Below, piece by piece: positions 1 to 64,000 of a DNA stretch of 64,000 bases. The DNA is taken from positions 496,001 through 560,000 of the forward strand of contig JAHLKD010000021.1 of assembly GCA_025526935.1 (NCBI GenBank), read 5' to 3'. Numbering within the stretch: the first letter of the stretch is position 1; every line of letters starts with the position of its first letter. The notes below the pieces were generated by a model, which was not told where the DNA came from, did not search any database, and saw only the letters and a list, made by a program, of their open reading frames with translations. The stretch is from Cladochytrium replicatum (lineage: Eukaryota; Chytridiomycota; Chytridiomycetes; Cladochytriales; Cladochytriaceae). The position numbers and the translations under genes are program-made.

Positions 1-397
1 TTTGACACTATCATAGTAAACCGGGAAGCATTCCTTAAGGATCAATTTTGCCACTTTGTTATTCAGGTCGTCTGCACACCATATCTCTGCTTCTGGGTCA
101 GATTCAACCTCCAGCTGCGGGGGCCGATCAACCGGCAATTGATGGAATTCAATGCAGAAATGTAGTTGTACAACAATGTAACATCCGAAAATGGTCAACT
201 CCAACAACAAACAACAGTACAACAGATGGGAGTAGGGGACGTGTATTGAATTGGAGTTCTGCAATTGCATTCTGAAAGAGGAGTCGAGCGCATCCCTTCC
301 ATTTTGCAACGGCCTTGATGTACCTGAAGTAGACCTCGAACTCTTGGAGAGAGGCTCCACTGAAAGGCTTTGGTTTCAATGTTGCTGAAAATGACAT
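1..397 (-). CDS. Unrecognised protein, 5' part of gene (runs off the window start)
   Basis: Two exons are suggested on the minus strand: 397..324 starting at an ATG, then 271..<1, joined by a 52-nt intron with a GTACAT donor and a CTCTTTCAG acceptor. The second exon stays open to position 1 and ends in a plausible acidic/hydrophobic stretch (motifs EAEIWCADD and LKECFPVYY). I do not recognise the family. Read without splicing, exon 1 runs on as PKPFSG...FEVYFRYI, which resembles a retrotransposon Gag start, so a transposon origin is not excluded. No downstream sequence is available to decide. Confidence 0.38.
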
Positions 398-775
398 GGT
401 CGAGTTGATATTCAATTTTGAAAATAACTGAGTAATGTCTAAATTGTGATTGTTGTTAGATCCTCGATTGCCGCGATCACGACCAACAAAACGGGCAACT
501 ATTATGCATACACGTGTCGTATTCACCCAGAGGATGAGGAGCTCCGCGGAATCCGTTTGATCGCGACGATCCTTGCCAATTGTAAGATTTTTGGTTTGCC
601 GAGACTGAGCAACACTATTGGTTCACAACTTATGATGGCACAAAGATGCGGATAGGATTTGAACTCGTTTGGTTTGATCTCGTGCTAACACAAGCAATTT
701 GTGTGGTTGGGATGAACACGTGAACATCCAGTCTAACTGCACAGCCACAGCTCATCTCTCTCACGACAATCGACA
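398..775. other. Intergenic, no gene seen
   Basis: The region lies between the divergent partial gene (minus) and RPL26 (plus). Open frames here are short, and I see no family motif or RNA structure. It should hold both promoters. Confidence 0.5.
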
Positions 776-1581
776 ATGAAGTTCTCGGCTGGTAGGGACG
801 GGTGGACGGACGGATGGATGGATGCGTGGATGGATGGGGACGGGAATGACAGCAGGACGCGCCCGCATTAGACAGCTTGGAGGATTCTCACACTTTAGCT
901 GCCCGGTGGGTTGTCATGGTGGATGGATGGATGGACGTCAACGAGATTACGAGACATGGGTGCTGTGACACGCATTTGTTGGAATGGTTACACATCTCGA
1001 TGACGAGTGCGACTTTTAGATAGCATTGACTGCCGAAATACTCTTGGAGATTTCGAACTGGTCGCTTACGAATAAATCTTATAGACGTCTCTTCATCCCG
1101 GAGGAAGTCCAGGAAGGCTCACTTCGCTGCTCCATCGCACATCAGGCGCACCATCCTCAGCGCCGGCTTGTCCAAGGAGCTCCGTGAGAAGTACAAGGTA
1201 ACACAATGTTGAATTACTGATAAATTCGGGAGTTTACGTTTATTTTATAGGTCCGATCTTTGCCCGTTCGCAAGGATGATGAGGTCACTGTGGTCCGTGG
1301 TACTCACAAGGGTCGTGAGGGCAAGGTGACTGAGGTCTACCGCCGCAAGTTCATCATCCACATCGAGAAGCTCACCAGGGAGAAGGTTAACGGTACGTGC
1401 CGAAAGCATTTCAGGTTTGCTCTGTTGACTAATTCGGGTACTAATGTTAGGTGCAACCATCCAAATCCCAATCCACCCCTCGAAGGTTGTGATCTCGAAG
1501 TTGAAGTTGGACAAGGACAGGAATAGCTTGTTGGAGAGGAAAGCAGCGGGAAAGGTCGGCAAGGGAAAGGCCGCTGAATGA
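776..1581 (+). CDS. RPL26: 60S ribosomal protein L26 (uL24)
   Basis: A component of the cytosolic large ribosomal subunit, near the peptide exit tunnel. Exons are 776..791, 1085..1197, 1251..1392 and 1451..1581, giving 133 residues, the usual eukaryotic L26 length. The protein starts [19 protein letters not shown] and carries the family motifs [23 protein letters not shown] (the KOW motif), REKVNGAT and IHPSKVVI. Introns: 793-nt-side long intron 1 of 293 nt right after five codons, then 53 and 58 nt. A very short first coding exon followed by the longest intron is common in fungal ribosomal protein genes and often carries control elements. An AATAAA signal lies 27 nt after the stop. Confidence is high because every exon matches the family in order. 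Confidence 0.96.
801..840 (+). repeat. GGAY tetranucleotide repeat in RPL26 intron 1
   Basis: Imperfect GGAC/GGAT repeats begin 9 nt after the donor of RPL26 intron 1. A shorter GGAT run recurs at about 919-936 in the same intron. It is simple-sequence DNA with no evident coding role. Confidence 0.85.
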
Positions 1582-2740
1582 TCATCGTTGTCGTGTACTC
1601 ATACTGAAAATAAATCGCACACATGCTCACAATCACTTCCTGGTTGGAAGCGAACGATGATAGCCTTGGCTGGACGGCAATCAGATGGAAAATTTTTGTG
1701 AAAACTAGCAGAAGAAGCAGTCAGAAAATCAGATGCCGAAGCTTCAAGCTGTGAACAAGAAGCACGCATCTGTGAGCTTTGTGTACTCGGACATTGGGTT
1801 TGAAGGATGTCAGTCAGTAGAGAAATCTCTCGCAAAAATATTATGATTCTACGAAAATTTCCAAGAATGCGAGTACCAAATCTTTTCTAATGAACTTTGG
1901 TGCTACTGGCTCCCGGCTGTTTGTTGGCGAAATGGGCGATTGGCAATGGTGATCGTTTCTTCGCTCCTTTAATTCTCGGGTCAGTTATTGTTTGTCGATT
2001 CTGCCTGACGTCTAATCTTCTCGGCATCTCACTCGCTCTTGCGGTCCACAGTGACTGCGAATACATCTTCCTCGATGAACGGTTCAAATCATGAAACGTG
2101 CTACAAAAGACACGAATGGTGTGGACTGGGTTAGCAATATTATATTGTTGAGAACTCCGTTCATGCAATTCTGTTATGTCTTTTCATGCTTATCATGGTG
2201 TCGCTGTTCGTTCCTGGGCTGGTAGTTGCGATCTTCCCTATTGGAAAGTACCTTTCGATTGATGTTCTTGGAACGACAGCATAAATGCATTATGAGGAGG
2301 ACAGTACGTCATCAACACTGCACCAACTCTCCCGCGAGTAAAGTCAGCGAAGAACGCTTTTCAGGGTTGACTGGTGAAAATTATTGAGATCCGTTGCCCT
2401 TTCTTATTCTTAAACAATTTTCAGAAACTCAGCAATCACATTAGTAGCTCTTCTTTCTGCTGTGGGCGTGGCGTATCATCGCTCTCGGTTAAATTATGCC
2501 AACGTTTTGTGGTTAAGGGATTATTTCATTTCCCTTTGGCATGTGCAACACCTGCGAATCCAGGCAACTTGGGAAATGTATCTGGAGAAACAATAATGTC
2601 ACTATAATCCACAGACCTCATAGATGTATCGAAAAACACGCATTGCCCAACCCTAAGGTAAACAAAAAAAAAATGAGCGAGCAAGATCAAAAGTATACGT
2701 GATGAGGGGTGATAATGTCATTCTGAAACCATGCAAATCC
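1582..2740. other. Intergenic between convergent RPL26 and arrestin gene
   Basis: About 1.1 kb between two convergent genes. Open frames are short and show no domain motif. Apart from the RPL26 polyadenylation signal I see nothing in it. Confidence 0.55.
1609..1614 (+). terminator. Polyadenylation signal of RPL26
   Basis: An AATAAA hexamer lies 27 nt downstream of the RPL26 stop codon, a normal place for a cleavage/polyadenylation signal. This is a positional inference only. Confidence 0.45.
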
Positions 2741-5057
2741 CTAAGTCAGCCTTGAGAAACTGTCAGTGCTGCCATTACGGCTAAATGATTGAAAAATCGT
2801 GTTCGGTTGTGGATCAGACGCCGCAAACGTCATTCCCATAGCTTCTCGAATATCATTGCGTCGTCGAATGTACTCCGCTGGTGTGATTATCCCACTAACA
2901 AGCCATTTCTCAATCGTCACAGCAACAAGTCTCTCCGGATCGTTTGCTCGAGGGGAACGTGGGGAATGGTTTCCTTCCGAATCGATTGCACTAACAGTTG
3001 GTGATGAAGTCGCCAAGTCGAGCGCTGCACTGAGAAGCTCTCTTCTACGGAAATATTCCATTGGAGCCATATTCCCCTCCAACAAGCTCTGATCAATGGC
3101 GGCAAGCGCCATATCAAAAGGGTCCGGCATGGGCGAGGTCGGAGGCACAGAATGAGTGGAGAAAGCGGGGGCATTGATTCTTGTTTCGTGCAAAGCTGAC
3201 GACGGAGGCGGCGGTGCAAATATTTGCTCGAAAATGGAAGGTGTGAACGAGGCGGTCCCATGAACGGGGTTTATTGGGGTCGTAGGGCGAGGTGTATTTA
3301 CAGCAGGGGCGATTGGAGGTGAAAGCGAGGGGTATCCGGCACTGATCCTGCTTGTAGGCGTTACTGGCGTTGTGGGGAAACCGTCAGCAGCATGAGCCGC
3401 CGGTCCTGATGAAGACACTGGAATCGCAATAGGCGGTGTCGATGAAATATGCTGCACTGGAGGATCGGCCTCAAAGGCAGTTGTGATAGAGTCATTACTC
3501 CCTGCCCCGATGCCCACTCTCAAACTCTCATCGGCCGTACGGACCTGCGAAGATGAAACTGCTGTTCGCAAAATATGGAACGCGGTTTGGCGATCGGAAG
3601 CGGCAGAGCTGGAGCCATTCGATACACCAATTGTATCCCCAAGTTGAATGAGAAGCTCTTCTGATTTTAATCGCAAAACATCAAGTTCGTCTTGATCATG
3701 TTCTTTAGTCTCTGCCAGCTTTCCTGGTGTTCGAGTGAGCCAAGAGGGCGGCGCACGGATTGTAAGCTCATTGTCTTCTTCCTCGTCCTCATCAGTGTCG
3801 GCAGGACTGGAAGTTTGTATCACCATAGTGTTTGAGGGTAGAACTATGATGGGAAGCGAAAGATTGATGGACTCCGGGGTTCCTCGTGGAGGCTTATCGA
3901 AGAGAACAAGAATCCTTATCTTATGGTGAACTTTGACAACATCCAGCTGAGGGACACGATGAGATTCTTCAAAATAATCTTTAGCAGCTGGTTACCTCCA
4001 GAGACTGATGTAAGAACTCATGCGATGGGGATTCGAATAGTAGTTGAGAAGACTCTGCCCATTTGTTCGACTGCGGATCTTTCGAAATCTCCCTCCAAGT
4101 GAACAGCTTGTGACTCACGCCCTCAGCGGATGAAAATCGACCATTGAACTCAATGGTCTGCTCAACTTGTACGTCAATAAGTTTCGGTTTCACTCTTTCT
4201 GAGTTGCCGAACCGCGCCTTTACGCTCCATGGTCTTCCACATACAATGGCGTCAGGAATTTCGATCGAATAGAGCGTTTCCGCCCAGAGCTTGCTCTTCA
4301 GCTCGACCTGGGGAGATTCGGTCGCAACAACGGTGAACGGAAGGATGTGTTCATGGGTTGACCCATCAGCCATAGCCACTAACACAATCAAGTGATACTG
4401 GAAGTCCACCTCGAAGGATGAAGTTGTTATGTTGAAGGTCGGAAAGAGCGGAAGCCTCGGCGGGTTCGGTGAGGTGATGGAGAATCTGAAACGATGAGCG
4501 TTATTGATTTCGTCTGACTGGGATGGTGCCCACGATTTCTGAGAGTGCACAGAGCGTATTGTGGACACTGATGACGATCGACTGCTCGAGCGGCCTCCTG
4601 ATTTGTATGAATTCCGGCCACGGTGTTCAGTGGGATCCATGTGGTTGTATACAAGGTGTGACACTCGCATGTGAGTTCTCCTCAGTGAAAGAACATGACT
4701 GGATGTCAAAGGTCGGTACGTCAGCGCAGCTTCAACGGTCACTTCAACATTGCTAATGGGGAGCTGTGGTGGATAAGTTGTAATAGATGACTATGAAATG
4801 GTGATATATTGACGTACAGAAGACTTTCGAACCCATCCGTCTACTGACTGGACACGTACAACTCCTGAAACGGTGAGGTTTGATGGAAGGTTGGAGGTTG
4901 GATTCTCTAATGTGGGGTAGGGTAGGTCTAACTTCGGGAGTGGAATGGCAAAGTTCACAGGCTCGACTTCCAGCTCGTCGATTGTGATAGAGACGGCGCC
5001 ATGTTTCTGTGTAGAGGTGGTTGGAGTCGACCCCTGTGCGCGACGAAAGAGGTGCAT
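2741..5057 (-). CDS. Arrestin-fold (ARRDC/alpha-arrestin-like) protein
   Basis: Probably an adaptor of the arrestin superfamily, which links membrane cargo to ubiquitin ligases or coats. Exons are 5057..4818, 4763..3996 and 3946..2741, giving 737 residues. The start is the first ATG; the frame upstream lacks one. Residues ~20-380 have the two-lobed arrestin look: alternating beta segments (ALTYRPLTSS, FRFSITSPNPPRLPLFPTF, FEVDFQYHLIVLVAM) and, after intron 2, the segment LDVVKVHHKIRILVLF, typical of the C-lobe. A basic Ser/Arg-rich insert sits between early strands. Residues ~390-737 are a low-complexity Ser/Pro tail holding two copies of a short motif (MAPMEYFRRR and ITPAEYIRRR). No PPxY motif was seen, which would be expected in a Rsp5-binding alpha-arrestin. 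The intron 2 acceptor (CCTCAG) was chosen because it alone restores frame. Family call fairly sure; function inferred. Confidence 0.72.
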
Positions 5058-5253
5058 TGCCCGCCGACTGCGATAAATGTGACTAGTCACTCAGGGCTGG
5101 TGGCCAGTGTTTGTTGTTGCTGAGCAAAAATTTGTTGCAAAAATTCAAATTTTTGAAACTGCATTATTGAACCAGAGCTGCATCTTTTGGTTTTCAACAT
5201 TTTGGTCAATCAGGAACGGAAGTTGTTCTTACACTTATGAGGTACTGTGAGAC

Positions 5254-7791
5254 TCAAATCTCGAGATAGTAAAGTCTTGTCTGCGAGTCATAGGCCATTT
5301 TCACCTCCTCGCCAACATCTTTGGCTGAAACCTCCAAACGCTGTAGTAACAGAACATCGAAGCTGGAAGAAGCTGGACCGTTAACCACCTTCGCAGCGAC
5401 CCATGTCTTCTCATCTTTCTGTTCAGAATCGACCTCGGATTCTTTCACGATAAATACGTAATTAAATCCACCTTCTGCGTTCTTGTACTTGTAGAACTTC
5501 CCAGGTTTTACAGCACTTTCCAAATCGGGAATGAAATCGAGTCCAAAGGGAGCGGCTGGAGTTCTCTCTGTCTTGTCGGCTTTGAATGTCCAAAAGCGCG
5601 AGGTTTCGTGGTATTCCAGCTCAACTTCGGTTTGCATCACAAATTTGCTGCACACCCAGCGATTTCCAAGATCTAGTTTCAACGTTCCCGGTAATTCTCC
5701 ATCAACAACATCAGCGACATCCCATCGATCTCCATCGACTTTTTCGACCAAGTACAAGAATTGAAGTCCTTGCAACCCAGCAGCCGGATTCGGCCGGATG
5801 AAGATGCCATCCGAAAAGGCATATGGTGCGCTGTAAGCTTCGCGAAACTCCATCAGTTTCTTTGCCTTCTCCGGATCCTCTACTCGACCTTCTGTGTCCG
5901 GATCAGGAGCATAATCGTCCGCTGTCAGTTGCTGTCGCGTACTCATAACCTTCTTGCGCGTACTCGTGCGCGCGTCCATGAGCAATCTCCAGAATTTCAG
6001 GTAGAGAGCTCTCGCCTTGTCGGTATCAACGCCAACGTCATCGCATCGCGAAAGGAATGCTCCTTCTGAGAGCATCGACATTTGTCTTCCAGTCTCCGTA
6101 GGGACAACAATGGCGGGCTCGAGGTTGGGTATGTTGTGGGAGGCAATCCAATCGCGGAGTTGTTGGTTCGTCCAGGTGGACGGGTTCTGCGGGTCAGGCT
6201 TTGGTGGGGGTGGAACAGCGACTTTCAATGGCGCGATATATCTCAAAGTGTTGGTCGACTGGGCAGCATCCAAAATACTGTTTAGAAGTGATATTAGCGA
6301 AAATCGAAAGGAACAAACTAGCCACCTTGCTTACCCGGGTGAAACACATGCAATGATAACAGTGCGGCATGGGCGTGCGGTCGAGAGCTCGAAACTAGCT
6401 TTCAGTACCTTGGTCAGACTCGAAGATCTGTACGGCACGTGAATGTGGGCTGGTTTCCCTTTCCCAGCGGGAGCTGCGGCCAGTGCTCGGTTGCGAATAC
6501 AATCCTTCAGCGTCGATAAGGTCGCGTTGATAGCTTTCGCCTCCTTGATACGCTCTTTGGAGTGATTCTTGGTGTCTGAAGCGGACTGGGAGTGGAAACT
6601 TTTAGTGAGGATGATTGTTAGTCATGTCCATTCTTCCACTTGTACCTCGGAACCGGCAAGATCAACCAAGAATAAAACACCAGGCTCCGCATCGGGTCGT
6701 TTCGTATCGGTAATGCTGATCTTGCACACCGCATGGCTTCGTGAACTCTGGTTGTTTCTCTCAGTTGCACTCGTTTTCCTGAGCGACGCCCCTTCTTTAA
6801 TCGCATCCAGCAATCCTTGCGGATGTTCGACGCCAATCTCTCGGATGTTTGGAATGACAGATGCACCTGAAGAGTCCTCGCGAATCACAAGCTCTGTGCG
6901 CTCAGCTAGAAGATCGTAAGGGGTGTTCCCGATCAGTTCGAAGAAGCAAATGCTAACAGATTGACGATCGGACTTCTTCTCAAAGATGTGAGAGGCAGTC
7001 ATCTGCTCGAGCGCTAAAGGTGATAGCCGTTAAGCAAAGAAGCTCGGTGAATAGACAGAAATAGTATGCTTACCACTGATGGTGTACGTCTTTCCACTCC
7101 CTGTTTGCCTATTCATGTCCAATCCACATTGGTTCAATAGAAGCTACCCCAGCGTACCTGACAACCTTACCCATAAGCGATAATCGTAGAAACCCCTCCT
7201 CCTACGGCTAGGTCAATCAGTGCTCCCATATTCGTCCGGTGATAAACAGCATAATTGTCGTCATCCGCCCCGAAAGCAGCGTCGACCTCGAAATCAGTCC
7301 GTGAGAGGTTGAATGTGCCTCCAAACTTGAACTGGATGTTGAACAGATGTGCAAAGTCCGCCTTATCGTTCGTTGATGTAAACAAGGCATTGAACTGCTC
7401 GTTCTCAACCTCCTTGGGAAGGAGAGGACGTGTTCGAACACAAACGATGTGGTCGCGCTCGTTTGGATCGATCGGGATGGATCGACGGTCCGTTTTGCTT
7501 TTGGGGAGCTTCTTCACTTGATCACTGATTTCCTGGTTCAACCGCTCCTTCTCATGTTTAACACGATTGTCGCGAATACGAGCTTCGGCATCCGTGATTT
7601 TGAAGTATCCTTTGGAATGATTCTATCAGACAATGTCGAAATCAAATGAGATGTTGAAGTTTACCCATGCGCGTTCCCAACTCTTTAGTTAGGGATGGCT
7701 CGCTTTCATCCTCAAGATTGGGATTTTCTTGAGCAACTTCGGCAGAGTCTGTTGCATTAAAGGACTTGTTTTCCCCAGACTCTTGTGTCAT
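5254..7791 (-). CDS. Kinesin motor protein with C-terminal SAM-like region (copy 1)
   Basis: A microtubule-dependent ATPase motor, closest in pattern to kinesin-13/KIF24 (motor followed by NTLRY, and the phrase KERIKEAKAINATLS in place of switch II cluster residues). Exons are 7791..7665, 7609..7171, 7108..7074, 7013..6646, 6585..6335 and 6277..5254, giving 747 residues. Motor ~95-420: CVRTRPLLPKE, P-loop GQTGSGKT (189-196), switch I NNQSSRSH, switch II DLAGSE, and the end NTLRYIAPL. The stretch between the P-loop helix and the next strand is about 13 residues shorter than usual (loop L5 nearly absent). Residues ~435-500 look like a SAM domain (WTNQQLRDWI, then KARALYLKFWRLLMDA). The rest holds two related ~85-residue units, each ending in a Tyr/Phe-rich strand. 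A paralogue with identical intron positions lies at 11543-14036. The kinesin call is firm; the subfamily is tentative. Confidence 0.93.
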
Positions 7792-8574
7792 AATGATTAC
7801 CGATTTGCAAAGTTGCGGTTCCTTTTGAATGAGAAGCAGGGCCTGAAGTAATTTGGTCAAATTTGGTAATTAACGTTGATAGCAAGCGGCATTGAGATGG
7901 TCTGGGGGTGTTGCCAGATGTTGGGCCGCACGAAAAGGAGCACAAGTAAATTTAATCGCCTTGGGAACCTTGGGAGCATGACGTCTACATTGACACCCCA
8001 AAACAGTTATTCCATTTTGTGACGTAAGGAACCAAGTCCGTGATTATTAGGTGATTGCAGATTGCTGCCCCCCCAGCCATTCTTTCTTTCGGTTTATTAA
8101 TACCTTTAATACATAGAATACATACTAACACTGATGGTAATGAGATAGACGGTTGTGATTGAGAGATAAGGAGGCATTAATACTAGGGGTGAAGATGAAA
8201 AGAACACAGTCGACAGTAAAAAACAGTGGATCTCGATTTTTGGGGAACATTGCTGTACAATTCAATGGACAATAGAAAACCTATGATACTGCCTGTCATA
8301 GAAAGCTACCATGAGGATCGCCAAAAAAAAAGACGAAAAAAAGAACCGGAAGAAAAATCATTGCTCCAACGACTGGGGGATAATAGCTAAACAAATTAAT
8401 GTACACAAAAATGCTATGATACAGACTGCCATAGAAAGCGATAGGTAGCGTTCACGTTTTGAAGAAGAAACAAAATGAAAACTGCACAACAAACAATTAT
8501 CCGCCGTGCAGGGTCAAAAAACAAGAACTAAAAATCTAAATCAACAGAACAATGAGATAATTATTTTCAATCCT
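7792..8574. other. Intergenic, promoter of kinesin copy 1 and 3' side of HET gene
   Basis: No gene seen. AT-rich stretch. A ~27-nt motif (CTATGATAC..., then CATAGAAAGC) occurs twice, near 8281-8307 and 8415-8440, each able to pair CTATGA/TCATAG at short range. It may belong to the 3' UTR of the HET gene. Confidence 0.4.
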
Positions 8575-11013
8575 TCACCAGAGAATAGTTAAACATCCGA
8601 TCAACACCAATCCAGCGACCAAGCTTCCCGCGAGCGTTTGAAGGACTATCATCAAAATGTTTTCCCCTTGAGATATACCGGAGAAGCGACCACCTTGGTT
8701 TTCGGAGTCCAAAACGGCGAGACAGGCAAAAGTGGGCCTAATCTGCAGTATTCGCGACGTTGATCCGTCCGGCTCACAAGCAAAGGAGCTGTCCACCCGC
8801 TCCAGTTTCTTCCGCCATAATCAAATACCACCAGGTCTCTGAAGTCGGTGATATCCGCGCTTGTCAGCGTAACGATAGTCGTTTCTTCCCCCTGGTAGGC
8901 AACCGCCGTCCCCCACCGTCCTTGGTACGTTTCGGCAGCTCTATCAAAGAACCAAGCAACTCTCCCGCCACAAGCATTCCTTGCCAACAGCCGTCTGACA
9001 CGCCAGTGGAAGATCACCCGATTGCGCGAGGCAAACATCAGCCCGGCTACCGCTGCGGTGGCCTCATCCCCATAGCAATCATCCCTTTCGTGATTCCTCC
9101 AAAGAAGAGTGGAAGCAACTTGAGCAGGCGATGCCACCATTGTCGTCAGCCAGCGGAAGAACTCAAGTGCCAGCTTCTCAACAATATCTCCATCTCCTCG
9201 AGCATTAATATCAAGACGTCCGATCACTTTTGACACCAAACATGCGTTGTTGAACTTTAGGCGATCATCCGCACACCACGAGATAGAGAAGGGTTCCTCG
9301 AGCGGCCGAGCCAACCATATGATTCCGCCCTGCCCATCAAGTGATGGAAGAGGAACTCCATTTGCAAACTGCTTACCAGTAAAGTGGAGGAGACTGGTAT
9401 CCCCGTTTCTGATTGCGAAAGTGAGAAAATCCTGATGCCGAACTTTGGGGTATACATCGTAGTTCACTGGAACGTTTTTTCCGTAGGGCAAGAGTCCAAG
9501 AATACCATAAAGCCTGTCCGCAACTTTGGAGCATTTCCTTTCTTGGGATAGCTCAATACAAAATGCGGCGCCCTCGGTATGACATGATGACGTGCCCCCA
9601 AGCTTTGCCGCGGGCCAACTGACTCCATTAGGGTCCACGGATCGGTCGGAAAAGTGCATAGCGACGAAACCGGCGCACACAAGGTCGTCGATCGTGGCTC
9701 CAAGCTGTCCAGACCGTGATTCGACAAAAAGTACGCTGGGAGGTAGAAAGCACTCTTGCATTGTCCAAACGCGCTGGAACCACGGATCAGCCATGATTGA
9801 CTCAATGGCTTTTGCAGCGTTTGACGCAACTTCACGAGGAAGACGTGCGATCGAAATTTCATCAGGCTCCTGATAACGACTGACCGAGAGGCGCTTGGCA
9901 AGACCGGAAATCAGGTGCATAAGTGCAACGTTGTCGAGGTGCGCAACTGAGTATTGGCATCCCCTGAAAATTGAACGCATTTCCCGAATCTGGGCCGACT
10001 TGTCATAATCGGAATCTTGGTCTATGCACAGCACATCAACCCAGACTAGTCCCCGTGGAGGTACTCCGTGTTTAAGTAAGTGGGCAAGCTTAGCCTCTTC
10101 CCTCAAAGGAACTGTCCAGGGCACTAAGCGGGTGCCTACAAGTTGCGGCCGAGTTGTGCCCCAGGTGTGAGAGATTGCGATGTACCCGTCCTTGCTGTGT
10201 AACATTATGTTGCAAAAGAGAATTAACGGATGATCAAGGTGGGAAACAACCTAATTATGCTTACCTGACGCATGCATTGCAAATGGTATCCCCCTCTTTG
10301 ACAACAACGCTGGCATCCAGCACATATCGGATCTCTGTTCGTCTTGCTATTGGTGGTAGGCACGTTCCACATAGCAAGCAGTGACGAAGGCCCGAAACAA
10401 TCTGCAGCGGGATAACTTGACCGGCCAATTCGTCTTCCTCTCGGGGAAGCGGGAATGCCAGCTGACGAGCTGGTATTTCTTGAATTCCAGTGCGCTGCAT
10501 GATGATCACGAACATATCCTGCATGGGAACTCGAGTTGAGATGAGAGCGTCTTCACGGTACTCTCCGAGAAAGAGTTCAGGTTTTATCAGAAAGCCGTGG
10601 GGTAAGACCACTGGAAACGCACAGATTGCACCACTGATCATCCTAAGGAAACTCGATTTTGTGCCACCAAGTGCAAGGTAGCCGACGAGTTGGCCGAATA
10701 GGTACGCTTCGGTTACAAGAGGATGGAGCGATTTTTTGAAGATTCGCCTGACCCACACAGGAGTGCCAACCGAACTGAGAAGTGATGAATCACCCCTTTT
10801 CCACGTGTTGTCACCAGTCCACGCAATTTTCTTTCCGGTGACATAGCTCACGATGCTGGTCACAATCGAGACGTCGTTTCTGCTTGCCCACCGAATGGGG
10901 GAGAGCGGGTACTGTGAGACAAAAGGTGTACCTCGAGCGGCGATTCGGCTTGCGGCATCTGCGGTGAAGTAGGCGGTAGGTCGTCCAGAATTGTTACCGA
11001 CGACAAAAGACAT
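8575..11013 (-). CDS. HET-domain protein, possibly with C-terminal membrane tail
   Basis: A HET (heterokaryon incompatibility) domain protein; in ascomycetes such proteins trigger cell death on non-self fusion. Exons are 11013..10265, 10194..8778 and, if a 35-nt intron (8777-8743) is removed, 8742..8575. The spliced product is 777 residues, the unspliced one 763. The HET core starts at residue ~250: YIAISHTWG, then VWVDVLCIDQDSD, then WFQRVWTMQECFLP. The N-terminal 250 residues end in a Cys cluster (HCLLCGTC, then CNAC), perhaps zinc binding. The last exon would add a hydrophobic segment (ILMIVLQTLAGSLVAGLVL) like a tail anchor; the unspliced frame stops at 8652 without it. The true 5' end is unclear: a coding-looking frame at 11354-11040 lies in another frame and may be an extra first exon joined at the ATG. 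The gene sits between the two kinesin copies. Confidence 0.82.
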
Positions 11014-11542
11014 CTTTTGAACCGCCGATTGACCCAAAGAGGGAAGAGAGGAGCCTTATAAGTAGGCTGCACAACCTTATCCAAATGTGGCCGTTCCCAC
11101 GAGCCCCCAGGTACGCAAAGTGACTCAGTTTCGGTATCCTCGTGAGGCTCAAGTAATGAATGGTTGAAAAAGTGTGGTGTCCGGACTCCCGACAATGCAC
11201 AGCGCGGAGTGAATTCGCTTGGAATTTGATTTACTCTGAACTGCAGCTCAAGATCAACAACTAACTCGAGTTGGTTGCTTGTCCACGGATGACGAATGTT
11301 CAGCAAGAAGCATTCCCAATTGCAAATTGTAGCACAAGGATGTGAACATTTCAAAATTTCTCACTCCACCTACTGTAACCACTGGTTAGGAACGAGGAAT
11401 TGAAGCTCAGATCGATGGTCGAACGAGTGAATGCAGCCGCTTAAGAGCGTTCGTCGGTCGGGATCCAAGCGAATTTTCTAGTTTTCTAATCAGCGGTTTG
11501 AATGACACCAAAAATGATAAACCCAGATGCGACTTTATAAGA

Positions 11543-14036
11543 TTAAACTTCAAGATAATAAAGTCTCGTTTGAGAATCATAGGCCATTGTCACCTCCTCA
11601 CCAACATCGTCAGCCGTGCACTCAAAACGCTCAAGCAGCCTTACATCGAAACTGGATGAAGCAGGACCATCAACCACTTTAGCTACTACCCACTTCTTTT
11701 CATCCTTTTCATTCCCCTCATTTTCGAACTCACTCACGACAAAGACGTAACCAAACCCTCCTTCCTCCGCTATTTTGTACTTGTGGAATGTTCCTTGCTT
11801 CAAATTGCTTTCGTTTCGTGAAGCAGACTCAACTGCCCGAGTTCTCTCAGCTTTATCCGCCTTGTACGCCCAGAACCGCGATTTTTCATTGTATTCAAGC
11901 TCGACTTCCGTTTGCATCACCCATTTGCTGCAAACCCAGCGATTTCCGAGATCCAGTTTCAAAGTTCCCGGTAGATCACCTTCAACGACATCAGCGACTT
12001 CCCAGCGCTCTTCGTCAATCGTTTGAATCAAGTACAAGTACATCGACCCTTGCAGGCTAGCAAGTGGGTTGGGTCGAACGAACACTCCAACCGCGTACGG
12101 TCGACGTCGTTCTGTCCACGCCTTGAGCTGTTCAGGATCTTTCGGTTGCGCATCTAGCTCTTCAGGTGTGTACCCTACGGCTGGCTGTCGCGTGCTCATA
12201 ACCTTCTTTCGAGTACTCGTGCGCGCATCCATGAGCATCCTCCAGAATTTCAGATAGAGGGCTCGTGCCTTGTCGGTTTCAACGCCCGCAGCGTCGCACC
12301 GTAAAACAAATGCTCCCTCAGAGAGCATCGACATCTGCCGGCCGGTTTCTGCTGGCACGATGACGACGGGATCAAGTTTGCCTATCTGGTGGGCGGCAAT
12401 CCAGTCGCGAAGCTGCTGGTTCGTCCAGGTGATGGGGTTCAGCGGATCCGGCTTCGGGGGAGGTGGAACCGCAACTTTCAACGGAGCGATGTACCTTAAG
12501 GTGTTTGTTGACTGAACAGCATCCAATATTCTATCAAATGTGTTGTTAGTGGACGGACATAATACTAAGCTACACCTCGTAAACCTACCCGGGCGAAACG
12601 CAAGCGATAATAACTGTCCGGCATGGACGAGGTGTTGACAGCTCGAAGCTAGCTTTCAGCACTCTCGTCAAACTTGATGATCGGTAGGGTACGTGTACGT
12701 GTTGCGGGCGACCCTTCCCTGGAGGTGCGGCAGCGAGAGCTCGGTTTCGGATACAATCTTTCAACGTCGAAAGACTTGCGTTGATAAGCTTAGATTCATT
12801 GATGCGCTCTTTTGTGTGATTCTTTGAATCAGAAGCCGACTATGAAACGATGGCCCATCAGATTAATCCAGCGAATTGTATCTTTGTGACGTACCTCAGA
12901 GCCGGCGAGATCAACCAAGAATAACACACCAGGCTCAGCATCAGGGCGAGCTGAGTCGGAAATGCTGATCTTGCAGACTGCATGACTTCTAGAGCTCTGG
13001 TAATTTCGTTCGGTCGCCCTCGTGGTTCGTAATTCGGCGCCCTCTTTGATTCCATCGAGAAGTGCTTGAGGATTCTCAACTTGAATCTCTCGAATGTTTG
13101 GGATGATAGATGCGCCAGTAGAGTCTTCGCGAATCACAAGCTCTTTGCGATCAGCCAGAAGATCATACGGAGTGTTTCCAAGAAGTTCGAAGAAACAGAT
13201 ACTCACGGACTGGTTGTCCGACTTCTTTTCAAAAATTTGCGTTGCAGTTGTCTGCTCGAGAGCTGCGGGACCAACTGAATAAGCGGGATCGCATGGAGTG
13301 AAGTAGTTTCCATACCACTAATGGTGTAGGTCTTTCCACTTCCAGTTTGCCTGTCATTGAAATTGGTTAATAAACGTTTTTTAAATGGGCCTATCATTGC
13401 TTACCCGTAAGCAATGATTGTTGAAACACGTCCACCAACAGCAAGGTCGATCAACGATCCCACGTTGGTGCGATGATAAACGGCATCGTTGTCGTCCTCC
13501 GCGCCGAAAGCAGCGTCGACTTCAAAATCGGTCCTTGAAAGTGTGAACGTGCCCGCAAACTTGAACTGGAGATTGAACATATGTGCGAAATCGGCCCTGT
13601 CATTTGCCGATGTGAATAAGGCGTAGAACTGCTCGTTCTCAATCTCCTTGGGAAGGAGGGGACGGGTTCGAACGCATACGATGTGGTCGCGCTCGGTCGG
13701 ATCAATCGGAACCGATCGAGACTTGCTCTTCGGGAGTTTTTTGACTTGATCGTTGATCTCGTCGTTCAGACGTTCCTTCTCCCGTTTGATGCGGTTGTCT
13801 CGAATCCTTGTTTCGGTTGAGCTGACCTTGAAGTATCCTGCAGTGGACGTGTAAGCTTAGGTTCCCTTTCGATAAATTTTCAAAGCACCCATGCGTTTCC
13901 CTAGCTCTTTGGTCCAGGAGGTTTCGCCACCGTCTTCATCTTGGTTGAAGGCTGGAGGAAGTCCAACAACAGGGTCGGAGACGCTTGCGGCCCGGGCTTC
14001 GTGAACTTCGGCGTTGTTGATCAACTCTTGTGTCAT
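11543..14036 (-). CDS. Kinesin motor protein with C-terminal SAM-like region (copy 2)
   Basis: Paralogue of the gene at 5254-7791. Exons are 14036..13889, 13837..13405, 13350..13316, 13262..12895, 12839..12589 and 12530..11543, giving 740 residues. Exons 3, 4 and 5 have exactly the same lengths in both copies (35, 368, 251 nt) and all intron phases agree. Motor hallmarks are kept: GQTGSGKT, switch I NYQSSRSH (Tyr for Asn at the second position), DLAGSE and NTLRYIAPL. The same shortened loop L5, SAM-like region and duplicated tail unit are present. The N-terminus (MTQELINNAEV) differs most. It presumably has a related spindle or flagellar microtubule role, since the fully conserved ATPase motifs argue against a pseudogene. 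Subfamily uncertain. Confidence 0.93.
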
Positions 14037-14789
14037 AATGTGATAAAAATGTCGACATCAGATGGAAAGTGGAATGTGGAATCATAAAAACATTTGCCTG
14101 ATGCCACCCCCGCCTGGTCACCTATATGACCGCTTTCGGTGGTTAATTACGGGTGTTGCAGAGCTTGGGGACCTTGCGAATAATGTCTTGGCAGTGGGCG
14201 AAATTACACAAATTGCCTTGGGCAAGGATGTTCACTAAATTGGGCAGCCCCACAACTAAAGGCTCAACTGGTGATGAAACCTGCGGACAATCAAGGCTCC
14301 TGAACACCACACACTGGTACAGTTTCCATCCGCCAATATAGCAGCCGTCGAGTGCTGTGCAATCTCTTGGCGTTCACCACGTCTTCAACAATACACACAC
14401 CCCCCAACTAACAATGAGTCTCAAGGATGAATCCATGAATCCATTTCTCCTGCATTGCCAGAAGAAACTTGTACATTCTCCTACGGGGATCGGATCTGAT
14501 TCAATGAGAATGTGATATATCTGCAATATTGCAAGAAAGGTGTGTAGTCTGGGAATTCTGCTGTGGCGGGACCAAATACTCCTGGTAGCAAATGTGCAAA
14601 CAAAAAGGCTGGCAGGTGTGGATAAGCTGATGGCTGGGACGCCGTTCGTAAGTGCGATGAGGGATGCGAAAGATCCCCATGAGAGTGTCCCGTAACCCAG
14701 ATTGTGCCAGCGGCGTAGAACTGCCGGATTGCTTTAAATCACGAAATGGACTTCAGTTGTGTTTACACTTTGCTGCACACCAAGCACCC
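14037..14789. other. Intergenic, no gene seen
   Basis: About 750 bp between kinesin copy 2 and the lipase remnant. Only short open frames; nothing recognisable. Confidence 0.5.
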
Positions 14790-15283
14790 CTAATTACAAT
14801 GTTTGGGCGACGTTGTGGAGAAATTAGTGTAATTGAAGTTTGGGTGATATTGAATACAATCTTCTCGGCAAGTATTGGGGGCATTGGCCGCCGCACAATT
14901 GTATATGATGTATCCGGTCCAGGTTGTTTCCTGCGGACATGAGAGAGTGAACTTGTCCTAGCAGTGACAGATGAGAAATCTACCAATAGACCTACATTGG
15001 ATCCTTTCATTCGACTTGTCTCGTGCTGATGTTGCGCCAGTGGGGAATGTCGGACTTAGACCCTGAAAGATAGTACCACAATTTCATCATGCTCATCACC
15101 AAAAACATAACCCCGAACTCCATCCGAATCCCAGCCGAGTGTGTTTGACACATCACGTTTCCAATCATTGTTCTTCGATGTAATCAAAGTTTCACTGTGT
15201 GGATGATGCTCGCCAAAACCAACCCAAGCACGGGTGGCGCATACACGTTTCAGCGACCTTCGCAATCCCTGGGAGATTTCCAT
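14790..15283 (-). pseudogene. Remnant of a class-3 lipase (Atg15-like)
   Basis: Two pieces lie in different frames on the minus strand. The first (15283..15056) reads like the start of a class-3 lipase domain of the Atg15 type: TLGWDSDGVRGYVFGD followed by EIVVLSFR. It stops directly after SFRV, where a Gly-Thr/Ser would be expected. The second (to a stop at 14790) reads DKFTLSCPQ, then WTGYIIYNCA and a row of cysteines, matching the Cys-rich part that follows in Atg15-like proteins. The catalytic GxSxG region is missing. The 5' end abuts the promoter of the F-box/WD40 gene. I read it as a decayed fragment; very short introns could also join the pieces. Confidence 0.42.
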
Positions 15284-15383
15284 CTGGCGGAGAAACGGCG
15301 CCGCTGCTATTGTGCTGAATTAACTCGAAACAGCGATCCGAGGATCACTACTCATTCGGATTACTGACACTTTCGCGTTCACG

Positions 15384-17511
15384 ATGAACGGAGACAACTC
15401 AGTCAGAGACGATCTGCATGATTTACTCCGCCAGAACGTCAACCTTGCCACCCTGACCGAAGAAGAGAAAGCTGGTGAGTTTGAGCAGTGCAGCATTATT
15501 AAATAGACTTGCTTATTGATGGAATTGCTCCAGAGCTTGCTCTTCAACTACTCTTGTCGGTCAAAACTCTCACACTTTCAAAGGTCACAGCTAAATTGGT
15601 CCCTCTTCTACATCGTGATTTCATCACAAACCTACCCAAGGAGCTCGGAGTGCAGATCTTGGGTCTTACTGATGTGTCTTCAGTTGCTCGGGCTGCTCGT
15701 GTATGCAAGAGCTGGACCGTCGTTGCGCTTGACTCCTCAGTCTGGAGACTTCTCTTCCGAAAATATCGATTCAAAGTGAATCGCTCATTTCTCGAAAAAT
15801 GCCTTTCACAGCCGGGTCTGTTTTGGGCGCGAGCTCTCGAGAAAAACGTGATGGTTGCTGCGAAATCGGTTGAATCCACTCTCCATGCACCTCCACCCAT
15901 CGCACGTGGTCCTTCTGCAGTCGCTTCAGTGACAATGGCAAGATCACATAGTGGAAATTCGGTGTTTAGCGGTGGCGGAACCGACGAAGGCTGGTTCGGA
16001 CTCGGTGTAGAGATGCGTCGTGCAAGCATCGCTTCCTCTTATTTCAGTGCATCCAGAAGAAACTCGGCAACAAACTATCAATTAGAAAAAGACGCTTCGT
16101 CTTCAGTACCTCCTCCCATGACACTTTCTCCATCGGCGAGCAGTAACATGGTACTAATTGGCACTGACAGCGGGTTCCTCGATCGGGTGTCGTTGTATGC
16201 ATCAGGAAACTTGGTTGGCTCACCATCTCTGGACTTAGCATCTGGATCTGGTACTCCTTCCGATAAACAAGGCCTTTTGCAGTGGATGGGGATCAGGCGG
16301 GGAAGCTCGCAGAACGAAAGCGGTTCATACCCATCAGGAACCGCCTCCCCTTTATCACTTTCGGCATCCGTTGCATCAATACAATTCGATACTCTTCCCA
16401 CTGAGCTGGACTGGCGATACATTCTCAAGCAGGGGATCGAACTGCACCAGAACTGGACCGATGGTCGTTTTAAGGCGAAAGAGCTCGCAGGACATGATGA
16501 TGCTGTGTATTGCTTACAATTTGACAATGACAAGATCGTGTCAGGATCTCGCGATGGTGAGTTTGAAGTGAAGGTGTTTAAAATAAATCTAAACATGTGC
16601 TTTTAGAAACTATTCGCATTTGGGATACGAATACAGGAGCACTTCGAAGAATTCTGGCGGGCCATACCTCGTCTGTGCTTTGCTTGCAATACTCTGACAA
16701 CACACTCATTTCTGGGTCGAGCGACGCAACTTTAATTCAGTGGGATCTTGCGACTTCAAGAGTCGTTAGAACTCTTCACGGTCACACAGACAATGTACTT
16801 TCAGTTGGATTCGATGACAGACATATTGTATCATGTTCAAAAGATCGGACAGTGCGAATTTGGAAGCGAAGGAATGGGGAGTCTGTCGGAACTTTGAAAG
16901 GTCATCGCGGAGCCGTGAACTCCCTGCAGTTCAAGCGAGGTATCGTGGTCTCTGCAGCAGGAGGTGAAATTTGCGGACAACTCTTGTGATTTCTGCTTAG
17001 CTGATGTTTTAGATCGTACCATCAAGTTGTGGTCAATCGAAACAGGACAACAGATGCGCACACTGCAAAGTCACACCGGCGCAGTTGCAAGCGTTCACTA
17101 CGATCCTTCCACGCACCTGGTTGTTTCGGGAGCATCGGACAACACAGTTAAAGTGTGGGACACACGGATCGGGGAGTGTACAGGCACTCTTAGTGGTCAC
17201 TCCAGTGTTGTTCGTGTTGTACAGTCGGATGGAGTTCACAGAATCGTTTCGGGCAGCTATGATAGAACAGTGCGCGTTTGGGATCTTCGGACAGGCAAGT
17301 GCTGGAGCGAGCTGGATGGACGAAACGGCGGACATAAGGAGAAGGTGTTTGCACTCGGTCTGGATGAAACAAGAGTGGTCAGCTGTAGCGAGGACAAGGT
17401 ACGCAGGGCATTCTACGTCCCGAATACAAATATTCAATGTTTCTCATTTACACCAAGCGAATTGTGGTGTGGGACTTTTCGCACGCCGTTGACGAGCGAT
17501 TCTTTGTATGA
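15384..17511 (+). CDS. F-box/WD40 protein (SCF ubiquitin ligase substrate receptor)
   Basis: A probable substrate adaptor of an SCF (Skp1-Cullin-F-box) ubiquitin ligase, of the Cdc4/Met30/FBXW type. Exons are 15384..15474, 15507..16556, 16607..16963, 17013..17398 and 17458..17511, giving 645 residues. The F-box lies at ~69-115 (FITNLPKELGVQILGL, then ARVCKSW and LDSSVWRLLF). A Ser-rich, probably disordered linker (~120-355) follows. Seven WD40 repeats fill ~358-645, each with the usual ending, for example SGSRDETIRIWD, SCSKDRTVRIWK and SGSYDRTVRVWDL. Intron 1 is only 32 nt, yet both frame and sequence need it. Which substrate it binds cannot be told from sequence alone. Confidence 0.92.
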
Positions 17512-18639
17512 TTGCTCAGTTGTGCGGTAATGATGAAAGCCAAGGCCGCAAGTATTTTATTCTACGCTGCATGTATTAAAGTGCCATTTGCTCTAATCTG
17601 TAGTTGGTTGTGAATATTACTATCTACGCTATTTACATTGGTTCATTGGTCGAGAACTGGTCTGGCTCAGTGGGAAAGGTGCTGTTTACAAACATTGAGG
17701 CTGTTCTTATCCAGTGGTGCTCAACCTTCTCATGAACTTATTAGTAGTTGCTGTTAAAATTACCCCTGCGCATGATCCCAAAGATTACCCAATGGGCAAG
17801 CATCACAACTTCCCTTTCGTCAATCAATCAACGGGAATGGCTGGCAATTTGAGTTTGATTGTTGGACGCTCGTTGTTTCTTATTGCTGACAGGAATAGGG
17901 CTTGCAACGTTTCTACGCTCGTGCGGCTGTACTGGAAAGCTCAAAGAGCTTGGTATTTACAAGGAAACAAAAGACAACCCCATGACTCTTCCTTACCGCG
18001 AGTGGGGTCCGAATGGTTTCAGTTTTACTTCTTCTTAAAACTACCCACTGAGCCAGAATACCAAGGTATTCTAGCCACAGTGTCAGTTGCCCTTATCCCT
18101 TGATATCCAACACTTCTTGTCTGGCTGGCAGCCACTTGACAGCTGTGTTTTCCCATTCCTTCCCACACTTGCCACGCTTGCTTCAGCAATGTTTGCTGAG
18201 AAATTTTCGCTTGCAGGCAGGCACGGGATGCCCTGTGTATGAAAACCACAAATTGGACACGAATTGCGACCAGCCGGCAGATTGCCCGCCGAAGGGTTGC
18301 CCTTCAATGAATGATCGTTATTTACGTGATTCTGTGCCCACATAGCCATCCATTATTTGGCACAAATTGACAAAATTCGAAAATTCATATTGCAACAGCG
18401 GAAGCCCTTTCAGGGAATGGACCGGCACTAGGAGCGCCGAGCGCAATTGGAATCACATTCTTAGAGAGCAAATACAGAATTGCCACATTGCGAAATCGCA
18501 ACAACCAAAAAACAGTTAGGACACAAAAAAACGTAATAGAAAGAGCTCGCTTCCCACCGGCAGGGCATAAAACCCAAAAAGAAAGCAACTAAAGGCCAAA
18601 TCAAACCGCACTAATATACTCCGTAATCAAGCCCCCTTC
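17512..18639. other. Intergenic between convergent genes, with inverted repeat
   Basis: About 1.1 kb between convergent genes. No convincing coding frame. It contains a perfect 14-nt inverted pair annotated separately and a near-palindrome GAATACC-AA-GGTATTC at about 18055-18070. Confidence 0.5.
17661..18057. repeat. 14-nt inverted repeat pair resembling Pol III A boxes
   Basis: TCTGGCTCAGTGGG at 17661-17674 (plus) is repeated perfectly on the minus strand at 18057-18044. Both contain TGGCTCAGTGG, which fits the tRNA A-box consensus. On the minus strand a weak B-box-like ATTCGGACCCC follows about 30 nt later. No cloverleaf folds by eye, so this may be a tRNA-derived SINE remnant, or chance. 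Confidence 0.35.
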
Positions 18640-20003
18640 TTACGCCTGCTTGTCCACGACAACCTCCAAATTCTCCACGTGCCTGTACCGCTCGGGCACA
18701 GTGGCGATGTTGTAAGGCTCGACCCACTCATTCGGGTTGATCTTGACCGACCTGGCCATAAGGCTGGTCAGCTCGAGCCTAAAGTCTTCGCAGAACTGGT
18801 CCATGGGCAGGTCGTTCGCGTCGTATCCGAACGGGTTCTCGATCTCCCCGCCAATGTTTTCGATTCCGAGCAGACAGAAGGCGCCGAGGAAGACGATGGG
18901 GATGGTGAGCCATTTGACCTGGCCGACGATCTGGAAGGGGAGGGCGACGAGGTAGATCATCACGATCTGTTTGAGGAGGGAGGAGTAGGCGAGGGGGACC
19001 GGGGTGTTGCGGACGCGCTCAAAGTTGGTGAAGCTGTCGACGAGACCGTTTATGGCGGTGTTCATCTGAGGTCAAATACAATAAGAAACTCAAAGTGAGA
19101 ACAAAAATGAGATGAGGCCTCACCAATCCTTGGATGTTGACGTCAATGTAGTCCTTTGCTTTGCACACTGCAACGTAGGCAGCAAGGTGATGCGTGACGT
19201 CCAAGGGGATGATGCGACCTTCCTCCGCTTTGAAGCTGTTAATGTGGTCGTCCGAGAACTCTTTGATGTGGCGGAGGTACGGTGCGAGGTCTTCATAGTC
19301 AATGTCGTCCTCGTCACGGAGGTAGTGTTTCGATGCAGTCGCGAAGGCAAGGAGGAGGTTCATGGCACCGCATTTCTCCTCGTACTCTTTAGGGGTGAGA
19401 TGACCTGACTTTGCGTGAATGCCGATCCAGATGAGGCGAGAGAGGTTGCGGAGGTTCACAAAGACGGTTCCCCAGAGACGACGACCTTCCATGTAGCGCT
19501 CGTAGGCGGTGTTGGTTCGGAAGACCACGAGCAGACCGAGGACCACACCGAGAACCTGATAAATGAGTGTGAATATTGGTGGGAAAAGGATGAAACATAT
19601 GATACTTACGGTTATGAGAATTGTTGAGTTTGGTGGGAGCCATGAAGTGAAGAATTGGGTGTATTGGAACTGAAGGGATGAGATGCATTGTGTTCATGAG
19701 CAATTGAAGATAGTCGACCGATTTTTTGTCACTCACAAGAACAACAATCAAGACAGACCATAGAGTGACCGCGAGCACTGGCAAAGCAACGGCAGGGATG
19801 ACAGTGCCCGAGATGGCAACAAGCTCGGCCCAGGCGTAGCTATAGGCGGATTGCAAGTTCAGCAAGGAAAAATAAGCCGATAGTGCTGGTCCATACCCCT
19901 TCTGGTTGCCCGTTTTTCTCAGCACCACCTTGTGTCTGCGCGACTTTTTGTATGACGAAGTTGTGCTAGCGGGAGTGATTGGGCGAGCGTGCAGGTCAGC
20001 CAT
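18640..20003 (-). CDS. Bestrophin/UPF0187-family chloride channel
   Basis: An anion-channel-type membrane protein. Exons are 20003..19737, 19669..19610, 19555..19124 and 19065..18640, giving 394 residues. Family marks: an early hydrophobic pair around YSYAWAELVAISGTVIPAV, then VLGLLVVFRTNTAYERYMEGRRLWG (a FRTN/SYxR-type signature with Arg and Trp), a central soluble part rich in charged residues, and the C-terminal pair of helices ending in GIENIGGEIENPFGYDANDLP, where the acidic run matches the bestrophin Ca2+-clasp region in position. The annotated start is the first ATG in frame. Fungal members are poorly studied; the role in ion balance is inferred. Confidence 0.88.
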
Positions 20004-20066
20004 TGAAAGTGCAGTGGGGATGGGCAATTTAGGAGAAATTTAAAGTCGACAGAGCGACCGGTGGCT

Positions 20067-20392
20067 TTAACGAACAACCAGCAAGCCACAGAAGTGGCCG
20101 GTGGCGAAAGCAATGGAGAGCGCCGGGTTCAGGACACCACCAGAGATGCGGTAGAAGATGAACACGGCAATAACGAGACCGAACCAAAGGCGAGGGAGAT
20201 GGTCAGGAACAACGCGGACGGTTGGTCGTATTTGGTGGCCACTGGGACGGATCCGACACCGACAAAGAGGAAGAAGAGTGTGCCGAGAAGCTCACCGAGA
20301 CCCTGCAAGAGCAGAGCCTGGAACTCGGTCAAACTGTGGGTGGTGGCAGCTGAGTGGACGTACCTGGACGAGGAGGCTTCGTTGGATGGCAT
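20067..20392 (-). pseudogene. Aquaporin (MIP family) fragment, frameshifted and truncated
   Basis: From an ATG at 20392 the frame reads, after an optional 30-nt intron, LLQGLGELLGTLFFLFVGVG, the first helix of a MIP channel. At about 20180-20186 the frame is lost. One base out of frame it continues FGLVIAVFIFYRISGG and then VLNPALS, the first NPA loop. A stop follows at 20069-20067, so only the first third of an aquaporin remains. No second NPA motif lies downstream, where the bestrophin gene begins 64 nt later on the same strand. It is a broken gene, or the edge of an old rearrangement. Confidence 0.7.
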
Positions 20393-21312
20393 TTTCAAAA
20401 AGATCTAAGGGGCAAAACGAAAGTCAGAGGTCACACCGTTCACCCACTCCAACCAAGAGTGTTGGTCCCCAACACAACGCTGATACACCTTCCCGATATT
20501 GAACAATACATGTTGAAATAGGTTATTTCGTACCTGATTCTGTTTGTATTGCTCGAGGTCCTTTCAAGGATCACTGCAGACAGTTGACGTACGAAGTAAT
20601 GAATATGAATGTGTGCACCAAGTAGGAAGGTCTCAGCCTGATCACTTGCTTTTGGCTCAATGATTTTGTTGCAGATGTTCGACCAAAACAATGCTGGCCA
20701 TTGATATTCGTATGCTGGTTAATCTCCCATGCTTTCCTGGGTAGTCTCAACCATGGGCTCACGTAGCAGTGGAATCTTTTCGATTGAAAACTGGATCAGC
20801 AAGATTGCTGTGGTCGGTGTGACTGTCATGGCATTCTTAATAAAGATTTATAAATTGATTTGATTTTCCCCCCAGGCGCATGCTTAACGGAAGGCATTCG
20901 AGTGAGGCTGGTGATATCGCGGCAGAGAATAAACTTCGTTCTAGCGTTGACATGATGCTCAGAAAGCGAAAGTAGCTGATCCTCTTAAAACGGGTGGCGG
21001 GCGTGTCATCTATCTCTGGGGGCAAGGTTACGAATTGTATGGATTCAATAGGATAAGCAAAGTAGGGCTAGCAATAGGTGCGGGGCGCCGATGCGATTCT
21101 TTGAGATGGCGGGTGGATTGACTCGGTCACAGGTGGGTCCACAGGTACAAAACTTGTTGAATGCAGTTGGTTTCACAATATACATTGGTGATGGTACAAA
21201 TACGGAGCGTCTGATTACTACACGATGTGGTTCGGCTTGATGTTCATGTGTTCCGCCGGCGCTTGTGTTGTTTTCTATTCTTTGGCAAGACGATTTTTCA
21301 AACTTCTCGAGA

Positions 21313-21362
21313 ACGTCAACGCACAAACTCTCTGTCGACGTCAACGCACAAACTCTGTGTCG
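21313..21362 (+). repeat. Two-copy 25-nt tandem repeat
   Basis: Units at 21313-21337 and 21338-21362 differ at a single base. Function unknown. Confidence 0.85.
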
Positions 21363-22038
21363 TCGTGACAAAAAACATAAAATCACTAACATCTTAAAAA
21401 ACTATAACACTGAGTCGTTGTTTTACATTACTAATATGTGTAGTGTTTACACCATTCCATCATTTTTTGAAATATAATGAAAGTTTCACCCAGAATCTTA
21501 TTGAAGTACTCGCGAAGCTTGCTCAGGGGCATACGCTCAAATGGTTGTTTCACTCATGCGTCCAGTGATTGTTCCGGCGGTTGACGGCCCCGAGGTAGTC
21601 GAATAAATGGAGCATGCTTAAGATTTTTACCCGTCCTTCTTGAATTCATCATGATATATTAACTGGATATCATTACGACATCTGGTATATGGATCGGAGT
21701 TTATCACATCGGTTAAAATGAGCGCACGCCGAACACTGATCGATGAAAATTTTGCAATTGTGCCTGAACGCGCAAATTATTACTATCAAAAGTTGCTCGC
21801 TTCTTCGTCATCGGTAAACGTTCGATGCTTTATTGTGCTTGTCTCCGTGAACAAATACTTGGCGTCAAATAAACGAGCAAATGACCTATCAAAGGGCAAC
21901 AATTGAAACCGGTCTGCGCCCACCCAACGATATGGATGTTGGCTTCACTCCTTGTTGAGGCGCATCATTCAAGCCCTTCGCATTTTGTCACTTTTCTTGT
22001 CTTGTATGCATTATTATGTACAGTATGAAGGCCAGGCG

Positions 22039-22046
22039 TATATAAA
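22039..22046 (+). promoter_or_regulatory. TATA box of the P450-like gene
   Basis: TATATAAA overlaps the first in-frame ATG (22046) of the open frame. A TATA box at that place makes the upstream ATG an unlikely start and favours the ATG at 22103, 57 nt downstream. Confidence 0.55.
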
Positions 22047-22102
22047 TGAGGACCCCGACCACCCTTAACGCAGTGCAGATAAATCGACATAACAAAGCCG
22101 TG

Positions 22103-23335
22103 ATGCAGGCTTATCACCCCGTTACATTGATCCTGTCTGCGCTCGGCGCATTGTTGCTTTTCAAGATCATGCATCTCCTGATCGAGTATCAGGAGCTCGC
22201 CTATCGCTACAACATGCGCGTCGACCTTCGCATGAATACCTTCATGTTTCTCGGATCCTTGATCTTTGGCACGAAAGTCTTCTACTGCAAGCAGCCGTTG
22301 AACGCGACCACGCGCGAGCTTTTGGCAACGCGACCTCGCTCGGAGGTCGCCGAATGGCGCATCGGGATGCACAAGTATCGATCTCTCGGGATCAAGGCGG
22401 TTCCTGTCACGATGGACATGGATTTCCACGGGAAGGCTCTGAGCTACTACATGGCCTTCATATCAAACCACAAGCTCAACTTGAAGAACATTATCAACAG
22501 CAGCTTTGAGAAGGTGTTTGAGAAACGGGAGTTTGGGTACATCGACCTCGCGGCTTTCTCGCTGTACAATGTGCTCAAGAAGAAGGAGACTGGCGAGTAT
22601 GTTCTTACTGACGCCGAGGTCATGGAGTTTGCGGCCGCTGGCGCAGATGTCATGAAGTACGTCAACTCCGAGATTGGATGGGAGAGTATGTTCCCTTACA
22701 TGGCCGGGATCGACCTATCCGTCCGACGCAAGCAGACCATCGAGGTTGCCGACCGTGTGTTCCGCAAATATATGTGCCGCGACCTCTTCGGTCTCCCCAA
22801 GGACATCCGCCCCGAGGACATCGACCCCCACCGCGCCGTCATGGCTATGTTTTTCTACGGCGCGCTCTCCTTCTCGTCAATCAACAACCTCACGGGAATC
22901 ATGCTGGCGCTCTCGGACCCGAAGGTGGCGGACAACCCCAAGCGTCGCGAACGGCTCCTCTACGACGAGGTGTACAAGGCCGAGTTCATCAAGGAGATGA
23001 TCCGGATCTACGCAGCGTTGCCCTCTATCCCGCGCTACGTGGACGGGTTCGAGGTGATCTTTACGAACGTGAACAGACCCGTCGCGTGGAACTTTGACTG
23101 GGACAGGTTCGATGACGTTGGCGTGGACGCGTCGAGGCCGTTCGACTCGTTTGGGTTTGGGAGGCGCCAGTGCGCGGCGAGGGGCTGGGTGGATAAGATC
23201 TACGCGCTGGTCGTGACTATGATTTTGGAGCGAGGGTATAGGGTTTTGAAGGTTTCGGAGAAGGAAGCAAAGACAAAGGTCGCGCCGTGGTCTGTTGCAT
23301 TTGTGAAGCAGCCGGTTTTCAAGCTGGTTCGATGA
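22103..23335 (+). CDS. Cytochrome P450-like membrane protein (divergent)
   Basis: Intronless, 410 residues from the ATG at 22103; an in-frame ATG at 22046 would add 19 residues but lies on the TATA box. One N-terminal hydrophobic anchor (HPVTLILSALGALLLFKI) is followed by a P450-like body. The K-helix ExxR appears as EMIR (residues ~298-301), and the heme loop as FGFGRRQCAA with the Cys ligand at ~357, followed by a helix. The I-helix region (FFYGALSFSSINN) lacks the usual acid-Thr pair that handles oxygen, and the protein is about 80-100 residues shorter than a normal P450. It may be an unusual P450 with non-monooxygenase chemistry (as in P450s using peroxides) or a related heme protein. The coding sequence is markedly GC-rich relative to its flanks. 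Confidence 0.58.
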   Translation: MQAYHPVTLILSALGALLLFKIMHLLIEYQELAYRYNMRVDLRMNTFMFLGSLIFGTKVFYCKQPLNATTRELLATRPRSEVAEWRIGMHKYRSLGIKAVPVTMDMDFHGKALSYYMAFISNHKLNLKNIINSSFEKVFEKREFGYIDLAAFSLYNVLKKKETGEYVLTDAEVMEFAAAGADVMKYVNSEIGWESMFPYMAGIDLSVRRKQTIEVADRVFRKYMCRDLFGLPKDIRPEDIDPHRAVMAMFFYGALSFSSINNLTGIMLALSDPKVADNPKRRERLLYDEVYKAEFIKEMIRIYAALPSIPRYVDGFEVIFTNVNRPVAWNFDWDRFDDVGVDASRPFDSFGFGRRQCAARGWVDKIYALVVTMILERGYRVLKVSEKEAKTKVAPWSVAFVKQPVFKLVR

Positions 23336-23682
23336 TCATGTCGATCTCAACATGGTCAGCTTTTAAGCATGCTCTTCACTCAGGCTCCAAATATTTTTCC
23401 AATAGATACCTCTTTCTCGTTTTGTGTTATCATTGTGGGTTCTTTGTTTCAACAGAGTCCTCAAGTTGATTCGTGTATCCGCTGGAGATATTTCTATTCA
23501 TACACAAGCAATACATAATATTTTGGGTAGGACAGCTCCCAATTTCTTGTCCTCAACAATGTGTTATTTCAACACCAAAGAACATTAAGCCACACCTGTT
23601 CTCCCGCACACATAACGCATTGCTGATCGTTGATCACGAATAACAACTAACTGCGTATTCTTTGAATCTGCGCTATTGCGAC
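23336..23682. other. Intergenic, no gene seen
   Basis: About 350 bp between the P450-like stop and the Arf-GEF start; nothing recognisable beyond presumed 3' end and promoter. Confidence 0.5.
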
Positions 23683-26600
23683 ATGACGGACCCTCATTCA
23701 AACAATGGAGTCCAGTCCAGCGCTCAGAGCTATCCTTCTGCTGGGATGTCGCCGACGGCTGCGGCAGCACTCGTGAAGCAGTGTCTCGATAGATTGGCTT
23801 CCGACCTGACGGGGGGAATGCCGAAGACTCTTGCATCTGTCACCGGCTCTACGGCAACCAGGGAACTCCGCGACGCGCTTCAAAATGCCCTTTATCACTG
23901 CCAGAATCCTGGGCAGATCAAGTAAGGGCACGCAATCTTCACTAGAACGTGTTTTTTTGGCTTACTTTCCACAAATAGCTCAGCGGATCCATTTTGGTAC
24001 CCGTTTAAACTTGCTTGTCAACCCTCCCAACCACATCGGATGCGCGAGGTCGCGTTGGACGGACTTCAGAAGCTGATTGCGTACAGGTTGCTCCGTGGAT
24101 CTACCAGTCTTGCCTCCTACGTTCCTCTCCCTCCACCAGCTTCTACTTCGGATGCAAACCAGAACAGTGTCTTTCAAACTTTTGCGAGCATAACTGGACT
24201 GATGTCTTCTGTTGTTACGGGCAGGGTATCCATCTCGGGCAATCCAGCGGCAGATCACGATTTATCATCCCTGGATGCATCGAGCCCGGTTGCACCATCT
24301 GCACCGATCAGCAATGGTCGAGACAGCACTATTTTGCAGAATGTAGCTACTACAGCACGAACATCAAATGTGAGCCGAGCAGATTCGATGGGAAGCACCG
24401 CCAGTTTGGCTACCAACGCAAGAGGCCCACAGCTTCCATCTAATCCGTATCTGATTGATGAAATCATCCATACGGTTTGCACCAGCTTCAACGGATTCCA
24501 AAGTGATACAGAATCATCGGTGCAGCTTCAGGTTCTCAAAGTGCTTCTCACGGCGGTCACTTCAACGGGATGCTGTGAGGTTCATGAAATATCGCTTCTC
24601 AAAGTCGTGCAGACTTGCTTCAATATCCACATTCATTCACGTAGCTCGATCAACTCTGCGACGGCCAAGGCCACGTTGACTCAGATGGTGAACCTAATTT
24701 TCTCGAGGATGGAGCGATATGCGGAGGTGCTGCAACAAAGCATAGAGAATGGTGTGGATGTATCCATGTTTTCGGCACTGTCTCCTGCGAAAGGTTTGCA
24801 CATTTTGCGTTCCAATCTTCTTGATTTTTCTCTGATTATGAAATCTCCAGCAGGAGAGGACAGTGCAGCTGTCGAAAGAGCTTCAAAGGAGAGTGAAATT
24901 GAGACAATTGCAGCGGGACCTGGTGGCCTTTTTAATGCAGTCAGTGGATCTCTTCAAGATGTCAGCCTGACACCTGTATCAGGTGTTCCTCCTGATCTTT
25001 CTGAACATACTCCATCTGATTCCAATGAAGGAATTGTGAGAGTTATAAACGACGATGAGGAGACACTTGACAGTGAAGGCATCAATGCGGCAAAAGATGC
25101 AGATGATGCTGTTGATGAAGGAGAGGTAGCCGAGGCACACGAAGTGACGGAAAGTCCAACATCCCACACTAAAGAAGTGCCATTGGTGGTTGGGACCGCT
25201 GCATCGACCCCAGAATTTGCTTTGCATCAAGCGGACGAAACCTATCTTCAACGTCTCCCTGCGGTTATGAGTCGGAGGCGGTCTGCCACAACGGGAGGAG
25301 AAACAATACGGAGACCCGTGAGTTCGACAATAACGACGTCCAGCGAAACGACTGCCGCCGATGGAAATAATCCCTACGATCCAACGGTCGCATACTACAA
25401 CGAGCTCTTACGTAAAGATGCGTTCCTGGTGTTTCGACTGTTATGCAGGCTTTCGGTTCACTCAGACTCTCATGGGATGAGTGCACAGGCGTTCAATGCC
25501 GCCGCTGTGAGAGAGCATGCAGACCATGAGCTGACACAAACATCTACCAAAGCACGGATGCTTGCCCTCGAGCTTGTGCTCTCGGTACTCAACAACTCCG
25601 GTGCAGTGTTTCTTACGGACGACCTATACGTTAATTTGGTTCGAACGAATGTTTGTCTTTCCTTGTCTCGAAATGCGACCGCAACACATCCCGCACTTTT
25701 CGAACTATCATTGAGCATCTTTCTGATGTTGATACGTTTCTACCGACATGCTCTCAAGCCCGAGATTGAAGTGCTCCTCGGTACATTGTTCCTTCATATC
25801 CTGGAAATGACCCAGAGCACGTATAAGCAGAAGAGCATGGTTCTCCAAGCTCTGAACAAGATCTGTGAAGACCCGCAGACCCTCGCAGATCTATTCCTTA
25901 ACTATGACTGCGAACTGGCGTGCACCAGCCTGTTCGAACGGATTGTCAGCGTTTGCGCCAAAGTTGCTTCCGCATCATCAGGTGTACCTGGAACTGGGGG
26001 CACAGGTGGAACCGGAAGCACCCCGGGAAGCTCCACTCCGACAACCCCACCGTCTTCGACGACGGCTGGTGCACTGTTGCTGATCACTGGTTACGTCGAC
26101 ACAAAAGCAGAGCTTATCCGAGCACAAGAGCGACGCCTGAAAATGCGAGGGCTCTGCTGCCTTGTTGCTGTTGTCAACTCGCTCGTACAATGGAGCAAAG
26201 ACGTTGCACCTGGAGTCAAATTGCCGCCTGGATTGCCATCGATGGCTGGCGTGCGTAGTAACAGCAGGCGCATCTCGATGAGCTCGACCGCGATTCCCCC
26301 CGGAAGCCGGCGTACATCCGTTGCTGAGGATGACGCGAGATCCGTTGCGTCTGAAGGAGTTAAGGCTGGAGAGATGTCCGTAGCGCAACGTATGCCGGAC
26401 AGGTCGCGTCTTGCAAACATGTCTGCTGAGAATACCGCGAAAAGTTTCTTGGATGCACTTGCCCCAACGAACCAAAACAATCCCATTATGGTTGTGAAGC
26501 ATCCGCTTTACTCTGTTCTCATGAGTGGAGCAAGCGGACCTGATAAAGCTAACGGTAGTCATACTTCGTTGTTGTCGACAGACGATACTGCCGCAGGATC

Positions 26601-29600
26601 CTCCGAACAGTCTTCAGAGATTGAGAAAGCCGCCACAAAGAAACAAATTCTGGCGCAGGGCATCCGCCTGTTTACCGAAAAGCCGAACAAGGGGATCAAA
26701 CTATTGATTGACAGGGGGATTATTCAAGATGATCCGGAGCATATAGCGAAGTTCTTGAGGGACACCCCTGGATTGAGCAAATCGGCTATTGGTGACTACA
26801 TTGGAGAAAATGACCCAAGGAACATCAGAACGATGCACGCATTTATGGATTCCCTTGAGTTTGCAGGGCTTGACTTTGTCAGTGCCCTGCGATTCCTGTT
26901 GCAGGCTTTTCGTCTTCCTGGCGAGGCTCAAAAAATCGACCGGATAGTCGAAAAGTTTGCAGATCGGTTTTGCGAAAACAACCCTGGCATATTCGCTAAG
27001 GCTGATGTTGCGTATACTTTAGCGTTTAGCGTCATCATGCTGAACACAGACCAGCACTCGCGGCAGATCAAGCATCGCATGGATAAGCCAGCATTCATCA
27101 AAAACAACCGCGGAATTAACGACAATGGGGATCTCCCGGATGCATTCCTCGGAGCCATATTTGATGAGATTCAGACTCGAGAGATTATCATGGAGGAGGA
27201 GCATGCAGGGCAGATGGCGGCTATGGCGATCGGATGGGGTGCTGGAGACCAAAATGAGCGGATCAGGATGGAGTTGTACAGACGAGAGATTGCAGTGATT
27301 CAAAAGAAGAGTACGGCACAACTAGGTAAAGGGAACCGAGCGAGCAACATAGGAGCCGCAGGTGCAACATTTGGGTCCACAGCACCTGGGACGAGTGTGA
27401 GTCCATTCCGCTCCGCTACGAATCCGGAACTGGCTCGAGTGATGTTTGCCGTTGTGAGCTGGTCGTTGATGGCAACATTTAGCCTGAGATTTGAAAGTGC
27501 AGGAGTCGAAGAAGGCGAAGACTTGGGAGGCTCACCACTTGCACCAGGGGCGGGACCTGCTGGAGCTTCAAATGAGCCCAAGATAAGTGACTTGTGCCTC
27601 CAGGGTTTTGCATCTGCCATCCATCTAGCTGCTATATTTCGGTTGGAGACTGAACGAGATGCCTTTGTGAGCTCATTGGCGGCATTGACTGGGTTGCAAA
27701 ACTTGTCTCGAGGGCTTACTCCGCGAGCGAAGAATGTGAAGAGCATTCGTGTACTTTTGTATCTCGCCAATAGTCTGGGGGAGTATCTTGACGGAAGTTG
27801 GGTCCAAGTCATGCGAGTGGTCTCACTAATGGAGCGACTTCATGTCACCGGAAGAGGTGCTGCGAGTACCGATGGGGGGAGGAGGAGCACTGAGCTGAGT
27901 AGAACGTCTAGTGACGCTCCTCTGTCAAACTGGGTATTCACAGCTGGAGGTGGTGCGGGAGGTACTATCATCCGGGATACTACACCTCCGCTTCCTTCCA
28001 AGGCCGGGCACCATGCTCCCAGTCTCGATCGTGTTGTTGCCGAATTCAACAGTCAGCAGATGGTTGTCGCGGTGGATCGAATCTTTTCGAATACGGTTCA
28101 ATTGTCGGCCACTGCGATTATCCACTTCTTCCGTGCATTGTGCCAGGTGTCTCTCGAAGAAGTGGGGCTCGAGGCATCTGCACTGCAACTTGGCGGGCCG
28201 AGTTCCGTGACAACACCTATAACTCCCGTGATGCCGATAAACGTGGCCGCTTCGGGATCACCAGGATATTCGTCCATGTCCCAGCAAGCACTTCCGGCTG
28301 GAGTTACTGGAAGTGCCGCTGGTTCCGGAGCAAGCCAGCAGCCTAGGATGTACCTGCTTCAGAAGATTGTCGAAATTGCATATTACAACATGCATCGTAT
28401 CAGGTATTATCGAAGTTTACACGTTGATCATTCCTGATTGTATCTACTGGGCAGATTCGAGTGGAGCCAAATCTGGCGAATCATTCAACCGTATTTCAAT
28501 GCCGTTGCGAGCCATCCAACAAATGTGCAGATCGCCACCTTCGGAGTTGATTCACTACGGCAATTAACGATGAAGTTTTTGGAACGTGACGAATTGGCGC
28601 ACTATGCGACGCAGAACGACTTCCTTAAGAGCTTCGAAACTATTATGAAAATGAACCACCATGTGGTGATTCGTGAGCTCATCTTATCAAGCTTGAGTCA
28701 AATGATTACTGCACGGGCAAACAGCATCCGGTCCGGTTGGAAGAGTATTTTTGTTGCTTTGACGAGGGTTACGGTCACGGGCAGTGGATATCTGTCCAGC
28801 GGAAACAAGACCGTCGAAGGAGAAGATGAGGTTCGACTTGTGAAGGCGTCTTTTGGGATTGTCCAGCAGATCTTTAGAGAGCACTTCGAAGTCGTTGTGC
28901 TTGGTGGTGCTTTTGTTGATTTCGTGAACTGTTTAGCGGAATTCGCGTTGTTAGAAGGACACGGGCAAATCCACGATGAAATCGTTATGGGGTCTATTCA
29001 GTTGCTGCAATACTGCGCAAAGCATTTGACTCAGCAGGCATTGGAAACTCACGAAGGAATATCGGATGGCAAGGCTGACCACGCTGTGAACGAAGGCGAA
29101 GCGTCGAATCATACGGACGCTGTGAATGGCCCGGCAGACGGTGACGGACTTGATTTGCCAACTACTCATAGTGGAGGCTTGATAAGCGAGGAAAATTTCT
29201 TTTTGAAATGGTTCCCAATCTTGTCTGCGGAATCGCGAGTGATTATCGAATCCGAGTCATTAATTGTTCGCACTCGAGCGCTTGATGCACTTTTTGAAAC
29301 CATACGGTCGGCGGGCCACATGTTCGAGATCAAATATTGGCGTGCAATCTACAGGTCAATCATCTTCCCCATCTTTGAGGATTTAAGAGATGAGCCACAT
29401 CGTATTTCCGGGGTCGAATTGGCGTCGTCGGTACCGAGGGCGGCACACACAAACCTGTTGTTGCAACAGCAACAGGCACAGCAGAAAGCTTCCCGGGAAG
29501 CGACGTTTGCCATATGGATTCAAGCCCTTAGACACATGGGAGATACAGTCACGCATTTCTTTGATTTCCTTTCCTCTGCTCCAACCCTGCTCGCACAGTC

Positions 29601-31014
29601 GAGTGATGGTGATGTGAACGAAGATCATCTTGTCGAGCAAGCTTTAAGGAGGCGTGGATCTGCTGCTAGCGTAGGAGCGGAGTCAAACCTCGTACGAGGA
29701 GTTCTGGAGTTGATGGTTTCGATGCTGCAGCGAAAAGACGAAAAGCTCGCGACCACCGGCGAAATTTGTTTGCAGCAGTTCTTGATTTCAAACGTGCACA
29801 AGTTTGATCAGACAGGGACGTGGTCTTTGGTTACCGACATCGTTGTGAGAGCTTTTGCTGCGACGCTACCTGCGGAGTTGCTCAATTGCGAATATCGGAG
29901 CCAGGGCCAGGTGGACGAGCCGCCAACCGAGAATATCATCAGAGCCGGACTTGAAGCAGCACGAGCAGCAAGTGCTGTAGATCTGTACGTTGACCGATCT
30001 CTCCGTTACGAATACCGTGAAATTGGAGTTGAGAGCGTTGGATCACCAGAGAGCCAGCAACGAGGGGAAGGATCCCAGTATTCGCTAACTCTGGATACGC
30101 TGGATTTTGAGCACGTTATAGTCAAATGTGGCACACATTTGGAACTGATACAAACAATGCGCGATGTTGCACTCGTGAAGCTAGACCAGCAAGTTCCTAC
30201 GTTTGCGCCATCGGCAGATGCCACCATCGAGCAAAGTGGACCGGATGATGAATCGAGAGGTCGTCCGCGATCGCTCACCTACCCTCCGCGTGCGCAGCGG
30301 ACATCTGTCCTGGGTTCAAATGTTTCAAAGTCAGCTCTTGGCGGAGATCCTCAGACGCCTGTCCACAAACCGAAGGTTCTAGATCTCGGCTCATCGAATA
30401 GCCTCACCAGTACCACCAGTGCATCCGGAAACTTCTACGCTATTCACGCCATGCCTCCAGCTGATCGTGCCCGTTGGTTTGCATGCTTATACGATAGTTA
30501 CGCAGTGGCTCGGGCGTTCAATTCCAACTATGACCTACGGTATGCGATCTGGAAACGAGGATTGGTGCAACAGATGCCCAACTTGGTCAAACAGGAAACA
30601 ATTGCACTGGCAACGTACTTGCAGCTTCTGTTTGCGGTTTACCCCGCTCAGCCGAAGGAGGTTGGGCACAGACTTGCTGCAGAGACAAGCGAGGTCTTAG
30701 AGCGCTTCAGCGAGTTTATCACAGACCAGCAAAAGAATGCCCGTGACATTGCTCTTTGGAGTCCTGTTGTGGTTTTAGTATTCAGAGAGATTATGAGCCT
30801 GGATTGGACTTCAATTCAAACTCCAGCCGTGTCGCAAGAGAAAGTTGGATCGGAAGGAGTCGAAGAATGGAGCGGGCTGTGGATCCGAAGGGAGATTCCT
30901 CGCTTCTATAACTTGGGGGTGAAGATGATGATGGTTGATCGAGCAGAAGTTCGACAGTCGATCCAAGAGTTTCTTGTTAGAGTGGGGCAAGAGCTTATCT
31001 TGGGTCCGAAGTGA
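23683..31014 (+). CDS. SEC7: Arf guanine-nucleotide exchange factor, BIG/Sec7 type
   Basis: Activates Arf GTPases at the trans-Golgi for coat recruitment. Exons are 23683..23921, 23979..28403 and 28455..31014, giving 2407 residues, long but normal for the BIG/Sec7 group. The N-terminal DCB region holds FKLACQPSQPHRMREVALDG after intron 1 and a second conserved helical block around residues 500-650. The Sec7 domain is at ~966-1155: FTEKPNKGIKLLIDRGII, IGDYIGEND (catalytic Glu finger region), FRLPGEAQKIDRIVEKFA and VIMLNTDQH. The C-terminal HDS regions follow, including NMHRIRFEWSQIW across intron 2. Long Ser/Thr- and Gly-rich inserts separate the domains. The first ATG fits the family start. 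The neighbour at 32869 also carries Sec7-like sequence. Confidence 0.95.
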
Positions 31015-31278
31015 ATCATAAAACCCGATCACATTAGGTGGCCCACTTTGCCTTCAGCTTCGTTTAAAGTTTGTAATGGTGTTTGTGAATACATTTTATT
31101 ATGTGAACTGATGATTTTGAGGGCTGTCCTCTTCCAATTCTGTGTGTGGCAATAAAAACACCAATTCGTGAACTCCCGTCAAGGCTGTTGTCGCCGACTG
31201 ATATTCGCCTCATCCGCAGAGACGCGGAAAGCCAAACTGACTGCATGGAACTAGATTCGATTTACCACAAGAAATTGA

Positions 31279-31516
31279 TGTTCCTTGCCGGCTGTCCTGT
31301 TTAGGTGCGCGTAGCTCTGCGTACCTTGTTAGAATACAGGCTATGCGTACCTGTTGGTTGGTAAGCTCTTTGTGACATGGTCGAGATCGTTCTAAGGATA
31401 CTGCATACAGTGACCCAATGTAGAGTACCAAAGAGTTTCTTGACAGGGAAAAACTCGTACTTAAATAGGCACGAGTGAAACAACCGTCCAACCTACCATG
31501 ATCCGAGGTTGGAACA
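31279..31516 (-). mobile_element. LTR of a Ty1/copia element
   Basis: A 238-bp segment begins TGTTCC and ends GGAACA, perfect short inverted ends of an LTR. It lies 24 bp beyond the last codon of the copia RNase H remnant, exactly where the 3' LTR belongs. Read on the minus strand it has a TATTTAAG core promoter box near 31465. No matching second LTR was found up to 32860, so the 5' half is gone. I saw no clear polypurine tract next to it. Confidence 0.6.
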
Positions 31517-31540
31517 ATAAACAGTAAGTAAACAAAAATC

Positions 31541-32450
31541 TTAATAAAGAATGTCTCGCCCATGTAGGCAAAGTGACATAATGGCTTCGCCCATATGCTT
31601 CGCGCAATGCTCTGCCCCAACCAATCCCAACACTTCCAGCAATTCCATGCCGTGTCGACAAAAACTGAACTTTGGTTTTGGAACAGCTTTTGTGAGAGCG
31701 TCAGCGATGTTCTCTGCTGTAGGAACCCGTTTCACCACAATTTGGTGCGTCTCGGTGAGTTCACGAAGGAAATGAAAACGAATGTCAATGTGCTTGGCTA
31801 ATGAGTGTTTCTGTTCGCCGAACGATAAGGATGTCGCACCGTTGCTATCGCAATGGATAACCGTAGGCCCGCATAGTTGAAAACTGAGCGCGCCGAGAAA
31901 ACAACGAATCCACTTCACTTCGGTTGCAGCAGAAGAAAGCGCAACATAGTCGGCGTTGACTGTTGATGTTGCTACAGTTGACTGCTTGTTCGATTTCCAT
32001 GCGACGGCAGTGCCGTTGATGAGGAAAACCTAGCCGGTTACAGACTTGCGATCGTCCAAAACATTTGCGAATTCTTTGCCCGATTGTTTGAGACCGTAGA
32101 GAGCTTTGTGGAGTCTGCATGCAAGGTCAGATCGTCCAAGGACTTCAAAACCGGGGCGTTGGTGTAAATAAATGGGCATACAGTCAATTCCAATCGAAGT
32201 TCGTATCCTTGCGCGACCAACCAAGCCTTGAACTTCGCAACCGGCCCATCAGGATTCTCCTTGATTCGAAACAGCCACTTCGTCCCAATCAACTTCGAGT
32301 TTGGGGGTGGAGTCTAAAGCTCCCAAGTTCCGTTCTCCCTGTGTGCAAGCATTTCGGATTGCGTTGCGACGTTTCATTCTTTGGCGAAATGCGAATGCTT
32401 CGCCTCGTCGTAAGAGTATGCAATGCTGATTGAATGGCGTGTATGAGTCT
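31541..32450 (-). mobile_element. Decayed Ty1/copia retrotransposon (RT and RNase H parts)
   Basis: On the minus strand the remnant starts with the beginning of the copia reverse transcriptase (LIGTKWLFRIKENPDG, then FKAWLVAQGY), jumps frame, gives LHKALYGLKQSGKEFA and then continues directly with DDRKSVTG, HCDSNGATSL, KHIDIRFHFLREL and TAENIADALTKAVPKPKF, the RNase H end. The catalytic centre of the reverse transcriptase between LKQSG and DDRKS is deleted, and the RT part is frame-shifted, so it cannot be active. It sits between two genes with Sec7-type domains. Confidence 0.88.
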
Positions 32451-32741
32451 CAGGATCGTCTCCACTCAATCACGTTGAATTCGGTGAAGTAATTAGTCCA
32501 GCAGGGTGAATATCAAATTCATTCATAACGTCAGAGAAGTCCTCTCATTTCGCTTTGCTTATCGGTTTATTTCCAGGATGGATCCCGTTTCCCGTTTTCA
32601 TCCCTTGGTGAAGCTAACCTTTCGAAATTAGATGGTATATCTTCAACTATTTTTTTTGAGATGATACAGAGGGGACAGTGAATGAAGCTCCTCTTCCCAC
32701 AATAGTTCGGCAGTACGAAAGTGCCCGGATATATGCTTGAA

Positions 32742-32771
32742 TAGACGTCAGATTCAAACCTCCGACGTCTA
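32742..32771. repeat. 8-bp hairpin upstream of the PH/Sec7-like gene
   Basis: TAGACGTC (32742-32749) and its reverse complement (32764-32771) flank a 14-nt loop, about 100 bp before the start codon at 32869. It could be a palindromic binding site, since each arm contains GACGTC, or a relic of the retrotransposon. Confidence 0.4.
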
Positions 32772-32868
32772 AAGTTAACGACCCGTTGGCGTTACACTTT
32801 CGGCTTCGTCGGTGGTCGACATGATCCTGATCCCGATCCAGATCCATATCACGTGAGCGTTGGGCTGG

Positions 32869-35127
32869 ATGAACTCAGCTCCTTACCAATACGGGGGAAG
32901 CAGCGAGGTGACCTCGCTGGCGTCACCAACGGAGCCGATACCACCAAAGCAAAGGGCATTGCTGCTTGAGGGACCGGCATCCCAAGTAATCGGGAGTGGA
33001 AACGCAGCAAAGGAGCGATACTTGTTTCTCTTCAACGATGTGTTGGTGATAACAAAGCTGGTTCACGACAATCATGATGGTGACCCAGCAGTTCTTGTTA
33101 AGGTAATGATTTTACACAACATCGTTGGTGGCTCATTCATTGCGGTTTTCACAGGTGGTAACAGAGTTGTGGCGAGTTTCGGTGGGGCCATACACTGAAA
33201 AGAACGCTTGGTACTCCAACCTTGATCATCCGTTCTTGGGAAAGATTATAAGACAGTTTAATGATGGTCCTGCCAAGGTACTATGAGCTCCTCTTGCCTT
33301 AAGATTCCTATTGTTTATCGGTGGATCAAGTGCATAGGCTGGCTCCTTTCCAACTCTGTGGTGCAATCTACGTCATCTTCTATTGCATTTTTTCTTCATG
33401 GAGCGCCAGGGCTCATTAAGCGAGAGGTCTCTCGCATCCTCACCGCAAACGAGAATACTTCCATTCTGAAAGCTTATTTTGCACAATTTGATTTTTCAGT
33501 GCTGCCTCGACTAGACGATGCGATACGCGTTCTGCTCATGTCTTTTCCTCTTCCGCAAGATGCAGTTGCATTGGACCACATGCTCCAGCTATTTGCCGAA
33601 GTTTGGGTATCCGATGTGAAGTCGTCAAAAAAGACTGAGAAGTCGGGGTTGAACACCAGGGGAATGGCAGATCCTCTGGTTGCTGGAATTGCTGACCGTC
33701 CGAAGACTCCTGCATCGGTTGTGCAAGTGATTCTTTGTATCCTGTCGCTCAACGGTGAACTACATGCTTCGTCAAACCGGTGGACGGTCAGTTCAATCAG
33801 CTCTATCATGTCAGGATCAGGACCACCAACTTCCGAAGATTTCCAGAACCGCGTTAGTGCGATGGTCGGCCCTGACAACACACCGTCACGAGTTATATTG
33901 GATCAGATCTACCAGTCTGTCAAGAACTATCGATTACTCATGATCGGAGAAGATATTCCAGATGAGGGTAGTGCACCAGCTGGTGTATTTGACCAATATC
34001 CCAGGTCGAGTTCGTCGTCTGACGCGATGGCGAGCAACTCACCTTCACAGAAGAAGCCTCAATGGGAGATCGACTTTTACTGTCCTGAGGCGGAAGGAGA
34101 TCCACGTCCACTGACGAAAACAGGTGGAATCCCAAACCGAATGCTTTCTAATGGTGAACCGATCGCGGTAACGGTGAGCTTCCGAAGAACTGGTCACGAA
34201 TACGGTCGTTCTCTTGCAAGCCGTCTTCAGCAACCAATGCCCGAAATTCGACTTGCTTTACTTGGGAGAGACTTGGAATGCAGGCCACCGATCTTGAGCT
34301 TTACTGCAGGCGTCAGCCGAACTGGACAAAACGACATGGTCACCCGTGAGTTCTTCCTTCGAGCAGTAAAGCAGGGGTATAAGGGTTTGTATGCATTCCC
34401 ATTGCCTCCGATTGTATCCGGCACCCAACCAGTTGCAGTAAATCCCCATGTTGTATTCCCATACGCTCCAAGAAGTCGAGCAATCACTGTCGACCCGCAG
34501 TTTAAGCGCAATCTCTTTCGTCTGAATGTTGAAGGTCAAGGCATGGCCCAGACCAAAAAGTTCACTCTGGCAGTTGCATCTGCACAAATGCGAGATATGT
34601 GGTGGACGGAAATCGATACCGCGGCAACGGAGTGTTGGAAAATTCGGCAGAGAGAGAAGGAACTTGAAAAGGAACGAGAGCGCGACGAGAACGAGCGCAG
34701 GGCGGCAGAACAAGAAGAACTTCGACGGGAGCGGCTGGCACGGATGGAAGGAGGTGGAGCGAATCCACAATTGGAGGATGAAGGTGACTTAGGAGAACCC
34801 GTCAGCGATAACGAAGACGTAGAGATGTTCCCTGAAAAGGACAAGAAATGGCGCGATGGGGTGGGCGCAAAAGCAAGCGGCTCGTCGGACGTTGGATCAG
34901 CCTCTGACATCATGGATGGCTCGGTTCTGATTCATAGCTCGGTGGCTGGGGACGACGAAGACGAATACGAGTGGGTCTACGATGCAGTAGAGGACGAAGA
35001 ATATGTCCGACGGACGCCGCGTGAAACTCGATCGGTCATGCCGTGGGCACCCGGCGAGGTGATGAAACGAAGCGTCCTAATGAAGCGAGCAGTCCGGAAA
35101 TTGATGCGGAAAAGCATTATTCGATGA
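32869..35127 (+). CDS. PH and degenerate Sec7-domain protein
   Basis: Exons are 32869..33102, 33155..33277 and 33421..35127, giving 687 residues. An N-terminal PH-like fold (RALLLEGPASQVIG, then KERYLFLFNDVLVITK) is followed by only the second half of a Sec7 domain: FDFSVLPRLDDAIRVLLMSF, PLPQDAVALDHMLQLFAEVW and VILCILSLNGELHASS, where canonical Sec7 has LPGEAQKIDR and IMLNTDLH. The N-terminal Sec7 half with the catalytic Glu is missing: after IIRQFNDGPAK the sequence goes straight to REVSRIL. A second PH-like block lies at ~470-530, then a Glu/Arg-rich coiled coil (~535-570) and an acidic tail. It is probably a scaffold or regulator related to Arf-GEFs such as Syt1/IQSEC rather than an active exchange factor. 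The 5' end may have been altered by the retrotransposon upstream. Confidence 0.72.
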
Positions 35128-35233
35128 GCTTTTCTATGTTATGCTAGAAGGTTATAATTCTCTATGGAGAGTGATGTTTTGGTGTTCATTTGAAATGTAT
35201 CGATGGTCTGCAAAAACTTCATGCCTTATGAGC

Positions 35234-37420
35234 TCACCAGGCCGCTTTGAGTGTGCTCGAAGGCCGCGGGCTGGGACTGCAAACCCAACTTTTCTGAATC
35301 TTTCCCGCTTTGTCTTCTTGCGGACACCCGCACTTCGAGCCAATCATTATGATACCCTGCGGGTCGCTTAGTGCCGCACTCAATGTCTTTTGCTGCTGCG
35401 TTGTTTTCTTCGGGCGGGGAGCGAAACCAAGTCTCGTTGTCGTATCAACCTGCTGCTTGTAATAAAACTCCCCATGGCGACGTTGAGGGCGTGAAGTATG
35501 CGGGTCATCCACCAAGGTTACGTTGCTCCCAGCTTCTGCATATTGATCCACAAAAGCTTGTACACGGGGATACTCTTTGACCCATGGCTCAGTTGCAAGC
35601 TTGCGAATGTAAGCGGCAAGTTTGTCTTCATCGTTGCTAAGATGTGCCAGCATTTCCAGTTCGCTCTGAATACGATCTTCACGGTCATGCTTTGCCAATG
35701 ACACTGTATTTTTCTTGGTCCAAGTGATTCAGCTAACGTTCATGCTTAGCACTCGATCACTCACCGTCTTTTTGATGTTGAAATCCTGTAGATCCTTACC
35801 AATCCTCAACAGGTCCTCCTTCCTTTTCTTTTCCGACGAGAGGAATTCATTGTGTAAACGAACGTTTTCTTCGTGTGCCTGATCCTGTTGAAGTTTTCGT
35901 TGGACTTTCTGCTCCTCTACCGCTAAAATCTAGAGTTTTGAGGGGCCAGTTAGAATTCACCATAATTGATCGATCGTAGCTCACATGTTGACGATAGTAC
36001 TCTTTCGAATCTTGAGTTTGCTTTCGCTTCTTTGCAGCAGCTGCTTCTTCTTCCAATCTGGCAGATTCGTCTTTTTCCTGAATGTATTTGGCAATCTGAC
36101 GTTCCAGTTTCTTATCAGCTTCATCATGCTCTTGCTTTTGCATATTTCCGATCGTCTCGCGGAGTCGCTGAGAATCACTTTATGGTGTATCAAGAGAGTG
36201 AAATAGAGAAGGAGGTTAAGCTTTCCGAACTTGCCTAAACCGTTTCTTCTCGATGTCCTTTTTCATTCGAATTTGCTTGGACTTGATTGTAACCCACAAT
36301 TTCGCTCGCTCCTCGTCCTCCTGCTCTCTTAATCGCGATTCGTTCTGAGATCGAGTCCGCTCTGCCTGCAATCGCAGTAGCTCCTCTTGTGCTTGCTCCG
36401 CTTTGAGCCTTCTTAAGTATTCCCCATGTCTCTGGGCAGCAAGGGCTGCATTATCTGCCTCCAATATGGCCAGAACTTCTGCCTCATCAGACTGAAGCAT
36501 TGAGGACTCAGAACAGCGTTGAAATAGGTGTTTAGATAATATACCTTTTGTTCAGCAACAAGAAGTTCCCTCCGTACTGCCATATGATTGTCAAGATCCC
36601 GTTTCAGCTCAGCTTGTTTTCGACGGAAATCAAGCTCTTCGCTTTGCTTTTGAATTGCATCCATAACACTCTTTCGATTTACTTCGGCTGTGTGGGCTGC
36701 CTCTTGTTCTGCTTCAATCTGCTTTCTGGCTCTTTGATGTTCAATTTGTCGGTCTCGTTCCTTTTAAATTTGTCAGCGACGTGAATCTTATAAGTCCAAG
36801 GAGATGAACTTACATCTAAAACGAGCTGCATCATAACCTTCGAGTGAAGAGTTTTCACAAGATCAGTTTCTGCAAATGCCGCACGTTCTGCTCTCTCCAG
36901 TAGAGACTGTCTATACTGTTCATCTTCTTCTTTCAGGGCTTTTTCCACGGCTTCTCTCTCAGCTTCTTCGAGTTCGGCCTGCTTTGAAATATCCAGGACC
37001 CTCTTTCGTTGTTGCCCCGCAATGGTGTTCTGCCACTTTGCCGTTCGAGCCTTAGAGGCTGCGTGAAGTCCCATAGCCTTAGTTTTAAGATTTATATCAC
37101 GCCATTATAAAAGTTTCTAAGTCTTACATCATCATCATGTTGCTTCATACGCTTTGGGGAAAGTGAGAGACATATGTTTCTGAGCTCGTTCATCGAAATT
37201 ATTTCTGGCGAAATTCTTATTGGATGGTCAGAGTGCGTTCGTGATGCTGGTGGTAAAGCTTACTTCGCTTTCCTGATATTTGGATGGGGGTTTAGGCGAA
37301 GTTCAGCTTCTGGCAGTGGTCCAGCTATAGAATTTAATGTTGATTCAGAACGGTTTTTTTAATGTAGTTACGATAGTATCCAAGACGAAACGGTTGGGCC
37401 ATAATTGCTGGGATTGCCAT
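35234..37420 (-). CDS. Coiled-coil ciliary protein, CFAP210 (CCDC173)-like
   Basis: Exons are 37420..37372, 37324..37264, 37215..37128, 37077..36814, 36760..36545, 36491..36235, 36177..35985, 35929..35765 and 35713..35234, giving 590 residues. Almost the whole of residues 60-430 is charged coiled coil of the trichoplein/TPH class. The order RTAKWQNTIAGQQRKR, then ETDLVKTLHSKVMMQ and ERDRQIEHQRARKQIE fits CFAP210, a protein inside axonemal doublet microtubules, as I recall the family. The C-terminus is not coiled and is rich in basic and Gln residues. Intron 6 has a GC donor (AG|GCAAGT). A flagellar gene of this kind supports a zoosporic fungus. The coiled-coil ciliary class is likely; the exact orthologue is less sure. 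Confidence 0.7.
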
Positions 37421-39710
37421 GACGAACTTTTAGAAAAACGCGCGTACACACGTGACCAACAAAGTTGGTTCAGCGCCAAGCGTTTGGTTAAGATTCTGAG
37501 AAGCCCAGTGGCAGAGGAAGTGCTCCATGATAAAATTTTCTGCGCCAAATGCCCTTCTGTGATCGCATTTGCTTTGCTTGTGTGTTCCACCAAAGCTGAC
37601 CCGCAAATATCCGTCCGTAAGTTTGTTTTAGAGCTCTATCGCTCTATTGATTGAAATTTAACAAAGTCTATATTTACCCCGTGAATGAGTGTTCTGATGA
37701 AGTCAGCCTTCGTAGCCCCACATGGATATCAGAGAGGCAATTCATGGTTTACCTTCAATTCTCAACAGGAATTTTGTGAAGAGATGTGAGTATATCGTTT
37801 TCAATTCTATGTAAGTATTTTACAGTATTTACTTTGTCTCATTCTCTTACTATGAGGACTCACCTCTAGGTCCACATATGATGGGCTGTATAAGTAACCA
37901 CTCGACGTTCAATGTATTTAGCTTCACTTCCACTGTCTCAACTGAAAATTAATCTGTTTTCTGCTCCTCACATTTTTTGATCATAATGAAGTCCGTTCAT
38001 GTTATGTCGTCGAACCAGTTCAGCTTATGCTTGCACACAAAATTCTGATAAAATTTTGACGCTTCTGAATGTTGCCTGCTCTCCATACGTTCGTGTGACC
38101 ACTTGGCTACACCTGTCGCACCATACTCTCCAATGTGGTCAGCTCCACTGCCAGTGCAATACCAAGGTGCTAGCGTTCCCTATGAACTTGTACAAAATTC
38201 ACTTGTAACGACATCATCCGAGCCATTGACTCAATTTAACTGGCCGTAAGTTGGATACCAGTTACAAGAGTCATCCTCCAGTGCATTTCTTCCACAGGCT
38301 ACAATCCCGATGTCTCAACACAATCCTCTGCTCCACAATATCACAGTGCTGCCGTTCTGATTGAAGTGAAGAAGGTCTCTTACCGTTAAACCATCATCGT
38401 GCCTACACCTGTGGATCAGCAAGAATGAACTTCAATTGCTGGATCTTGGCCTCGTCCACAAAACAACATCAACTTGTTGGATTATGAACATTATAGGACT
38501 CTATTACTACAGTCACTTTAACAACAATACACAACACACTACGACATAACAGACAGACTGGAGATGTCCAGTATGGCAGCTTTCATGCACAGAAATCCTG
38601 TTATGGAAATAGGGGGTGTTTGTGACGAAAATTTGGATGTGTTTATAAGAAAATAGCTCAACCTGTTTGATGTTTTGAGCTTGCTGTTTTAAGCCACTGC
38701 ACAAAAACTCCTGAACTTTGTGTTTGTTCCTAATCCGGAAACTAATTATACATGTGACCACCTATCTGTAGTGTGTGACATCTAAACACATGTTTAATCT
38801 GAACCATTTTATCAGATCTTTTGAGCATCCAGTTCAGCGATCAGGGCAACTTCTCTGACGGTGCGGGCAATTTGCATGGGGCTGTGTGGTGTGAAGTCAT
38901 GAGCTCTTGTGATTGATAAGACCTAGCATCATGATTCAGAGTTGTCCATGGTGACATTTTTTAAAAAAACAGAAGTTCAGAAGGGTTTCAAATCCAACAC
39001 ACGTTTTTGTGTGGCGTAAATCAAACGTACGTTCTGAAAGGGATACTTCGCCACGTGGACACATCGGTGCACTCGCGTTTGCGTCGAGATTGTTCAAGAA
39101 GGTAAGTTGTGAAGAAATATCACATAAATTATTGAGAAAACAGAAACTGAACAGAATAAGAGGAAACATTTAAACTTATAAAGAACAAGTGAAAAATTCG
39201 GAAGAAAAGAAGCGGTACGTAATCAAGTAAAACATTCTTAAAACGGTTCTCAGAGCAAATATTTCCAAATAAGAAGTCATGGCAGAACGGTAAGACAACA
39301 AAGTAAAACAAGATGTTTCGAATGCTGAAACATTATCCAAAAAAGGTAATATCATTTTTGTAAGCTGCAGCTGATGATTCAGTTCCATGGCAACCCGGTT
39401 TCCCCGCCGCAACTCAGCCCACCATGTTTCGCAAAGCCAGGCCCGTTGATGGGTACAAACTGCAAGAAGCATCGTATGTTGCTGCATTTACCGTGCAGGA
39501 GACAGTACGGAGCTCTGTGAGAAGTCAAGCAGACCCATTGACACGATCAATGACACCATGAAGTCACTATTCTAGAATGCAACCAGGCTTTTGTGCTCGG
39601 AGATGCAGTTTTTTTTTTGGAATGAAATGAATTGCATAAGAGGAACAAAGTTTGCATAGAGTAGATGCATCAAATGATACAAAGAAGCCCGTAGAACATA
39701 GAAATGCAAC
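37421..39710. other. Mostly intergenic, 2.3 kb, with one weak gene candidate
   Basis: No recognisable domain. A possible small plus-strand gene begins at 37685. The rest (38370-39710) is AT-rich with short frames only, plus a T10 run near 39610. Confidence 0.45.
37685..38360 (+). other. Weak candidate gene, unknown product
   Basis: From the ATG at 37685 a short coding-like exon (SAFVAPHGYQRGNSWFTF) ends at a good GTGAGT donor near 37774. A small exon after CACCTCTAG (STYDGLY) and further coding-like pieces (YSPMWSAPLPVQYQGASVP, AFLPQATIPMSQHNP) follow, but I could not join them all in one frame with normal splice sites. It may be a real gene with an unclear model or a decayed one. Confidence 0.22.
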
Positions 39711-42700
39711 TCATTTGGTCTCTGCCTCTTTTCTCAACAAATACTCGAGGACAGACGTTTCTCCGAGCTCACGGGCGAGATCGATCGGAGATTTCCCGGG
39801 AGACCTCCGATTAATCACGCCACCATTCTCACAGATCATCTTCACTACTTCCAGGGACCCACGCCTAATTGCTGACAGCAGAGCATCAAATCCATCGTCA
39901 TCTCGGATCGTGGTATCGGCACCCGCTTCAACCAGGGCTTTCCCTGCGTCGTCGAAGTAGAGCTCAATGCTTCGAAGTAACGGTGTTTTCCCAAAGTTAT
40001 CTTTGGCATCGATGTCAGCGCCGCTGTGAATAAGAATGCGAATTAGCGTGGCGTCGTTCTTATTCACAGCCAAGTGCAGAGTGGTCTCCCCTAAAGACGA
40101 CACACCCATGATTTTCGACCCATTTTTGAGGAGCAATAGGCAGACGGGCGCGCTGCTTAACCAAGAATCGCGGCTGAGTTCCTTGAACAGCATATTGTTT
40201 CCGTCTTTGTCAAGCACGTCGACACTGGCTCCGTGTTTAAGCAAGCATGTCGCAACCTCCTCCCCGTAGCTATCATTCTTTGCTGTGTACAGAAGTGCAG
40301 TTTGGCCGTATTTGTCTTTGGCATTGACGTCTGCTCCACTCTCAATCAACCCTGTTGCTGTTGAGGAAGACAGTTTCTCTGCTACCACCATAAGAAGAGT
40401 CATGCCTTCCGGTAGTGGAATGTCGCTCTTTGCACCTTTCGACAACAAGTAGTCGAAAGCATCTGAATCGCCCGAGCGAGCTGCCTCGGCCAGTGGTGTA
40501 TATCCTTCGTTATCGACGGCATTGATATCCAGCCCTTTTCGAAGGCAAAAGTCGATGAGCTCCGTGCTACGCGCAAAGTGGAGCATAGTTTGACCCTTGG
40601 TGTTCTTCATGCTCCCGTTAACAGCCAAAAGCCTCTTATGGAGCAAACGCAGGACGTCAAGACTGCCCTGTTGTGCGGCTAGCAATAATGGAGTCATGTT
40701 CTTCTCTGTCTCGACATCTAGTGCCGCACCAGCGTCCAGTAACAAAACGCAAGTTTCCTTGTTTCCATTTTCCGCTGCTCTGCACAAAGATGTATACTGC
40801 TCAGCGCCGCGTGCATCGATATCTGGTTTCTTTTCCAAAAGTACTTCAACCACTTCGGGATGCTCAAATGTAACCGCAAGATAAAGGGGGAAATTGAATT
40901 CCTTTGGAATTCGTGCGTTGACGTCCGCGTCGTGGGTGAGAAGCTCTCTGCAAGTTTCCGCAGAACCAAACTCCGCAACTAGGTGGAGCGGTCGACGCTT
41001 GTTTGACGATTTCGCCTCCACATCGACGCCCTTGTCGAGCAGGAGCTTCACAACCGCCGCGTTGTCGCGACGACAGCGCGCAGCGTAGTGGATCACAGCT
41101 TCGTTTTCAAGATCCGAGACCTCAGGGCTTATCCCGTTGTTCAAGAAGAACTCGACTACATCAGTGTGACCGTTCAGAGCCGCAAAATGGATGCCTTGGG
41201 CACCCGTGTGGTCCACTCGAACATCTAGCTGCGCTCCGTGTTGATGGAGGAGAGAAATGACGTCAAGCCGGCCAGCTTCTGCAGCGAGGTGAATGGAGCG
41301 GCGGAAGTCCGCGTCGGCATTCTCGATAGATACGCCCATCTCAATTAGAGTCTTGACGGCGTCAAAATAGTTGAACTGTATAGCTCTGTTCAACGACTGC
41401 CTCCTCATTATCTGATCCGAATCGTCGGGAGAAAAATGCCGTCTCCTAGTATCTTCATTGAGATACACTGGTGTTAGAAGGGAGTCGATGATTGACTGCG
41501 GCGAGGCACCCTTGTTGCGTAGAACCTGCACCAGCGACGAAGCTTGTTCTGTGATAAAGGGAGAAACAATGAGTGAGCTAGCGCACGAGGCCCATGCAAG
41601 TTACGATGTACCTGGAGGCAGTGCAAGATATCCCAGAGCAACCTGTTGAATAACCGAGTTCCCTTTGATTGCATCAATGAGGGCCCTTGCTGTTGTTGGC
41701 GGGATCCACGGGACAGGGCAAGTTAATGTGCCAAATCTTACGACTGTCGGTAATTCAGATCATCTATCGAAGGGATAACGACAATACTCTCACCTTTGAC
41801 TTCCTTATCGCCTGCTTCTTCGATGTTATCATCCGCATCATTGTAAGCGCTAGCATCTTCCCCTTGCCAACCGTACACTATAGCATTCAGAAATACCTTC
41901 TTTAACGACTTGTTGACCTTCAACATTTCCGCAACGGCCGCCACGCCGGCGTCCCCAAAGTCATTGTTAGACAGGTCAATTTCCTCCAATGACGTATTTG
42001 TCTTCAACGCTTCTGCAAGTTCCTTGATTTCTTCAACAACCGAACAACCGAAGTTAATTTTGCTCATCGGACAAGAGGCATGATATACCTTCATCAATCA
42101 AACCATTCCCGTTAATCGAAAACGACTTCAATCCATTGTTTACTTTCAACATCGCCGCATAAGCTTCAATTTGCTCTAGGTTGCAGCTGTTGTCCGCAAC
42201 GTAATATTTTTCGAGAGTTGAGTTTGATTTGAGTGCTGTCGATAGCAAAAGGTGTTCCTCATCCAAACTGCACTGGTCTAAATAAATAGCCTTGAGGGTC
42301 GTACTTGTCCGTATCACCTCCACAATCGCCGACATGCTCTTCTTATCAAGTGAATTTCCCTATTCAGAACAATAATGGGTGGATATTTCGAAAAGAGCAG
42401 ATTTTGGTGTACCCCCAGATCCAGACTCGTGAGCATACTGTTCTGTTTGAGAGTTTTGCAGATCAACGCGAGAGAGCTATTTGAGACTGTACCCCCCAGT
42501 CGCAGGCGCTGAAGCGAACTTCGCAAAACGAGATCATCTATGACGGTCGTAGGTGGGTTGAACGTTTCAGCATCGACGATGCTAAGTTCGCGGAGTCCAG
42601 ACGTTGATGCAGCCCCGACTATTTTAATAAAGCCCTTCACGCCAATGTCGACGTTGTCCAAGAAAAGGCTCTTGAGCGAAGGTGTCTGCATAACTAAGTT

Positions 42701-45700
42701 TGAGAGATCGTCGAAGAGGTCCAGGTTTGTAAGGTCGTCGTCGGTGAAGGTGAACTCAGATATACGACGAGATACCCTCAACGCATCAAGAATTATCTTC
42801 ACTCGAGCTGTTACGACATTGTAGTTGTTCCTCAATACTAGAGCAAAGCCCGACCTCAGTGCGCCAAAGAGCTTCTCAAATGCTTCGGTTTCATTGAATA
42901 GAAATGTGCATTCTTTGATTTCGAGCTTGACGAGCTTCGAAACCTGGCGGCGCTGAGCCAGGATTGCACCTCTTGCAACCCCTTCAATCAGCTTGTCGGT
43001 GATTTCAATGCCTGTACATTCCAGAATGAGCAACAGTACTTCATAAACAGATTTGAAAATTACCTTGCATGATGACCTTCGTCCAATGGGAGTTAAATGG
43101 GACGATATCGTTCCAGAAACGGAGAACCTCGCTTTCAGTCTTATCCCTGAGATGACACCAAGTGTCCGTGAACTCAAAGCCAACGTTGAGAAGTTTGAAA
43201 GATGCTTTTGCTTTCTCGAGTGCTTGCACGCCCGAGTCGATGAAATCGTTCACCTAAATACAACACCGTTAATGTCCCCACAAAAGTTTGGAATCAATTT
43301 ACCTTTGCAGAGATCCTCGGCAGAAGCGACTTGATCTGCAAATGGTTGGCAAGGAAAATGCCCTGCGTTTTTACGAGCTTACGAAGCATGGACGAAGCTA
43401 AAAGCAATCATTCACTGTCAGCATTCATTTTTCATTAAATAGATCGCAAAAGTGTTACCAGACAGATAAGGTTGTATAGTGTCGTCACTAGGTGCCCGAT
43501 CAAGCGGATACAAGTCACTAGAGAGTGCTTTGTCAACGGCTCCAAAGTCGAACCCTTTACCATCTCCGGCAGCAATGAAAACTGTGGACGGAGAAGTCAG
43601 TCAAACAAGGATGCAAAATGTGGATTTAATCACCAGGTAGGACTGCGCACTTTTCTTCTTCAGCTGCCAAGAGGGCAGTTTCCCACTCAAGCAGCAATGG
43701 GTCCACCGCAATGTTCGAGCGCTTAAATCTCTCAACTGCCTCGTTGGAAACCAACAGGAGAACCAAGACACTCTTCTTGAGCGCTTTGTAGCTGTCCTTC
43801 CAAGTCTGATAGCATATTAGTTTCGAACATAAAAATACACCACCTGCATACTTGGTCCTTCTTCTTCAAAATATTCTGATCCAAGAAGACCTTGTTCTGA
43901 TGCTTTCCTACGCTCTTCGCTTCCTCAAGCTTACGAGGGTTCAAGTGTGGGAACATCTGCAAAAATAGGAAGAACACTTCCGCGAGTGCAGACTCCGTTT
44001 CCGCATTGTATGAAATAAAGATGTCGTATTTGTAGTCGGACATTGCCCTAGGCCAGTCTTTGACCGCGTTTGCGATCGCGGTATCCGGGTCGTCCTTTAT
44101 GCTGGAGACGAAGAGCGACCTGTTTTCGGCTTGATGGATGCGTTCCTTCGCCTTCTCTATCTTTTCGGCACGATCTTGGATTTCAGCCTTGGGAGGACGA
44201 TCAGCAAAGAAAATGGTTAACAGGGGCGGACATGATTACCTTTAGCCGCAGCTGCTCCGACCTGACTGCCGCAAGCTCCTTTGTAAGCCTGTCGCACGCT
44301 GAAGCATCTTGTTCTAATAGCACAAAGAGGTCGGCGATAGCTTGAACGTTCTGATCTTTGGTGACATCCTCATGGTTGGTAAGGAAATCGTTAAACCACT
44401 GTTTGAGTTTGACGTTGTTCGAGGAGAGAACGGGGACTGGTTTTTGTTCTTATTGGAACCACGTAAACCTGGTAAATAATGATATCACAACTTTGGATGA
44501 ACACTTACCTTTTATCTCTGAATTAGACGCTCCCGCGGGTTTAACTGGAAAAATAATAATATATTACACTAACCTAAAATATAGCAAATCCACTAACCTT
44601 TTTGCGAATCAGCTCCAACCTCTGCCTCCTTTCTCTCGTCGCTTTCTTTTCCTGGTTTGGGAATCTCAAACGAAACGGACGGCTTTTTGGTCACTTTTGC
44701 ATCCTCAGTACCGGTTACCGCCAGCCCCATCGAAGCTTCTGGCTTCACGTCTACACCGGAGGCTTTTCCCGCACAATTATCAGATTACCTTCACCACACA
44801 ATAAAATGTAAAGACTAACCCGGCAATTTACCAGAGGCCATCAAGGCCCCGCCAGAATTCTTCTTCACAACCGTTTTGCCCGGCGCAGACAAAGCCGAGT
44901 TGGAGCTCCTCTTCACAACGGTTGCAGATGTGATCTTCCCTTCAAGTGAACACCGAACTCAGAACCCGACAATCGGCCAATTTACAAGCTTACCTCGAGT
45001 TGTTTTGGTTCGCGGTATAGCTGGAGGAGGTGGTACTTCCAGCACAGCGGGAGAAATCAACGATATACCTAACATGACGATTTAGTTTTCTTCCACAAAT
45101 TCAAATTCAGATTCCATGCTTACCTGGCTTTACATATGTACCATTCTTGTCCGTGGAAGGCTTTTCGGGTTGAGTTTGCACGTTTGCAGAAATTGAATCT
45201 AAAATATGCATTACATTACAAGGTCAACAAGCCATGCCGATGTACAAAAAGTTGTATGTGCCGACCTTTGTTCTGCGTATAAGTCGTCGACGTTATCGTT
45301 GTCGCGGAGGTGTACGAAACAGTGCTGGATTGACTGGCGTTTGCGTAATTCTCTCGCCTCGACTCTGCACATAATGAGTTAGACGGAGAGATTGAGGATG
45401 TATTGGTCCGGTTCGAGTACCAATTCGAGGTTCCGGAGGAGTAGACACTTCATAAACTTTCCGCGGTTCGTGGGGCACGGTCTTTGGTGGTATATACGGA
45501 GGTTCGACCAGATACGAAGCTGAATACTTCGACTTATACGGAGCAGTAGGCGATGAGGACTGAGCAGGGGGGGGACCAGGTGGCGGGGTTAAGGTCGGCA
45601 GCGGGCCAGCAAGGGCTAATTGGCAGAAAGAGATCAATTCTATTCTCAAACTTGAGTCAGGAATAACTCACGGCTAAAAGACACCGCGGGTTGGGAAGGC

Positions 45701-46835
45701 CTTCGGTTCTGACCATAGTAGCTCGGCTGCGTAGCATAGGCAGTGCTACCATTCTGTGCTGGAGTGTAGCCTTGTGCGGAAGAAGCGCGTGGGGTTGGTA
45801 GAGTCGCTGCACTACCAGGAGTGGGCAACTTAGTGTACCCTTGTGAAAAAACTTGAGAAGAAACGGGGCTTGTGGGCTGCGAAGGGTAACCTTGCCCAGT
45901 TGGCGCACCGCTTGGTTTGGGCAAAGTAGAATAACCTTGTCCAGAACTACCGCTTTGACTGTATTGAGCTCCTCCAAAGTGTCCGGCTAAATTTTGCTCA
46001 GATCCACTATTCTTGCGATAAGCCGATAGAGCAGGTTGATCATAGTACGGAGATGTAGATGCCACACCGCCAGACAGACCATAAGGGTTGGGGCTAATGG
46101 TTTGTGGAGCGGGGCCAAAATACACCTGAGAAGGAGTGGTTCCAGGATGCGACTGCTGACCATAACCAGCGGATCCAGAGTATTGCTTTTGGAGAGCAAC
46201 ACCGTACTGGGGCGTTTCTCCACTCTGAGGGGGACGGTAGCCAACGCTGTAACCATGCTGCTGCTGTAAGTACTGTCCATATTGGGAGGCCACGCTATTC
46301 GGAGCAGCTGGGCTTCCAGGGAAATGCGAAGTGGTGCGTGGTGACCCCGTGTATTGGGCAGTGGCGGCAGACTGATGGGCAAGAGGCCCTTCAGATCCAG
46401 GAGGAGGATTCGTCGGCGGGGTAAACAAATAGTTGCGGAAACTTTTCGTGAAGTCATCACCATTGGGTGGTGACTGGGGAGCTGAAATTATTTCAAAAGA
46501 TTGAAGAACAAGGTACGTAAATCCGAACGATAGTCAATGCAAAAAGATCATGATTAGCATGATCCGCTAACCTGCGTAAACTCACTCGACGTACCTGCAT
46601 GGGAAGGGCCCGCATCAACGTTTTGTTTAGAGGAATAACGAGGCGGAGGACGTACACCGTTGGGAGACGACGGGCTACCACCAGTTTGGCCATCCCCTTT
46701 ATCAACTTACTTGTGAGTGATGTAAAAGGGGAAAACAGGACTAGACTTACCATGGTGGTCGTGGTGCTGGTCAGGCGATGGATTCCCGGCGAGTTTTCCA
46801 AACTCTGAGCTGAACTTCCCCCACAAGCTCGACAT
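39711..46835 (-). CDS. TIR-LRR-ankyrin multidomain protein with Pro/Gln-rich N-terminus
   Basis: Exons (minus): 46835..46751, 46696..46595, 46481..45672, 45615..45421, 45364..45266, 45198..45124, 45068..44994, 44939..44820, 44762..44598, 44544..44509, 44436..44240, 44187..43852, 43805..43634, 43581..43459, 43397..43303, 43253..43064, 43011..42413, 42359..42089, 42030..41794, 41743..41612, 41548..39711. They sum to 1984 codons with stop. Residues 1-~400 are rich in Pro, Gln, Tyr and Ser, with four QGY repeats; ~400-590 is a basic Ser/Thr linker; ~590-700 is helical. TIR ~704-840: YKYDIFISYN, KVFLDQNIL, KALKKSVLVLLLVSNEA, then DPLLLEWETALLA, whose Glu 805 or 807 is the likely catalytic acid, and AVLPVFIAAG. 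Leucine-rich repeats ~960-1340 (SLEEIDLSNNDFGDAGVAAV). Ankyrin repeats ~1400-1975, about 16. No P-loop NTPase domain was found. By analogy with TIR-LRR receptors it may act in danger or non-self sensing and NAD+ cleavage; this is inference. Confidence 0.85.
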
Positions 46836-47299
46836 GTTCGAGTTACTACGCGATGATGATGGGTGTCTTGCTTCGACGTGGCGAAGTGCCAAGACCCACA
46901 ATTGCAAAACAATTTGAAAAATGGTGGCTCACAAATGAAGGCGATGTCTTACGGATGCTATTCTACACAGCTGATCTAAGATCACGATACCGCTTGTTCA
47001 GCACGAGCTACAGTACCCATAATGTGAAACACATCAAAATCTGAAGACGTCCCAGCGGTACTTGCAGCCCATTTCACAATTAAATACCACAGCGTGTCCC
47101 ACCATGAATCTTTGCAGTCACATAATAAAGCAAGTCCAAGTGTGTTCATGTGTCGATACAGTGTGTCGTAACAGACCATCTTACAAATTTTCTACAAATT
47201 TTCGCTGTGCACACTCCACGTCTTTGAACAACAAACTTTCCCACCTCGCCTTTCTTATTCTTGTTCCTGACTCTCCCACAATTTTTTACTCTCCCGAAA
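46836..47299. promoter_or_regulatory. Divergent promoter region between TIR-LRR-ankyrin gene and surface protein gene
   Basis: The two start codons (46835 minus, 47300 plus) are 464 bp apart, so both promoters must lie here. I see no clear TATA box or repeated motif. Confidence 0.45.
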
Positions 47300-48455
47300 A
47301 TGCGTTCGTCCGTTTCGACAGTGTTCCTCATAGCCCTGCTGGCTTGCTCATCCCTCGCGTCTGCTGACGACGGTAGTCTGTCAAAGCGTATGTGTGCTTT
47401 GCGGTTGGTTGCTGTGCACCACTAAAAGTGCCAACTTTTTCAGAGCTCGAGCAAAAGTTTGGTGTTCCCCACAGGCTTGAGAAGAGGGCCACAGATGTCC
47501 TCCCCCTGAATGCGACGTAGGCGCTATGCTCTCGGAGCCATACGATTTGAGCTCATCCACACTCACTTTTTCAGGGAAACGTACATCCTTTTCCGAATTA
47601 CCGCACCGTCCTCTTCAAACTACATCTACAGCTACGTCTCGACAATCCCAGTGGTAAGTATGAGACAAACATCTGGTTTAACGCTTCGTCTGACTCCGCA
47701 CGCAGTCCACGTACATCCTATCTTCCACGCAATATCTCGCGTACACACCCACTGTTGCTGCCGATAACACTATCTCCGCTCCCCTGAGCTTCCAAACCAC
47801 CTGCTCTCCATGCCAGCGTGTAACGACCTGCCCTTCCACCACGTGCGCCTTCACCGCCGGTACTTGGTACGTCGTCATAATCTCGCCCACACCGGCAACA
47901 GGGCTGGTGACCTACACCGACAACATTTCAAGTGCTACATCCGGCACCGGCGGTAGCGGCAGCGGTGGAAGCGGAACCGGTGGCACAGGCACGAGTCCCT
48001 CCCCCCTCGCTGTCTCCCCAGCTTCTTCAAACGGCTCTTCCAGCTCCAACGGCAACTCAAACAACAGCAACTCCGACTCGGGTCTCAGTCTCGGTGCCAT
48101 CATCGGTATCGCAGTCGGTGGTGTCGTCGTCGTCGTCGGCGCGGTCATCGGTGTCTTGCTCGTCCGCAGGAACAAGAAGCCTGCAGCTGCTGCAAACACT
48201 GTCGCCTACACCCCCGCCGCCCAGCAGTACCCTCCCCCGCAGCAGTACGCCCCTCCGAGCCAGTACTCACAGTACGACCCGCGCGCTTCTTACAATGGCT
48301 CCCAGCCTGGCTCTGCGTACCCCAGCACCTACCAACCCGCTTCACCTTACCCAGCGACCTCTTACCAGCCTGCTGCACCTTACCCGGCGACGACCTACCA
48401 GCCTACCTCGCCATACCCCTCCTACAGCGTTCCCCCGCCTCCCCCGAAACAGTGA
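47300..48455 (+). CDS. Single-pass cell-surface protein with Gly/Ser stalk and Pro/Tyr-rich tail
   Basis: Exons are 47300..47387, 47444..47516, 47575..47653 and 47706..48455, giving 329 residues. A signal peptide (STVFLIALLACSSLASADD) is followed by an extracellular part of ~130 residues with beta-type repeats and four cysteines (TTCSPCQRVTTCPSTTC). A Gly/Ser/Asn stalk follows, then one membrane helix (SLGAIIGIAVGGVVVVVGAV) with a stop-transfer RRNKK. The cytoplasmic tail is built of QYxPP and YQPxxPYP repeats. This is the build of a fungal wall/surface sensor or adhesin, without a catalytic domain. The Pro/Tyr tail could bind SH3 or WW domains. The TIR-LRR-ankyrin gene is transcribed away from it. 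Family not recognised; topology is clear. Confidence 0.82.
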
Positions 48456-49631
48456 GAAGAAGTCTCTGGTCTCCTGATCAATAAAATGGAGGATGAAAAC
48501 TCTTGTTTTGGTGAATGCCCAAGCATTTTGTTCTCTTCAAGGTTGCATTTCGTTGAGTACAAGCGGTATCAATTTGTGCCTTTTTCCAATCCCTCCAGCG
48601 ATGCACGCTCTTTTGTTCTGTTCATGCGGTGTAGACGTTCAAATCGATGGCAACGTTCGAATTTTTCATTTGCAGTAGTTTCTATGTTCAGTTTACCAGT
48701 GTTAACGTATACATTTAAAATAAACTGTGGAGGTATTTGGGCATTCTGGTAAGATTTGAGACATAGTATTTTGGAGCTTGGATACATTCACCTCAACAAT
48801 CTATTCAAGAGCTTACACCATCCAGATGTGAAAAATACCAACGAATTTGCATCTTGATTGACTCCGTTCTGATCTCGTTGGGCCGCTACGCAAAAGAACT
48901 CCGGCTTGCTCTGCGAGTCGCGCCAAACATCGCTAGACGAGGCTCATCTATTTCCCGTCCCACGTCCGATTGACCGAAAGTTGGTGTACCAAATGTCAGT
49001 CAATGAAGAGCCCTACTCCAAAGCGAACCACCTCCGAAGGCGCAAAGTCCCATTTCCCGAAAAAACTTGCATAGATTAGCTAGTGATATATACATTTGGG
49101 AAACGTCCTGATAGGTCCAGTGAATAAGGACCCTTTGTGAATGCCAGCGGCTCGGAATGATCAGAAGGGAGCGTGGAATCAGGTATAAGTGCCAAAGTGT
49201 GAGGTCCTCCTGAATGCTCGCTGATCGAATGCGAACCCGCGGAAGGCTGAGGAGCAGCCTGGCTGTGTCGTACAGACTCGGAGATATTGATATAGGTTGC
49301 TGAAAGTCCACTCACCGTGGTGGAGGTTGCAGCGACATCTCTGTACTTGCATATTCTAATAAGGGCGAATTGAGATGGTGGCAATGGGAAGTATTATGAA
49401 AGACTAGCTACAGGAATTAGAGGTTGACGGACGGAAAGCAATTGCTACCAATAACACCCTCTGAAAACGATTATGCTTTCAATTTCTGCAACCTTGTTTT
49501 CTGAAGTGCAATCAAATTTTCATCACCCTCTTTTGTGCCCCAACGGTGATGGGTGAACATTGATCACTTATTTGTTTTAATCAACTTTTCCATCAGAAAT
49601 TGTGGCCGTGCCCTATTCGGTGCCAACCACA
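48456..49631. other. Intergenic, about 1.2 kb
   Basis: No gene with a start codon seen. A minus-strand frame at 49384-49076 looks coding-like (Ser/Pro-rich) but has no ATG and no upstream exon that I can find. Confidence 0.45.
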
Positions 49632-50171
49632 ATGTCGACCATAAACGCAGAAGCTCCAGCCGCATTTGGGGGCGGCCCTCCAGACCCAGTTTTCCAATCC
49701 ACCGTCATAATAACCGTATCCACCATATCCGCAGTCATCGTCCTGGGCATCGCCGTCGGTTTACTCATATGGCATCTCCGTCGAAGACCGAAACGCACAA
49801 AACACGCCCGTCGTGCTGCTCCAGTTCTGGTTCCAGCTCCTGTCGGTGTAGTCAAAAGGGAAAGGGTGTGGGCGAACGATAGCGGTTGTGCGAGTAGCAC
49901 TGACGAACAGGGGGACATCGTTCGAGTCAGGGCGACGAGGACACTTTCATCGTCACAGTTTAGGTTATCGACACCAACGCATTTTGGGCAAGCGCACTCG
50001 GTCAGCCCGTTTCCTGTTTCTGCAAACGACTCGGATATCGATATTGCGTGTGTACCCAATCTCAGCAGAGCTAGAACACCGGCAATCGCAGTCAGCCCGT
50101 TTCCTGTTTCGGTCGATGATATCGAAATTGCGATCGAACTCAATCCCAGTAGAGCTGGAACACCGGCGTGA
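49632..50171 (+). CDS. Small single-pass membrane protein with internal repeat
   Basis: Single exon, 179 residues from the ATG at 49632. A short N-terminal ectodomain without a cleavable signal peptide precedes one membrane helix (STVIITVSTISAVIVLGIAV), then RRRPKRTKHARR on the cytoplasmic side (positive-inside rule). The C-terminal tail repeats a ~29-residue unit twice, each starting VSPFPVS and ending SRAxTPA. No family is recognised. An acceptor-like CATCAG just upstream leaves room for an earlier 5' exon. It may be a receptor- or sensor-like protein, but nothing shows a function. Confidence 0.55.
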   Translation: MSTINAEAPAAFGGGPPDPVFQSTVIITVSTISAVIVLGIAVGLLIWHLRRRPKRTKHARRAAPVLVPAPVGVVKRERVWANDSGCASSTDEQGDIVRVRATRTLSSSQFRLSTPTHFGQAHSVSPFPVSANDSDIDIACVPNLSRARTPAIAVSPFPVSVDDIEIAIELNPSRAGTPA

Positions 50172-50595
50172 TAACATTGTGAGACGGTCGATTCAATAAC
50201 TTTGAACAGGTTATATGTGAAGAAGAGAACCCCTGCTTAACCTTTTTTCCAGTCATTTGATATTTTGTTATGCTTCTTCCGCGATTTCTCTTTCTTTTTA
50301 TCTTAGGATAAGTCGCAGTTTTTCGTGAATACCCTGATATCAATCATTAGTGCAATTACCATCTGGATGATGCCATTTCTGTACAGACAAATACACACTT
50401 TCAAATCATAAATTAGCACTGCAAGAACTGAAGCCAAACGGGAGCTTTATTGCAAGAAAAGTATAAGTCTAAAAACAAAAAGCTCCCTGCTCCCGAAAAA
50501 AAAGAAAAGCAACAGTATAGAAGAAACTCTGAAATGTCTGCCAATAGCCAAGGAAGTCAAATACGTTTGTCCATCACAAGGAACCGTCTTTTCCT
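50172..50595. other. Intergenic between convergent genes
   Basis: About 420 bp, A-rich on the plus strand; presumed 3' ends of both genes. Nothing else seen. Confidence 0.5.
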
Positions 50596-53500
50596 TCACT
50601 TTCCAGCAGTATTCTTCTGCTTCTTCTTCTTCCCCTTTCCACCAACAGTCACAAACCGGTTTCCAGTGTCAAAATCATCAAGCGCTGCGCCTAAGACACC
50701 CTTCACAACCCCGGGAACCGACCTCTCAGCCCCTCCTGCACTGTTGTCTGGGCTCACAGCTCCTCTATCCGCACTTCCACCGCCTGAGGCACGGCGTCGG
50801 ATAAACTCCTCCCCAAACTTTCGCGGATCGATCGCCGTCAGTCCGCCCAGAGTGTCGTCGCACACGGACAAAAGCGTGCTGGTCTCGCTGCGTGGGATCG
50901 ACATGAGGATTCCGATAAAATCATCCACTAATGCAACATGAACACTGGAGCACATGCTTTTAGTACGATGGTGTGCTTACCATTGATGCTGAGCCCTCGC
51001 TCGACAGGCTTTAGTGCGGAACGGCACCACTTAAGGAAGGGTTCGACAGGTTGGGCAACCACCACCGCTGCAGTGCTTGCACTTGGGATCACAGCGGGTC
51101 GAGGTGCAGCCAGAACTCCTGCTGAAGGAGGCCCTGCTCGTCCAGCTGCGACAGAGGGAGCGACAGCAGGGCTAAAAAAGGACATACAACAATGAATAAG
51201 TGGAACAAATATGGTCGGTTTACCAAATACTCACCGAGATTGTCCAGCCTTGCCAACCACATTCCACGCAGTCTACACAATTTGTTGGCATCAATAACAA
51301 ACACAAAAGAAAATGCTATAATTTTCTTTACAGAAGGGTTTGCGGGGGCTGGAAGTGCTGCTGGTTTCGCAACTACAGGTTTGGTGGCAATCGGAGCAAC
51401 CGTCGCCTTCGCAACGGCACCCCAACCGGTCTTGGGGGGCATCACATTCGCAGCATCAGCGAATCGCTTAACTCCACTCAATGCAGCAACCGTTTCTTCA
51501 CGAACAGCAACTCCGACAGCCGCATTCTTCGTGTTCACCTCCCTCTTCTTCCGCTCTTCCTCTTCAGCCATGATCTCAGCCAGAGTCTTGGACTCCCCAG
51601 CAGGTGTCTCCTTGATCTCCTTCGCCGCGCTCGGGGCGGGGCTCCCCCAAACTGAATGCGACGTCGTCGCGCTCGCGTTAGCCTCTTGGAGCTTCAAAAC
51701 AGCCACCTGAGCAGCCAAAGCCGCGGCCGCCCGCTTCGCATTCTCCTTCTCCCTCTCCTGTCGTTCCTTCTCCTCCAACTGCTGGATCTCCTTCAGCGAC
51801 AACTTGCCGGAAGCGTTGTCGCTCGCGGCAGCTGCCCACGGCGCAACCGCTTGATGGACAGGGGAAGCTCTGACACTTCCTTCGTCTTTGAGGCTGTCGG
51901 CTCTTGCGCTGTGTGCTGAAGGTTCGCACTTAGACTCGGTCGACACAACAACGGACACACCGCGATCCTTCTTCTTCGACTTTGATTTCTTCTTGGACGT
52001 CGTCGATTCGGACGCAGCTGCAGACTCCCCAGAAGCGCCGCCGTTCACTAAATCCTCTTGGACACGGTCGTCCAATCGCGCATCCCCCCGTTCTTGGTGT
52101 TTCAAAGGAAAAGGGGCAGGTTCGGCAGGCGAATGCTCCATTTCTCCAAACACTCCTTCCTCTTCTTCGATCTTGTCCGACACATCGTCTTGCGGTGGGG
52201 AAGTCGCTTCCGGTTCGCCGTGGTATTTGGTCGCAATCGGACTCACGGGACTCGTCACTCCTTGAGGAACAAGCGACACAGCAGGGTCCATACCGACATA
52301 GCTGAGAGCCGGTGCAGATCCGGCACTCAAAACGTCTGCAACGACTTGTTTGCTATTGTGCATTCCCCAATCTCGGACCCCAGAATGCGCTGAGTATCCT
52401 CCAACACTACCGGAATACGCACTTTCGAAAAGCGATGCGTTAGTGGTGGCATAGCGACCTGCTGCCGTATTTGGGACATTGGCATACGGCGAGCCATACG
52501 CGTTTCCGTATGATGGTGACGTGTAAGATCCGATTGTAGCCCCAACGATTTCGGCAGCACCACTAGTGATCCTTGTAGTGTCGAGCATGCTACTAGCATC
52601 TGCGGCATTCCACTGTGGCCATTGCTGCTGTTGAGGTTGAGACGTGCCGTATTCTCCGGCAAAGAGCGCTCCGTATTCAGTGCCTCTCGCTTGTTGTGCC
52701 AACATGAAACGCATCATACGTTCCTTGTCCTCCAACTCGTTCACAAACGGCTCATCGATTCCGTAACGTGCAACAAGTTTTGAGAATGGCTCAAAGTTCG
52801 GATCCTCCAATCGCTTTAACATCAGGGACAACTCAAGGAATCCGTTTTGGTGCCACTCTTGCATATCGTACGCACTGAAGGGACCTGAAAGGATATAATG
52901 ATTGAGCCGAATGCAATCCAAATCCAAATGCCCCCTCCCGCACTGCATTACCTTGAGTGAGACCAGCATTGTCCTTGTAAAGCCACCTTGTCACACCTAA
53001 ACCAATACCGGGAGGAGGCTGTACTCTGGAATTTCCACTGTAGGCGAGCGTAGTTGCAATGGAAGAAGCGAGAGGGCCCGCACCAATTGATCCAGCTAAA
53101 CCTGCACTGCTAAGTGGCGCGCCTAGTGCCGATACACCAACCAACGGAGAGGCCCCACTCAACGCCTGCGTCGGCCTTAGTGCCGCAGTCCTTACACGCA
53201 CATCGTCAAGAAGCCCTGCGCTCGAAAGCCCGCCACTCCTCGTCGGTTCGTTTTCAAACATGACACCACGACTTCCGAAAATGTCGTATGTAGATTGGCG
53301 CGCAGATCTCTCCCGCGCGTATTCATCAGTGCTTGCACTTCGACTCGGTGTGCCTGGCGCGGCATTCCGAGCTTTCTGAACTCCAACACTGGGGACACTA
53401 AATGCTCTGCTGTAACCGGAAGGAGAAGCATAGTTGCTGGGCACGTCCTCGTTGAATGATGACGGAGATGCAGCATCGGCCTGAGTTGTCGAAAAGTTGG

Positions 53501-54752
53501 GCGCTGGTGACGCAGTCCGCTTCAGGTTCTCATCGAGATTTCGTTCATCAAAGAGGTGAGGTAACGACGTAGTCGGCTCATACTCGTTCTTTCTCCCGTT
53601 TTCACCTGAAGGAGGTCGTTCTTCTTGGGCATTGCCTTTTGCACTGTTTTCATCCACAGGGTCGTGCCATAGCTGCTCAAGTGACCTTTTCTGAGGTTGA
53701 GAATTTTCGTTGCCCTCCTGACCCAGCACACCGGGACTATGCGGACCAACCTGGTCATCTTAAGAAAAATCAGACCGCAAATTGGGATGGAGAGATGATT
53801 ATTCCTTACATTCCCGGATCTGGCGATCTCCTTCTGTCGTCCGATCGTAACCTTGCAAAAAAAATTATGTCATCATAGAGGCTTTAAGCACTATATTACA
53901 CTCACGACGAATCGGTGTACCCCTCCCAATTCCTCTTCCGATTCCACCTAATGAAGGAGCTGTGTTCGATACACCATCGCCAGATTGCCCGCGGTCGCGA
54001 CTGTATCTCCCCTGTGCAGACGAGGCCCCAGCTTGTCCCGCGTTGCTACTCTGAGGATTGTTGGATCCAGATCCGCGTGGATCACTATTGACATTATTGC
54101 TCGCCAACAACTGGAACAAAGCAATCGAATATCAGAACATGTTAGAACAGCGAAATATGTCGCAAGCAAACCTTTCGTTCGTTATGAGTTAAGGGAGTGT
54201 TTGCCATGGGTTCGCGAGCTGAACGCGACATGACAAAATCATGAAACCCCATATTTTCTGGAGTCGGATAATCAGGGTCGAACAATGACAGCATAATATC
54301 CCTCGAGTATCGATATTCTGAAGTCGCTGCAGGAGGAATGTTGTGACTTCCCATCGTGCCGGAATTCGAAGGGAACGACGTCGACAAGCCATTCGAAACA
54401 CCGCCTTGAGTCGAGGCGGCAGCACGCGTGCCAGGAATGGGCTGACCAGGGGTGAGCATAAGTTCCGTAGCGGACATGGGACGTCGAGTTCCAACTGGGC
54501 TAGAAGACGCTTTTGAAGCATTCTGGCCACCACCAACGGCGGTATTCCAGCCAGCGAGCGACGTCGTAAAGGGGGCAGCTCCTCCACGGCCCAACCCAGA
54601 GTTGGCAGCAGGAGGTTGTTGAGGGCTAGGCATTGCAGGTCCAACGTTTCCGTGGATCGAAGCCTTGCGCATCCTATCGCAAAGATGAGCATTGCATGCT
54701 AACTGATAGTTATAGATGTGGAATATGATTACCATTCAGGACCGAAATTCAT
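50596..54752 (-). CDS. GYF-domain protein, GIGYF/Smy2-like
   Basis: Exons are 54752..54733, 54673..54172, 54110..53906, 53851..53810, 53758..52952, 52884..51332, 51272..51235, 51171..50981 and 50927..50596, giving 1229 residues. The start MNFGPEWMRK across intron 1 is typical of GIGYF proteins, as is the next block YRYSRDIMLSLF. A Gly/Arg stretch (GIGRGIGRGTPIR) follows. The GYF domain (~525-580) reads WLYKDNAGLTQGPFSAYDMQ across intron 5 and binds Pro-rich ligands. A long Glu/Lys helical region and the motif TAWNVVGKAGQ precede a C-terminal helical domain (PFLKWCR, VDDFIGILMSIP). GIGYF proteins repress translation of bound mRNAs with 4EHP and decay factors; Smy2 also links to COPII traffic. 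Intron 7's flanking micro-exon (38 nt) is supported by frame. Confidence 0.92.
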
Positions 54753-54946
54753 TTTTGCAGGTAGACGGAGAAATGGTTCACGGCTGAGATCGCTCGTTTG
54801 GTCGTTTGGGAGAAGTTAACCACAGCCACGAATACCGCATTTTTGAAGAAAACAGCGTGGCGGAGGGCATGCGACGGAGAATGCTTTTAATGCCATATTG
54901 GAAAGAGAACAACTCAGAACGGAATTGTATTTTACAGTGCAGAATA

Positions 54947-56199
54947 CTAGATTGCGATCGCATCAAGCTCCTGAAAACGGGACTGATCGGATAACGTACT
55001 GTAAGGAGTGCTGGCCACTTGCTTACCTCCAACGTTTTGCAGCCTTCGATCTCATTGTATCGTTTCCATTCCTCAATCGCTTCGCCTGTCACAGCAGAAA
55101 CGTCGTTTGCATACTTCTTTTGCAACGATTCCAATTCAAGCTCGGCTTTTTCCTGACGGAAGAAGATTATTGATGTGATTTTGACGAACGAGCAGTTTCC
55201 ATACAACTGCTTCTTTTAGCGCGTCTAGATTTGGTGTAAGATCTGCATCTACTGCTAATGGAAGATGTACAATCCCTGCCAAAATTGAGTTATTGAGCTA
55301 GTCAGAATGGGACTGATGTCGGAAGTACCAGATCCGTATGGTGCGAATATCTCAGTAATGAATTCATGATTCCTCTTATACCTGTCTAACGAAATCTGCT
55401 TCGGCGTTGAGATATCCAGCTCGTCTGTCAAAATCACAACAAAGGAAAATGAGGGCAAAAAGAATGCTTCGATAGTTCAATTTTCATACCACCATACGAA
55501 TTAAGTTGGCTTGTGGGGACTGCTCTCGCTGTGCTTTTGGCTCTGTTAACCACAGGTACTGCTGGACCCTTGTATCGAAGGTACTGCATAAGGTATACAT
55601 CAGAATTGTTCATGACCAGCCGATACACTCTTCGTGTCCTACACTCAGGAATTAGAAATTGCTTCATGTAAGCTTCAACATCTCACTGACATTGAAACAT
55701 AGTTATCTCCTGGTGCGAAGCCAAGTTTGCGTGCACGCATTTCGATGACTAGGTTGTAGTTCTGAACTTGATACTTGATGTGGGATACCGAATCAGCGTC
55801 CATCCAACCATAGCTTCGGCCAGAGTAAACAAACGTTAATTTTGATTTCGGAAGCAGATTGTAGTTAAAATACCCGTCTGACGGAAACGGCAGTTCTCCT
55901 GGGCGTTTGATTACCAAAAGCGTGCCATCTGAACACACACACACACACACGGCGATCAGCTCCACATACAAGAAATAGAATTGATAATTCATACCCACAG
56001 GTCGATCCAGCTGCACCCATTCCCAGCTGTACTGCTGCGGCTTTGTCAGGAACGGATACATGATTTGGTAGATTTGAGCTGCCGACAAGTCGAACGTGAC
56101 CGCGTTGTGGTTCACGTCCGCCTTCAAGAACATGTTTGCGTGCATGTGCTGCGGATTCTGTGCTGCCGCTGCCGTTCTGAGCTGCTGCTGCTGCTGCAT
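54947..56199 (-). CDS. SSR4: SWI/SNF and RSC subunit Ssr4-like
   Basis: Chromatin remodelling subunit family known from fission yeast. Exons are 56199..55995, 55928..55687, 55643..55490, 55424..55329, 55275..55208, 55152..55027 and 54970..54947, giving 304 residues. A Gln-rich start (MQQQQQ) is followed by the conserved N-terminal fold: YSWEWVQLDRPVDGTLLVIK, PFPSDGYFNYN, GDNYVSMSCRTRRVYRLV. The C-terminal block ISLDRYKRNHEFITEIF is the second family signature, and a coiled coil (KAELELESLQKKY) ends the protein. An upstream in-frame GTG extends the frame but the first ATG is at 56199. Intron 1's acceptor is preceded by a (TG)n run. It is divergent from uS4m. The family assignment is from recalled motifs. 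Confidence 0.72.
55933..55950 (+). repeat. (AC)9 microsatellite at a splice acceptor
   Basis: A dinucleotide run that on the coding strand is (GT)9, directly before the TTCAG acceptor of Ssr4 intron 1, taking the place of a pyrimidine tract. Confidence 0.9.
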
Positions 56200-56273
56200 C
56201 GTCTGATTCTGTAGCTGGTTTGTGTATCGATGTGGCTGTGCGTGTGCCAACCGAAACACAGAAAACCGCGAAG
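56200..56273. promoter_or_regulatory. Short bidirectional promoter (Ssr4-like / uS4m)
   Basis: Only 74 bp separate the two start codons, so both genes must share promoter DNA, or their transcripts overlap. No TATA box is seen. Confidence 0.55.
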
Positions 56274-57713
56274 ATGCCTCCACGACGCTGCAGAATCCGC
56301 AATCCCTTCAATGTGCAGAGGGGCTTGGTGCGCATGTCATGGAACAAAATCAACCTCTACAACCTGGCTCACCAGTCCGACAGTCGATCCATTCGCGACG
56401 AAAACGCAAATTTTCGCAGATCCGTTTTCCAGCAACGTTGGAATGCAAAGAGATCTCTGCGCGCATACCACTCTCCCAACATCAGTGAGAGACAGTTCCT
56501 CGCAAGGCATTTTGAGTCTGTTCTCCCGCTTCGCTCCCAGATGACGCATGAGGAAAAGGGTTTGGTGCCTCCGATTCAAGCGCTTATGTTTGCGGAGCTG
56601 GAGCGCCGTGTAGACACGGTGATTTTCAGAGCACACCTTGCAAGCTCGATATTTTCTGCCAGGGCAGCAGTCGCGCAAGGCCATGTTCTCGTTAATGGGC
56701 AAAAGGTTTGAATTTCACAACGTTACCACATCATCAGTTTTTCTTATGTTCGACTGCAGTGCAAAGAACCGTTTTATCGCGTTAAAGACGGCGATATTGT
56801 AACCGTGCACCCGAACGTTGTGCCCACTCTCAATGGCCCAAAATACCCACGGTTCACAACCTGGAACACCTTTAGTTCACTCATGCCTCACAATCCTTCC
56901 AAACTGAGGGGATCCAAGCCATCGCGACTCATCACCAAAGAAACCGACCCAACTGCCGAAGAGGGAGCTGAGGAGGGGAAAGCTGAAACAAAAGTTGCAT
57001 CCCTAGACCCTTCCACACCACGGATCTTCGAAGCGCGAAGCTTCATGGGCCCGCACATGTTCGTTCCCGACTACCTCGAAATCAACTACGTGATCAGCAG
57101 CGTCACCTTCCTCCGCTCCCCCCTCCCGCAACCCTCCCGCGTGGAAATCCCCTCCCCGTTCCCGCCCGCAATCCACCAGCTCGCGTTCGAATGGTACGCA
57201 CGCATATTGCGTCGTAGGAGACGGCAGCGCGTGAAGGACCGCGCGATTCGCTCGCCCCTTGGAGTGCATGTCCCAAAACTCGCGCCGACCGACGCTGCGG
57301 ACTCTAACTCCTCTGTCGTCGTGTCCATGCCGAAACCCCGTCACGTTCCGGATCCGTATCTGTCAGATCAGAGGACCGAAGCACAGGCAGCGCCAACGTG
57401 GAGAGGGTTCCCCGTGTCGCAACTCAGGTCGATCAAGTTGAAGCCAAAGTTTGACAGGTTGGTGCGAAGAGATATGAAGGAGGCTCGTGATGCATGGTTG
57501 CGTAAACGGGAGAGCGCTGCGAAATGGGCTCCTATTTCGAATGTCAGCAAGGACCGTGGTGTCAAAGGCCATGCTGCGTCGAGTGGATCAGGAAATCAGC
57601 GTCAGGCACAGGGACAAGCGAGAGGGCAGCAGAGGTCACAGCAGCGACAAGGCCAAACTGGACAGAAACAGAAAGAGAAGAAACCCGTTCCGGTGGCTAA
57701 AGATGTACCATGA
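56274..57713 (+). CDS. NAM9: Mitochondrial small-subunit ribosomal protein uS4m (Nam9-like)
   Basis: A component of the mitochondrial small ribosomal subunit that binds 16S-type rRNA. Exons are 56274..56705 and 56760..57713, giving 461 residues, similar to yeast Nam9 and far longer than bacterial S4. The start MPPRRCRIRNPFNVQRGLVR is basic, fitting mitochondrial import. The S4 RNA-binding domain spans the intron: ELERRVDTVIFRAHLASSIF, HVLVNGQKV, then YRVKDGDIVTVHP. The C-terminal half is the fungal extension, with a basic Gln/Arg-rich tail. Intron 1 keeps phase 0. The plus-strand start lies 74 bp from the divergent Ssr4-like gene. Confidence 0.92.
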
Positions 57714-58037
57714 ACAATGAAAGTAATACATTACATTCGTTGCCCTTTTCCCCAACTCCTGGAAGTTCAATTTCACCTGTGATCAGGAAAGCTGTTGAAC
57801 AGCACAGCCCATAGAGCACGAGAAGCACGGTGTCGTGTAGTTTCACACGGGTGATTATGATCAACAAATGACAAGCGCAGAGCGCTATTTATTGCATCTT
57901 AAATCGTGAAGGGTACAGTGCATAGTTTCATAGGGTACGGCTTATGACAAGAAGCCAAGGTGTTCTCATAGAATCAAGCATGGGGGTGTGACTGTTGGAT
58001 GGCAAAATGGGTTAGGGGTAGTGTAAATCAAACAAGC
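57714..58037. other. Intergenic between convergent uS4m and protease A
   Basis: About 320 bp, no gene seen; presumed 3' ends. Confidence 0.5.
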
Positions 58038-59187
58038 TTAGTACGCGGTGGCGCCGATCAAGCTTGCAACGACGTTGGCGGGCTGGAAGTAAGTGACGCC
58101 GCCTGAAGTGCAGTCTCCGGAACCGCCGGAGGTCATGCCGAGAGCCGTGGTGCCAGAGTAGAGAGATCCGCCAGAGTCTCCGGGCTCAGCGCAGACTTTT
58201 AAGGAACAGCATAAGCAAATTGCGAACATGTGGCAACGATTTCAGTTACCGGTTGTGCGGATCAATCCACGGACAGTTCCTTCAGAGTAGGTGACGGACG
58301 AACCAAGGGCTGTAACTGAGCCGGTGTGGACGCCGGTGGTAGAGCCACGGCGGCTGACGCTCTGGCCGACGGTAGCAGTGCCGATAGTGGTGATGTCCTG
58401 CGAACCGACGTTGCCAACGCTGGTAAGACTGGTAGTGGCCGAGTCGTATGCGACGATGGCGTAGTCGCTACCAGGGAATGAGCTGCGGGTCACAGCTCCG
58501 AGACGGTTTGCAGTCGACGCGGTGGTGGAGCGGTAGAACACTGTTCCAACAGTACCGCAGTGACCAGCGGTCAAGAAATAGTACGCGGAGCTTGTCTTGA
58601 CGTTGAATCCGAGCGAGCAGCGGTACTCCGTGGTGTAGATTGCAGCACCACCCGAGACGGCAGCTGCGAAGGTCGAGATCGTGCCGTTGATGAACTCAAA
58701 GTTGACGGCGCCGTTGTAAGCCGAAGCGGCGCTCTTAAGGCTCTCGAGGCTGGCGCTCTTGGCGAGGTTGGAGTCGACCGTGATCACAACGCGGTTGGAA
58801 ATGGGGTCAACGTGCCAGGCGGATCCAACGAACTTGTTGCTGGCAGTGTCGTCAAGGTAGCTCTTGATGGAGTTGAGCTTGGCCATGCTGTGCTCAACCT
58901 TCTTGGCAATGAAACCGGCCTCGGTAACGGCGGCGGCAGCTAGTTGTTGGGTCAGATCTGTTTCAAATGTGGATGCCAAGAATTGAATCAAATCATATCT
59001 CACCTGCATCAGAGGTAACCGGGATGACAAAGGATCCAGCTTCGTCGATGTAAAGACCAGCTGTCGCCGAGTCACCCAGAGTTGAGATCAAGGCACGTCC
59101 GGACTCGGCGGTTGGGATACTGGCGGTAGGGGCAGCAATGGTGCTGCCAGCAGCGGCGATGAGAGCAAGGAATGCGGCGACAAGCAT
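58038..59187 (-). CDS. Secreted serine protease, streptogrisin/alpha-lytic type (copy A)
   Basis: An S1-family (S1E-like) endopeptidase, secreted as a proenzyme. Exons are 59187..59004, 58957..58250 and 58195..58038, giving 349 residues. A signal peptide ([20 protein letters not shown]) is followed by a prodomain of ~140 residues (motifs [11 protein letters not shown] and [13 protein letters not shown], then NRVVITVDS, as in alpha-lytic prodomains). The mature protease has the catalytic His in [12 protein letters not shown], Asp in FPGSDYAIV and Ser in [12 protein letters not shown], plus the C-terminal [18 protein letters not shown]. All three catalytic residues are present. This protease type is mainly known from actinobacteria. 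A tandem copy lies at 60046-61295. Confidence 0.94.
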
Positions 59188-60045
59188 GTTTGAAGAGACC
59201 CGAATAGAGGAATGAGGCTGGGCGAGGATCAATTAGAGATAGCACCATCCTTTTAAAGCTGGATTGTCCCACGCAACAACATGAAATCGCCACCAACAGA
59301 GTTTGAAATAGGGGTTTTGCGGTCTTGATAAGAAGTTGGCATGGAAACCTGTTTGCGGGAGTTCAATTAGACAACTAGATAACTGAGAGCCAGCTGCAGT
59401 AAAGAGCACGACTCTCCACGCTATCACCATCCCTGAGATAGTAACACAACCATCGACCACAAAGGAAAGCATCAAACAATTTCTCGATCTTGCAAATTTT
59501 CGACCTCCGCAAACTCGGATGTATGCGCCTCGATTTGGAATGTTATGAAAAGAGGAGATAAACAATATAAATTAACTGATGGTGCACCCTTCTGGTCATC
59601 ATGGAACAATCTAAAAATTTGGAACTCGATCACTCAGAAGTCATCTGATAGTTTCAGATGTACCGATTGGTATTATATTTGTATGCGTTGCCCTTGTTCG
59701 CAGTACTCTGCTCTCAAAGAAGCTGCGCGGACATACAAACTGTCAAATAAAATATCTGCCTAGGTTACCCCATCCCTGCAACAAATTCGCACCACTTTGA
59801 CCTTGCAATCTTTTGAATCCTTGTTGATTTTGGTGTTACAATTTTCCACTTAAATACAGTGCGTTAAAGCTTGCTCAAGGTAGACTACAATTCATGTATT
59901 GAATGCTGTGCAAAAGTAGTATCATAGCTTGCGGCATAGAGCCAAGGATCTCATAGAATCAAGTAATAATGCGGAAGTGTGATGTTTGGGGATGTGTGGT
60001 ATGAAGTGTGGTGAAATGCATCAGGAAACATTCCAAGGGGGGGTT
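59188..60045. other. Intergenic between the two proteases
   Basis: About 860 bp holding the promoter of copy A and the 3' end of copy B; no further gene seen. Confidence 0.5.
59246..59260 (-). promoter_or_regulatory. Core promoter box of protease copy A
   Basis: AGCTTTTAAAAGGATG-like box (minus strand reads AGCTTTAAAAGGATG), about 60-75 nt upstream of the start codon; the same box is found at the same distance in copy B. Confidence 0.5.
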
Positions 60046-61295
60046 TCAGTACGCACTGGCGCCGATCAAGTTGGCGACAACGTTAGCGGGCTGGAAGTAC
60101 GTAACTCCTCCAGAGGTACAGTCTCCGGAACCGCCGGAGGTCATACCGAGAGAGGTGGTGGAGGCGTAGAGAGATCCGCCAGAGTCTCCAGGTTCAGCAC
60201 AAACTTTAGTTCAGGGCATGGTCAATTTAATTGCAAAAGGGGGAACAGTGTAGGAACTTACCGGTAGTGCGAATCAAGCCACGGACAGTTCCTTCAGCGT
60301 AGGTAACGGACGCGCCGAGGGCGGTGACCGAGCCGGTGTGGACGCCGGTGGTGGAACCACGGCGGGACACCCTCTGGCCGACAGTTGCAGCTCCTATCAC
60401 TGTGATGTCCTGGGATCCGACATTACCGACGCTGGTCAAACCAGTCGTGGCCGAGTCGTAAGCGACCTGCGAACAACGCATGAGAATCACTGATTGAGGA
60501 ATTATGGAACGAGTGCTTACAATGGCGTAGTCGCTGCCAGGGAAGCTTCGGCGAGTGACTGTACCGAGGCGGCTGTGGATTGAATCCCGTTAGGATAAAT
60601 AGGAAAGCGAGCTTATGCAGCATACTTGGCCGAAGTGGTAGAGCTGGAGCGGTAGAAAACAGTGCCAACAGAACCACAGTGACCGGCGGTCAAGAAGTAG
60701 TAAGTGGATCCGACACGAACGTTCACTCCAAGAGAGCAGCGACCTACGCTTGAGTAGATCGCGGCGCCACCAGAAACAGCAGCGGCGTAGGTGGTAAGGG
60801 TACCGTTAACAAACTCGAACTTGATGGCACCGTCATAAGCTGCGGCGGCGCTTTTGAGGTTCTCGAGCTTGGGGCTCTTAGCGAGCTCAGAGTCGACCGA
60901 GATGACAACACGGTTGGAGATGGGGTCAACGTGCCAGCCAGATCCAACGAATTGGTCGCTAGCGGTAGTGTCAAGGTAGCTCTTGATCGAGTTGAGCTTG
61001 GCCATGCTATGCTCAACTTTCTTGGCAACAAAGCCGGCCTCAGTGACGGCATCAGCAGCTGCAGGTTATGGTTAGAAACGTTGAGGTGATCAAAACTTCC
61101 TCATTACGGACCCGCATCAGTTGTAACCGGGATGACGAAAGATCCTGCTTCGTCAATGTACAAGCCAGCGGTGGCCGACTCGCCCAGAGTTGAGACCAAA
61201 GCGCGACCTGACTCAGCAGTGGGAATCCCGACAGCAGGAGCAGCGATGGTGCTGCCAGCAGCGGCAATGAGGGCAAGGAGTGTGGTCACGATCAT
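60046..61295 (-). CDS. Secreted serine protease, streptogrisin/alpha-lytic type (copy B)
   Basis: Tandem paralogue of copy A. Exons are 61295..61112, 61058..60626, 60572..60521, 60466..60262 and 60203..60046, giving 343 residues. The first and last exons have the same lengths as in copy A (184 and 158 nt), but the single middle exon of copy A (708 nt) is here split by two extra introns of 53 and 54 nt. A signal peptide ([20 protein letters not shown]), the prodomain and the full catalytic triad are present: [32 protein letters not shown]. The donor of intron 1 is GTCCGT, a weak site. Probably secreted for external protein digestion. Confidence 0.93.
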
Positions 61296-61909
61296 TATTC
61301 AATGGAACCAGATGAGATGGAAATGAGGACAACCCTCATGGGGAAGTCAGCATCCTTTTTAAAGCTTGGCCCGAGAAGTTTATGCGCTTATCAGCAAGAT
61401 AAAGTTGATCCCACAACTTCAGTCAACAAACGTGGGCACACCATCAAAATTTGCGTTGTGGATTACAAGAGCATGCGGCTGGAACCTGCTTGGGCGAAAG
61501 CTCTGCGACTTTGCTATCACATGGAACTAAAAGAGTTGAGTCTAAGCTCTTTGGCGAATCGGCGATACACTCATCACTTTCAGCGGCACACATTGATCAA
61601 TAATCATTTGTCGAAAATTCTTCATGGAAGTATTATTATTATTAAAAATTCCCCTCCGCATAAATGTTATCTCTGGTCACAGAAATGGTCACGATGTTTG
61701 TGGTGGATCTTTCTCTGACTGCGTGATCTCGACACAATCACGCATTAACGGGAGCTTGTTGTAGAAGAGCAATTTCATTACTTTGAAATCAATGAGGAAA
61801 AAAAAGAAGAGCACGCAAGTTGCATATCAGAACAATCAGATCTGCACGACACAAGTTATCGATGAAGAAAAGACGAAAGAACCTTAGGGAAAAACTAATG
61901 AATGAATAA
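61296..61909. other. Intergenic between protease B and Sac phosphatase
   Basis: About 610 bp with the promoter of protease copy B and the 3' end of the Sac-domain gene. No gene seen. Confidence 0.5.
61351..61366 (-). promoter_or_regulatory. Core promoter box of protease copy B
   Basis: Minus strand reads AGCTTTAAAAAGGATG, one A longer than the box of copy A, 56-71 nt upstream of the start codon. A TATA-like element shared by both paralogues. Confidence 0.5.
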
Positions 61910-64000
61910 TCAGCGCTGCTTCTTCTTTCCACTTTTGCTTCCCGCCGCTTCCTTTCCTGTCACCATCAACGCTCCCTCACCAAGAACGCCTTCTCCAGCT
62001 CGAATGTAGTTTCCGAGCCTCGGCCGGTCAACGACATACTCACCAGGAACTCCAAACACTTTCACGAGCACCAAGATATAAAAGAACACAATCATGGCAA
62101 TAGTGAACTGAAGAAGTCCAACGACCTGCGATGGCGCGTACAATTTGAGCGATGTGACAGCCAAGCCGACATAGCTCAGAGGTGTGCCATCGTCGTCAAC
62201 GTGCTCTCGTTTCACTTTTGGTCCTCCGAAACTCGAACGGCGAACCGGCGGGGGTTTACGGACATGAGACTCCAACGCATCGCGCGCAAATTCGCGTGCA
62301 TTTTGCAAGAAAGGTTCGACAATTTTAATGACGAAGGCCGGAACAACCGCAGACAGTAAGCTGCCGTCTCCGGGCTGGGGTAAGATAGGTCTCTGGAGGT
62401 GTCGAGCACGACGAATTCCTTCCGTTTGCGCGAGGACCGCGAGCTTGGAGGGATCGGCTTGACCAGAGACAAGATCATAGATGTCTTGTTTGTGCCCGTC
62501 CGTAAAATTGTTCAAGTAGTAACGAGTAACAGCATTCATGCCGTCGTCGACACTTCCGGTTAGCCATTGTCGCTGTCCAGTACGAGTGACATCCCCTTTC
62601 AATGCGCGGGTTCCCGCGTACAGGATGGAGATCGAATCGCCAGAGTCAGCCCACAGTGAGGTGAATGGCGAAGGTGCGGCCGTGTTTTGAAGGACTTTAC
62701 GGATGAGTCGGAGGGTGGGGGAGTCATCAGCGACGCCAGCAGAGTGATTGACAATCGCAGAGATTTGATACGGTAAAACGTGACGAGCAAATAGCGTGCA
62801 AGTCAGGTTGGTGCGGTCCAAACTGTCAAGGCAAGAAACTCGTGCAAGTCCAGTTTGCAGGCGGCGAGGACGAAGGATCGAGATACCAGTCATAGAAGTG
62901 ACCTCCCCTTCTCCGACAAAGAAGCCGTTGACATTCAGACGCTCACGAACACGCGAGGTGAGAATTTCCATGTTTCGGAAGTTCATCTTCTTGCAGTACT
63001 TATTTACTGGGAACTCTTCGTACTGAACACGAGAATCGCTGAAACGTTTGGTCACATCCGCATAGGTTCGGGTAAGAGGACCCTCGAAACCCTTGTCGTC
63101 TAACAGGTTGACACAAATAACTTTCCCGGACTCTTCATTCCAAGAGTCGTCGGCATCACTCTCTTCCCCATTCGGCATCGTTTCGATCCAACCCTTCTCA
63201 AATACATATTGGTCGCGCAAGTCGCTGAGGTGGGCCGCAATCGAATTCCATACAGGGGTATCTTGAGTGTTAGCGATCGTCATGTTCGGCCTGTACGACA
63301 AGTCGAGTGTCTGTGTCCATATTGCCGGTGCAGAGCCACGAACTTGGACAAATGACGACATGAACTTCTCCGTGCGGAAATCATTGTGGAAAACGATTTG
63401 TTCCATTTCGACCGAATTGGCGGCGTTTCCGTTCATGTCAAGTCCACGAAGGACATATCGGGTACCCAAACGGCGAGTGCTGATACGGGAGATAAGCGTC
63501 ACCATATATTTGTGATTGACGGTAATTTCCGGGTTCTTGTCGTCCGGGAGAGGGATCAAAACTTCGATTGAGCCAACGAAGCCAAGGATCGCTTTAAACT
63601 CCCACGGAGAAAAGGCGGGAATGATCGCACAGCCTTCATTCTGAAAAAGTACAGATTGAAGCTGCCTGTTGAGGTGGTAGCGATCATCCAGCACAGTCTT
63701 TGCAGGTTTTTGCTCTTTGCACTTGTCAAAGAGATTGTGTTGAACAGACATAGTTAAGTCGTAGTTCTCGCAATAGAAAATATTTCCAGAGTTCAGCAGC
63801 TTCTGCAATCCGTCGAGTAGCTCCTTGTCAAGTGCGATCTGAGAAAAGTTACATGATATGAAGGCAATAAGTCTGGAGTTCCCAACCTTTGCAAGACCTT
63901 GCTCATCGACAACTTTTGCTTCCAATGCAGCAACAATTTTGGCACTCGCACCCACAACCGAAAGCAATGACGTTGGGTCAGTCTTTGAGTCATAGTCATT
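61910..64000 (-). CDS. Sac-domain phosphoinositide phosphatase, 5' end outside window
   Basis: A lipid phosphatase of the Sac1 group, acting on phosphatidylinositol phosphates at ER/Golgi membranes. The frame is open to the window end, with no ATG in it, so the start lies outside. Sac-domain marks: YCENYDLTMSVQHN, WEFKAILGFVGSIEVLI, ISTRRLGTRYVLRGLDMNG, NSVEMEQIVFH, and the catalytic CX5RT motif SCLDSLDRTNLTC at about 62811-62836. The C-terminus has a hydrophobic segment (VVGLLQFTIAMIVFFYILV) as in Sac1, then a basic end. A 48-nt stretch with GT...TTTTCTCAG ends (about 63889-63842) is in frame and is probably an intron, because removing it restores the family spacing. Confidence 0.9.
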   Translation of the reverse strand, partial: NDYDSKTDPTSLLSVVGASAKIVAALEAKVVDEQGLAKVGNSRLIAFISCNFSQIALDKELLDGLQKLLNSGNIFYCENYDLTMSVQHNLFDKCKEQKPAKTVLDDRYHLNRQLQSVLFQNEGCAIIPAFSPWEFKAILGFVGSIEVLIPLPDDKNPEITVNHKYMVTLISRISTRRLGTRYVLRGLDMNGNAANSVEMEQIVFHNDFRTEKFMSSFVQVRGSAPAIWTQTLDLSYRPNMTIANTQDTPVWNSIAAHLSDLRDQYVFEKGWIETMPNGEESDADDSWNEESGKVICVNLLDDKGFEGPLTRTYADVTKRFSDSRVQYEEFPVNKYCKKMNFRNMEILTSRVRERLNVNGFFVGEGEVTSMTGISILRPRRLQTGLARVSCLDSLDRTNLTCTLFARHVLPYQISAIVNHSAGVADDSPTLRLIRKVLQNTAAPSPFTSLWADSGDSISILYAGTRALKGDVTRTGQRQWLTGSVDDGMNAVTRYYLNNFTDGHKQDIYDLVSGQADPSKLAVLAQTEGIRRARHLQRPILPQPGDGSLLSAVVPAFVIKIVEPFLQNAREFARDALESHVRKPPPVRRSSFGGPKVKREHVDDDGTPLSYVGLAVTSLKLYAPSQVVGLLQFTIAMIVFFYILVLVKVFGVPGEYVVDRPRLGNYIRAGEGVLGEGALMVTGKEAAGSKSGKKKQR

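Follow-up and report, generated by a model that had tools for sequence, protein, structure and literature searches.

A predicted TIR-LRR-ankyrin gene family without an NTPase domain in a fungal genome

The TIR-LRR-ankyrin gene and its parts

The window, which is the whole 64-kb stretch of DNA analysed here, carries on its minus strand a predicted gene that runs from 46835 to 39711 and joins a TIR domain, leucine-rich repeats (LRRs) and ankyrin repeats in a single chain. The features are as follows.

39711..46835, minus strand: whole TIR-LRR-ankyrin gene, 21 predicted exons, about 1982 aa
44414..46835, minus strand: N-terminal part rich in Ser, Pro and Gly, aa 1-594 (taken as disordered from its composition)
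44038..44413, minus strand: linker, helical and coiled-coil-like by eye, aa 595-702
43390..44037, minus strand: TIR domain, aa 703-865 (Pfam TIR_2)
43686..43688, minus strand: codon of Glu804, which falls on the Glu of KEIVTAL in SARM1
42944..43389, minus strand: TIR-to-LRR linker, aa 866-980 (no Pfam domain)
41505..42943, minus strand: about 13 LRRs, ribonuclease-inhibitor-like, aa 981-1385 (by eye; Pfam LRR_6, 5.1e-9)
39714..41402, minus strand: 17 ankyrin repeats, aa 1420-1982 (by eye; Pfam Ank_2)

Apart from the start at 46835, which was carried over from an earlier sequence-only reading, the gene model was rebuilt independently of the exons proposed there. A dynamic program scoring codon usage, splice sites and branch sites on the minus strand was run at four penalties. 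It placed the gene end at 39711 at all four, and the number of introns was 20 at two penalties and 19 and 18 at the other two. Splice sites chosen by hand gave 21 exons and 1985 aa, and a shift of the start of exon 2 to 46696 after comparison with the paralogue on contig C16 (L015) gave 1982 aa. The single gene of 21 exons and 20 introns put forward by the sequence-only reading is thus recovered by the independent model and by the collinearity of two relatives, and its proposed length of 1984 codons is revised slightly to about 1982 aa. Two early models were discarded, one with 18 introns that merely maximised coding length and one with 50 introns that was over-spliced. Because exon 5 (45364-45266) shows a 49-base gap against L015 and has no support from it, splicing in the linker near residues 400-460 is uncertain; the uncertainty covers exons 4-6, which lie within the disordered N-terminal part.

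Ser, Pro, Gly and Thr are abundant in the first 580 residues, and this long Pro-rich arm carries conserved short stretches. It opens with an amphipathic stretch (aa 1-18) whose hydrophobic moment ranks fifth among 1964 windows and is similar in L015. The last exon contains all 17 ankyrin repeats.

In Pfam searches of the predicted protein, Ank_2 is matched with an E-value of 2e-72. The LRRs, about 28 residues long as judged by eye, match LRR_6 with 2e-7 on the whole protein and 5.1e-9 on the excised part. TIR_2 is matched with 8e-4 on the whole protein and with 3.9e-5 and 24.6 bits on the excised region, against a curated cut-off of 28 bits; the region is assigned as a TIR domain because that of the relative on contig C91 (L016) is 46-48% identical and stands above the cut-off at 34.7 bits. 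Neither NB-ARC, NACHT or any other NTPase nor ARM or SAM is found among the matches of the window protein at E 0.1, and L016 has no NTPase match at E 0.01. A missed NTPase was rejected on these Pfam scans of the two proteins. Two Walker-A-like strings occur in the window protein, one in the disordered part and one in an ankyrin repeat. The earlier proposal that TIR, LRR and ankyrin are combined here without NB-ARC or NACHT therefore holds in the Pfam search.

Relatives, coding test and selection

A query of the genome with the TIR domain returned nine matches at E 0.01, which are pieces of the window gene, of L015 and of L016, together with a weak match on C9 (E 0.007). L015, predicted with 18 exons and 1988 aa, is 77% identical to the window gene and collinear with it over the full length, including the disordered N-terminal part. 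L016, with 1532 aa in eight predicted exons, is about 28% identical; it has no N-terminal arm and runs from the helical linker through TIR, LRR and ankyrin to an acidic tail. The Pfam cut-offs are passed by its TIR (34.7 of 28 bits) and LRR_1 (24.3 of 20.6), and its LRR_6 lies just under (22.7 of 23.4 bits). The TIR-LRR-ankyrin order is thus common to at least three genes of this genome. When a genome-contig collection was scanned with an alignment of the three TIRs, a search sensitive to close kin only, 68 pattern matches and no relative were found. A bacterial origin is unsupported by the same scan, within the same sensitivity.

In the comparison with L015, 18 of the 21 exons, all but 5, 6 and 10, dip to their lowest identity at the third codon position, and indels are none or multiples of three in 19 of 21. 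The 2-base gap in exon 11 reflects a misplaced alignment beside intron 10 (44508-44437), which is missing in L015 at the same place in the frame. The other 19 introns show 33-71% identity. GT and AG are present at the aligned L015 ends in 14 of the 20 introns; introns 1, 2, 4 and 5 have no GT-AG alignment in L015, and intron 12 has one only with a 3-base shift.

The dN/dS ratio, estimated by the Nei-Gojobori method for this one pair, is 0.14 over 1940 codons. It is 0.34 in the N-terminal arm, 0.07 in the helical linker, 0.09 in the TIR-LRR linker, 0.11 in the LRRs and 0.09 in the ankyrin repeats, and the TIR domain is the most constrained part with 0.027. Among 60-codon windows moved by 30 at a time from residue 690 on, the highest value is 0.254. 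These values strongly indicate that every folded part is under strong purifying selection. Because L015 is collinear over its full length with diverged introns and with exons under purifying selection, and because L016 keeps the domain order, sequence comparison confirms the predicted gene as real and not as an accident of splicing.

That the model fuses two or three adjacent genes is very improbable. The uncertain splicing near residues 400-460 would speak for such a fusion. However, the same order is found in L015 and, from the helical linker onward, in L016; the last predicted exon of L016 spans the last LRRs and the ankyrin repeats, so that the LRR-ankyrin junction lies within one exon; and exon 12 of the window gene holds both the end of the helical linker and the start of the TIR domain. 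A fusion artefact was rejected on the collinear relatives.

TIR and NTPase genes elsewhere in the genome

The genome (50.5 Mb in 198 contigs) has at least 84 TIR_2, at least 14 NB-ARC and at least 30 NACHT matches at E 0.01, the counts being lower bounds made exon by exon. When the lists were compared by eye, a TIR_2 match was found within 0.9 kb on the same strand for eight of the 14 NB-ARC and 19 of the 30 NACHT matches, and by eye the genome has a large TIR-NLR repertoire. Judging by 14 control genomes, these searches are not fully specific: NB-ARC was matched in 11 of them (3 over the cut-off), NACHT in all 14 (3) and TIR_2 in four (4). TIR_2 stands beside NACHT or NB-ARC on C61, C63, C80 and C71 and on C21, C45 and C103. 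A predicted TIR-NACHT gene on C9 (L018:2289-7340), with WD40-like repeats recognised by eye, has a TIR that resembles the TIR-LRR-ankyrin family in its DNLLLEWELAL stretch; because the predicted model contains an empty exon, the N-terminal part of this gene is unreliable. LRRs are also found at L067 on C103, without a TIR in the predicted gene. Within the window itself, an ORF at 8655-10250 on the minus strand matches HET, a TIR-related fungal domain, with a Pfam E-value of 9e-20.

Outside the TIR-LRR-ankyrin family, five places with neighbouring TIR and LRR matches were examined (L065, L066, L069, L070 and L071), and at four of them a TIR is followed by a P-loop stretch (GVGGSGKT) and then by LRRs. 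L065:300-4527 (C3:174800-180800) is predicted as one three-exon gene of 1361 aa. Its LRRs match LRR_6 with 6e-121, and its NTPase part (nSTAND3 6e-5, NB-ARC 1.5e-3) and its TIR (TIR_2 3.9e-5) stay below the Pfam cut-offs. The predicted model of L066 begins inside its TIR, L070 has a frame change within the NTPase part, and in L071 a stop falls late in the LRRs. A profile search of PDB with the middle part of L065 and L066 gave 20 hits at E 0.1: proteins with Sel1-type repeats and a weak match to the SRP54 P-loop (E 0.007), with no NLR among them. The sequences at L065, L066, L070 and L071 are candidates for a plant-TNL-like layout in a fungus. Since TIR and LRR are also joined with a P-loop stretch in this genome, the predicted form without an NTPase is one among several designs of TIR proteins in it. 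At L069 (C3:150500-154300), TIR exons 100% identical to those of L065 are followed by LRRs and the P-loop part is missing, which is either a recent deletion or an assembly fault.

The LRRs of the C3 and C54 loci are 29-33% identical to those of the window gene, and the TIR of L065 is matched by L015 (E 8e-10) and L016 (3e-14), whereas the window TIR reaches only E 0.07. In contrast to the window protein, the loci have STAND-like P-loop and Sel1-like stretches, and no ankyrin match is found in L065 and L066.

The conserved glutamate and possible modes of action

SARM1 is an animal NADase with ARM, SAM and TIR domains. In a PDB profile search with the three TIRs of the family, every one of the seven hits with E up to 1 is a SARM1 chain, with 0.22 as the best E-value, so this search finds no significant kinship to any solved structure, SARM1 included. 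A phmmer search of PDB with the single window TIR gave a designed protein only (E 0.23). In a low-scoring portion of the weak profile alignment, LEWETAL falls on KEIVTAL of SARM1, the Glu of which we take to be the catalytic residue. The Glu in LLEWETAL is invariant in the window gene, L015 and L016, and the TIR-NACHT gene on C9 has a match to the Glu804 motif in its TIR; the TIR/P-loop/LRR loci have VEIEEGL at this place. Such a Glu is by itself no proof of catalysis, as the residue is also frequent in one TLR subgroup (PMC7075850).

The reading that we prefer, tentatively and with a probability of about 0.42, is that the gene encodes a TIR enzyme that has no NTPase and is restrained by its own repeats, on a plan that is SARM1-like rather than NLR-like. 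The protein would be intracellular and would have no nucleotide-driven switch of the kind that plant and animal immune receptors have. Its TIR would most likely cleave NAD or make an NAD-derived signal, an activity that would arise once several TIRs are packed against one another. The helical linker may gather copies by self-association, and the disordered arm with its amphipathic start, present in two of the three members, may assist this gathering and could touch a membrane. The LRR and ankyrin solenoids would bind a conserved partner and keep the TIRs apart, and the TIRs would be released once the partner is present, lost or altered. The putative plan consists of a regulatory solenoid, an oligomeriser and a TIR, with LRR and ankyrin replacing the ARM domain.

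A self-regulated enzyme is favoured because the Glu is conserved, the TIR is the most constrained part, the solenoids are linked to it and a nucleotide switch is absent; it is also supported by the three genes that share this domain order at an identity down to about 28%. Because dN/dS is low in the repeats, a conserved partner is favoured over variable non-self. However, the SARM1 hits of the profile are not significant and the single-sequence search lacks SARM1, L016 has no N-terminal arm, and the coiled coil was judged by eye, all of which count against the enzyme. A more far-reaching version, in which an autoinhibited NTPase-free TIR with a joint LRR-ankyrin sensor of a conserved cell-internal state evolved in fungi in parallel to SARM1, in a fungus that also assembles plant-like TIR-NTPase-LRR genes, is on the unlikely side.

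The long Pro-rich arm with its conserved short stretches, the amphipathic start and the strong conservation of all folded parts would suit a non-enzymatic scaffold, in which the TIR serves assembly only and the arm and repeats collect partners, for example at membranes or the cytoskeleton. This is unlikely, because none of the three members departs from the aligned catalytic-type Glu and the tightest constraint falls on the TIR. Quite unlikely is a non-self immune receptor like fungal and plant NLRs, whose repeats would recognise pathogen molecules and whose TIR would trigger cell death. TIR is widely an immune domain, a HET ORF lies within the 64-kb window, and the genome has 84 TIR_2 matches, eight of them beside NB-ARC and 19 beside NACHT by eye. 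However, the ankyrin and TPR repeats of fungal NLRs are reported to be under positive selection (PMC4986451), whereas the repeats of the window gene are under strong purifying selection (0.11, 0.09 and at most 0.254 in a 60-codon window, from one paralogue pair in which selection on a few sites is possible). The receptor role raised by the sequence-only reading is putative, and purifying selection on the repeats argues against a fast-evolving non-self receptor.

Like SARM1, the window protein has a catalytic-type Glu at the aligned place, carries a putative regulatory solenoid in one chain with the TIR and has no NTPase, and SARM1 is the sole, although not significant, PDB match of the TIR profile (E 0.22). 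It differs in that LRR and ankyrin repeats replace ARM and lie on the opposite side of the TIR, in its long disordered arm and in that its NADase activity is putative. As in plant TIR-NB-ARC-LRR proteins, the TIR precedes the LRRs in one chain, but NB-ARC is absent, ankyrin repeats are added and the LRRs are ribonuclease-inhibitor-like. Toll-like receptors have an extracellular LRR, a transmembrane helix and a C-terminal cytoplasmic TIR, whereas the window TIR comes before the LRR. With fungal NLRs, which pair NACHT or NB-ARC with WD40, TPR or ankyrin repeats, the protein shares C-terminal ankyrin repeats and a TIR related to that of the TIR-NACHT gene on C9 (L016 34%, E 8e-14; window 39% over 75 residues, E 5e-8); it differs by the lack of an NTPase and the presence of LRRs. 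Of the two features of NLR or STAND receptors, C-terminal superstructure-forming repeats are present (LRR, ankyrin), and no STAND NTPase is matched in the window protein at E 0.1.

TIR enzymes are known mainly as outputs of NLR and TLR pathways, in SARM1 and in bacterial defence. In published surveys, LRR motifs are absent among 5,616 fungal NLR candidates, and chytrids gave no hits (PMC4986451); the lack of LRRs in fungal NLRs is restated (PMC12881547, PMC5658179). Other papers report TIR in Chytridiomycota NLRs (PMC9815663) and a scan of 122 fungal proteomes, ten of them from Chytridiomycota, that included LRR profiles and gave NLR numbers from one upward where found (PMC12258605). We rate the arrangement as a new combination of known modules that falls outside the NLRs, TIR in fungal NLRs being already known. 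No TIR-LRR-ankyrin protein without an NTPase is described among the literature matches listed, which agrees with the earlier view that the architecture is unusual in fungi. A conserved fungal family of this kind would mean that fungi, too, can do without the NTPase switch, and it is a compact system in which to ask what keeps TIR proteins off. Together with the TIR/P-loop/LRR loci, the family calls into question, at least in this fungus, the published absence of LRRs from fungal NLR-type proteins.

The fungal identity of the host, as assumed earlier, is corroborated by 24 Fungal_trans matches, with none in the 14 control genomes, and by the HET ORF of the window. The genome also has seven matches to the flagellar family IFT46, with which a chytrid would be compatible. 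Two copies on C45 (121827-122625 and 132613-133411) are of near-equal score, in opposite orientation and about 10 kb apart, and a third copy lies on C23.
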